From NCBI GenBank assembly GCA_026991575.1, contig JALXBF010000135.1, forward strand, positions 1 through 46,029: a stretch of DNA of 46,029 nucleotides, given 5' to 3'. Below the pieces are notes generated by a model. The model did no database searches. It had not been told where the DNA came from and saw nothing but the letters and a program-made list of their open reading frames with translations. Of the stretch, positions 1 to 46,029 are shown piece after piece (within the stretch, counting starts at the first letter, position 1; each line of letters begins with the position of its first letter). The stretch is from Planctomycetota bacterium (GTDB taxonomy: Bacteria; Planctomycetota; Planctomycetia; JALXBF01). The position numbers and the translations under genes were made by a program.

Positions 1-170
1 TGCGGCCCAGTGGGCCTCGGGCCGGGGGGTATGGATTCTAGACTGGGGGTCTTGCGCGTTGGGCGATGAGATTCCGATCACGTAATGGGTGGCCGTCCCG
101 AGCAGTCACGTGCGGTCGGCTGTGTGTTTATTCCGAACCTGACGGGATAGCGTGGCACCGTGCCGAAACT
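1..170. repeat. Repeat block R, copy 1 (left end cut by window)
   Basis: The first ~130-170 bases match, by eye and with many substitutions, three other places at about 2488-2790, 13250-13440 and 15905-16170. Shared landmarks are a gcggtccag-like start, a ggatt..tag..tgg stretch, TTGCGCGTTGGGC (the other copies have TGCGCGTCGGGC or TGGGCGTTGGGC), then a GGGTGGCC..GAGC..TCGGCTG stretch. This copy and copy 3 precede WD40 genes; copies 2 and 4 follow them. I see no gene here. Exact borders need an alignment. Confidence 0.5.
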
Positions 171-549
171 GTTTGGGTGAGACCAGACCTGTGTGGCGTG
201 TGTATCAGGTGCGTTGCTCCTGCTCGGAGGGCGGGGCCGAGCGAAGTGATGCTCCTGCAGGAGAACGTTGGTGGGTCCGGGTTCGTCAAGGCCGGGGGAT
301 TTTGACTGGCCGGGTGGTCGCGGGGTGGGCTGGGTGTGGTGAGCTGTTCTGCGGCTTAGCCCATCCGAACGTGTAGACCGGGAGAGAGCCGATGCGTCGA
401 GACGGGCTATGGGGACAACGTGCTGGTGCCAGCAGAGGTGGTCTGTGCGTGCGCAGGTTGCTGCTCTGGTGCTAGTGAGCATCTGCCACGTGGCAGGGGA
501 TCGAGTTGTTTGCGGTTTGTAGGAACGTGGCACTCGGAGGAGATGGCAC
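171..549 (+). other. Conserved 5' leader of WD40 gene 1, with a short uORF
   Basis: This leader is homologous to 13441-13853 upstream of the second WD40 gene. Shared stretches include CCTGACGGG, GGCGGGG..GTG..AAG, GGCCGGGTTGG-like, GTGAGCTGTTCTGCGGC, GGGAGAG..CCGATGCG and GAGTTGTTTGCGGTTTGT. An ATG at 392, preceded by the purine-rich GGGAGAGAGCC, opens a 27-codon frame that ends at TAG 473-475. In the second cassette the equivalent ATG (13701) stays open and runs into the WD40 frame. The leader is therefore either untranslated, a leader peptide, or a decayed N-terminal extension; I cannot decide. I see no clear promoter. Confidence 0.5.
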
Positions 550-2256
550 ATGGCAACGGGCTCGGGCGCTGCTGATAAACCCATAGGAAATGCAGTGAAG
601 ACACTCGGCGACCCGCGTCTTCGACACTGGGCCGAAGTTAACAGCGTAGCGTTCAGCCCCGACGGGCGTCTGATCGCATCGGGTAGCTGGGACCACACGA
701 TCAGGCTGTGGGACGCAGCCAGCGGTGAGGAGCTACGCACGCTCACTGGGCATGGGTATGGGGTCCATAGCGTCGCGTTCCGTCCCGACGGGCGTCTGAT
801 CGCCTCGGGTGGCGGCGATGGCATGATCAAGCTGTGGGACGCGGCCAGCGGTGAGGAGCGGTGTACGCTCAGGGGGCATGAGGTCGGGGTCAACAGCGTA
901 GCGTTCAGTCCCGACGGGTGTCTGATCGCATCGGGGAGCCTCGATGGCACGATCAAGCTGTGGGACGTGGCGAGCGGTGAGGAGCTGCGCACGCTCAGAG
1001 GACATGAGGCCGTCGTCAAGAGCGTAGCGTTCAGCCCCGACGGGCATGTGATCGCATCGGGTAGCTGGGACCGCACCATCAGGCTGTGGGACGCGGTGAG
1101 CGGTAAAGAGTTGCGCACGCTCACGGGGGACAAGTTGGGTGTCAACAGCGTAGCGTTCCGTCCCGACGGGCATGTGATCGCATCAGGTGGCTGGGACCAC
1201 ACGATCAAGCTGTGGGACGTAGAGAGCGGCAAAGAACTGCGCACGCTCACGGGGCATGAGGACGGGGTCCAGAGCGTAGCGTTCCGTCCCGACGGGCATG
1301 TGATCGCATCGGGTAGCTGGGATGACACGATCAGGCTGTGGGACGTGACGAGCGGTAAAGTGCTGCGTACACTCACGGGGCATGCGTGGAAGATCACCAG
1401 CCTAGCGTTCAGTCCCGACGGGCGCCTGATCGCATCGGGGGCGTGGGACCACACGATCAGGCTCTGGAACGCGGAGAGTGGCGAGGAACTACGCACGGTC
1501 GCGGGGCATGCGAGCATGGTTAAGAGAGTAGCGCTCAGTTCCGACGGGCGTCTGATCGCATCAACGAACCTTGATGGCACGATCAGGCTCTGGGACGCGG
1601 AGAGTGGTGAGGAACTACGCACGCTCACGGGGCATAACACGGGGTATGAGTGGCAGGTCAACAGCACAGCGCGCAGTCCCGACGGGCGTCTGATCGCCTC
1701 GGGGAACGACGATGGCACGATCAAGCTGTGGGACGTAGAGAGCGGCAAAGAGCTGCGCACGCTCACTCGGCATAAGTTCGGGGTCGCCAGCGTAGCGTTC
1801 AGTCCCGACGGGCATCTGATCGCATCAGGTGGCTGGGACCACACGATCAAGCTGTGGGACGTAGAGAGCGGCAAAGAGCTGCGCACGCTCACGGGGCATG
1901 AGGAGGTGATCTGGATCGTAGCATTCCGTCCCGACGGGCGCCTGATCGCATCGGGAAGCTGGGACCACACGATCAAGTTGTGGGACGTAGAGAGCGGTAA
2001 AGAACTGCGTACACTCACGGGGCATGCGTGGAAGGTCACCAGCCTAGCGTTCAGTCCCGACGGGCGCCTGATCGCATCGGGGGGCGGCGATGGCACGGTA
2101 AGGCTCTGGGATGCCGACTCCGGGACGCCTCTGCAGACGTGGGTGCTCGCACCGGGCGGAGGTGTGATTGGAGATGTTTGCTTTTCCGACGACGGTCGCT
2201 ACCTGGCAACGGCCAACGGCAACGGCACCATTTCCATCCTGCGTGTCGAGAGGTAG
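550..2256 (+). CDS. WD40-repeat protein 1 (568 aa)
   Basis: The protein is almost entirely WD40 repeats of about 42 residues. I count twelve canonical units and a thirteenth diverged C-terminal one ending near TANGNGTISILRVER. Each unit follows the pattern GH..V.SVAFSPDGRLIASG then D.TIKLWD.ASG.ELRTL. Adjacent units are nearly identical in DNA (about 126 bp period), with differences clustered just after GH and around the SGS-x-D-x-TI position. WD40 units form beta-propellers that act as protein-binding platforms; this count would suit two stacked six- or seven-bladed propellers. There is no signal peptide, membrane segment, kinase or other effector domain. The start at 550 is preceded by CGGAGGA and matches the MATGSG start of its paralogue. 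The partner is unknown. The family call is firm; the role is not. Confidence 0.93.
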   Translation: MATGSGAADKPIGNAVKTLGDPRLRHWAEVNSVAFSPDGRLIASGSWDHTIRLWDAASGEELRTLTGHGYGVHSVAFRPDGRLIASGGGDGMIKLWDAASGEERCTLRGHEVGVNSVAFSPDGCLIASGSLDGTIKLWDVASGEELRTLRGHEAVVKSVAFSPDGHVIASGSWDRTIRLWDAVSGKELRTLTGDKLGVNSVAFRPDGHVIASGGWDHTIKLWDVESGKELRTLTGHEDGVQSVAFRPDGHVIASGSWDDTIRLWDVTSGKVLRTLTGHAWKITSLAFSPDGRLIASGAWDHTIRLWNAESGEELRTVAGHASMVKRVALSSDGRLIASTNLDGTIRLWDAESGEELRTLTGHNTGYEWQVNSTARSPDGRLIASGNDDGTIKLWDVESGKELRTLTRHKFGVASVAFSPDGHLIASGGWDHTIKLWDVESGKELRTLTGHEEVIWIVAFRPDGRLIASGSWDHTIKLWDVESGKELRTLTGHAWKVTSLAFSPDGRLIASGGGDGTVRLWDADSGTPLQTWVLAPGGGVIGDVCFSDDGRYLATANGNGTISILRVER

Positions 2257-2487
2257 ATGACGGCACGGAGGTCCTCTTGTTGGTGGGGAGCCCCTGCCTG
2301 GGCGAGGAACGCCAGATGAGGCGGCCAAAGCGTCGGGCTGTCGCACGCTAGCTCACACCGCGGAGCGGTCCCGTACGGCGCGCGCTGGCCTCAGCCCGGG
2401 GCATTCCTGCCTACTGAGCTGGTGGCTGCCTGTCCCCGAGCAAGGTAACCTGCACGCCTGCCTCCTGTGCACGCCGCGCGACGCCCC
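2257..2487 (+). other. Conserved 3' flank of WD40 gene 1
   Basis: The sequence after the stop codon matches the region after the second WD40 gene (15678-15904). Shared words include ACGG..TGGAGG-like, TTGGTGGGGAG, CGCCTGGGC, GTCGCACG and CCTCAGCCCGGG. No reading frame is kept open in both copies, so I treat it as non-coding DNA that travels with the gene. No obvious terminator hairpin with a T-run was found. Confidence 0.5.
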
Positions 2488-2790
2488 CGCGTGCCGCAGC
2501 AGTCTTGTCTGAGTCGAGGCACGGGGAGCGCAGCTGCGACGGGTCTGGCTCTGCGGTCCGGATGGCTGCCAACCGGACGAACGCATCCTAACCCGGGCGC
2601 TGCTGCGCGTCGCGCCGCCAGGTCCACCAGATCGATGGGCCGCCATCCCGGCCGTGAGTTGTAGGATTCGTTCTGCACGTGCCTTCCGGCAGCGGTCCAG
2701 CGGATGGCAGGTTGTACGGGCTGGCAGGCGGGTACGGAGGTCTGAACTCCGCGATGGTGGGTAGACGGCACGGCTGACGCACTCCAAATC
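2488..2790. repeat. Repeat block R, copy 2
   Basis: This block parallels copy 4 (15905-16170) over its whole length. Shared pieces are CTTGTCTGAGT.GAGG, GGGAGCGCAGC.GCGACGGGT, GCGGTCCGG, GGCGCTGCTGCGCGTCGCG (copy 4: GGATGCTGTTGGGCGTTGG), CAGC.GATGGCA.GTTGT and a GATGGTGGG/AATGATGGG end. Its first half also matches copies 1 and 3 upstream of the WD40 genes. It is diverged and non-coding. Confidence 0.5.
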
Positions 2791-2993
2791 GTGGAAATGG
2801 AGCCCGTGCGGAGCAGTTCTAGCCCATCGTTGGGGTTCGACGGGGGGCTGCACGCGGACCGGCAACTATTCACAGAGTCCTGTCATGCCAGCGCGCAGCG
2901 CCGACACGGCCTCGTGTGGGCGGAGGAGAAGGCCTGTATTGAGTCAGTGGGATCCTGGAAGACAAACCCCGTTGGCCGCCGCAACAGGCTCGC
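2791..2993. other. Non-coding gap
   Basis: I see no gene, hairpin or recognisable repeat here. It joins the tail of the first WD40 cassette to the decayed insertion sequence. Confidence 0.5.
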
Positions 2994-4114
2994 TTAAGTG
3001 GACAGCGCCCCTTTGAGAACGGCTTCCACGGTGAGTAAGGGGGAGAGAGGTGACTGTGGGCCCAGGGGACTACTCCTGAGGATACAGGACTTGATCTTGT
3101 CGACACCGATGCCCATCGCCTTCAACTTGGCAATGCCGGTCTTCGTGTGTGATTGTCGTGCCTGCCTGTTGCGACGCTGACAATACTGCTGCTTCTGGAT
3201 TTCGTCCTCACATCGCCCGCGCCGGACCTTTCGTGGCAGGGTGGCAGTGTCAAGCCACACGTTCATCGCGCTTCGGACTTGCCAGACGGTGATCCGATCC
3301 TTGTGTGCACCGTCGGATTCGTCGTACCTCTGCCGAATCCGAGCACAGAACAACCAGCTCAACTGGCTGACGTAGAAGTATCGGTGCAAGCAACGCCATC
3401 TGCAGAATCTTCGGCTTGCGCAGCCATCCGTGGAAGTTCCCCCGGAATCTCCCCGACAAACACCTGCCCACGCTCTTCCAGGCCTGTCAGAAACCCACCG
3501 TCGCGACCGTACAACGCGTCGAACGTCCACGCCGACACACGAATGCCGTTGCCCAAGATGTGGTCAATTTGACCCAACGCAATCTCCGGTTTGGTCCGGA
3601 ACTGGACGTCGTTCAGAATGTACGCCTGTTTTCGGCCACCGGGAGCGCTTGCCCACTCCTTGGGGAGATACACGGTGCTATCGAGGATGACCTGAAACCC
3701 GGGAGTCAAGTAGCCAATGTGCACTGCGACGACGCAGTTGTCCACCTTGCCCAGGTTCTCGTTGTACTGCCGCCCGACACCTGCCGTGTGCCGACCGCTC
3801 TTGGATGTGCCCGATTCGTCCACACACCCAATGGCATCCGAGCGCGCATATTGCGTGGCTACGCTCTCCTGGCATCGGCCGCGCAACTTTGGGCCATCCC
3901 ACTTGATCGACTCGAGGAACCGCTGCTGCGTCCGAGGCTCCTCCCTGAACCTCGTCGCGATCACCTCGGCATTCTTGCGCTCCAGATTCGACAACTGGCC
4001 TCGAACGCACACCCCGCGTAGCCTCCGTCCCTACCATCCTCGGAAACACTCATCGAACCAACTCAGAAATCGCCCCAACTCCCTGCCGAGACCAGCAATC
4101 TGCTTCAAGGTCAT
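2994..4114 (-). pseudogene. Broken IS701-family-like transposase
   Basis: Pieces of one DDE transposase are spread over several minus-strand frames. The start is an ATG at 4114 giving MTLKQIAGLGRELGRFLSWF, interrupted by an in-frame TAG at 4033-4031. The same frame then continues (VRGQLSNLERKNAEVIATRF) through CVDESGTSKSGRHTAGVGRQY, the first catalytic Asp motif, and FDALYGRDGGFLTGLEERG. It loses frame near 3420. The following part is found in other frames: FHGWLRKPKILQMAL, then DEIQKQQYCQRRNRQARQSH and KAMGIGVDKIKSC near 3090. At least one nonsense codon and two frameshifts make it inactive. I could not find convincing terminal inverted repeats or a target duplication. Confidence 0.75.
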
Positions 4115-4439
4115 TCGTGACGATCCCCCTATTTCCCGGGACTCCTCCCCAGGGAGCGCACACCGAGAGATCGCATTTTTCCCCTCGCTGATCGCACCCA
4201 ACACGCGCCGCTCACGTAACCATCAGCACTAACGCTGGCTGCGCACCGCACGCCGCCAAAACTGGCGCAGCCAAACTAAGCATCGCCACGTGACGTTCGC
4301 CACCCGCCAGAGTCCAGCTTTTCCTAACGCGACAACTGTCTCCCGCTCTGCTCGCTAACCCCGCAGACCTCGTCCCTCACTCCCACCCAGCCGAACGGAT
4401 AGACTCGTCCCGCTTCGGAAAGAGCCTCCCCTATCTGTC
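4115..4439. other. Non-coding gap, probable right end of the dead IS
   Basis: No gene is visible. The piece next to 4114 would contain the promoter end of the insertion sequence, but I could not recognise its terminal repeat. The rest separates it from the convergently placed lipoprotein stop codon. Confidence 0.4.
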
Positions 4440-5690
4440 TTACCGAATGGACCTCGACTCTATAATCAGCTGCATGCGTGCTACGTCGGGGCTGTCCTCG
4501 TCTGTATTCCAGACTTCCTCCGGCGGCCTCGACACCGTCTTATCAGGCTTCACCGTCACCGAGAAGCTATGGGTCCCATCAAGATCTCGTGTATCCTCTG
4601 ACGTCCCCTCGTAGAGAAGCATATCGAACTGCAGCGTGACCTCCCCGCTCGTTGAGCACTGGCCATAGAAATACACCTCCAACCTGCACTCCCCACCCCA
4701 TGTTACCTTCGCGAACAATGTCTTAGGTATCAACTCGCCTCTTCCAACGCGGAAGCTCTTCGTTACCGAGGTCCGAATCTCCTCGTTCTCCCCGATCCAC
4801 TCGTCGTCGACCCCATGGATGGCCGCCTTGATCTTAACCTGTTGTGCCACAACCGCTGGCTGTGCTGGGCGCGGCACATCGTGCTCAATCGCTACGGAGA
4901 ATTGTTCGCGGCCGTCCGAGATCAGAAGGCGTGACATCGCCCGTGTCATCGACAGCGACCTCAGGTTGATGCGGGCAACATACCGCGAGGGAAACGTTAT
5001 TGCCTCTCGCTCGATGCGCGCAATGCGTTGTCCCTTCCTGTCCAAGACCCACAGCGACAGGGCCGGCTCGGCTCGTGCACTCATTCCCCAACCATGTAAC
5101 TCCAAAGCTGGCGGGTCTAGGGCGTACCCGCCCGCCGGATCGGCGCTGTGCCATCGCACCCGCACGGCGTACGGAAACACTGCGACCACTGTTGGAGGAA
5201 GCGCCGAGCGCAGCTTTCCAAGGTCCTCTAGAACCCGCTCGTAGGTTTCTTGACGAACCTTCCCATAGCGCTCAAGGTCCTCGAGAATCAGCGCCCGGTC
5301 ACGGCGCAGCGTCTCTAGTAGGCTGACAATGTATCCTCGGATCTTTTCCTCTAGGTAGTCTACCATAACTTTGCCTTGATTCCCTGCGTCGAGCACAGCA
5401 AGCCGGACCACCGGCTCGAGAGCACCTCGGAGTGCCATCCGAAACCGGGAGGGCGCGGTAGAGAGGTGCCGATCGAGTGTGTCGTGCAGTCGCGCTACCT
5501 CGTCGCGCCACGCCCTCGACTCCTGCACAAGCTCGGTTCTTACGTTCTCAAGTACCCGGATCGCTGCATCTAAGTGGTCTACGTGCAGCGGTATAGAGGA
5601 CTGACAGCCGCCCACCGCAGTAATGGCTATGACTACCACACATAGGACTTGGATCCCACGTGGACACCTTATTGGTTGCGGCGTCTGCAT
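4440..5690 (-). CDS. Putative lipoprotein of unknown function (416 aa)
   Basis: I do not recognise the family. The N-terminus has a basic start, a hydrophobic stretch (VLCVVVIAITAVGG) and a cysteine in a lipobox-like VGGC at about residue 29, so it is probably a lipid-anchored exported protein. Residues ~35-165 are charged and helical with few breaks (for example YLEEKIRGYIVSLLETLRRD and ETYERVLEDLGKLRS), suggesting a coiled coil. Residues ~170-416 look beta-rich and may be one or two immunoglobulin-like domains (YAVRVRWHSAD, ALELHGWGM, RLEVYFYGQCSTSGEV). The start at 5690 has GAGGAAA just upstream. It stands alone between two non-coding stretches. Being intact in a decayed neighbourhood argues that it is functional. 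Confidence 0.8.
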   Translation of the reverse strand: MQTPQPIRCPRGIQVLCVVVIAITAVGGCQSSIPLHVDHLDAAIRVLENVRTELVQESRAWRDEVARLHDTLDRHLSTAPSRFRMALRGALEPVVRLAVLDAGNQGKVMVDYLEEKIRGYIVSLLETLRRDRALILEDLERYGKVRQETYERVLEDLGKLRSALPPTVVAVFPYAVRVRWHSADPAGGYALDPPALELHGWGMSARAEPALSLWVLDRKGQRIARIEREAITFPSRYVARINLRSLSMTRAMSRLLISDGREQFSVAIEHDVPRPAQPAVVAQQVKIKAAIHGVDDEWIGENEEIRTSVTKSFRVGRGELIPKTLFAKVTWGGECRLEVYFYGQCSTSGEVTLQFDMLLYEGTSEDTRDLDGTHSFSVTVKPDKTVSRPPEEVWNTDEDSPDVARMQLIIESRSIR

Positions 5691-6958
5691 TTCGATTTCC
5701 TCACAATTGCCGGTTATACACTGCGCTTTGGTGCAGGATGCGATACACCCGCGCCGCCAAGACCGGACCGGCGCGCCGCGAGACCCGAGATAGCAGCATA
5801 GTCAACGACAAAGGGGCGGCCGGGGCATTTCTGAGTGCCGTACTGTCGCGGCACATGCACGATCTGAACCCAAGTATGGTTGAGCGCAGTGCTCAGCCCG
5901 CGCGCCGCTCCATACAGGGGCAGACCGCTTGACGAGCGCACAGACACCTCGTTCTATCCACGGGATCCCGGTGTGCCGGTCGCTCGCCAACATGGACGCA
6001 CGGGAGCTCAGAAGCCGTGCACACTCGGCTGTCCACAGGGATCGTTGCCGACAGCGTGCCCCACGTTGGCAGCGGCCAGACCACCTCTTCAGCGGGGGGT
6101 ACGCCGCCCTGTCGTCAACTGGCACCATGTCATCCCGCCCTAGCCATTTTTCGCGCCCTGGAATGGACCGTATCCGCGTCGGCGTCCTTTTGTCGGGCCG
6201 CGGGCTCCGAGTACGATGCGGGGGAGCCGCAGCCGAACCACTGGACCACCGCAGGCAGCTGCGAAGCGTCGTCACCGCCGAGTGAAACTCCGAGCAATTG
6301 TCCGCATGTCTGATAGGGTGCACGAACGTCCAACCGCTGCAATGGGTGTCGCGAATCCACCGGCCCAACGACGCGGTTCGCTTTACCAGAGCAGCCAGCT
6401 GTGCCGCCAACCGCTCCGACCATTCGGTCCCATGCGAACTATCCGACGACGCTGCCACATTTCTCCCGAGGAGCCAAGTCGTGCCCAAACCAGCAACTTT
6501 GTAGAAGGCTAGGCCATAAAGCTGTCAGCAACCTGCAGCTGTCAGCGCTTTCCCCTGGGGTGTACCCACGAAGACGGGTAGACGTGCCAAGGGGCTTCAG
6601 CGCACGCCGTGGCAGGCTCCCGATAACAACTCGTACGGGGACGCTTCGTGCATTCATCTCAACTCGAACGATGTCGTCCCAACTCGACGAAACTGGTCTC
6701 CCTTCATGCTAATCGCGAACGTCGCGCCAGCCGCGCAACCACCGTGGGGAATTGCTCAGACGGTCCGGTTCGAAGCTCCGTTGTCCTGTCCCAAGCGGCC
6801 TCATCAGGTCGCGGAGCTACGGTGGGCGAAGCTGCTTTACGTGACGAACTGGTCGGTTCGCCGGCTATTTTGCCCGGCAGCCAAACGGAATGGGGTGCAG
6901 CCGAGACGATCGTACGTGCTGCAGCCGCGCAATCGCTGAGCATCCCCCCTGCGAGCAG
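5691..6958. other. Long non-coding stretch (1.27 kb)
   Basis: No open frame here looks like a protein family. The longest (minus strand, 5802-6488) is arginine-, serine- and cysteine-rich without recognisable motifs or a ribosome-binding site. I see no tRNA, no strong inverted repeat and no match to the WD40 cassette blocks. It may be old decayed coding sequence. Confidence 0.45.
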
Positions 6959-7717
6959 CTAGGTACGCTCATCCTCGAGTTCCCGCAATGCCCTGCGCGC
7001 GGCCTCGCGAACCCACTCGTCCTCATCCTCCAGCCTTGCCATCAACGGCTCAACCGCCCGCCTGTCACCTATCTTCCCCAACGCCTGGCAAGCGGCTTCG
7101 CGAACCCACTTCTGCCCGTCTTCCAGCCGCGCAATCAACGGCTCCACCGCACGCTTATCCCCCAACTCCCCTAACGCCTTGCACGCCGCCTCACGAACCC
7201 ACCGCTGTTCGTCTTCCAATCGCGCAATCAACGGCTCGACCGCGCGCTTGTCGCCCAACTCCCCTAACGCCTTGCACGCAGCTTCACGCACACTCCTCTG
7301 CCCGTCCTCCAATCGCGCCATCAACGGCTCCACCGCACGCTCGTCCCCCAGTTCGCGCAACGCGTTACAGGCGGCCCCACGAACCCACTCATCCTCATCC
7401 TGCAGCCGCGCAATCAACGGCTCGACCGCACGTTTGTCGCCCAACTTCCCTAACGCCTCACACGCAGCTTCGCGAACCCACTCGTCCTCATCCTTCAGCC
7501 TTGCCATCAACGGCTCAACCGCCCGCCTGTCACCTATCTTCCCCAACGCCTTGCAGGCGGCCTCGCGAACCCACTCGTCCTCATCCTCCAGCCGCGCAAT
7601 CAGCGGTTCGACCGCACGCCTATCGCCCACCGCTCCCAGTGCCTCGCAGGCCTCAACGCGCGCCATCGATCTGGGGTCTTCGAGTTGCCGAAGTACCGCG
7701 TCGAGATTCCGGGCCAT
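6959..7717 (-). CDS. HEAT-repeat (PBS-lyase type) protein (252 aa)
   Basis: After a short N-terminus (MARNLDAVLRQLEDPRSMAR) the protein is seven consecutive 31-residue units of the form D.RAVEPL.ARLEDEDEWVREA and AC.ALG..G. This is the PBS-lyase HEAT-like repeat, which stacks into an alpha-solenoid used for protein binding. The units differ at few positions (DEDEW, DGQRS, DEQRW, DGQKW) and are nearly identical in DNA with a 93-bp period, which points to recent expansion. The ATG at 7717 is chosen because the frame upstream (to 8122) has no family resemblance and looks like chance. No catalytic residues, signal peptide or membrane segment are seen. No adjacent gene explains a partner. The ends of the array could have been changed by repeat slippage. 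Confidence 0.85.
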   Translation of the reverse strand: MARNLDAVLRQLEDPRSMARVEACEALGAVGDRRAVEPLIARLEDEDEWVREAACKALGKIGDRRAVEPLMARLKDEDEWVREAACEALGKLGDKRAVEPLIARLQDEDEWVRGAACNALRELGDERAVEPLMARLEDGQRSVREAACKALGELGDKRAVEPLIARLEDEQRWVREAACKALGELGDKRAVEPLIARLEDGQKWVREAACQALGKIGDRRAVEPLMARLEDEDEWVREAARRALRELEDERT

Positions 7718-8171
7718 TGCTGGCTCCCGCGTTCCCCCCGCGCACACCACTCGCCGCGTCGCCGGCCGAAGCAACCGCAGACACAAGTCCCCATCAATCC
7801 ACCCTGCGGAAACGCCCGAACCATCCGGCGAGTCCACTTCCACCGGTTCGGCCTCGCGCCGTTGTCGTAGTCGGCCAAGAGCCGAACGGCGGCACAAGCC
7901 CAGTATACCCAAGTACGGACGTATTCGGTGGCGCCGTAGCGATAGGAGGAAGCGGTTAGGGAGTCCGCAAGCTGTTGACTGACCGGGTTTGTGCGTCGGT
8001 GCCGAGGAGACTTTCCGCGCAGAAGGGCTGTCCCAGTGGCGTCCTGAGCCGTGTTCGCGGATCCGGAACGAAAAGCACGAATTTTCGACCAAGGATGGCC
8101 TGGCGCGGGGACATGTTGGCATGCAGGCTGCCTCAGAGGCGCCCCCTTCAGAAAGCCACTCACATCAGGAG
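7718..8171. other. Non-coding gap upstream of the HEAT-repeat gene
   Basis: The minus-strand frame stays open here as an upstream extension of the HEAT gene, but its composition is unlike a protein family. It should contain the HEAT gene promoter, which I could not place. Confidence 0.4.
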
Positions 8172-8430
8172 AAGCACGATGGCCCGAAACACGACGCGTC
8201 GGCTGGTTGCCTGGGAGACGCTGGAGGAGGGTCCCACACCATCCGAACGATCCGCAATCTTCTGGAAGTCATCCCCGACGAGCGGTTGCTCGCATCGTTG
8301 ACAAGAGCTCGTGGTCGTGGCCGAAATGATGTGCCCGTACGGTTGAGCCCCACCTGGCAGCCAACCAGCCTGGCGTTCCGCGCAGGTCCCATCCGGCTGT
8401 TGCGCGCGCTGGGCAGCGGGACTGGCCGCG
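8172..8430 (+). pseudogene. Possible N-terminal scrap of a transposase
   Basis: Two plus-strand frames carry fragments resembling the N-terminus of DDE transposases with a DUF772-like head: IRTIRNLLEVIPDERLLASL followed by RARGRGRNDVPVR, then SLAFRAGPIRLLRALGS. In such proteins the order is a 'PDE.LLA.L..ARG.GR.DYPVR' segment and then a helix with '..R..RNP.L'. There is no catalytic core afterwards: the sequence runs into the thrS 3' end. A short open piece before it (MARNTTRRLVAWE, from 8179) may be the original start with a frameshift. This is recognition by eye on a short stretch. Confidence 0.4.
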
Positions 8431-8498
8431 GGCAGACGGCCGGCAGGTCCCGGGCCGCTAGCAAGCCACCAGTGCCACCTGCAACATCGCCCCGAAGC

Positions 8499-10517
8499 TC
8501 AGTACTCGTGTCGGGCCTTCGTCTCGTCCAGGCCAGCATGCAGCAGCTTCACCGGCGGTAGCTTCCTCTCTGCCACCTCGCGCTTAAGCCGCTCGATGAG
8601 CGCGTCGAGTGTGACGGGACCTAGGTCTCCTTCCGTGCGCTCGCGAAGCGACACCGTGCCCTGCTCCGCCTCCCGCTTGCCGACGATCGCCATGTAGGGA
8701 ATCTTCTCCAGCTGCGCGTCGCGGATCTTGTGGCCAATCTTTTCGGCACCAAGATCGATCTCGGCCCGGAAACCAGCCGCCAGTAGTTTGGCGTGGACCT
8801 CGCGCGCATAGTGAGCCACCTTCTCGCTGATCGGTAGCACGCGGATCTGCACCGGGGCCAACCACAGCGGGAAGGCACCGCCGTAGTGTTCGATCAGAAT
8901 GCCCATCAACCGTTCCATCGATCCGAACGGAGCCCGGTGAATCATCACGGGACGGTGGGGGCGGTTGTCCGGCCCGATGTATTCCAGGTCGAATCGCTCC
9001 GGCAAGTTGTAATCCAGCTGGACCGTTCCCAACTGCCACTCGCGGCCCAGGCAGTCCTTGACGAGGAAGTCAACCTTGGGACCGTAGAATGCAGCCTCCC
9101 CCTCGGCACACGTGTAGTCCAGCCCCATCTCGGAGACGACGCGCTGAATGGCCTGCTCTGCTTCGTGCCAGCGCTGTGGATCGCCCACGTACTTGGCACT
9201 GGCTGGATCACGCAAGCCAACACGCACGCGGTAGTCGTGCAGACCCAGTGCGCGGCAGACCAGCAGCACCAACTCGATCGTAGAGCGGAATTCCTCTTCA
9301 ACTTGCTCCGGCGTGCAGAACAGATGGGCGTCGTCCTGGGTGAAACCGCGCACACGCAGCAGCCCGCTCAGCTCACCCGACTGCTCATAGCGATAAACCG
9401 TACCAAACTCTGCCAGTCGCACGGGCAGATCGCGATAGCTGTGCTGCTCGGCCTTGTAAATGTGGATGTGATGCGGGCAGTTCATGGGTTTCAAGTAGTA
9501 GATCTCTTCGTCGATCTGGATTGGCGCGTACATCTTGTCGGCGTAGGTTGCCAGATGGCCGCTTCGTTCGTACAGTTCCCGCTTTCCGATGTGCGGCGTG
9601 TAGACCGGCTGGTAGCCGCGTTTGACCAGTTCCTCCCTGATGAAGCTCTCCAGGATGCCGCGTACGGTTGCCCCCTTGGGCATCCAGAGCACCAGCCCAC
9701 TGCCTACCTCGGCACTGATCGTGAACAGCTTCAGCTGGCGTCCGAGCACGCGGTGATCCCGCTTGCGTGCTTCTTCCAGTCGCTGCAAGTACTGTTCGAG
9801 CTGTTCTCTGGTAAACCAGGCGGTGCCGTAGATCCGCTGGAGCATCTTCCGAGTGGCGTCGCCCTTCCAGTACGCCCCCGCGATGCTAAGCAGCTTGAAC
9901 GGCCCGATCTTCGTTGCGTCCGGCACGTGTGGTCCGCGGCACAGGTCGACGAACTCACCGTAGCGGTAGAAGCTCAGGGTCGGGTACTTGGACAGCTCCT
10001 CGTCGATGTGCTCCACCTTGTAGGGCTGATCCAGTTCGCTGCAGAGCTTGCGTGCCTCGGCCACGGACGTCTCGAACCGCTCGAACCGCTCGCCGGCAGC
10101 TGCCAGCCGGGCCATTTCTTCTTCGATCCGCGCCAGATCTTCCTGCTTCAGCGGCTGGGGGAGGTCAAAGTCGTAGTAGAAGCCGTTCTCGATGGTCGGG
10201 CCAAAGGCGAGCTTAGCGCCGGGAAACAGCCGCATGACCGCACGGGCCATCAGGTGGGCCGCCGAGTGCCGCATGACGTCCAAAGCCTCGACACTGTCGG
10301 GTCCGAGCAGCTCGATCTCAATGGTCTCGGCCGTCTCGGGCAGCCGGTACTCGACGTCGGTCACCTGCCCGTTAACCCTCACCGCGATCACGCGGTCCAT
10401 CTGCTCAGGCGCTAGCCGCTCGACGACTTCGCGCACGGTTGTGCCAACCGGGAACTCTCCTTCACCCCCGCCTGCTATCCTGCACCGGACCGTGTGCACA
10501 ACAGACGCTTCGCCCAC
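8499..10517 (-). CDS. thrS: Threonine--tRNA ligase (ThrRS)
   Basis: This enzyme charges tRNA-Thr with threonine in the cytoplasm. The domain order is complete: an N-terminal TGS-like domain (~1-65), the editing domain with the HSAAH motif (~80-85), the class II catalytic core, and the C-terminal anticodon-binding domain. Zinc-site residues are visible in MNCPHHIHIYK (Cys), DDAHLFC (His) and MIHRAPFGSMERL (His, motif 3). The length of about 672 residues is close to the usual ~640. I prefer the GTG at 10517, which has GGAGG eight bases upstream; a TTG at 10532 is in frame but would contain that ribosome-binding site. The gene is monocistronic, pointing away from the tRNA-Val gene. No T-box leader was seen. 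Confidence 0.97.
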   Translation of the reverse strand: MGEASVVHTVRCRIAGGGEGEFPVGTTVREVVERLAPEQMDRVIAVRVNGQVTDVEYRLPETAETIEIELLGPDSVEALDVMRHSAAHLMARAVMRLFPGAKLAFGPTIENGFYYDFDLPQPLKQEDLARIEEEMARLAAAGERFERFETSVAEARKLCSELDQPYKVEHIDEELSKYPTLSFYRYGEFVDLCRGPHVPDATKIGPFKLLSIAGAYWKGDATRKMLQRIYGTAWFTREQLEQYLQRLEEARKRDHRVLGRQLKLFTISAEVGSGLVLWMPKGATVRGILESFIREELVKRGYQPVYTPHIGKRELYERSGHLATYADKMYAPIQIDEEIYYLKPMNCPHHIHIYKAEQHSYRDLPVRLAEFGTVYRYEQSGELSGLLRVRGFTQDDAHLFCTPEQVEEEFRSTIELVLLVCRALGLHDYRVRVGLRDPASAKYVGDPQRWHEAEQAIQRVVSEMGLDYTCAEGEAAFYGPKVDFLVKDCLGREWQLGTVQLDYNLPERFDLEYIGPDNRPHRPVMIHRAPFGSMERLMGILIEHYGGAFPLWLAPVQIRVLPISEKVAHYAREVHAKLLAAGFRAEIDLGAEKIGHKIRDAQLEKIPYMAIVGKREAEQGTVSLRERTEGDLGPVTLDALIERLKREVAERKLPPVKLLHAGLDETKARHEY

Positions 10518-10735
10518 GGGTTCCGCCTCCAAGTCTCAATGACCTACCTGCCGGCCTCCGGTCGCTTGCGCACGCCCAATTGTACTGCCACAATGCCTGT
10601 ACACTGGTGACACTCCGCAACGCCCCCCGGGCCGGCAACGGGGTTCGGCACCCCGGCCGCTACATGAGCCCGCCCACGGGATCGACGAAGGTTGCTACCC
10701 GGTTAACCGCCTGGCTGGATCGCTGCCAGGATCGG

Positions 10736-10764
10736 TTGCCAGCGACGTGGGCGGCCGGTAGACT
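10736..10764 (+). promoter_or_regulatory. Promoter of the tRNA-Val gene
   Basis: TTGCCA (10736-10741) and TAGACT (10759-10764) are separated by exactly 17 bases and lie 15 bases before the mature tRNA. This is a sigma-70-like arrangement (4-5 of 6 matches in each box). Confidence 0.65.
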
Positions 10765-10779
10765 TGTAGTGGGTTGGAA

Positions 10780-10853
10780 GGGCGGTTAGCTCAGTTGGCT
10801 AGAGCGCGTGCCCGACACGCACGAGGTCGCAGGTTCAAGTCCTGCACCGCCCA
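10780..10853 (+). tRNA. tRNA-Val (anticodon GAC), with C33
   Basis: The cloverleaf folds by hand: acceptor GGGCGGT (10780-10786) with ACCGCCC (10846-10852), D-stem GCTC/GAGC, anticodon stem CGTGC (10807-10811) with GCACG (10819-10823), and T-stem GCAGG/CCTGC around TTCAAGT. The discriminator is A10853 and CCA is not encoded. The anticodon loop reads C-C-GAC-A-C, so the anticodon is GAC (valine codons GUC and GUU). Position 33, almost always U in elongator tRNAs, is C (10813). Everything else is regular, and the gene has its own promoter and terminator, so it looks expressed. Confidence 0.92.
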
Positions 10854-10866
10854 CTGGCGCCTGGAG

Positions 10867-10895
10867 CCCGCCGGTTGACTTGCCGGCGGGTTTCT
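10867..10895 (+). terminator. Rho-independent terminator of the tRNA-Val gene
   Basis: CCCGCCGG (10867-10874) pairs perfectly with CCGGCGGG (10883-10890) around an eight-base loop, followed by TTTCT. It lies 13 bases after the tRNA. Confidence 0.8.
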
Positions 10896-12560
10896 GCTGC
10901 GCGCCCGCCGCCTCGACGTAACCACAACACGCACCGGATCAGATCCCACGCCTCGTCGTCCGACGTGTTCTCCAGGAGTCCCGCGGGCATGACCGAGGAC
11001 TGCGGGTATGCGGTGCGCACGAGGTCCTTCTCCAGGATCCGCTGGTCTGACCGTCCGGGCTGGCGAATCACCGCCGCATCATCCGTTTCCGACACGAGCA
11101 GCTCTAGAATCAAGCGACCGTCCGCCGTCAGCACACGACAGTTGCGGCACCTTGCTTCCACCGAAGCACTGGGCGTGAGCACGCCGCCCAACAATGAGTC
11201 GATGCCCTTCAGCCCGACACCGCTGAGCGGCGGCCCGATCTGTCCCCCCTTGCCTCCCACGGTGTGACACACCCGATAGTGCCGCTCGAACGGCTTCCGC
11301 CCGCGGGCAACGTCACCAGGCTGTGAGCCAGGCCGGCGGTGCGGGCGAACGACTCCGCCTGCGCCCGCGCCTCAGCCGGCGTTCTCAGCCCCGGGCCATC
11401 CAAGCGTCGGCACCACGGAAGCCTTGCCGCTGAGCTTCCCCCGGTCGTGGCCGGCTCGGCACAGCACTAAGCCCGCGGGATACGGTCCCGCGTCGAACGT
11501 CCAGTCGAATCGTTCTCGAATCTCCGCTGGGGACAGGGCCCGGTCCCAGATGCGGAACTCAGCAGTCTCACGCCGCGAGCCCACGCGTGGCGGGATCGCC
11601 CGGCCGATCCGCAGCCCCCGAAACGGTCTGCGTTCGGTCTTTGCGCTGACCGCGTCCAGCTCACCGTTCAGGTGGATCCTGAACCGGCCCAGTTTGTCCC
11701 CGGGTCATCGCGTCGTGCGTCCACAAATGCGGCGACACCTCTCGGGAGGCAACCATGGTGTCGTGGTGCCCTGCGCCCCAAACGCGGAACCTTCTAGGGC
11801 AGAAGTTCATGTCCAACTGACCCGATGTCCGCAAGATGTCGTCCGTGTTGCTGATCCTGTTGTGAAGTCGCACCCATGCTGCCGCCGCGAAGGGACCGTC
11901 CAGGTCGATCAGGTCACGCACATAGTCATCCGGCCCGCGTTCCAACCGGGGCACGCATTGCAGTCGATGGCCAATCGCCCGCCATAGTTCGCGCACAGTG
12001 GCACTAGCGGCGGGTACGGTTTGAGCCGGTCCGGATACGGCCTCGGACGGCGTCCCCCGCCTCGATCAGGAATACTCGGAGAATCCGGTCGTTCGCCTCC
12101 TGAATCCAGATCTCCCTCGTCGTGCGCGATGTTCAGGCCCAGAGATGCTGCTCGGCCCGGCTGTGTGCAGCTCGGAATCGGAGTCGTCCGTGCGAAGGCC
12201 AGCCAGCCTGCAGTGGCGGAAGACGATCTCCGTGGGACCGCTGGCAAACGGCTTGCCATCAGAACGCCGTACAGCGGGACCCTGAACAGGCCCTGCTCCA
12301 TTCGGACCCAGCGGCCAGGCACGCGAGTGAATTGGTGAGGAAACAGGGTCGAGGAACTGGTCCAGATCCAGCTTCAGCAAGTAGTTGTCGATCGTTACGT
12401 CGCTGCGGCGACGGAGCTCGCCGCCAAGCCGGACCTGCCCGTAAGGTGCAGGTTCAAGCAGATAGCGGCGGACTTTGTCGCCTGTCGCGGTAGCGGCCGG
12501 GAGGCTGACAATCAGGCAAGCAGGCAGGCGGCAGGTGGAGACGGGCCATGGCGGCAACCC
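10896..12560 (-). pseudogene. Decayed LamG plus cytochrome c gene (PVC type)
   Basis: Parts of one exported redox protein are readable in order on the minus strand but in different frames. N-terminal: VTIDNYLLKLDLDQFLDP and RMEQGLFRVPLYGVLM; then GKPFASGPTEIVFRHCRLAG in another frame. Next comes EANDRILRVFLIEAGD, ANYGGRLAIDCNACPGW, and a LamG-like part (LIDLDGPFAAAAWVRLHNRI, AEFRIWDRALSPAEIRERF). The C-terminus has a haem-binding cytochrome c region: the CHTVGGKGGQIGPPLSGVG stretch, KDLVRTAYPQSSVMPAGLLE (with the axial-Met-like MPAG) and DLIRCVLWLRRG. In intact relatives the CHTV stretch is preceded by Cys-x-x, here in the overlapping frame (CVTPWEARG region). At least four frameshifts make this a pseudogene. 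The C-terminal 11272-10896 part is the longest intact piece. Confidence 0.65.
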
Positions 12561-12839
12561 TCCACCATTTCGCGCAGGACCTTCCGGCGGGCATCGCACG
12601 CTACCCCATCGTAGACCGTCGCCGACGGAACGGGTACGAGACGGAGAGGGTGCCTTTCAGGTTTTGCGTCGGGTACGTCCGCACACTGGGGCTTAGACCG
12701 TCCCCGGTGGAGCTCCCCACGCAGCGAGCGGATAGACCGGCCGAGACGACCGGCCAGATGGGATTGGGTGCGACAGGGACGATCGGACGTCGTGCCGCGC
12801 GGCAGGGGCGGAACCGGACATGGGTTAGCTCCCGTTCGG
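12561..12839. other. Non-coding gap
   Basis: No gene is recognisable. The right part (from about 12740) begins to resemble the tail of the WD40 cassette at about 16270-16300, but the match is weak. Confidence 0.35.
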
Positions 12840-13020
12840 CGGGGTCACACGAGTGGGACGGGGTGCAAATCAGCATTCCTAGCACACAGGGTTAGCCGAG
12901 GCGGTGCCTAGCCGGCCCCGGAGACAGGCGAACCGGGAGGCGGGCTTGGTGTGCGGCGGGAGAAGTGTCGGGTGGTTACAACGCCTGGAGCAGCGAGGCT
13001 TCACGTTGGAGCCCGGTTCG
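12840..13020. repeat. Cassette tail repeat (T), copy upstream of WD40 gene 2
   Basis: This stretch matches about 16290-16470, which lies downstream of WD40 gene 2. Shared stretches are GGGTGC..(A/T)CAGCATT, CACACAGGGT.AG, GAGGCGGTGCC (GGGCGGTGC in the other), GGAGACAGGCGAACCGGGAG (GGAGGCAGGCGAACCGGGGG), TCGGG..TTAC and GCGAGGCTT.ACG. Because T normally follows R and a WD40 gene, a copy before WD40 gene 2 suggests that another cassette once lay to its left. Confidence 0.45.
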
Positions 13021-13249
13021 GGGAAGTAGCCCGGGAGCTTGCGCCGTAGCCCGGAGGTTTGACTGAATGGGGGCGTGGTGCGGTGAGAAGTTTTCCTCGA
13101 CCTGCGGGCAGCTCGTGGTGCAGTCGTCACGGCAGGGAGAATCCGGAATGCGGCGCGGCCGCTCAGTCAACCGTTTGGTGTGGTGGGTGCTATCGCGTCA
13201 GCATGCGGCGGTCGCAAGCTTTCGGGAACAATCGGTTCCGCCACTGCAA
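13021..13249. other. Non-coding gap between T and R3
   Basis: I see no gene. A short direct repeat (CGTAGCCCGG) occurs at about 13047 and nearby. It leads into repeat block R copy 3. Confidence 0.35.
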
Positions 13250-13440
13250 CCGCTCTATCTGAGCTGACGGACGGGGACGCTCCGCTGTGGACCGGTGCGC
13301 GGGTGCGGTCCAGGGGGGGCTGTGGGCCGGACGCACGGATTGTATCGTGGATGCTGTTGCGCGTCGGGCCACGAAAACTTAGTATCATTGGCCAGCGATT
13401 GCCAGCGGTTGTTTGTGTCGTTGACTCCGAGACCTGACGG
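13250..13440. repeat. Repeat block R, copy 3
   Basis: It shares with copy 4 (15905-16170) CTGAG.TGA, a GGGTGCGG..TGCGGTCC stretch, GGGCC.GACG, GATTG.A.C.TGGATGCTGTTG (copy 4: GATTGCACCGCGGATGCTGTTG), GCG.CGGGCC, and CATTG.CAGCG.T..C..CGGTTG. It then continues into the WD40 5' leader, as copy 1 does. Confidence 0.5.
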
Positions 13441-13853
13441 GGCAGCGTGGCATCATGCCGTAACCAAGGAATTGGAGTGGGTGGAACGAGAACGGCGTAG
13501 CGTGTGTAGTTCGGGTGCGCTAGTCCTACTTGGGGGGCGGGGTCGTGCAAAGCGATGGCCCGGCATGAGAACGTGGGGACTCCGCTTCCCTCAGGGCCTG
13601 TAGATTCTGACAGGCCGGGTTGGCGCGGGATGGGCCGGGTGTCGTGACCTGTTCTGCGGCCCGAGCCGTCGAAACTTGTAGGTAGAACAGGGGAGAGCCG
13701 ATGCGCGCAGAGTGGCCATCCGGACCACGTGCTCGCGAAGGTAAGAGATCGTTTGTCAATGCACCGCTTGCTGTTTTCCGGCTCTTGAGCGGATGGTACG
13801 TGGCAGTGCGGCAGAGTTGTTTGCGGTTTGTCCGGAAGCTGCGTGCGGGGGGC
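13441..13853 (+). other. Conserved 5' leader of WD40 gene 2
   Basis: This is homologous to 171-549. The ATG at 13701 follows AGGGGAGAGCC and its frame stays open into the WD40 gene, adding 51 residues (MRAEWPSGPRAREG..). In cassette 1 the same ATG is followed by a stop after 27 codons, so I do not include this extension in the gene. It could still be the true start in this copy, because the Shine-Dalgarno-like sequence here is better than that before 13854. Confidence 0.5.
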
Positions 13854-15677
13854 ATGGCAACGGGCTCGGGCACTGCTGATCAACCCTCCGGGGACGTCGT
13901 GAAGACACTTGGCGCGCCGCGTCTGCGACACTGGGCCGGGGTCAACAGCGTAGCGTTCAGCCCCGACGGGCGTCTGATCGCGTCGGGGAGTGGGGACCAC
14001 ACGATCAAGCTGTGGGATGCGGCGAGTGGTAAAGAGCTACGCACGCTCACGGGGCACGAGAGCGGGGTTAACGCCGTAGCGTTCAACCCCGACGGGCGGC
14101 TGATCGTCTCGAGTAGCTGGGACGGCACGATCAAGCTGTGGGACACGGCGAGCGGTGAGGAGCTGCGCACCCTCACGGGCCATGAAGGGGAAGTCTACAG
14201 CGTAGCGTTCAGCCCCGACGGGCGTCTGATCGCGTCGGGGAGTGGGGACCACACGATCAAGCTGTGGGATGCGGCGAGCGGTAAAGAGCTACGGACGCTC
14301 ACGGGGCACGAGGACGTGGTCCGGAGTGTAGCGTTCAGTCCCGACGGGCGGCTGATCGCATCGGGGAGCTCCGACGAAACGATCAAGCTATGGGACGCGG
14401 CGAGCGGTAAAGAGCTGCGCACGCTCACGGGGCACGAGTTCGGGGTCAACAGCGTAGTGTTTAGTCCCGACGGACGGCTGATCGCATCCGGGAGCCTCGA
14501 CTACACGATCAGGCTGTGGGACGCGGCGAGCGGTGAGGAGCTGCGCACGCTCACGGGACATGAGGACTGGGTCCTGAGCGTCGCGTTCAGTCCCGACGGG
14601 CGGCTGATCGCAGCGGGGGACGAGGATGGCACGATCAAGCTATGGGACGCGGCAAGCGGCAAAGAGCTGCGCACGCTCACGGGACATGGGGGGAGAGTCT
14701 GGAGCGTCGCGTTCAGTCCCGACGGGCGTGTGATCGCATCGGGAAGCTCCGACGAAACGATCAAGCTGTGGGACGCGGCGAGCGGTGAGGAGCTGCCCAC
14801 CCCCACGCTCACGGGGCATGAGGACTGGGTCCAGAGCGTCGCGTTCAGTCCAGACGGGCGGCTGATCGCGTCGGGGAGCTCCGACGACACGATCAAGCTG
14901 TGGGACGTGGCGAGCGGTAAAGAGCTGCGCACGCTCAGGGGGCATGAGTTCGGGGTCACCAGCGTCGCGTTCAGTCCGGACGGGCGGCTGATCGCATCGG
15001 GGAGTCACGACCGGACGATCAAGCTGTGGGACGCGGCGAGCGGTGAGGAGCTACGCACGCTGACGGGACATGAGGATGGGGTGCTGAGCGTCGTGTTCAA
15101 TCCCGACGCGCGCCTGCTCGCATCGAGTAGCTGGGACCGCACGATCAAGCTGTGGGACCCGGCGAGCGGTGAGGAGTTGCGCACGCTCACGGGGCATGAG
15201 GACGGAGTCCATGCGGTAGCGTTCAGTCCCGACGGGCGGCTGATCGCGTCGGGGAGCAAGGATAGCACGATCAAGCTGTGGGACGCGACGAGCGGTAAAG
15301 AGCTACGCACGCTCGCGGGGCATAAGGACTTGGTCTGGAGCGTCGCGTTCAGTTCCGACGGGCGTTTGATCTGCTCGGGGAGCAAGGATGGCACGATCAA
15401 GCTCTGGCACGCGGCGAGTGGTAAAGAGCTGCGCACGCTCACGGAGCATGTCTGGGTCAACAGCGTAGCGTTCAGCCCGCACGGGCGGTTGATCGCATCG
15501 GGGGGCGGCCATGGCGCGGTGAGGCTCTGGGATGCCGATTCGGGGGCGCTGCTGCAGACGTGGATCATTGCTCCGGGCCCAGGCCAGATTCGGGAGGTTT
15601 GCTTTTCTCGCGACGGTCACTACCTGGCAACAGCCAACGGCAACGGCACGATCTCGATCCTGCGTCTCGCGAGCTAG
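13854..15677 (+). CDS. WD40-repeat protein 2 (607 aa)
   Basis: This is a paralogue of the protein at 550-2256, with the same N-terminus (MATGSG.AD.P.G..VKTLG) and the same C-terminus (TANGNGTISILR). I count thirteen canonical WD40 units plus one diverged terminal unit. Fourteen would fit two seven-bladed propellers. Unit-to-unit differences concentrate after GH (EDW, EFG, ESG, GGR, KDL) and at SGS-x-D-x-TI (SDETI, HDRTI, KDSTI, LDYTI). Units share near-identical DNA with a 126-bp period; one carries a small insertion (PTPTLTGHEDW, ~14795). No effector domain, signal peptide or membrane segment is present. The start at 13854 is chosen from conservation with copy 1; 13701 is an in-frame alternative. 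The partner and role are unknown. Confidence 0.93.
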   Translation: MATGSGTADQPSGDVVKTLGAPRLRHWAGVNSVAFSPDGRLIASGSGDHTIKLWDAASGKELRTLTGHESGVNAVAFNPDGRLIVSSSWDGTIKLWDTASGEELRTLTGHEGEVYSVAFSPDGRLIASGSGDHTIKLWDAASGKELRTLTGHEDVVRSVAFSPDGRLIASGSSDETIKLWDAASGKELRTLTGHEFGVNSVVFSPDGRLIASGSLDYTIRLWDAASGEELRTLTGHEDWVLSVAFSPDGRLIAAGDEDGTIKLWDAASGKELRTLTGHGGRVWSVAFSPDGRVIASGSSDETIKLWDAASGEELPTPTLTGHEDWVQSVAFSPDGRLIASGSSDDTIKLWDVASGKELRTLRGHEFGVTSVAFSPDGRLIASGSHDRTIKLWDAASGEELRTLTGHEDGVLSVVFNPDARLLASSSWDRTIKLWDPASGEELRTLTGHEDGVHAVAFSPDGRLIASGSKDSTIKLWDATSGKELRTLAGHKDLVWSVAFSSDGRLICSGSKDGTIKLWHAASGKELRTLTEHVWVNSVAFSPHGRLIASGGGHGAVRLWDADSGALLQTWIIAPGPGQIREVCFSRDGHYLATANGNGTISILRLAS

Positions 15678-15904
15678 ACGACGGTGTGGAGGCTCCTTTG
15701 CTGGTGGGGAGGCCCCGCCTGGGCATGGAGCGTCAGAGGGGACGGCCCAAGAACCGGGACGTCGCACGTCTAGGCGGCACCGAAGAGCCGCTCCGTGCAG
15801 CGAGCGCGGCCCTCAGCCCGGGACGTTGCTCCTTACTGACGGTGGTGGTTGCCTGCGACAAACCAAGGCAACCGGCGCGTCACGTGACGCCCCGCTTGCC
15901 GGCG
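15678..15904 (+). other. Conserved 3' flank of WD40 gene 2
   Basis: It matches 2257-2487 after WD40 gene 1, including the CTGGTGGGGAGG, CGCCTGGGC, GTCGCACG and CCTCAGCCCGGGAC stretches. Differences include insertions and deletions not in threes, so it is probably non-coding. Confidence 0.5.
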
Positions 15905-16170
15905 CTACCTTGTCTGAGTTGAGGAACGGGGGAGCGCAGCCGCGACGGGTGCGGGCGTGCGGTCCGGGGAGCCGCGGGCCAGACGTAGCGATTGCACCGC
16001 GGATGCTGTTGGGCGTTGGGCCGTAACACTTCGCTTTATCACCGGGTGGCCATTGCGAGCGGTCGGTTGCGTGATTGTTTCCGACGCCTGCCTTCCTGCG
16101 GCGGTGCAGCCGATGGCAAGTTGTCGGAGTTGGCAGTCGGCTACGGTGGTTTCCAGTTTGCAATGATGGG
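15905..16170. repeat. Repeat block R, copy 4
   Basis: It parallels copy 2 (2488-2790) along its length. It also parallels copies 1 and 3 in its first ~170 bases up to about GTGATTGTTTCCGACG, where copies 1 and 3 turn into the WD40 leader instead. No gene is seen. Confidence 0.5.
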
Positions 16171-16289
16171 TGCTGGGGGGGGGGTGTTGTCGTAGTGGAT
16201 CGCGTTGCAGCGGTGGTATCCAGCGGGCAAGCGAGCAGAAGCAGCGTGAAGAAGCGTTGAGCCTACCGGGGCTTGGGCCGGAGTGTCCG

Positions 16290-16470
16290 GACAACATGGA
16301 GTTGGGTGCGTCTCAGCATTTGCACCACACAGGGTCAGGTGGGGCGGTGCTTCGGCGTCGTGTCATCGGGGGGGCGGTGCCCGGCGTGGTTCTGGAGGCA
16401 GGCGAACCGGGGGACGAACCGATCGGGAACCTTACTTCAAACGGGCCGCGAGGCTTTACGCCCTCCCGGC
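16290..16470. repeat. Cassette tail repeat (T), copy downstream of WD40 gene 2
   Basis: It matches 12840-13020 (see there). The best stretch is GGAGGCAGGCGAACCGGGGG at ~16395-16414. It ends inside the left arm of the inverted-repeat element that starts at 16450. Confidence 0.45.
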
Positions 16471-16668
16471 CGGTCGTTGATTCCGTAGCGCCCGCGGGAT
16501 CCTCTCAGAATTCTTGGTTGCCCTGCCGCCGCGGGCGGGGACCGCGGCGGCAGAGCAACATCCGACCGCCGTGCTCCGGGCGGACGGGCCCGCGGCACGG
16601 CTAAGAACGAAACTCCCCGAATCCGCCGCGCTACCCATCGACTTCGGGAGCGGGGGGCGTAAAGCCTC
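16450..16668. mobile_element. Small inverted-repeat element, possibly MITE-like
   Basis: GAGGCTTTACGCCC (16450-16463) is repeated in perfect inverted orientation as GGGCGTAAAGCCTC (16655-16668), giving a 219-bp unit without a gene. Inside it is a strong stem-loop at 16517-16559, with 12 perfect pairs (CTGCCGCCGCGG with CCGCGGCGGCAG) extended by five more after one mismatch. I could not see a clear target-site duplication. The left arm also resembles the end of tail repeat T near 13000, so part of the similarity may be inherited. Alternatives are a transcription-termination structure or a remnant of a larger insertion. Confidence 0.4.
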
Positions 16669-17225
16669 CTCACCCGCCCGTTCACGGAGGCGGCCCGATC
16701 TATCAGCTTCCCGCCGCGGGAAATGCTCCGCTGACACGGCGAGGGGCTGCACCACCGTCTCGCGAGCACATACAGCGAGCGACCTTTCCCCCAGCGTGGG
16801 CGCAACAGCTGAAACGCACCCGTGGCCATGCAGGCCCCCTAGTGGCTCCTCTGGACCACCCCTACGACGATGTCACCGACATGGCCGACGGGGACGTGGC
16901 CAGCTGTGGTACAGGCTTTGCATGCACGGGGCTCTCGGACGCCTCGGCGGCTGTCAGCCACTCGAGCAGCCGCGGCTTACGCCCGCCGGCACGCCTACGC
17001 GGCCATCCGGAGCCCGCTCGAGCCGAGAAGGTGCGTGTGTCGGATGCGACATCGCGCCTGTCCCAACACGCTGCGGCGTCAAACCCCGGTCCAGCCGACA
17101 ACGGGGACAACGACCGCTCCAGACAACCGGTCGATCGGGGCGACTGTACGTAGGGCGCCGGCAGAAAAGCTGACTCGCGTCGCGCCGCAACTCGGCTTGA
17201 TTACCGCGGGCGAACGGCAGAGACT
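16669..17225. other. Non-coding gap before the DUF1559 gene
   Basis: No protein family is recognisable on either strand. It must hold the promoter for 17226, which I could not identify. Confidence 0.45.
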
Positions 17226-18221
17226 ATGATAGAGTTAGTAAATCGGCGGATGCATCCGAGCGTATCGCGCGAGCATACAGCCATGGGTATCGGTAGGTCA
17301 GACGGCCGGGCACAGCGGACCGCACGACCAGGTCTGACGCTGCTAGAGCTGCTTGTCACGTTGGCAATAGTGACCGTTCTGGTCAGTCTCGTCCTGCCGG
17401 CAGTTCAGCGTGCCCGTGAGGCGGCTCGATCCGCCAGATGCCTGTCGAACCTGCGCCAGATCGGCGTCGCGTTGCATTCGTACTACAGTACCCACCAGAT
17501 CTGGCCCTGCGGCTGGATTCTGGAAAACCCGCTCCAGGCAACCGACAACGGTTGGGGCTGGCTGGCCATGCTGCTGCCTCAGATGGATGGCCGGCAGATC
17601 TACAACGGATTGAACTTCGACCGGCCCATGTGGGCCCCGGCGAACCGAACAGCGCGCGAACGAATGTTCGACAGCTTCATTTGCCCGTCGGACCGGTACG
17701 CCGGGCCTGTACCGTTCGTTGGCGTACGCTTTGGAGACAATCGTCCGAGGCTACCGTGGCGTGGGCACGAGGGAACGAACGGGACACTGTACACGATGTA
17801 CCTGACGGGTCCGAGTAGCTATGTGGGAGTGTTCGGGCCAAGGGATCCGGACGATATCGCCTATCAGCCGGTCTCCGAGGGCACTTTCTTCCTCAACAGC
17901 GCCGTCGGCGCCCACCACCTGCTGGACGGCACCTCGATGACGGTCATCGTCGGAGAACGGGCAAGCTTTCGTTTGCCAGGCGCATGGGCGGGCATGGACC
18001 CGCGCGATATTGAGGGCCCAGAGCGGGTCGTGGGTTTCGCCGTTCACTCGCCGGGAGACCCGAAGGCCGACGAGGCAGAGTTCTCCAGCCGACACCCTGG
18101 CACGGTGCACTTTCTGTTCGGCGATGGCGGCGCCCGAGCGGTCGGGATCTCCATCGACGCGGCGGTCATGCGCGCTCTGACGACACGCGCCGGCGGCGAA
18201 CCGCTCGACGAACAGTTCTAG
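17226..18221 (+). CDS. DUF1559 prepilin-like protein (331 aa)
   Basis: The N-terminus carries a type IV prepilin-like signal: a basic stretch, then RPG|LTLLELLVTLAIVTVLVSL, with Glu five residues after the expected cleavage and a long hydrophobic helix. The helix is followed by AVQRAREAARSARCLSNLRQ, the hallmark start of the planctomycete DUF1559 (SBP_bac_10) family. The C-terminus has FLFGDGGARAVGISID, matching the family's H-x9-DG type ending, here with LFGDGG. Such proteins are processed by prepilin peptidase and are presumed pseudopilins or surface proteins; they occur in many copies per genome. The start is uncertain: 17226 gives an unusually long leader, and ATG 17283 (MGIGRSDGR) would be more typical, but neither has a strong ribosome-binding site. 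Confidence 0.93.
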   Translation: MIELVNRRMHPSVSREHTAMGIGRSDGRAQRTARPGLTLLELLVTLAIVTVLVSLVLPAVQRAREAARSARCLSNLRQIGVALHSYYSTHQIWPCGWILENPLQATDNGWGWLAMLLPQMDGRQIYNGLNFDRPMWAPANRTARERMFDSFICPSDRYAGPVPFVGVRFGDNRPRLPWRGHEGTNGTLYTMYLTGPSSYVGVFGPRDPDDIAYQPVSEGTFFLNSAVGAHHLLDGTSMTVIVGERASFRLPGAWAGMDPRDIEGPERVVGFAVHSPGDPKADEAEFSSRHPGTVHFLFGDGGARAVGISIDAAVMRALTTRAGGEPLDEQF

Positions 18222-18227
18222 CTGCTC

Positions 18228-18256
18228 TTGCCATCCAATGCGATGAATGCGATAAT
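18228..18256 (+). promoter_or_regulatory. Promoter of the BlaI/M56 operon
   Basis: TTGCCA (18228-18233) and GATAAT (18251-18256) are separated by 17 bases. The -10 box matches TATAAT at five of six positions. It lies 38 bases before the BlaI start codon. Confidence 0.7.
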
Positions 18257-18257
18257 A

Positions 18258-18269
18258 CTAACGTGTTAG
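18258..18269. promoter_or_regulatory. Probable BlaI-type operator
   Basis: CTAAC-GT-GTTAG is a 12-base inverted repeat starting one base after the -10 box, so it covers the expected transcription start. BlaI/MecI repressors bind short palindromes in this position and shut their own promoter. The sequence is close to, but not the same as, the TACA/TGTA staphylococcal operator. Autorepression is inferred. Confidence 0.6.
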
Positions 18270-18293
18270 CAATACCAGAGGAACGAGGTATCC

Positions 18294-18716
18294 GTGAGCG
18301 ATCCAGAACGAAAGCAACTACAGCGATCCGCTTCGGATTTGCCCCCGCTGGGGCGGCGTGAGCTGTCGATCATGAACGTCGTCTGGGAGCTAGGGCAGGC
18401 GACGGTTCGCGACGTCGTGGAACGGCTCCCCGCCGACCTTGCCTACACGACCGTGCTCACCATGATGCGGCACCTCGAGAAGAAGGGCTACCTAACGCAC
18501 GAAGCCGTCGGTAAGCAGTACGTCTATCGTCCGACGGTAGCCCGAGAGGACGTGCAGCGGACGACGGTGGCGCAGTTGACCGAGCGGCTTTTCGGGGGGG
18601 CGGCCACGGAGTTGATCAGCACGGTGCTCCAGACCCAGGAGCTCACCGACGAAGAGGTCCGTGAGCTGAGGGCGGTATTGGATCGGCTTGCCAAGGGGTC
18701 GCCAAAACGGGAATGA
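18294..18716 (+). CDS. BlaI/MecI/CopY-family repressor (140 aa)
   Basis: A winged-helix DNA-binding protein of the family's usual length. The N-terminal half has LGRRELSIMNVVWELGQATV then RDVVERLPADLAYTTVLTMM and RHLEKKGYLTHEAVGKQYVY, the typical helix-turn-helix and wing. The C-terminal half (RTTVAQLTERLFGGAATELI) is the dimerisation region. In relatives, cleavage by the membrane peptidase encoded next door relieves repression. The GTG start is preceded by GAGGAACGAGG. The stop codon overlaps the next gene by four bases (ATGA), so the two are translationally coupled. Confidence 0.95.
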   Translation: MSDPERKQLQRSASDLPPLGRRELSIMNVVWELGQATVRDVVERLPADLAYTTVLTMMRHLEKKGYLTHEAVGKQYVYRPTVAREDVQRTTVAQLTERLFGGAATELISTVLQTQELTDEEVRELRAVLDRLAKGSPKRE

Positions 18717-19900
18717 ATCCCTTCCTGCCCACAGCAGCCGAACAACTAACCGGGCTCCTCTGGATCGCCTCACTCCAGGCTGCCTTGCTCGTACCGCTGG
18801 CTGCGGTCATAGCCCGCCTGTTCTGTGTCACCGCCTGGCAGCGAGCCACCGTCTGGAAGCTGTCCCTCTACGGCCTGCTGATCGTGCCGCTGGCCAGTTT
18901 CCTGCTACCACACTGTTACCTCTTTTACCATGGCCCGTGGGAGCCGTTGTCGTTCCCCGCGATGCGGTTGCCCGGCACCCGTATCCTGCCGGCCCGACTG
19001 CTGGCCGCTGTGGGGCTATCCCCATCGCGGTTCTACCAACTGGCCCTGGGCACATGGGCCACGGTGGCTGCCGTCCGGTTCCTGCAACTTGTGTATGGTT
19101 GGCGCAGGACCGTGGAACTGGTCCGGTCCGGCCGGGTGGTTGACGGCCGTTTGATCGAGCGGTTGCTGCAGTCAGATCGGTGTCGCTGGGTTCTGCGCGA
19201 CGTGGCCCTGGTAATCACCCCCGCGGTACCGATTGCTGCCTGCTGGCGATTCCAGCGGCCGATGGTGCTGCTGTCGCCGGCTGTCTACCGGCTTCCGCGG
19301 AATGAATTGCGCATGATCCTGGTCCATGAGCTGGCCCACCTGTGCCAGAACCACTCGCTTGCGCTGTTCGCATCGGCGATGTGCCGGATTCTGTTCTGGT
19401 TCCACCCGCTGGTGCGCTGGGCCGTGACGCAGTTTCAGCGGTGGGCCGAGCACGCATGTGATGAGTATGTGGTTGAGGAACTTGGCGATGTTCGCGGTTA
19501 CGCGACCCTGCTGGCACGGCTGTCACTGGGCCGTCGCGCTAGCGAAGCGGTTCCGCAGCCGGTCAGCAGCTTCACGCACGGGAATGTCCGGCCGATCGAA
19601 CGGATCAACTGGCTGCTAGCTCTGGATGGGTCGGGGGGGCCCCGCCAGCAGCACCGCTTGCTGCCGCAGCTCGGGATGGTGCTTCTGATGACCGCACAGA
19701 TTGTTCTGGCGGTCGTGCGTGTGGATCTCTACAATCTGTCGCTGCGCGAGGGGCGCGTCGTCTGGACTGCCTGGCCGCCCTTTACGGCCCAGCTGGCCGA
19801 CCTGGTGGGCGTTACCTTGCGGGATTACCCGCTGGATGCGTTTCGCCACGACGTCCGCGAGCGCACGGAGCGGCAGCTTCAGTTGCGCACCATGCCGTGA
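18713..19900 (+). CDS. M56-family membrane metallopeptidase (BlaR1-like, 395 aa)
   Basis: The protein has several N-terminal membrane segments (about residues 10-35, 45-65 and 100-125). The zinc peptidase motif HELAHLCQNH sits at about 204-213, with the downstream acidic ligand in ACDEYVVEEL (~245-255). A last hydrophobic segment (LGMVLLMTAQIVLAVVRV) lies at about 322-340. Only ~50 residues follow, so the large penicillin-binding sensor domain of staphylococcal BlaR1 is absent and its trigger is unknown. By analogy it would cleave the BlaI-type repressor encoded upstream. No beta-lactamase or PBP gene is adjacent; the next gene is a phosphatase-like protein. Confidence 0.93.
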   Translation: MNPFLPTAAEQLTGLLWIASLQAALLVPLAAVIARLFCVTAWQRATVWKLSLYGLLIVPLASFLLPHCYLFYHGPWEPLSFPAMRLPGTRILPARLLAAVGLSPSRFYQLALGTWATVAAVRFLQLVYGWRRTVELVRSGRVVDGRLIERLLQSDRCRWVLRDVALVITPAVPIAACWRFQRPMVLLSPAVYRLPRNELRMILVHELAHLCQNHSLALFASAMCRILFWFHPLVRWAVTQFQRWAEHACDEYVVEELGDVRGYATLLARLSLGRRASEAVPQPVSSFTHGNVRPIERINWLLALDGSGGPRQQHRLLPQLGMVLLMTAQIVLAVVRVDLYNLSLREGRVVWTAWPPFTAQLADLVGVTLRDYPLDAFRHDVRERTERQLQLRTMP

Positions 19901-19929
19901 TCGTGGCACGTCGGGCACGGAGGCAACCG

Positions 19930-20583
19930 ATGCGTCGTTTACCGACTCGAATCCGCCGCGCAGCCGCAGCTCTGCTCATGGCCGCGCTTGCGGGACTGGC
20001 CTACTGGGCATGGGACCATCGCCACTACTGGCTGCTTCATCACTTCCGTGAGGTGGTTCCGGGACGAGTCTACGCGGGCGGCTACCAGTATCCCGGACCG
20101 CTCCGCCGTATCGTGCAGCGCTACGGTATCCGCACGGTGCTCTGCCTGCGCGACGATCCCACCGACCCGAACGACCTCCTCGAACGCGCCGTACTCCGTG
20201 AATACGGCGTGCAGTTCGTGCGCGTCGTGATCCCGTTCAATCGACCGATCGCCGAGCAGCTGGCCGCGGTGCGCAAGGCGCTGGCGATCCTACGCAACCG
20301 CAAGAACGAGCCCGTGTTCGTTCACTGTTGGGGGGGACAGCATCGCACCGGTGTCATCGTCGGTGCCTACCGTGCCCGGTTCCAGCGCTGGCCCGAGGAG
20401 CGGATCTGGGCGGAATTCGAGCGTACCGGCGGCATGACCGCTGACCCACCGTACGCAGCCCGTCTGCTTGCAGCGTTTCTGAAGCGTGAGCGGCGCAGGC
20501 GTGCTCGTCTGGCCGCGCGCGAGCGCACCGTTCCGCCCGCCCATCACTCACCGCCTGCCTCAACCGGCCCATCCGTGCCGTAG
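19930..20583 (+). CDS. Tyrosine/dual-specificity phosphatase-like protein, membrane-anchored (217 aa)
   Basis: The active-site loop of cysteine-based phosphatases is present: VHCWGGQHRTGV, a C-x5-R motif at about residues 137-143. Upstream are GRVYAGGYQYPGPLRRIVQRYG and IRTVLCLRDDP, the usual beginning of this fold, with an Asp-rich RDDPTDPNDL loop. One hydrophobic segment near the N-terminus (AAALLMAALAGLAYWAW) suggests an anchor with the catalytic part outside the cytoplasm. I start at ATG 19930, which has GGAGG six bases upstream; a GTG at 19897 is in frame but has no such site. It lies 30 bases after the M56 gene, probably in the same operon. Its last 40 bases overlap the convergent PVC haem gene. 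Confidence 0.88.
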   Translation: MRRLPTRIRRAAAALLMAALAGLAYWAWDHRHYWLLHHFREVVPGRVYAGGYQYPGPLRRIVQRYGIRTVLCLRDDPTDPNDLLERAVLREYGVQFVRVVIPFNRPIAEQLAAVRKALAILRNRKNEPVFVHCWGGQHRTGVIVGAYRARFQRWPEERIWAEFERTGGMTADPPYAARLLAAFLKRERRRRARLAARERTVPPAHHSPPASTGPSVP

Positions 20584-23500
20584 AGCACGTACGAGAGCAT
20601 ATCGAGGATCTCGTCGCGCGTAGCCGTATTCAACAGTCCCTGCGGCATCAGGCTGGTACGCGATTCCATCCGTTCCTCGATCTGCTTCTCGTCCAACACC
20701 ACCGGCTCGGTCTGGCCGGTATCCAGCGGGTTCACGCGCAGCACGAGCTTGCCATCCCTCTCCTCCTTGACGATCCCCGTGTACAGCTTCCCCTCGGTGG
20801 TCAGAATCACTGTCGTCCGGTACTCATCCGCAATGCTCTTCGACGGCTCTATCACTGACTGAAGCACGTACAGCTTGTCGATTTCCCCTTTGCGGAACCG
20901 AGCCCGGATGCGTGCCAGCGGTGGCGCGATCTGTTGCTGTTGCTGGCCTTGCAACTCGTGGCACTTGGCGCACGCAAGCTGCTCGAACAGCTGCCGACCG
21001 CGCGCCAAGTCTCGGTTTGGCCCGATCTTGTCCAATGACACCTTCAGGTCCTCTACCGTCCACTCGCGCACGAACTTCCGTGCCGAAGGCTGCGGTGCCA
21101 CCGCAGTCTCCGCACCGGCCAGCCGCTGCGGCGGAACCGCATCCAGGTCCTCCACGACGTGCATGATCCCGTTCATGCGGCGCCAGTGGCCGGGGAAGGT
21201 GCACACGTACGGGTAGTCGTCCGGCTTGGACGGTGCCGTGAAGGTGATCCGGTCCTCCTGGCCGGGCTGCAACAGCTTCGTGTGATACAGCACCTCCCGC
21301 AGCCGCGGCACGAAACCGCGTTCGAACCCACGAGGATCGACCGCCAGGTCGTCTGAGGCCTTGCCGATCGTCAGCAGCGAACCCGGACGACCGATGACCA
21401 GGTTGTGCGGCATCACGTCGGTGTTCTGGAACACGATCTCCACCGGCTTGCCCGCCTCCACGTAGATCTCCCGCTTGTCGTACAGCAACATGTGGGGTAC
21501 CGGTCGGATCACGATCACACGGACGCCTAGGTCCGAGAGCCTGTTCCGGTACTGGCGAGCCGTGTCGGTGGGCAGGACGGAGGTAAGCTGGTAGCCGAGT
21601 TCCAGCGCGGCGCGAGCATCAGGCTGCGTGCGCCGTTTTGGCGGCATCGCTGCCAGCATCGCGACGATCCGGTCCAACAACGGTTGCACCTCCTGAATCG
21701 GCCAGCCTGAAGGCGCGATCCGCGCCAGTGCGCGATATGCCGTCTCGCGCAGCGGCGGCTGGTCGGTGAGCGAAGCCAGGAAGCGAAACACCTCTGCCGG
21801 CTCCTGTCCAGTGCTGACCAGCGCATCGATCGCCGCGCGGCGAAGCATCACGGCAGGCGGCCCGCCGAGTGCCCGGCGGTAGTCTCGGGCGCGCCTGCGT
21901 CCCAGCAACTCAGCCACCGGCTTGGGAAACTGTCCACGTGCGATCCGGAAGATCCGCTCATGCAACGCCGCCCGCTGTGAGGCTTCCGGAAACTGAGGCA
22001 CGGCACGCAGCACGGCATACAGCACGACCGGATCGCGGGTCGCCAACGACCAGGCCGGTTCCACGTCGCCGTCGGCAAGCACCAGGGCAATTGCTGCGAT
22101 CTGACGCGTGAACGCTCGCCGGCCGGTCGTAAGCAGGCGCTCGATCCGCCCGCGCTCGGCACGGAACGCTTCCCGATCGAATTGGATGGCATGCCGTTGT
22201 GCTGCGGCCTCGGGCGAGCCGGCGCCGGCCAGTAGCAGGTGTGCCAGGTCGTGCAGCACTTCTTCGGCTCGCTCAGCCTCCGACCCGTCCAGCCGCGCGA
22301 TGGCGCGGATCAGCTCGGCCGTCTCGGTCGATCGGTTCAGCTTCGCCAGCGCGGCTACGGCCTCCAGCCGATACTTCGGCGGCACCCCGGCACGGGACAG
22401 CAACGCTTCATAGACCAACCGTGTCCGCGGCAGCTTGATGAGCGTTGCGGTGGGCACGTTCTGAAGCAGGTACTGGATGCCGGCAATGTTATCGGAGGCG
22501 AACGGTCTTCCGGCCTCCACCGCCTCACGCCACCAGGGCTCCAGCTGCGTCATCGTCTCTCGAAGCGTGTACTCCAGATACTCATCCATCGGCTTCTTCA
22601 ACACCAGCAGCGCCACCTCCGCTGCTTGCGCACTGCGGAAGAAGCTGCACGCACGCACTGCCTCCAGCCGCACCAGCGGATGCTCATCCTGCACCATCCG
22701 TGCCAACTTGCCGAGCGGATCGGAGACCCGATCACGCCAATAGCAGAGCACTCGTGTCGCTGCGGCGCGGGCACGGTGGTCCGGTGAGCGAAGCATCCGC
22801 TCCAGGAGCGCTTCGTTGACCACGTTGTGCTGCGAATACAGCCACAACGCCTCCAGCAAGTGATGCTCGTAGTCCGGATCGTTCTTGTCCAAACGCTCGA
22901 TCCAGCGATCAGCTGCCGCGAGGACCTCCTGCGTGTCTCGACTGCTTAGCTCGATCCGAGCCCGATAGCGCACCCGATCCTCCGGCTCCTTCAGCAGGTC
23001 GAGCAACTCATCGATCGGGCGCCCTGCAATCGGCTTTGGCTTCAGCAACGGTCGACCGCGATAGATGACACGGTAGATTCGACCGTGCTCTTTGTCTCGG
23101 TTCGGATCGCGAATGTGGTGTTGCATATGGCCGATGAGCGGGTTCTGCCAATCACAGAAGTAGAGGGCCCCATCCGGTCCGATCTCCAAGTCCACCGGCC
23201 GGAAATTGGGATCGGTCGAATACAGGATCGGCTCCTGCTCGATGCCTTCGAAGCTGGCACCTTTGGGCCGAATCTTGTAGCGGAGGATTCCCTGGAAGCC
23301 GATCACGTTGGCCACCAGCAGATCCCCCTGGTATTCCTCGGGGAAGTGTCGGCTGGAGAGGATTTCGATGCCGGGGCACGGCCGTGTGCGGCGGCGGTAG
23401 AGCACCGGGGCCTTGCGGTGGCGCTTCGGGTAGTCCAGGTGACCGCTGAACAGGGTCGCATGGTAGGGAATGGCCCCGGTACCGTCGACCACGATGTCCT

Positions 23501-25160
23501 GGCCCCACCGGTCGAAGACGTGGCCGTGTGGATTGGCGAAGCCGTACGGCACGTACCGCTCCACACGCCACGTCCGCGGTTCGAACCGCCACACGCAGGC
23601 ATCCAGGTTCCGCACCACTCCGTAGGGGGACTCGATCTGCGAACGGTGGAAGATACCCTCCTGAAAGTACAGCGCCCCCTCAGGCCCGATCACGAAGCTG
23701 TTGGCCGTGTGGTGCGTGTCAGCTGTGTCCACGTGGCTGAGCACACGGATCCGCACGTCAGCCCGGTCATCGCCATCCGTGTCCTTCAGGAACAGCAGGT
23801 AAGGCCCTTCAGCCACGTAGACGCCGCCGTTCCAGAATTCAAATCCGGTCGGATTGTTGAGGTTATCCGCAAAGGCGGTGCACTTGTCCGCACGGCCATC
23901 GCCGTCGGTATCCTCTAGAATCAGCAACTTGTCGTTCATCGGGTCCTTAGGCTTCCAGTGCGGGTAGGTGGGCCAGACGGCGACCCAGAGCCGCCCCTTG
24001 GTATCGAACGCCATCTGCACCGGATTGACCAACTCGGGGAACATCTCCTCCGAGGCGAAGAGTTGGACCTCCAGGTTCTTGCCGGTCTTCATGCGTGAGA
24101 TCGCCTCTTCGCCCCCGAGAAACAGGTGCGTACCGTTGGGCCCTGGCCCAGGCTTGTTCGTTTTCACCTCGATGAACGGCGGCGTGTTGCTGTCGTCCAC
24201 CTGCAGGTCACCCCCCTGCGCCACCGCCCAGATCCGGCGGTCACGATTGGCACACATCACATCCAGGATCTCCATCTCCCGTTGCAGCACCTCGCGGTTG
24301 CTGATGCCATCGGTGTACTTCAGGTAGGAACGGCCGCCGTAAACGTTGTATCCGTCGGTGGTCCGGTAGCGATGGAACCAGTGGAAGTTCTTGTCCAGGA
24401 CAGCCTGACGAAGCCGCTCGAGCCGCACCCAGTCGATCGGGCGGGCTCTCGGTCCGAACAGTGCCCGATCAATGATTTCGGCAACCATGCGATTGCCCAG
24501 CTCGTTGAGATGACAGCCGTTGTAGGTAAGCGGGCGATCAAGCTTGCGGTAAAGCTCTAGCGTCGGTTCGAACAGATCGACGAACAGCACGCCACGCCGG
24601 CGACAGACCTCACGCATCGCTTGCGTGTACATCCGGAGCAGATGGTTGTGCTCGGTGCCGTCCGGCAGGTTCGGATCACCGAGGTTTTCGAAGGCGATGG
24701 GCGAGAAGAGCACCAGCCGCGGCGCCGACTTGCCGTTGTATTTCTGGCCCAACGTGTGCGTGAGGAACTGGCTCAGTTGTTCGCGAAACCGGTCAAGTCC
24801 TTCCTTGCCATCGAACGATTCCAGGAACCCGTAAAAGGCAAAGATCACGTCAGCCTTATGAAACGCCAGGTGCTCGTCCTGCGTGCCGAAGCCCTGGACT
24901 CGGATTCTCTCAGCCACCTCGTCACCGGCATAGCCCAGATTTCGGATGTACAAGCGGTGCCGCGGGAAGCGGTCATGAAGCAGGGTTTCTAAGTAGCCGA
25001 AGTGTTGCATCCGTTCGGCCAGCGCGTTGCCGATGAAGACGATGTGATCACCGGGCTTCAGTTCGAGTCGAGGTGCGGATCGGTCATCGGCATGGGCAAT
25101 GGGTGGGGTCTGCAACAGGAGGAGAGCAAACAGGGCCAGTGGCAACAGACGGCTAGGCAT
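20544..25160 (-). CDS. PVC-type haem-binding multidomain protein (1538 aa)
   Basis: A secreted redox protein with a cleavable signal peptide (LLPLALFALLLLQTPPIAHA). In order: an SGNH-hydrolase-like domain (~30-245); a beta-propeller of the PVC membrane-bound dehydrogenase type (~340-700) with calcium-loop-like EDTDGDGRADK and KDTDGDDRADV; a HEAT-rich helical region (~710-1180); a cupredoxin-like domain (~1230-1335) with possible copper ligands in MPHNL and VCTFPGHW; and a C-terminal cytochrome c domain with CAKCH (~1396) and a probable axial Met in MPQG. In the SGNH part the nucleophile motif GDS reads GNA and the usual D-x-x-H reads GCH, so esterase activity is unlikely. The family is typical of planctomycetes and verrucomicrobia; the substrate is unknown. 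GAGAGG precedes the ATG. Confidence 0.93.
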   Translation of the reverse strand: MPSRLLPLALFALLLLQTPPIAHADDRSAPRLELKPGDHIVFIGNALAERMQHFGYLETLLHDRFPRHRLYIRNLGYAGDEVAERIRVQGFGTQDEHLAFHKADVIFAFYGFLESFDGKEGLDRFREQLSQFLTHTLGQKYNGKSAPRLVLFSPIAFENLGDPNLPDGTEHNHLLRMYTQAMREVCRRRGVLFVDLFEPTLELYRKLDRPLTYNGCHLNELGNRMVAEIIDRALFGPRARPIDWVRLERLRQAVLDKNFHWFHRYRTTDGYNVYGGRSYLKYTDGISNREVLQREMEILDVMCANRDRRIWAVAQGGDLQVDDSNTPPFIEVKTNKPGPGPNGTHLFLGGEEAISRMKTGKNLEVQLFASEEMFPELVNPVQMAFDTKGRLWVAVWPTYPHWKPKDPMNDKLLILEDTDGDGRADKCTAFADNLNNPTGFEFWNGGVYVAEGPYLLFLKDTDGDDRADVRIRVLSHVDTADTHHTANSFVIGPEGALYFQEGIFHRSQIESPYGVVRNLDACVWRFEPRTWRVERYVPYGFANPHGHVFDRWGQDIVVDGTGAIPYHATLFSGHLDYPKRHRKAPVLYRRRTRPCPGIEILSSRHFPEEYQGDLLVANVIGFQGILRYKIRPKGASFEGIEQEPILYSTDPNFRPVDLEIGPDGALYFCDWQNPLIGHMQHHIRDPNRDKEHGRIYRVIYRGRPLLKPKPIAGRPIDELLDLLKEPEDRVRYRARIELSSRDTQEVLAAADRWIERLDKNDPDYEHHLLEALWLYSQHNVVNEALLERMLRSPDHRARAAATRVLCYWRDRVSDPLGKLARMVQDEHPLVRLEAVRACSFFRSAQAAEVALLVLKKPMDEYLEYTLRETMTQLEPWWREAVEAGRPFASDNIAGIQYLLQNVPTATLIKLPRTRLVYEALLSRAGVPPKYRLEAVAALAKLNRSTETAELIRAIARLDGSEAERAEEVLHDLAHLLLAGAGSPEAAAQRHAIQFDREAFRAERGRIERLLTTGRRAFTRQIAAIALVLADGDVEPAWSLATRDPVVLYAVLRAVPQFPEASQRAALHERIFRIARGQFPKPVAELLGRRRARDYRRALGGPPAVMLRRAAIDALVSTGQEPAEVFRFLASLTDQPPLRETAYRALARIAPSGWPIQEVQPLLDRIVAMLAAMPPKRRTQPDARAALELGYQLTSVLPTDTARQYRNRLSDLGVRVIVIRPVPHMLLYDKREIYVEAGKPVEIVFQNTDVMPHNLVIGRPGSLLTIGKASDDLAVDPRGFERGFVPRLREVLYHTKLLQPGQEDRITFTAPSKPDDYPYVCTFPGHWRRMNGIMHVVEDLDAVPPQRLAGAETAVAPQPSARKFVREWTVEDLKVSLDKIGPNRDLARGRQLFEQLACAKCHELQGQQQQQIAPPLARIRARFRKGEIDKLYVLQSVIEPSKSIADEYRTTVILTTEGKLYTGIVKEERDGKLVLRVNPLDTGQTEPVVLDEKQIEERMESRTSLMPQGLLNTATRDEILDMLSYVLYGTDGPVEAGGE

Positions 25161-25236
25161 GGGTCAAACCTCTCGTGTCGTTCGCGCTGTCAGCTCGCGC
25201 CCGGCTCCTTTGCGTCTCCCTGAGGCGGCGGGTGCG

Positions 25237-26364
25237 CTATGCGTGCGAAGCGCGCGCGGCAAGCTGTTCACGGTGCAACGCCACGACCTCCTGCCACGTG
25301 TTTCGCACTCGGCGGACATACTCCAAGAAGAACGGGAGCTGGTCCAGGGTCATGGCCTGGGGACCATCGCAGAGGGCTTTCTCGGGGCAGGGGTGGAAGT
25401 CCACCAGGACGTTGGTCGCTCCGGCGATCAGTCCCTGACCGGTCACATGGATGATATCCAGAATCCCTTCCGGCCCCGCATAGCGGCGGCCCACACTGTG
25501 CGACGGGTCGATGCACACGGGCAACTTCGTCTGCCGGCGCACGACGGGCACGTGGGCAAAGTCAACCAGGTTCCGGTGCGGATCGCCCAGATTCGACTTC
25601 ACGCCGCGTAAACAGAAGACAATGCGGGGGTTCCCTTCGGCAGCAATGTACTCGCACGCATTCAGCGACTCCTCCAGCGTGATCCCCATGCCGCGTTTGT
25701 ACAGCACAGGGAACTCCTGCTGCCGTCCGATTGCCTTGAGCAACTCGAAGTTCTGCGCGTTGCGGGTACCAACCTGAAGCATCACACCCGTCGGCCAACC
25801 GGTCTGGTCCAGCGCCTGGCGTATCTCATCAATGTGGCGCGCGTCGGTGACTTCCATGGCAATCACCCGGATGCCGTACTTACCGGCAAGCTCGAAGACC
25901 CACGGCAAACATTCGGCGCCGAGCCCCTGGAAGTCGTACGGGCTGGTCCGCGGCTTGTACGCTCCCATCCGTGTCGTCACCACCCCGTGCTCGGCCAGCG
26001 CCCGCATCATCAATTCGACATGTTGGGGCGTGTCTACGGCACAGAGCCCGGCAAACACGTTTACGTGCTCATCGTCGAACCGAACGCCGTTGTATTCGAA
26101 GCCGAACCGCTGCTGGCCGCGGTCGTGGCGGCCGATCAGCCGGTAGCGGGAGGAGACGCGTACGACACTGCGTACACCAGGCAGATCCTCGAACGGTTCC
26201 GTGGGCACACGGACCGTGTCGCCAACGAGATGGATCTCAATCAGTGTCTGCGTTGCCCCTTTGAAGACGTATTTCTTGGTCTGGACACGGGGGTATTTGG
26301 CAGCTTCGCGTAAGACCGCTTCGATCGTTTCCTCAGGGGCATCCGGGTCAAGCGTAATCACCAT
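25237..26364 (-). CDS. aroF: DAHP synthase-like protein (type I-beta)
   Basis: 3-Deoxy-7-phosphoheptulonate synthase joins PEP and erythrose 4-phosphate at the entry to the shikimate pathway. Residues ~1-75 form the ferredoxin-like regulatory domain of the type I-beta class; the rest is the TIM barrel. Recognisable motifs are GAYKPRTSPYDFQGLG, KRGMGITLEESLNACEYI and IDPSHSVGRRY. Some normally fixed positions differ: the barrel start reads AGLCAVD rather than GPC..E, CERG reads CLRG, and E-V-H-P reads D-F-H-P, which would change a metal-ligand Glu to Asp. Metal-site Cys, His and Asp (ALCDGPQ) remain. It may be a divergent active enzyme or a paralogue with a changed role. A GGAGG lies 12 bases before the ATG. 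Length 375 is slightly above usual (~340). Confidence 0.9.
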   Translation of the reverse strand: MVITLDPDAPEETIEAVLREAAKYPRVQTKKYVFKGATQTLIEIHLVGDTVRVPTEPFEDLPGVRSVVRVSSRYRLIGRHDRGQQRFGFEYNGVRFDDEHVNVFAGLCAVDTPQHVELMMRALAEHGVVTTRMGAYKPRTSPYDFQGLGAECLPWVFELAGKYGIRVIAMEVTDARHIDEIRQALDQTGWPTGVMLQVGTRNAQNFELLKAIGRQQEFPVLYKRGMGITLEESLNACEYIAAEGNPRIVFCLRGVKSNLGDPHRNLVDFAHVPVVRRQTKLPVCIDPSHSVGRRYAGPEGILDIIHVTGQGLIAGATNVLVDFHPCPEKALCDGPQAMTLDQLPFFLEYVRRVRNTWQEVVALHREQLAARASHA

Positions 26365-26429
26365 GTTGCCATCAGACCTCCTGTGTGGCAGGCGTTGAAT
26401 GTACCGCAGGCAAGCATCAGAGGCAGGCG

Positions 26430-27020
26430 CTAGTTCAGGCTGGCATCAGGAGGAATCTGGTAGGGCTTCAGCACCGCGGAGAAGAACCGCTGCTGAAGCA
26501 GACGTCCGACGCGACGCCAAAGGTCCTCCTCACCGCAGAAGATAAGCTCTGGCGTCGCCGGCAACGTGATCCACGCTCCTTCGTCCAGCTCTGATTCGAG
26601 CTGGCCGCCGGCCCAGCCTGAGTAGAACGTGAACACACGCAGTTGCTCCGGTGGATCGTTCAGCAGTCGGTCGATGACGTCCGGGCTGGCCGCAAAGTAG
26701 ACGCCGTCGATCACCTCACCCTCAGCACACTCCGCATCGTTGTGCAGCGCGATCAGCGGCCCGGTGACGGGCCCTCCCAGGTACAGTGGCCCGTCAAAGG
26801 CACATTCGCCTCGGCCCGACTGCTGCCACACCTCCCGCACCGTCTTGGACATCGGTCGGTTCAACACCAGCCCGAACGCACCGTCCTCATTGTGCTGCAG
26901 CAGCAGCACAACGGTGCGGTAGAAATTCGGGTCCAGCAGGTGAGGGGCGGCCATCAGGAACCAACCGCGTAAGCTGGGCATCTTCTTGGCTTTGTACAGA
27001 TTCGACCAGGTCTCACTCAT
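26430..27020 (-). CDS. yqgE: YqgE/AlgH-family protein (196 aa)
   Basis: A small soluble protein of the DUF179 family. Family motifs are clear: GWFLMAAPHLLDPNFYRTVV, GAFGLVLNRPM, YLGGPV, and FTFYSGWAGGQLESELDEGAW. The length is typical. The biochemical function of the family is unsettled; the AlgH name comes from alginate regulation in Pseudomonas. The N-terminus is about 15 residues longer than usual. It stands 65 bases upstream of the DAHP synthase gene on the same strand, and the two might be co-transcribed. Confidence 0.95.
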   Translation of the reverse strand: MSETWSNLYKAKKMPSLRGWFLMAAPHLLDPNFYRTVVLLLQHNEDGAFGLVLNRPMSKTVREVWQQSGRGECAFDGPLYLGGPVTGPLIALHNDAECAEGEVIDGVYFAASPDVIDRLLNDPPEQLRVFTFYSGWAGGQLESELDEGAWITLPATPELIFCGEEDLWRRVGRLLQQRFFSAVLKPYQIPPDASLN

Positions 27021-27185
27021 CGGCTCGGTTGTCCCCCTTCTGGCATCTGCCCCAAGCGCCTTACCTCTCGAATTCTATGAGCACCGGGGCGCTACCCCAG
27101 CGACCACGCCAGGTCCGGCCCGATCGGAAAACCGACTCGGTCCGGTCTCTGGAAAAAACCGGGCGGCCGGTCCAATAAAGCCTTC

Positions 27186-27201
27186 TGGCCGGCGCCGGCC
27201 A
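27186..27201 (-). terminator. Possible terminator after cstA
   Basis: TGGCCGGC-GCCGGCCA is a perfect 16-base palindrome 33 bases after the cstA stop. On the minus strand it is followed by GAAGGCTTTATT, a weak T-run. A loopless palindrome of this kind may also be a protein site. Confidence 0.4.
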
Positions 27202-27233
27202 CCGGCACCGGCCCGCGGCGCCGCCTACCGGCA

Positions 27234-29099
27234 TCACTCGCCAGCCGTTGCGACCATAGCCTTCTCGGTGCGGCCATTGCGCAGCGAGAACATCACCAGC
27301 CCCGTCTCTACCACGAGCCACACCGCCAGCAGCAGCACCGCTGCCGAGACCACGATGAGCGTGTAGTTGGGCTGTTCCGCTGCCAGAAAACCACGTAGCT
27401 GCAGGATCATCGCAGCGATGGTCACCGATAGCATCGCGACCATCGGAATCGCCGTGTACCAGACCGGTCGGCGACAACGCATCAGGTAGACCGTGACGGT
27501 CAAGAGCGTCAGGCCGGCAAGCAGTTGATTCGTTGTGCCGAACAGGGTCCAGAGGCTCTTACCCCCGCGAGAGAAGGCAAACCAGGCAATACCCGCCACC
27601 GCGACAACCGATCCGACGTACCGGTTGGCCAACTGAGGTAGCCCCACTGCACGCAGGATCTCTTCGACATTGAAGCGAAGCAGCCGCGTGGCCGAATCAA
27701 GCGTGGTCAGGGCGAAGGCCGTCACGGTGACGGCCAGGAACGAGGCGGCGTAGGTGTGCGGAATGCCCAGGTGGGCCACAAAATTTCCGGCGCCACGAAC
27801 GACGGCATCCAGCTGCACGGCCAGACCACCGCCTTTGATCGCCGCCCACGAAGCGTACTCGCCACCTTCCGTCCAGGCGGCAGCGCCCAGACCGGCCGCG
27901 CAGGCCAGGATGACCAGCACGGCCAACGCCCCTTCGGTCAGCATGCCACCGTAGCCGATGGCCACCGCATCGGTTTCTCGGTTCAGTTGCCGCACGGTGG
28001 TACCACTGGATACCAGGCTGTGGAAGCCGCTGACCGCGCCGCAGGCGATGGTGACAAACAGGAACGGCACGAACGGCGGCGCGTCACTGACTGCGCGAAT
28101 CGCGGGAGCGTCGATCCGAGCCGTGGGGGCCCCGATGACCGCCGCCACCAGGAGGCCGGCCAACATCAGGCCCAGGGCGGCGTAGAGCTGAAAACTGTTG
28201 AGATAATCGCGCGGTTGGAGCAGCAACCAGACAGGCAACACCGATGCGAGCAATCCGTAGCCCAGAAGCGCGTACATCCAGATTGTCTGGGCACGGTGCG
28301 CGGCCGCATCCACCGTTGCCACCGCCTCATCGGCGTCCACACCACCGGCCTCTTGCAGGGCAGCCATCTCGGCAGCCGCTCCATAGGGCGCCGCCAGCTT
28401 GCCCTGCTGCTCCAGCCGAGCCAACTGTTCCTGTACTCCCGCATCCTCGATGAACGCATGGTGCGTGGGCACCGGATACTCCACCCCGGCGACGATAAGC
28501 AGCACAAAGACGACCAGGCCAACGGCCGTTGCCCAGGCCAGTGGCACGCGGGCCTTGTAGGTAGCAAGACCAACCACCACGGCGACGATCATTAAGCCGA
28601 CCGAAGGCACAATGGCATCCGGGCGAAACCGCACGAACAGCGCGGCGATCGCGTTGACGAATGCGCCCATCGCCAGCGACATCAGGAAGAAGATCACCAC
28701 AAGGAATAGCAACCGGGCGCGGCGACCAACGATGTCGCGGCACGCGTCGCCAATCGATCGCGCCTCATGTCGAAGGCTAACCGTCAGGGCACCCAGGTCG
28801 TGAACGCCACCGATGAGAATCGACCCGAGGACAACCCATAAGATCGCAGGGACCCAGCCCCAGATGACCGCAATAGCTGGCCCCAGGATCGGGCCCAGTC
28901 CCGCGATCGAAGCAAAGTGGTGACCGAACAGCACCGGCACCGGTGTGGGCACAAAGTCGACGCCGTCACGGTATCGGTGGGCCGGCGTGGTGCGGTCGGC
29001 ATCCAGGCGGAAGACCCTCCGGCCCAGCAGCCTGCCGTAAGTGAGATGGGCCGCAATCAGAGCCACAAAGCAGATCACGGCAATCAGCGCTGCGTTCAT
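27234..29099 (-). CDS. cstA: Carbon starvation protein CstA-like transporter (621 aa)
   Basis: An integral membrane protein with more than a dozen hydrophobic segments. CstA-family members import peptides or pyruvate under carbon limitation. Diagnostic stretches are YRDGVDFVPTPVPVLFGHHF, SIAGLGPILGPAIAVIWGWV, SILIGGVHDLGALTVSLRHE and LVSSGTTVRQLNRETDAVAI. A hydrophilic insertion at about residues 240-295 (EDAGVQEQLARLEQQGKLAA and following) lies between membrane segments. I start at ATG 29099 (MNAALIAVICFVALIAAHLTYG) because upstream residues of the frame lack homology and overlap tatC. The Shine-Dalgarno sequence is weak. The gene follows tatC by 26 bases, so co-transcription is likely. Confidence 0.94.
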   Translation of the reverse strand: MNAALIAVICFVALIAAHLTYGRLLGRRVFRLDADRTTPAHRYRDGVDFVPTPVPVLFGHHFASIAGLGPILGPAIAVIWGWVPAILWVVLGSILIGGVHDLGALTVSLRHEARSIGDACRDIVGRRARLLFLVVIFFLMSLAMGAFVNAIAALFVRFRPDAIVPSVGLMIVAVVVGLATYKARVPLAWATAVGLVVFVLLIVAGVEYPVPTHHAFIEDAGVQEQLARLEQQGKLAAPYGAAAEMAALQEAGGVDADEAVATVDAAAHRAQTIWMYALLGYGLLASVLPVWLLLQPRDYLNSFQLYAALGLMLAGLLVAAVIGAPTARIDAPAIRAVSDAPPFVPFLFVTIACGAVSGFHSLVSSGTTVRQLNRETDAVAIGYGGMLTEGALAVLVILACAAGLGAAAWTEGGEYASWAAIKGGGLAVQLDAVVRGAGNFVAHLGIPHTYAASFLAVTVTAFALTTLDSATRLLRFNVEEILRAVGLPQLANRYVGSVVAVAGIAWFAFSRGGKSLWTLFGTTNQLLAGLTLLTVTVYLMRCRRPVWYTAIPMVAMLSVTIAAMILQLRGFLAAEQPNYTLIVVSAAVLLLAVWLVVETGLVMFSLRNGRTEKAMVATAGE

Positions 29100-29125
29100 G
29101 GCAGTCACCGAGCACTGCTGCGTAG

Positions 29126-30430
29126 TTACTGTGAAGCACCCGCGGGCTTTTCCCGTTGGGCTCGCGGTACCGCTGCCGGACGGTACCAGCGGCACAGCTG
29201 AATGCCCAATTCGTAGAGCGCCAGGGCCGGCAGCATCATCGCCAGCATGCTGCCCGGATCTGGTGGCGTCAGCATCATCGACAAGAACGCGATCACCAGG
29301 ATGGCATGCCGCCGCTTCGTACGATAGTCATCCACCGTGAAGATGCCGACGCGCTCTAGTGCTAGCATAACGAGCGGAAGCTCAAAACTCAGCCCGAACA
29401 TCACCGGCAGCATCGTGGCGAAGCCCATCCATTCCGACAGGCGAATCTGCGGCTTGATCCCGATCCACCGGTTAAACGACAGCAGGAAGTTCAGGATCAC
29501 CGGTAGCACGATAAAGAAGCAGAACAGGACGCCCGCCAGAAACAGCCCGGTGCTAAAAGGCAGGAACCGATACACGACCCGCCGCTCATACGAGTAGAGC
29601 CCTGCCGCCACAAACGACCAGATCTGATAGAAGATCCAGGGGGACGTCAGGACGATGCCCACGACGAAGCTGGCTTTCAGGTAGGCCATGATCGTCTCGT
29701 ACGGGCCCAGGCTGACGATGGCCGAATCCAGGTCGGGCAAGCTGCCGGCGGCTTCCAACGTGACCTTTGGCGTCCACATCGGAAGCTGCAGGTACTTCTC
29801 GTTCAGCTCGCTCAGCGGAACCTCCCGCTCAACGACCGGCGGCTGGATCGGCTCCTCCTGCCGCTGGGCGTCCGGTTGCAGACCGGCCCAGTCCAACAGC
29901 GGCTGATACCAGGGCCTGCTGGCCGCGTCCCGGCCGAAGCCATTGCTGCTCTGCGTTCCCGAACCCGCCGAAGTCGACGTGGCTGGATCCGGCGTGGGCT
30001 GCCGCTGTGCGTTGCCCGGCGTGGAATTCGTTCCCCCGGCGTCGGTGCTCTCGGCTGCCGCCGGATCAGGTTCGTCGGTGTCGGCGGTTGCCCGCTCGGC
30101 AAGCGCTTCGCGGAGCAGGGTGCGGAACTGCTCGCGATCGATGTACGCGGGGATCTGAACCAGCGGGACCGGTTCGCCCCGCCGCACCTGCTCCTGGTAC
30201 TGCCGTTGCCGGGCAAGCAGGTCCTCCTGGTAGTAGGCCAGCAGCGCTTCGCGCGCCGGCTCACTCATGTAGCGGACCACGGCGCCGCCAAGGAACAGGC
30301 CGACGATCACGCCGGGAACGAGGCCGACCAGAGCGCGGATGAGGTGGACGCGCAGGTCCTCCAGATGCTCCGCAAACGTCATGCGGACCATCTGGGCTTC
30401 TTCTTCAAAGAGATCAACGTCGTGGACCAC
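29126..30430 (-). CDS. tatC: Twin-arginine translocase subunit TatC with long periplasmic insertion (434 aa)
   Basis: TatC is the membrane receptor that binds twin-arginine signal peptides. The cytoplasmic N-terminus (TFAEHLEDLRVHLIRAL) and the first membrane segment are typical. Later motifs LGPYETIMAYLKASF, SPWIFYQIWSFVAAGLY, YERR and FGLSFELPLVM are all present. The first periplasmic loop is expanded to about 175 residues (~60-235), rich in Glu/Gln, Ser, Thr and Pro in its middle; ordinary TatC has ~45 there. I use GTG 30430, preceded by GGGGAGAG, because the DVDLFEE start that follows resembles planctomycete TatC proteins. No tatA/tatB is nearby. The Tat-signal protein at 34964-36001 would be a client. 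Confidence 0.93.
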   Translation of the reverse strand: MVHDVDLFEEEAQMVRMTFAEHLEDLRVHLIRALVGLVPGVIVGLFLGGAVVRYMSEPAREALLAYYQEDLLARQRQYQEQVRRGEPVPLVQIPAYIDREQFRTLLREALAERATADTDEPDPAAAESTDAGGTNSTPGNAQRQPTPDPATSTSAGSGTQSSNGFGRDAASRPWYQPLLDWAGLQPDAQRQEEPIQPPVVEREVPLSELNEKYLQLPMWTPKVTLEAAGSLPDLDSAIVSLGPYETIMAYLKASFVVGIVLTSPWIFYQIWSFVAAGLYSYERRVVYRFLPFSTGLFLAGVLFCFFIVLPVILNFLLSFNRWIGIKPQIRLSEWMGFATMLPVMFGLSFELPLVMLALERVGIFTVDDYRTKRRHAILVIAFLSMMLTPPDPGSMLAMMLPALALYELGIQLCRWYRPAAVPRAQREKPAGASQ

Positions 30431-30665
30431 TCGGCACTCTCCCCGCAGCCTGCCCGGGACACAGGTGGCGCGTTTCGTCAGCAATTGTATGAGTGCCTGC
30501 TGTGGCCACCGTTGGCGCAATAGGCCGGCACGGCCAGCGGAGCACAGCCGCCTACCCCCCGTGAGGCCGCGTACGGCTCCGTCCGCGGGTGCTCGACCGA
30601 AGTGATCCCAACGGCATCCGAACAAGCATGCCTGCAGTCCTGGTTCGACGACCCCTACGCAGTAA

Positions 30666-30695
30666 ACCGGCCCAGTGCCGCGGCACTGGGCCGGT
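30666..30695 (-). terminator. 30-bp perfect palindrome, probable terminator of hppA
   Basis: ACCGGCCCAGTGCCG is followed directly by its exact reverse complement. It lies 63 bases past the hppA stop and, read on the minus strand, is followed by TTTACT. The short T-run makes it a modest terminator; a hairpin with a tight loop is certain to form in RNA. Confidence 0.55.
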
Positions 30696-30757
30696 CAGGA
30701 TTTGCTTGTCGACCGGCGCGGCCAAGCTACGCCGATCCGCAACGGTTCTACGGGCCG

Positions 30758-33313
30758 TCAGCGACCGGCGATACCGAGCATCTCGGCCAAGACCGGGGCG
30801 TACTTGACGATCACGCCGGCAAAAACGACCGCCACCATGCTCATCAGCTTGATCAGAATGTTCAGCGACGGCCCTGAGGTGTCCTTGAACGGATCGCCCA
30901 CCGTGTCTCCGACGACGGCCGCCTTGTGCGCTTCGGACCCTTTGCCGCCGTAGTTACCTTCCTCTATGTACTTCTTGGCATTGTCCCAGGAGCCGCCGGC
31001 ATTGGCCATGAAAATCGCGACGGCAAACCCGGCGGTCAGTGCGCCGGCCAACAGTCCCATGATGCCCCCAACACCGAGCACCATACCGACGGCCACCGGC
31101 GCGGCGACTGCCAGCAGTGACGGGAAGATCATTTCTCGCTGTGCTCCGGCGGTCGCAATGCTGACGCAGCGTGCGTAATCCGCTTTGGCGTTCGGGTCGG
31201 ACAGCAGGTTCAGCTCGCGGAACTGACGGCGTACTTCCTCGACCATCTGAGCGGCCGCTCGGCCGACGGCCTGCATGGTCAGTCCGCTGAAGACGAACAC
31301 CATGAGCACGCCGCAGAACGCGCCCACCAGCACCTTCGGATTCATGAGGTTGACGCGGTAGAAGTCCATGAAATCGGCCAACGTTGCCTGCTTCACATCC
31401 ACCAGGTGCACGATGATCGGAGCATCGTCCCCTCCGGCCACGCTGGCGGCCACGTCCTCCGCCGTGGCAGGCACCAGCCGATCCTCGGCGGTGAACTTGT
31501 ACGCGGTCCCGCGTGACACCTCGATGAACGCAACGTGCTGGAACTTACCGTGGCGTTCGTTCGGTCGTGCCTTGCGCACGTACTTGCCGTATCCGATCGG
31601 CGTGACCCAGTCGGTCCCGACCCGATCGGCGTGAGTGCTGACAAAGGTGGCCGCTTCCCGTTCGATTCCGACGCGAACCTCCTCGACAAAGGCAGCAAGC
31701 AGGGCCAGGGCAGTGAGTGCGGCCGAGCCGATGGCGAACCCCTTGCCCGTGGCTGCCGTCGTGTTACCGAGCGAATCGAGCGCGTCGGTCCGGCGGCGGA
31801 CGTACGGCGGCTGCTCGGTCATCTGAGCGTTACCGCCCGCGTTGTCGGCCACGGGACCGTATGCGTCCGTGGCAAGCGTGATACCAAGCGTCGAAAGCAT
31901 ACCGACGGCGGCGAAGCCCACACCGTAGAGCCCAAGCGCCGGGTTCCCGAACCCACCGGCCAGACCGTAAGCGGCCAGCGTGGCCACGCCGACCACCGCC
32001 AGCGCACCCCAGGTGCTGAGCATGCCGAGTGCGACGCCGCCAATGATGGTCGTAGCTGGCCCGGTGAGACACTGGCTGGCGAGCCAGCGCGTCGGCTTGT
32101 ACTCGGCCGACGTGTAATACTCGGTCAGCCACCCGATTAGCACGCCGGCGGCCAGCCCGGTGACAATCGCGCCGTACACCCTTGGCCACAACGCCACCCC
32201 GTTCAGCTCGACACCGGACAGGGCAAGGTACAAGACGAAAGCGGCGGCCACCGCGAATGCGGCACTGGCTCCCCAGACTCCCTTCCGCAGGGCCCACAGT
32301 AACTGCCGCTGCAGCGACTCGTCTTCTTCGTCCTGGCCCTCCTGCTCGTCCGTGCGCACGGCGTAGATGCCCACGATCGATAGCGCGATGCCAATGGCGG
32401 CCAGCAGCATCGGGGCACAGACCAGTTGCACCTGGGTGCCGATGTCGGTGATGCCGATGAAGACCGCAGCCGACGCTCCGAGTGCAGCCGTGGCCAGGAT
32501 CGAACCGCAGTAGCTCTCGTACAGGTCCGCCCCCATGCCCGCAACGTCGCCAACGTTGTCACCGACGTTGTCGGCGATCACGGCCGGGTTACGCGGGTCG
32601 TCTTCGGGAATGCCCGCCTCGGTCTTACCAACCAAGTCCGCGCCCACGTCCGCTGACTTCGTGTAGATACCGCCGCCAACGCGGGCGAACAGCGCCTGAG
32701 TGCTGGCCCCCATCCCGAAGCACAGCATCACAACGGTGATCTCTTCGAGGCTCATCGGCTCGATGAGTCCGGTTGCCGGCAAGATCCAGGCCAGCAGGAG
32801 GAACCAACCGGTAATGTCCAGGAGACCGAGGCCTACGACGACCAGCCCCATGACAGCCCCGGCACGAAACGCGACCTGGAGGCCCCGGTTCAGCGACTCT
32901 TTCGCCGCTTGTGCCGTGCGGTTCGACGCCTGGGTGGCCGTGTTCATGCCGAAGAAGCCAGCCAAACCGCTGAAGAACCCCCCCGTCAGGAAGGCGAACG
33001 GCACCAGTGTGTGCTGCTGCTTCAAGCCGAACGCCTGGAACGCAAGCAGGAGCACGAGTACGACGAATACGACCGCGACGACCGCGTACTGACGCTTCAG
33101 GTAAGCGAACGCACCCTCGCGGACATAGGCCGCGATCTGCTGCATCCGCTCGTCGCCCGGATCCTGCTCCAGGACCTCGCGATAGAACAGATAGGCGAAC
33201 ACCAGGGCAAGAATGGAGCCCAACGGGGCCAGCCACCACCACCACGGGATCGGAATCTGCGGTGCTTCGTTGGCCGCCTGCGCAAGAAGCGTCCAGAACG
33301 CCGTTTGGCTCAC
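30758..33313 (-). CDS. hppA: Membrane-bound ion-pumping pyrophosphatase (851 aa)
   Basis: It couples pyrophosphate hydrolysis to H+ (or Na+) transport across the membrane. The substrate loops are intact: [39 protein letters not shown], and near the end [20 protein letters not shown]. The [18 protein letters not shown] segment has Ala and Gly where K+-independent enzymes have Lys and Thr, so K+ dependence is expected. The length exceeds the usual ~680-720 because of an extra hydrophilic region at about residues 540-655 ([20 protein letters not shown] and following) and a charged loop near 325-345 ([16 protein letters not shown]). Whether H+ or Na+ is pumped cannot be read safely. The GTG start has GGGAGG upstream. 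It is a single-gene unit, divergent from the SLC1 carrier. Confidence 0.95.
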
Positions 33314-33507
33314 GTTTGACTACCTCCCAAACATCACCGGACCACGCCGGGCACCGAGGTCGTCGTTTTGGCTAGGATGGTGTTTTGACGGTCGTCGCAC
33401 AAGGGAACGTATTCTACGCCGCACTGCTAATGCAAAGGTAGTCGCCAGTAGGTCGTGTGCCGATATGGACCGATCGCCTTTCCGGGCGGAAGCAACCGGC
33501 AGTGGGG

Positions 33508-34896
33508 ATGTTGACGGATATGAGTCACGAACCGGGCGAACTGGATCGGACCGTCCAAACCGCTGATAGCGAAGAACCCGAGATTGTGCCCCCCGGCTTG
33601 CACTGGAAGATCCTCGCCGGACTCGTTGTCGGAGCAGTCGGCGGCACGGTCGCCAACCTGCTGGCCGGACCGGCTGGATACGGGGCCGAAGTGGAATGGT
33701 TCTCCACCCGGGTCGTTGAGCCGCTGGGCCGGGTGTTCCTGCGGCTGATCTTCATGATCGTCCTGCCGCTGGTGGTCTCCGCACTGGTGGTCGCCGTGGC
33801 CACCATGGGCGACCTGCGGAAGGTCGGGCGTCTGGGCCTGCGCACGCTCGTGTACACCATCTTGCTCAGCTCGATCGCGGTCGCCCTGGGGTTGTGGGTG
33901 GCGAACGCGTTTCGTCCCGGCGCACGGATCAGCTCGGAGAAGCAACAGCAGCTCCGTGCTCAGTACCAGCAAGAAGCGGACGTGGCCGAACAAGCGGCCG
34001 CTCGAGCCAAACCGATCGACCAGTTACTGCTGGACCTGTTGCCGGAAAACCCGCTCCAGGAAATGGTCGGCGCGTTGGATGGGTCCTCAAAGGGCAACGG
34101 CATGCTGGCGGTCATGGTCTTCTCGATCGCCATCGGACTGGCCGCCAGCGCGGCAGGCAAACGGGCGGAGAATCTTGTCCGCTGGTTCGACGCATTGTTC
34201 TACGTCGCGATGCTGGTCGTCGGGTTTGCCATGCGGATCGCGCCGTTCGGCGTCGCCTGCCTGACGTTCGCGCTGACAGCGCGCGTCGGCTACGAAATCT
34301 TCCTCACCCTGGCCTGGTACGTCGCCACGGTACTCATCGGGCTGGGCATTCAGATGTTCGTCGTGTACCCGGTGGTCATCTTCCTCGCGGCGCGACGCTC
34401 GCCGCTGGAGTTCTTCCAGGGTGCGTCTGACGCGATCATCACCGCCTTCGCCACCTCTTCATCCAACGCCACCCTTCCGGTGGCACTGCGGGTCGCGGAA
34501 ACAGGCCTGCACCTGCCGCCCAGTATCGCGCGGTTCGTGTTGACGATCGGTGCGACAGGCAACCAGAACGGGACCGCCCTGTACGAGGGGGTCACGGTGC
34601 TGTTCCTGGCACAAGTCTTCGGCGTGGAGCTGACGCTGCTACAGCAGATCACCGTCGTGCTGATGTGCGTGCTCGCCGGCGTCGGAACCGCCGGTGTCCC
34701 CGGCGGCTCACTTCCGCTGGTTGCCGTCGTGTGCCGCAGCGTCGGCATTCCACCGGAAGGGATCGGCATCATCCTTGGTATCGACCGCGTGCTCGACATG
34801 TGCCGGACCACGCTCAACGTCACCGGCGACCTGGCCATTGCGACGGTGGTCGCCGCGGGCGCTGATCAACAACAGCCGGCGCCCTCATCGGCTTGA
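33508..34896 (+). CDS. Dicarboxylate/amino acid:cation symporter family (SLC1/DAACS)
   Basis: A multi-spanning carrier of the GltP/DctA fold. The first helices (WKILAGLVVGAVGGTVANLL), VFLRLIFMIVLPLVVSALVV, the serine-rich hairpin ATSSSNATLPVAL, and the C-terminal DMCRTTLNVTGDLA are all in place. The TM7 motif, normally NMDGT or NLDGT, reads NQNGT in GATGNQNGTALYEG. The missing Asp is a sodium/proton-coupling residue in GltPh, so coupling may differ. A ~65-residue hydrophilic stretch (SEKQQQLRAQYQQEADVAEQ) sits between early helices. The start is uncertain among ATGs at 33457, 33508 and 33520. I list 33508; 33520 (MSHEPGEL) has GGGG at better spacing. Confidence 0.92.
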   Translation: MLTDMSHEPGELDRTVQTADSEEPEIVPPGLHWKILAGLVVGAVGGTVANLLAGPAGYGAEVEWFSTRVVEPLGRVFLRLIFMIVLPLVVSALVVAVATMGDLRKVGRLGLRTLVYTILLSSIAVALGLWVANAFRPGARISSEKQQQLRAQYQQEADVAEQAAARAKPIDQLLLDLLPENPLQEMVGALDGSSKGNGMLAVMVFSIAIGLAASAAGKRAENLVRWFDALFYVAMLVVGFAMRIAPFGVACLTFALTARVGYEIFLTLAWYVATVLIGLGIQMFVVYPVVIFLAARRSPLEFFQGASDAIITAFATSSSNATLPVALRVAETGLHLPPSIARFVLTIGATGNQNGTALYEGVTVLFLAQVFGVELTLLQQITVVLMCVLAGVGTAGVPGGSLPLVAVVCRSVGIPPEGIGIILGIDRVLDMCRTTLNVTGDLAIATVVAAGADQQQPAPSSA

Positions 34897-34963
34897 CCCC
34901 CCCGCAAGAACTGTCGGCACACCGTACGTACTACACGAGCAACCGGGCGGCTGAAGAGCTGAA

Positions 34964-36001
34964 TCAGGATCGCGTCTTCAGTCTTGGCCGAACCGCGAAT
35001 GCCTCTGCCGGATTGGCCACCGTCAGCTGGTGCACGTCCTCATCCGTCCAACCACGCCGACGCAACTCCGGAAGCAACTTGCGATACAGAGTTGTATACG
35101 GCCGAAACCTCCCGCCGCCGGGCTCCCCCACGTGATACCAGCCTGCATCGTGGGAAACAAGCACCCGGTGCAGCAACCCTTTTGACCGCATGTGTTCTAA
35201 CAGCTTCACGTACCGGTCGACTGAACGATCGGATAGCCCGTCCAACTCCACCCATCCGCCGGCTCGGGCCACCTGCTCATGAATGGCCAGATCCGGTTCA
35301 TTCTGGGCGTGCACCCAGATCCACGCCGAAGCGGCGACGCCGTGGGAAGAGAGGATCTCCATCTGCTCCAGCGCGGCCGTGCCATTGCCCGTGTGCGCCG
35401 CGATCGTCAGTCCCGTGGCCCGGTGCGTGCGAACGGCCGCAACCACCAGCTTCCGGTCAATCGGCGACAGATGGCCCGGGTCGACACCGATTTTGATGAA
35501 CCCGGGACGTACCGAAGTGCCTTCGATCCCGTGCGTGAACTCTCGTATCCATCGCTCCGCCAGCTCTTCAGCCGACTCGTGTCTGGCGTATCCCGGCACG
35601 TACCGGTCGTTCGCGGCACCATAGAGGCCCGTGTTGGTTACCAGATGGATGCCCGAGGCCCGTGACAACTGGAGAAGTAGTTGCACGTCCCTGCCCAAGA
35701 ACGCGGGCGTGCATTCACACAGCGTGCGGCAACCGAGTGCCCGAACTTCTCGCAGATAAGGCAGGACGATCCGAAACACCTCGGCCCGGTCATACCTTCC
35801 CGGGCGGATCCGCTCGGCCCCGATGAAATCGACCAGGACATGTTCGTGCGGCAGCGTGGGCCCGAGCGAGTCTGCCTTCACCGGACCGCGGACGGTGACC
35901 ACAGTCAGGTCATCGGATGGACCGAAACGATGGCCGGCGGCCAGCGCCGCGGCGGCCTTCAGGAAGTCTCTGCGCGTCGGATCGCCTTCGCGCTGGGCCA
36001 T
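34964..36001 (-). CDS. Tat-exported phosphotriesterase-family hydrolase (345 aa)
   Basis: An amidohydrolase-fold metalloenzyme. The N-terminus has a twin-arginine motif (TRRDFLKAAAALAAG), predicting folded export through the Tat system. Metal ligands of the PTE/php family are visible in order: HEH in LPHEHVLVDF, the bridging Lys in GFIKIGV, His in IAAHTGNG, His in IWVHAQNEPD, and Asp in VSHDAGWYH. Family members include lactonases, esterases and homologues of unknown substrate; I cannot choose. ATG 36001 is selected because GGAGG stands just upstream and it begins directly with the Tat signal. It follows the unknown membrane protein by 31 bases on the same strand, so the two probably form an operon. 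Confidence 0.93.
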   Translation of the reverse strand: MAQREGDPTRRDFLKAAAALAAGHRFGPSDDLTVVTVRGPVKADSLGPTLPHEHVLVDFIGAERIRPGRYDRAEVFRIVLPYLREVRALGCRTLCECTPAFLGRDVQLLLQLSRASGIHLVTNTGLYGAANDRYVPGYARHESAEELAERWIREFTHGIEGTSVRPGFIKIGVDPGHLSPIDRKLVVAAVRTHRATGLTIAAHTGNGTAALEQMEILSSHGVAASAWIWVHAQNEPDLAIHEQVARAGGWVELDGLSDRSVDRYVKLLEHMRSKGLLHRVLVSHDAGWYHVGEPGGGRFRPYTTLYRKLLPELRRRGWTDEDVHQLTVANPAEAFAVRPRLKTRS

Positions 36002-36032
36002 CTGTGCTCGCCTCCTGGGAGACGCGGGTACC

Positions 36033-36995
36033 TCAAGCGATCGGCAGGCCGGAGCCAACGCGGCACAGTCGGTCGTGCAATTCCTGTACCTGGCGGCAGG
36101 TCGGGTCCACTCGTCCGCTGCCCAGTTCCGTCAGCAGCTTGCACGCCGCGTACCCCTGCGCGGCCTCTTCGTAGCGACGAATCCATTGCTCTCTTCGGTC
36201 AAGCACCTCCGGCGGCGGCGGCCACACGCCGGGTCGGGGCACAATCCGGTCCTTCAGACCGATGCGCCATGGTTTCGGGCTGACTCGAGCACGAAAGCAG
36301 CGTTGGATGCGGCACAGGTTCCGGTACCTGGGGTCCACGTCCATGTGCTCGAAGAACTGGTGGGTCTCTGGACCGGACGGGTCAAAGGTGCTGTGCATGG
36401 CAAGGAGGCGGAACCCGGCTGGAGTGCGATACACGCGGACGTGCCACGCTGGATGCTCTTGGAGGAACTGCTCGAGCTTCTGCAGCGTCTCCTGGTTTCG
36501 CCGGCGAAGGGCCGTCCGCCGCCATAGCAACTCCAGGACAACCGCGATCACGGAGAGTACAAGCCATGTGCCGACGGCGATCCAAAAGCTACGGGTCAGC
36601 CATCCCGCCACGATTGCTCCGATGACTGTCAGCGGAAAGAGGTCCGGGAAATAGCTTGGCACTTCGACGTCAACGTCGGCGAACAGAACGTTGGCCGTGT
36701 TCAGGCACAACGCCCCGTAACCGTTGCGTGTCAGTACGACGGAGCCGTGTCGTTCGACGATTTCCTCTCGGATTGGCAGTCCCTCACCGTTGCCGTACTC
36801 CCGGCACGGCTCGCGTCGCCGCACGCCGCGTTCTCCCCGGCGGATCCGCTCCAGCGCGTCCTCGGCCCGCTGACGGGCGTGCTCCGCCGCCTCCACCTCG
36901 CTTGTCTCCGACCAGCCCCAGCGCTGGACGCGCACCAGCTGCCCATTGATCTCGGCCTCCAGAACCGCCTCGGCCCAGTACTTCGGGATGAGCAT
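36033..36995 (-). CDS. Unknown membrane protein (320 aa)
   Basis: I do not recognise the family. The N-terminal half has a charged region (AEHARQRAEDALERIRRGER) and ends in two adjacent hydrophobic helices at about 125-165 (FPLTVIGAIVAGWLTRSFWI and WLVLSVIAVVLELLW). The rest is soluble: a helix (RNQETLQKLEQFLQEHPAWH), then VRVYRTPAGFRLLAMHSTFD, and a Cys/Arg-rich part (RNLCRIQRCFRARVSPKPWR). The last region has WIRRYEEAAQGYAACKLL. ATG 36995 is preceded by GGGAGG about ten bases upstream; the long frame beyond it to 37637 looks like chance. The tight spacing to the phosphotriesterase-like gene suggests co-transcription and perhaps a shared role. Confidence 0.85.
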   Translation of the reverse strand: MLIPKYWAEAVLEAEINGQLVRVQRWGWSETSEVEAAEHARQRAEDALERIRRGERGVRRREPCREYGNGEGLPIREEIVERHGSVVLTRNGYGALCLNTANVLFADVDVEVPSYFPDLFPLTVIGAIVAGWLTRSFWIAVGTWLVLSVIAVVLELLWRRTALRRRNQETLQKLEQFLQEHPAWHVRVYRTPAGFRLLAMHSTFDPSGPETHQFFEHMDVDPRYRNLCRIQRCFRARVSPKPWRIGLKDRIVPRPGVWPPPPEVLDRREQWIRRYEEAAQGYAACKLLTELGSGRVDPTCRQVQELHDRLCRVGSGLPIA

Positions 36996-37418
36996 CGCTG
37001 TGCATCCTCCCAGGGCATCCAACGAGCGGACGAGTTCCAACACACGGCTGTCGCGCGACGTACAGCCGTTTGGAGACGCAAGCGCTGGTAATACCGCGTT
37101 ACGAGGAACCCGGCTTACGGCAGCTTTCGCGTGCAGCGGTACGTGGGAATTCACCGGATTGTGTCGACCGGAATCGGTCGAGCTCTTGCGCAGGAGCGGG
37201 GACGGCCCGTCGAACCGTCCGGCCAACGGGATTGCGGCCGACCGAGACGGCCGAACGTACCGACTGCTGGCAAAAGCTGACCGGTCCCCAAGCACGAAAC
37301 CTCGCTTGGCGCCAACACTCACCCAAGGTACCATTCCGCGACCGTGTACGCCAGAGGCGTCACGCTCTCGACCGAATCGACCACCGGGCAAGGAGCTGCA
37401 GACAGAAAGGACTAGGTC
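36996..37418. other. Divergent intergenic region (423 bp)
   Basis: It separates the unknown membrane protein (minus) from the NhaD-like antiporter (plus) and must carry both promoters. I see no certain -35/-10 pair, hairpin or gene. Confidence 0.45.
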
Positions 37419-38999
37419 ATGCTTCGCCACCTCTGGACACTCGTCCTCGCCTTCAGCGTCGTGCTGATCGGCCACCGGATCAGTTACGGAGCCTGGCAGC
37501 CCGCTCGTTCTGCAGCGCAGAGCTGGACGACAGTCGGGCCGATGCTCCTTGCCGCAGCAGACGAAGGCAGTTCGCATCAGGAAGGACACGGTGGGGAAGA
37601 GGCCGGTTCGGAGGAAGGCGGCCACGGCGGGGCGCACGGCGCGCTGTTGGAGTTGGGAGTCAAGTTACCCGAGTGGACCATCCTGCCTTTTCTGGGACTA
37701 CTGCTGGCCATCGCGATCCTGCCGCTGGTCGCAGAGCACTGGTGGGAAAACAACCTGAACCGGGCCATCGTGTCGGCCGCGTTCGGCGTTCCGGTGGCGA
37801 TCTACCTGCTGGCCGTTTGGGGACACGTCGGCTGGGAGGCACTGGTTGAGAAGGGAATCGAGTATGTCTCGTTCATCGCCCTGCTGGCGGTCTTGTTCGT
37901 TATCACCGGCGGCATCGTCGTGGAAGGCTCCCTGTCCGGAACGCCGCTGGTCAACACGATCATGCTGGCCATTGGCGGCGTGCTGGCGAACCTGATCGGA
38001 ACCACCGGAGCCGCCATGTTGATGATTCGGCCCATCTTGAAAGCCAACGTCGCTCGGACGCGCAAGGTGCATATCGTCATCTTCCTGATCTTCATCTGCG
38101 CGAACTGCGGTGGGTTACTGACGCCGCTGGCCGATCCGCCTCTGTTCCTGGGATTCATCAACGGCGTGCCGTTCGAGTGGACGTTGCGGTTGGTCCGCGA
38201 ATGGCTGTTTGTGAACGGGCTGCTGTTGTTGATCTTCAATATCTGGGACCAGTGGGCGCTGTCGAAAGAGGAAGCCGAACGTCCCGGCGCACAGCTTGAA
38301 CAGGTGCTCGAACACGCGCCGCTCCGGCTGCGCGGCTGGCACAACATCTTCTACTTGATCGGGGTGGTGGCCGCGATCCTGGCCTCCGGCAAAGGTGTTG
38401 GCACGGGTGGTGAGGTCTGGCCGTTCGGCTACCGCGAACTGGTCTTCCTGGTCCTCGGCCTGCTGGCCTGGTTCACGACGCCCGCACGCAACCGAGAAGC
38501 CAACGACTTCACGTTCCATCCGATCATCGAAGTGGCCGTGCTGTTCGCCGGCATCTTCGTCTGCATGGCACCAGCGCTTCTGATCCTCAACGCGTGGGGA
38601 CAGGGCTTGCGCACCGTGTTCGGGATTCCGTTTGGGCTGAGCGAGCCGTGGCACTTTTTCTGGGCAACCGGGATTCTGTCCGCGTTCCTGGACAACGCCC
38701 CCACCTACCTGACGTTTGCGGCGACGGCCTGCGGTCTGGAAAACATCAGTCTGCAAGGACAATACCTGGCGGTGCTCATCGAGCAGAGCAGCTACGGCGA
38801 AAAGCTGCTGGAGGCGATTTCGTGCGGGGCCGTCTTCATGGGCGCGCTGACCTACATTGGCAACGCACCGAACTTCATGGTCCGGTCGATTGCGGCCGAA
38901 GCCGGCGTGCCCATGCCCACCTTCTTCGGGTACATGGCCTATTCGGTCACGATCCTCGTGCCGATCTTCGCCTTGGTAACGTACCTGTTCCTGCTGTGA
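37419..38999 (+). CDS. NhaD-type sodium:proton antiporter (526 aa)
   Basis: A carrier of the ion transporter superfamily, exchanging Na+ for H+. A signal-like first segment is followed by a His/Glu/Gly-rich stretch at about residues 46-72 (SSHQEGHGGEEAGSEEGGHG), then about twelve membrane helices. Recognisable pieces are IGTTGAAMLMIRPILKANVA, IFICANCGGLLTPLADPPLF, SAFLDNAPTYLTFAATACG and ALTYIGNAPNFMVRSIAAEA. The paired N-P/D-P hairpins match the NhaD/citrate transporter (CitMHS_2) group. Citrate or another anion is a possible alternative substrate. AAAGGA lies before the ATG. The gene is single; YqaA follows 158 bases later on the same strand. Confidence 0.92.
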   Translation: MLRHLWTLVLAFSVVLIGHRISYGAWQPARSAAQSWTTVGPMLLAAADEGSSHQEGHGGEEAGSEEGGHGGAHGALLELGVKLPEWTILPFLGLLLAIAILPLVAEHWWENNLNRAIVSAAFGVPVAIYLLAVWGHVGWEALVEKGIEYVSFIALLAVLFVITGGIVVEGSLSGTPLVNTIMLAIGGVLANLIGTTGAAMLMIRPILKANVARTRKVHIVIFLIFICANCGGLLTPLADPPLFLGFINGVPFEWTLRLVREWLFVNGLLLLIFNIWDQWALSKEEAERPGAQLEQVLEHAPLRLRGWHNIFYLIGVVAAILASGKGVGTGGEVWPFGYRELVFLVLGLLAWFTTPARNREANDFTFHPIIEVAVLFAGIFVCMAPALLILNAWGQGLRTVFGIPFGLSEPWHFFWATGILSAFLDNAPTYLTFAATACGLENISLQGQYLAVLIEQSSYGEKLLEAISCGAVFMGALTYIGNAPNFMVRSIAAEAGVPMPTFFGYMAYSVTILVPIFALVTYLFLL

Positions 39000-39156
39000 T
39001 AGCGCAGCCGCACGTCGCAGCCAGTCACGCACGCCGGCTGTAAGCAACCTGGAGGAACGGATGGGGGCCGGTGCGGGCAGCCTCTGGCCGTAGAATGGCC
39101 TGGAACAGAAGGCGGTGCAATTCGACCGAGAGTGCAGACGGTTACGAGGGAACTCG

Positions 39157-39813
39157 ATGGCTAACGAACCGGTCGCTTCTTCGGAACCCGCCTGTGACTC
39201 GGCAGTTCAGCCGGCGCGCAAGAACGTGTTCCGGCGTCTGTATGACTGGGTGCTGCGGTGGGCTGATAGCCGCTACGGCACGGCAGCGCTGGCCGCGGTG
39301 GCATTTGCAGAGAGTAGCTTCTTCCCAATCCCGCCCGATCCGTTGCAGATTGCTCTGTCGGTGGGCCGACCGCGGCGATCGCTCTGGTTTGCGACCGTTG
39401 CGACGGTCTGCTCCGTGGCCGGCGGCATCGTCGGTTGGCTGATCGGCATGTGGTTCTGGCACGCAACCAGCAGCTTTTTCTTCCGGTATGTTCCCGGCTT
39501 CACACACGAGAACTTCGAGTTTGTTCAGCTGAAGTACCAGGAGAATGCGTTCCTGACCATTCTGGCTGCCGCGTTCACGCCGATTCCGTACAAGGTCTTC
39601 ACGATTGCATCGGGCGTCTTCGAGGTCGCACTGACGACGCTCGTGGTTGCTTCTGTTCTGGGCCGAGGAGCCCGTTTCTTCCTGGTGGGCAGCTTGCTGT
39701 ACTGGTTTGGGCCGCGAGTCCAGAAGCTGCTGGAGCAGTACCTCGAGCTGGCTGCGGTGACGCTGTTTGTGCTGCTGGTCGCCGCGTTCTTCGCGATCAA
39801 ATGGCTGCTGTAA
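39157..39813 (+). CDS. yqaA: YqaA/DedA-family membrane protein (218 aa)
   Basis: A SNARE-associated (VTT/DedA) membrane protein. Family features are FAESSFFPIPPDPLQIAL, the loop GGIVGWLIGMWFWH, KYQENAFLTILAAAFTPIPY and KVFTIASGVFEVAL, the last containing the conserved TPIPYK turn. DedA proteins act in membrane lipid handling and envelope homeostasis. I use ATG 39157 (MANEPVASS), with CGAGGGA seven bases upstream; the frame begins earlier but without homology. Length is normal once the N-terminal extension is discounted. Confidence 0.93.
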   Translation: MANEPVASSEPACDSAVQPARKNVFRRLYDWVLRWADSRYGTAALAAVAFAESSFFPIPPDPLQIALSVGRPRRSLWFATVATVCSVAGGIVGWLIGMWFWHATSSFFFRYVPGFTHENFEFVQLKYQENAFLTILAAAFTPIPYKVFTIASGVFEVALTTLVVASVLGRGARFFLVGSLLYWFGPRVQKLLEQYLELAAVTLFVLLVAAFFAIKWLL

Positions 39814-40410
39814 CCGCGGGCATCTCGGCGGACGTACCGGCCGCCGCGTAGCCTCTTCTGCCCCTGCCCCCTTTCTAACTTCGGACCGTTGAGTTTCCGC
39901 CTGTTCGAGGACGATCGGCCGCACCGAGTTTCTCTGCGACCAGGACGGTCTGGCATACATACCAGCTGATCGGGTGGCGGCTGCCGGGCACGGGCGTGCG
40001 GTGGATCGGGGAGATAGCACCGGCGAGGCGTTCTCCCTTCACGGACCGGGCGGTCAACCGGTATCATGGATAAGGAATGACGGTGGTAGCTCTCGGGGAG
40101 CTGCCACAACGAACCGTGGTGGACAACAGCTTGCGGCTTAGGGGCAGGCTGTTCGTCCAGCGGGTCATGCCAAGCAATCCGCTCGCGGAATCCTGGTTTA
40201 ACGGGTTCCCGAAATGGTTTCCGTGCTGGCAGCTTTTTGCCTTTTGTGCCTGGTGGCCATGGGCCTGGTGACGGAATTTGGTGGTCCCGTGCTGCTGCGG
40301 GAAGGCGGCGACCGCCTGCCGCCTGGCACGACGGCAGCAGTCGGGTGGTTCGTCGTCAGGCCGGTGGATCCGCTCACGTTTCGGACAGTGGGACAGTTGC
40401 CTGACGCGGC

Positions 40411-40430
40411 AGTCCCTCGCGCGAGGGACT
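40411..40430. other. 20-bp perfect palindrome
   Basis: AGTCCCTCGC is followed by its exact reverse complement GCGAGGGACT. It could be a terminator hairpin (weak T-run after it) or a dimeric protein's binding site. It lies 213 bases before the rny start. Confidence 0.5.
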
Positions 40431-40552
40431 TCTGCACAGGTCGGCGGTTGACAGAGGGCCGCGGTTGCGGTCTATTCCGCGCGCAGGCGTGTGCGCGCAG
40501 TCCAGGCAATTCCTGACCCGTTGAACGAACAGCTCTGCTGATGCCTGTCCGA

Positions 40553-40570
40553 CCGAGCTTTGAGGCTCGG
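40553..40570 (+). promoter_or_regulatory. Stem-loop in the rny leader region
   Basis: CCGAGC (40553-40558) pairs with GCTCGG (40565-40570) around TTTGAG. It lies 72 bases before the rny start codon and has no T-run on the plus strand, so a role in the mRNA leader is as likely as termination. Confidence 0.35.
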
Positions 40571-40642
40571 ACCGGTTAGGGTTCCTGCCCCGAGCCGCAC
40601 GGGAATGGTCGTGCTAACCGCCGAAAGGCGAGGGGTGGAACC

Positions 40643-42193
40643 GTGGATCCGGTTACGGGAGCAATCGGTGTTCTGTTAGGAACCGGTGTCGGGTTCGGCA
40701 CCGCACGCCTGCTTGAGTACCTGCGCATCACAGCTGCCCGCCGTCGCGCTGAGGAAATCCTGGCCGATGCGCGGAAGGAAGCGGACAACGTGTTGAAGGA
40801 GGCTGAATTTGCCCGTCGCGAGCAGGAGTATCGGCTGAGGGAGGAGCTGCAGCGGCGACGGGAGGAGCTGGAGCGTGAGTTCCGGCAGCGCGAAGCAACG
40901 CTAGCCAAACGGGAACGCGCCTTGCAAGAGCAGCGGACCGTGGTGGCCAAGAAGGAGGCCACGGTCGAAGCCACTCAGCGACAACTCAACGAGCAGATTC
41001 GCCGCTACGAGCAGCAGAACAAGGCACTGCAGGAGACGCTCGACGCGCAGCGTGAGGCGCTGGAACGGATCACCGGCCTGAAGGCCGAAGAGGCGAAGAA
41101 GTTGCTGTTCGAGCGGCTTGAGGCCGATCTGGCTCAGGAGATCGGCGAGAAGATCCGCAAGTTCGAGCTAGAACTGCGCGACCGCTGCGATGCCAAAGCA
41201 CGCGAGATCCTGGCGACCACCATCCAACGCTACGCCGCCCAGTATACCAACGAGGTAACCACCTGCGTGGTCGATCTGCCCAATGACGAAATGAAAGGGC
41301 GGATCATCGGACGTGAGGGCCGCAACATCCGCACCTTCGAACGGATCACGGGGGTGGATGTGATCGTGGACGACACGCCGGGCATCGTGGTACTCAGTAG
41401 TTTCGATCCAGTTCGCCGCGAGATTGCCCGTCTGGCCATGGAGCGGTTGGTTCAGGACGGTCGGATCCATCCGGCCCGAATTGAGGAGGTCGTTAGTGAG
41501 ACGGAGGCGGAATTCGATCGCTATGTGCGACGGATCGGCCGCGAAGCAGCCGACGAGGCCGGTGTGGTCGGGCTGCACGAGAAGCTGATTGAGCTTTTGG
41601 GCAAGCTGAAATTCCGCACCAGCTACAGCCAGAACGTGCTGCGGCACAGCGTGGAAGTGGCGCATCTGGCGGGACTAATGGCCGAGGAACTCGGCTTGGA
41701 CGCCGCCCTGGCTCGTCGCTGTGGCCTGCTGCATGACATCGGCAAGGCAGCGGACCACGAGATGGAGGGTGGCCATCCGCAGATCGGTGCCGAAATCGTG
41801 CGCCGCTACAAGGAACCGCCCGAGGTGATCCATGCCTGTGCCGGCCACCATGATGACGTCCGTGCGGACAGGATCTACACCGTGTTGGTGGCTGCCGCCG
41901 ATGCGATCAGCGCATCACGCCCCGGCGCGCGGCGCGAAACGCTCGAAAAGTACCTCCGCCGACTGGAGGAACTCGAGGAGCTGGCACGTAGCTTCCCGGG
42001 CGTTGAACAGGCGTACGCGATCCAGGCCGGTCGCGAAGTACGGATCATCGTCGATCCAGGCAAGATCAACGACCGCTTGGCCGCCAAGCTCAGCCGGGAT
42101 GTAGCCAGGGCAATTGAGCGAAACATGACGTTCCCCGGCGAGATCAAGGTGACGGTCATCCGAGAGACCCGTGCCGTGGAGTACGCCCGCTGA
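40643..42193 (+). CDS. rny: Ribonuclease Y (516 aa)
   Basis: A membrane-anchored endoribonuclease that starts mRNA decay. The order is complete: a short N-terminal hydrophobic segment ([19 protein letters not shown]), a long charged coiled coil (~25-170), a KH domain ([20 protein letters not shown], ~215-235), and an HD domain with HDIGKA (~366) and [14 protein letters not shown]. The length equals the usual ~520. The GTG start follows GCGAGGGG. The ymdB-type gene lies 165 bases downstream on the same strand, the same neighbourhood as in Bacillus, so co-transcription is likely. Confidence 0.97.
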
Positions 42194-42358
42194 GCCGGAT
42201 GGGCCCGGGGAACAGTCGACGGGCTCCCGCCTGTTGTGCGGGCGGCTTGCTCCCGCAGGCGGGTCGGGGCCATGGCATGCCGAAACCCGCCCAGTGCGGC
42301 GGCCGTGCCGCGATATACTTTGGTGTTCTTCGACTCTGGTGCCTGGATCCAGCTGACG

Positions 42359-43180
42359 ATGGTCGTACGTATCCTCTTTATCGGCGATGTGGTCGGTAAA
42401 CCGGGGCGGCGCATGGTCGCGCGCACGGTTCCGCGCCTGGTCGCTCACCGCGGCATCGACCTGGTGATCGCCAACGCGGAGAACGCGGCAGGGGGCAGTG
42501 GCATCACGGCCTCGTGTTATGAGGAGATGGTCGGCGCCGGCGTCCACCTCTTCACCATGGGCGACCACGTCTACCGCAAGCGGGACATTTACCAGCTGTT
42601 CAAGGAAACGGACCGGATTGTGCGTCCGGCGAACTACCCCGACGAGGCCCCCGGGCCGGTCTTCGCCACGGCAACGACCAAGTCCGGGGCCACGGTCGGA
42701 GTCTTCACCGTACTCGGCCGGCTGTTCATGCGACCGGTCGACTGCCCCTTCCGGGCAATCGACCGAATGCTGGAGCGCTACGGCGACCGGGCACAGCTCA
42801 TCGTGGTGGACATCCACGCGGAAGCCACCAGTGACAAGCAGCTTATCGGCCACTACCTCGACGGCCGCGTCGCCGCAGCACTCGGTACGCACACTCACGT
42901 CCCCACGGCCGATGCCCAGCTCTTGCCCGGCGGTACCGCGTACATGACGGACGTGGGCATGACCGGTCCGTACAACTCGATCATCGGCCGCCGTATTGAT
43001 GCTGTCCTGCATACTGCCATCACGTTCGAACCCCGCTACTTCGAAGTCGCCACCGGTGATCCTCGGCTCTGCGGCGCTATCGTCGAAGCGGATACGAGCA
43101 CCGGGCTGGCGAAACGAATCGAGCCGATCGTCGTGCGCGAGCGTGACCTGGCCGTGCTGCCCCCCCCTGGCCAGTCGTAA
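42359..43180 (+). CDS. ymdB: YmdB-family metallophosphoesterase (273 aa)
   Basis: A TIGR00282-type phosphoesterase; the Bacillus homologue hydrolyses cyclic nucleotides and works alongside RNase Y. Motifs: GDVVGKPGRRM (metal Asp), ANAENAAGGSG, TMGDHVYRKRDI, VDIHAEATSDKQ, and GTHTHVPTAD. The third normally reads G-N-H; here it is G-D-H, changing a metal-coordinating Asn to Asp. I start at ATG 42359 (MVVRILFIGD), the standard N-terminus; the upstream frame to 42236 has no homology. The ribosome-binding site is weak, which fits translation as a downstream cistron of rny. Confidence 0.93.
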   Translation: MVVRILFIGDVVGKPGRRMVARTVPRLVAHRGIDLVIANAENAAGGSGITASCYEEMVGAGVHLFTMGDHVYRKRDIYQLFKETDRIVRPANYPDEAPGPVFATATTKSGATVGVFTVLGRLFMRPVDCPFRAIDRMLERYGDRAQLIVVDIHAEATSDKQLIGHYLDGRVAAALGTHTHVPTADAQLLPGGTAYMTDVGMTGPYNSIIGRRIDAVLHTAITFEPRYFEVATGDPRLCGAIVEADTSTGLAKRIEPIVVRERDLAVLPPPGQS

Positions 43181-43378
43181 CAATCAACCGCACCGCACCC
43201 CCTCCTGCTGCCGTCGAAGCCACGGGCGCAGGAGCAGCGGCAGCCTTCGCTGCTTCTCTTGCGCGTCGTTGCTTGCTCCGCACAAGAGAGCCCCGGCAGC
43301 ACCATGCGAGCGCGCAGGAAAAACCGGACGGCGGCCGCCGCCCGGTGCCACGGCCATCGGAAACAGCGCCGGGTGGCA

Positions 43379-45694
43379 CTAACGTGTCACGGTCAGTCCT
43401 TCGCGCACGCGGCGTGCTGCCTGAACCATGTTCCGCAGCGACGGCTTCACCTCCTCCCAGCGCCGCGTCTTCAAGCCGCAATCGGGGTTGACCCAGAGCT
43501 GCTCGGCTGCCAGCACCTCCAGCGCCTTGCGAATTAGCTCCTCCATCTCCTCCACACTGGGCACCCGGGGCGAGTGGATGTCGTAAACACCCGGCCCGAT
43601 CTCGTTCGGGTACTTGAAGTCCTTGAACGCTTGCAGCAGCTCCATCTGCGACCGCGACGCTTCGATGGAGACAACGTCCGCATCCATAGCCGCAATGGCA
43701 TCGATGATGTCGTTGAATTCCGAGTAACACATGTGCGTGTGGATCTGCGTCTCGTCGCGCACTGGCGAGCTGGCCAGACGGAAGCAGAACACCGCCCAGT
43801 CCAGGTAACTCTGCCATTCGCTACGACGCAGCGGCAGGCCCTCACGCAGCGCCGGCTCGTCGATCTGGATCACCCGAATCCCCTCTCGCTCCAACTCCGC
43901 CACCTCATCGCGAATCGCCAGCGCGATCTGCTTGCACGTCTCCGACCTGGGCTGGTCGTCACGTACGAAGGACCACTGCAGGATCGTCACCGGGCCCGTG
44001 AGCATGCCCTTTACGGGCCGCTCGGTTAGCGACTGCGCATAGGTGATCCATTCGACGGTCATCGCCTGAGGACGACTAACGTCGCCGTAGATGATCGGGG
44101 GCTTGACACAGCGGGATCCGTAGCTCTGGACCCAACCGTTTCGCGTGATAGCAAACCCGGCAAGCTGTTCGCCGAAATACTCGACCATATCATTGCGTTC
44201 GAACTCGCCATGCACGAGCACGTCCAGTCCGATCTCTTCCTGGAACCGGACACACTCGGCGATCTGTTGCCGCATGAACTGCTTGTACGATGTCTCGTCC
44301 CGCTTGCCCGACCGGTACTCGGCCCGAACCTTGCGGACCTCAGGAGTCTGAGGGAAGGAGCCGATGGTGGTCGTCGGAAGAAGCGGCAGGTGAAGGTGCT
44401 GCTGTTGCTTGGGTCGCCGCTCGGCATACGGGCTGTTTCGGCGGGCCATGTCGTCAGTGATCGACGCAACGCGCCGCTTCACCTCCGGGTTGTGGATCCT
44501 CGGCGACACGCGCCGCTGCTGGGCCGCTGCCTGGCTGGCCGCCAGCTCTTCGGCCACCGCGCTTCGTCCATCGTTGAGCGCCTTCGTCAACACAACAATC
44601 TCGTGCAGCTTCTGTTTGGCAAACGCCAGCCACTGGCGCAGCTCTGCGTCCAACTCCGTTTCATTGTCCAGATCCACAGGCACGTGAAGTAGCGAGCAGC
44701 TGGGCGCGATCATCAGGCGGTCATTGCCCAACCTGTCGGCCGCTCGCTCGGCCAGTTCCAGCAACTGCTCCAGGTCCGAGCGCCACACGTTGCGGCCATC
44801 CACCAGGCCGAGCGAAAGCGTCATGTGGCCTGGCAGCCGATGGAGCACATCCTCAAACTGCCCGCGTCCCCGCACCAAATCGACGTGCAGCCCTGCCACC
44901 GGCAGACGCACCACCGTGTCCAGGTTGTCGCGGAGTTCCCCGAAGTAGGTGGTGAGCAGGATCTTCAGATTGGCGGCCCGGACCAATCGCTCGTAGGTCG
45001 GTGCGTACAGAGCCCGGACGTCCTCGTCGAGGTCCAGCACGAGGCACGGCTCATCGAGCTGGACCCACTCAGCTCCGGCCTGAGCCAACGCGACAAGCAC
45101 TTCCTCATAGACGGCGGTCACCGCCTGCAGCGCCTGGATCGGTCGGTACCCCTCCGTGCGGCTCTTGCCCAGCAGCAACAGCGACACGGGGCCGAGCAGC
45201 ACGGGGCGAGCGGTGAGCCCGGCGGCACGGGCCGCTTGGAACTCATCGAGCACTTTCCGGTTCGCCCATCGGAACGAACTCTCCGGCTCGAACTCCGGCA
45301 CAATGTAGTGGTAGTTCGTGTCGAACCACTTCGTCATCTCCATGGCCGCCAGCGCGGGGATCGATCCGTCGGGCGAGCCGGCCGTGCCCCGTGCCATGGC
45401 AAAATACGTATCCAGGCTATCCGCCTCGCCCACCACTCGGTAACGCTGCGGGACAGCATCGATCATGCAGGCCGCGTCCAGCACGTGGTCATAGAGGCAG
45501 AAGTCGTTGCATGGGATCTGGTCCAGGCCGGCGTCGCGCTGCAACTGCCAGTTCTGGGCCCGCACCTCACGGGCAACGCTCAGCAGCTCCTCGGCTGTCC
45601 GTTTCCCTGCCCAGTAACCTTCCAGCGCACGCTTCAGCTCGCGTCGCGGCCCGATACGCGGAAACCCCAGGTTCGTTGCTAGTGCCATCGTCAT
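43379..45694 (-). CDS. metE: Cobalamin-independent methionine synthase MetE (771 aa)
   Basis: It transfers the methyl group of 5-methyltetrahydropteroyl-triglutamate to homocysteine, the last step of methionine synthesis. Both barrels are present: the N-terminal half ([20 protein letters not shown]) and the catalytic C-terminal half. Zinc ligands are visible in HTHMCYSEF (His ~651, Cys ~653), SIEASRSQ (Glu ~675) and [11 protein letters not shown] (Cys ~738), matching E. coli 641, 643, 665 and 726. Length is slightly above the usual ~755. ATG 45694 lies four bases after AGGAG; ATG 45688 is an equally good start. No riboswitch was found in the 141 bases upstream. It is convergent with ymdB. Confidence 0.97.
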
Positions 45695-45835
45695 CTCACT
45701 CCTGGTACCGTCGCGCTCTGTCAGCCTTGCCCCGTGGGTAGCCCATTGTAGTGGGCTGCGCGCGCAGCATCGGGACAGCTACCCACCCCCAGGCACGTAG
45801 CTCCCGGTGCCTCGGCCAGTCCCGCTGTGGCCAGA

Positions 45836-46029
45836 TTAGCGAGAGGCCTCTTCGTCGGACCGGTCGTTCCGTTGTTGCGGTGGGGGGCCTTCTACCACGG
45901 CGGCCTTCAGTGTTTCGACCGGCACCTGAGACCAGGCGTACGGAAGCGGCCCCCAGACATTGCTGTAGTAGCCGGCACCGGCCTGTTTGCTCATCATCCT
46001 CAGCGGGGCATTGCCCCATTGGTACTCCT
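45836..46029 (-). CDS. C-terminal end of an unrecognised gene (runs off the window)
   Basis: A minus-strand frame enters from the window edge and ends at TAA 45838-45836. It gives ~64 residues: EYQWGNAPLRMMSKQAGAGY, then YSNVWGPLPYAWSQVPVETL, ending in a Pro/Gln/Asp/Glu-rich tail (GPPPQQRNDRSDEEASR). The composition before the tail is protein-like (aromatic, balanced), which is why I call it. The family cannot be named from this fragment. It is on the same strand as metE, 141 bases upstream of it. Confidence 0.65.
   Translation of the reverse strand, partial: EYQWGNAPLRMMSKQAGAGYYSNVWGPLPYAWSQVPVETLKAAVVEGPPPQQRNDRSDEEASR

Follow-up and report, generated by a model that had tools for sequence, protein, structure and literature searches.

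A planctomycete TIGR02604-family protein with a nucleophile-less SGNH domain and a copper/haem end: a possible periplasmic carbohydrate oxidoreductase

Proteins of the PVC-type heme-binding CxxCH family (TIGR02604; DUF7133) combine a propeller, a HEAT region and a C-terminal CxxCH motif, all of which are shared by the protein described here; this protein adds an N-terminal SGNH domain without its nucleophile and a copper domain. The metagenomic Lac161_ORF7, by its description, contains the same propeller, HEAT and haem families and is reported to be a beta-galactosidase (PMC5342196). Another parallel is the pyranose dehydrogenase CcPDH (AA12, 6jt5; PMC6881789), which likewise has a six-blade fold and a joined cytochrome, and whose PQQ-site His and Asn align with residues of the target. 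Unlike our target, CcPDH is fungal, its cytochrome is of the b-type AA8 class, its PQQ residues are complete, and its description includes neither a copper nor an SGNH domain. Individual domains also have known counterparts. Auracyanin and azurin have the same fold and His-Cys-His-Met ligands as the copper domain, which in the target is part of a larger protein. The Axe2 acetylxylan esterase and BT4096 (7br2) have the same SGNH fold, in which the target has exchanged the nucleophile for Ala and the Block V Asp for Asn. Kustd1711 (7zs0; PMC11791136) has a similar cytochrome c domain and is described as a stand-alone diheme carrier. No paper describing an SGNH-TIGR02604 fusion was found in the literature searched, and the combination of a nucleophile-less SGNH fusion with an exchangeable redox end is not described in the literature reached. 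Proteins of this general type are already known and occur widely; rather than founding a new class of system, the target belongs to an established planctomycete family, of which it is a variant that has received little study.

The window analysed is a 46,029-nucleotide stretch of a Planctomycetota bacterium genome (contig JALXBF010000135.1). The original prediction placed five domains in one polypeptide, and the intact reading frame found here matches its span exactly; Pfam, NCBIfam and the translation bear out this arrangement. The features are as follows.

20544-25160, reverse strand: open reading frame of 1538 residues, intact, with an ATG start
25086..25160, reverse strand: signal-peptide-like N terminus, residues 1-25, a hydrophobic stretch followed by A-H-A-D, read in translation
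24144..25088, reverse strand: SGNH-fold domain with a conserved C-terminal extension, ~residues 25-339 (Lipase_GDSL_2; Foldseek match to Axe2; alignment of 131 relatives)
23013..24110, reverse strand: six-blade propeller, TIGR02604/DUF7133, ~residues 351-716 (NCBIfam, Pfam, VIA-align, hhalign)
21711..23012, reverse strand: HEAT-repeat region, ~residues 717-1150 (HEAT_2 at 783-861)
21147..21494, reverse strand: type-1 (blue) copper domain, ~residues 1223-1338 (Copper-bind; auracyanin fold; ligands)
20580..21011, reverse strand: cytochrome c domain, ~residues 1384-1527 (Cytochrom_C; CxxCH; similarity to Kustd1711)

Pfam cut-offs were passed for DUF7133 (226.9 bits against 27), HEAT_2 (46.7 against 27.7), Copper-bind (39.6 against 21.2), Lipase_GDSL_2 (37 against 32.9, the match starting only at profile position 21) and Cytochrom_C (27.4 against 21.3). 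TIGR02604 was matched at 228 bits (cut-off 122.2). The TIGR02603 model was just missed (65.6 against 68.15 bits), although the CxxCH and Met are present and Cytochrom_C passes. AlphaFold2 recovered the SGNH and propeller folds in a model of residues 25-716 (pLDDT 90.9, pTM 0.89) and an auracyanin-like cupredoxin fold in a model of residues 1150-1538 (pLDDT 88.8, pTM 0.71). The protein is probably secreted, and we infer a periplasmic location.

The explanation that we favour, tentatively and with somewhat less than even confidence, is that the protein is a periplasmic carbohydrate oxidoreductase of the TIGR02604 family with a copper/haem outlet and an SGNH-derived binding domain. A glycan would be held by the SGNH pocket and then oxidised in the propeller, the likely catalytic part, whose distant kin are the glucose/sorbosone dehydrogenases of PQQ type and the AA12 pyranose dehydrogenases. 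From there electrons would travel through the copper domain, which resembles auracyanin, and the His/Met-ligated cytochrome c to the respiratory chain.

Canonical SGNH enzymes are described as carrying Ser in Block I, Gly in Block II, Asn in Block III and Asp-x-x-His in Block V (PMC9487903). The AlphaFold2 model of the target places its N-terminal domain within this fold (Foldseek to Axe2, E 8.3e-9, TMt 0.73). Block I reads G44-N45-A46, with Ala in place of the catalytic Ser of GDS, while block II (R73-N74-L-G76-Y-A-G79-D80) retains its Gly (G76, G79). Block III (G111-F-L113-E114-S115) has Leu at the position of the Asn, and block V (T212-Y-N214-G-C-H217) keeps the His of the DxxH motif with its Asp changed to Asn. 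The GNA motif and the missing Asp had been noticed originally, are both present in the sequence as A46 and N214, and had been taken to mark an apparently dead domain. This last step is supported by the loss of the Ser, which only five of 131 sampled relatives possess. It is not supported by the Asp, whose loss alone is no proof of death since SGNH enzymes that are active with just a Ser-His dyad are described (PMC9487903). Active enzymes without the Block III Asn are likewise described (PMC9487903), which leaves the absent nucleophile as the sole argument that esterase activity has been lost. The genome encodes two further GDSL proteins, and both are canonical, one with GDS, ND and DAVH and the other with GDS and DGVH, indicating that the defect is specific to the family of the target.

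Relatives were drawn from 60 regions hand-picked across length classes and from 80 named loci, the latter being the best 80 of 537, in which close relatives are over-represented. Because five sequences occur in both sets, the 131 fusion rows represent 126 distinct ones; open reading frame starts in the relatives were set by rule, and alignment A2 was built from the target and 67 of the 77 rows considered for it. Across the 131 sampled fusion relatives the nucleophile column contains Thr (101), Gly (12), Ala (8), Ser (5), Val (3), Met (1) and Glu (1), with an entropy rank of 0.42 among 320 columns. The loss of the nucleophile is thus family-wide, with no invariant replacement. The surrounding pocket is strongly conserved: none of the 131 rows shows a change at G44, R73, D80, G111, E114, P154 or G215, and N45 (129), N214 (127), H217 (126) and E158 (130) are nearly invariant, with Asp at position 214 in three. 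Position 113 is Asn in 125 and Gly in six, Leu being found in the target alone (1 of 132). This suggests drift in the target copy, and we count it against the reading that we favour. The five relatives with GNS all fall in one clade of seven rows and may still be active; with so distant an outgroup, the rooting of the tree is uncertain. Among nine sampled proteins that lack a propeller (310-423 residues), eight have Thr and one has Ala at the Ser position, and their pocket residues are mostly the same, so the loss of the nucleophile is not tied to the fusion. The original prediction had missed both the loss of the block III Asn (Leu113) and the family-wide loss of the nucleophile; its interpretation is partly supported and should move from the gene to the family. 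An esterase recently broken in the target gene alone was rejected, as the Ser is missing in 126 of the 131 fusion relatives and in all nine propeller-less proteins.

A relaxed nucleophile within a conserved pocket suggests that the pocket was retained for binding once it had ceased to catalyse, and on alignment evidence this pattern fits binding better than ester cleavage. With the nucleophile gone throughout the family and the rest of the pocket kept, the SGNH pseudo-esterase would most likely present the propeller with a glycan that bears acyl groups or other decorations. The C-terminal extension also contains many invariant residues (~residues 250-336) and could be a fixed interface. In that case the domain might be a mere structural platform for the propeller that binds no ligand, with which the absent nucleophile and the Leu113 of the target would agree. 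We consider this unlikely, because the pocket residues E114, N214, H217 and D80 are conserved and because the nine propeller-less proteins share the relaxed nucleophile site and most of the pocket.

In the carbohydrate oxidoreductase that we favour, catalysis would fall to the propeller. VIA-align ranked the Trichoderma AA12 structure 6i1q first against the propeller model (Z 28.7, rmsd 2.7, 288 residues), followed by the PQQ-dependent sugar dehydrogenase 3a9g (Z 28.2), the PQQ domain of the Coprinopsis pyranose dehydrogenase 6jt5 (Z 27.4) and further aldose and glucose dehydrogenases (Z 24.6-26.3). The model has a six-blade fold, and the first eleven rows (Z 24.6-28.7) are AA12 and PQQ-type sugar dehydrogenases. 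Ordering by Foldseek E-value differs, with SMP30/lactonase-type propellers (5.3e-9) placed before 6jt5 (2.8e-8), which counts against a dehydrogenase. Profile comparison with hhalign matched a broad TIGR02604 set (17 rows: the target, 14 paralogs from its own genome and two of nine further relatives) to a cleaned GSDH set (17 of 25 GSDH loci) with Prob 98.6 and E 6.5e-16 over 284 columns, and supports the propeller as a distant homologue of the PQQ-type sugar dehydrogenases. Taken alone, the propellers of the SGNH fusions matched GSDH weakly (Prob 6-11); wrong frames were present in the first two of the GSDH alignments used. The GSDH model (PF07995) scored 14.4 bits on the target and did not reach its cut-off of 25. 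A sequence comparison of the propeller with the PDB gave no matches except a marginal 22-residue one to teneurin, and a search for the AA12 family in 24 genomes gave four weak partial matches.

Whether the cofactor would be PQQ is less clear from the site itself. In the hhalign columns, H484 corresponds to the catalytic His of the sugar dehydrogenases, N543 to the Asn of the Arg-Asn pair and R654 to one C-terminal PQQ Arg; the matching of the propeller motifs to sGDH numbering is presumed in part. The reference residues of the PQQ site were taken from the description of CcPDH (PMC6881789). In the target, A542 takes the place of the Arg of the pair, and the second C-terminal Arg is absent. The propeller may therefore fail to bind PQQ; on these residues binding is possible, no more. 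A search for pqqC gave matches in none of 58 genomes, and no control gave a match either.

The propeller could instead be a glycoside hydrolase, the copper and haem serving some other purpose or docking redox partners. This remains the main rival, since a homologue that lacks an SGNH domain, the TIGR02604-HEAT-cytochrome c protein Lac161_ORF7, is reported to hydrolyse lactose in purified form with a Km of 1.8 mM (PMC5342196). That single report describes a protein with neither an SGNH nor a copper domain, and by Z the solved folds nearest to our propeller are sugar dehydrogenases, although six-blade lactonases follow at Z ~23.5; on balance we regard a hydrolase as distinctly unlikely. That the SGNH domain itself is still catalytic by other chemistry, through Thr at position 46 (101 of 131, with GNS in five of 131) or through the acid E114 (invariant in 131 of 131) together with H217, is very improbable: position 46 is Ala in the target, 25 of 131 relatives have Gly, Ala, Val, Met or Glu there, and H217 is replaced in five of 131.

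The putative electron outlet of the oxidoreductase has all its metal ligands. The copper domain has a type-1 fold with a complete ligand set (H1252, C1320, H1325 and M1329), and its AlphaFold2 model superposes on auracyanin 6kol with Z 20.6 and an rmsd of 1.4 Angstrom over 118 residues; it misses the cut-off of the azurin equivalog TIGR02695 (32.6 against 105.1 bits). The haem motif is C1397-x-x-C1400-H1401, with M1505 as the likely distal ligand, and the cytochrome c domain is similar in sequence to the diheme cytochrome Kustd1711 (E 3.3e-10). In alignment A3, which consists of the target and 49 of 57 candidate rows and is confined to relatives with a copper-haem region, all 50 rows share the copper ligands, CxxCH and M1505. 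The Cys copper ligand and the first haem Cys are separated by 77 residues. The original prediction of copper and haem modules in one chain is confirmed at the level of ligands, and the built-in electron path that it proposed is plausible from the sequence.

Comparison of the relatives points to redox modules that are exchangeable within the fusion family. Among 51 sampled fusion relatives, 20 have copper and haem, nine two haems, 12 one haem and ten no redox motif; among 65 complete named relatives, from the best 80 of 537, the corresponding counts are 55 with copper and haem, three with haem only, one with a copper motif only and six with none. At locus L121 the parts are divided between two genes, one for a 912-residue SGNH-propeller protein and, 128 bp downstream of it, one for a HEAT-cupredoxin protein. 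Both the swapping of copper and haem and this split form speak for an electron outlet that serves the propeller. The relatives without redox motifs (10 of 51), which count against the oxidoreductase, imply that a fusion protein can do without the outlet or have it separately.

Several relatives carry an additional F5/8-type-C or PA14 domain between the HEAT and redox domains. Such sugar-type accessory domains, which we count in favour of a carbohydrate oxidoreductase, are F5/8-type-C in L021, L066, L094 and L101 and PA14 in L033 and in the open reading frame downstream of L145. L101 also contains a weak ThuA stretch (30.3 bits, below the cut-off of 33.4). Pfam found no F5/8-type-C or PA14 domain in the target or in L104, L115, L125 and L136. 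A survey of freshwater Verrucomicrobia describes some planctomycete-specific cytochrome-domain genes that also encode carbohydrate-binding modules; the theme is related, but the domain families are different (PMC5615132).

The target gene stands alone amid unrelated neighbours, which in the window encode a DAHP synthase, an AlgH-like protein, a tyrosine phosphatase, an M56 peptidase, a DUF1559 protein, CstA, TatC and an H+-PPase. Among 52 named loci, from the best 80 of 537, no neighbour is conserved, and the neighbourhood points to no substrate, which we count against a carbohydrate oxidoreductase. The commonest recurring neighbours at these 52 loci are two sequence clusters, found at 12 and 11 loci in scattered positions, which we take by their sequences to be DUF1501 and PSCyt1/PSD1 proteins; both kinds are abundant in planctomycetes. 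The SGNH domain was matched in 55 of 59 relative genomes of the same class, including the target's own, and 18 of 119 genomes drawn from the phylum match at E <= 1e-30. Most of the named best matches (best 80 of 537) carry the label of Planctomycetota or of one of its families, and by these relatives the genome is that of a planctomycete.

It is possible, if doubtful, that the family as a whole represents widespread planctomycete carbohydrate oxidoreductases in which a nucleophile-less esterase fold acts as a substrate reader for a propeller distantly akin to sugar dehydrogenases, the copper/haem outlet can be swapped and the cofactor is perhaps not PQQ. TIGR02604 proteins are many in planctomycetes, the genome of the target alone having 29 matching stretches in 23 open frames, and if our reading is true they would be electron-wired sugar oxidoreductases. 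The SGNH fusion would in that event offer a clear example from nature of an esterase fold put to new use in binding, with A46, E114, N214 and H217 as the residues open to test.

Matches to TIGR02604, the PVC-type heme-binding CxxCH protein family to which the propeller of the 1538-aa SGNH–cytochrome c protein belongs, were found in 23 open frames of its own genome. A strict search for the SGNH domain in the same genome returned this protein as the only match, and another count gave a second, weaker match besides it.

The gene lies on the reverse strand, and its 3' end shares 40 bases, tail to tail, with that of a tyrosine-phosphatase-like gene. The features around it in the window are as follows.

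19897-20583, +, tyrosine-phosphatase-like gene
20544-20583, overlap of the two 3' ends
27234-29195, -, CstA-like carbon starvation protein (match 34-433)
29126-30625, -, TatC homologue
30758-33313, -, H+-pyrophosphatase

In the TatC homologue the Pfam match does not begin until residue 301 and covers profile positions 45-208 of 208. The TTG codon called as its start may be incorrect; alternatively, the protein has a long N-terminal extension.

In a relative of 1984 aa (L101:8951-14902), the SGNH domain is preceded by a fused stretch that matches ThuA (trehalose utilisation) weakly. Another relative (L145:3790-8694) occupies two open reading frames with 2 bases between them, the first SGNH-propeller and the second PA14-copper-haem, reflecting a frameshift, a sequencing error or a true split.

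Five relatives (at loci L062, L065, L067, L068 and L070) keep serine at the nucleophile position, reading GNS, and in all five the Block V Asp is replaced by Asn. These relatives are possibly active esterases.
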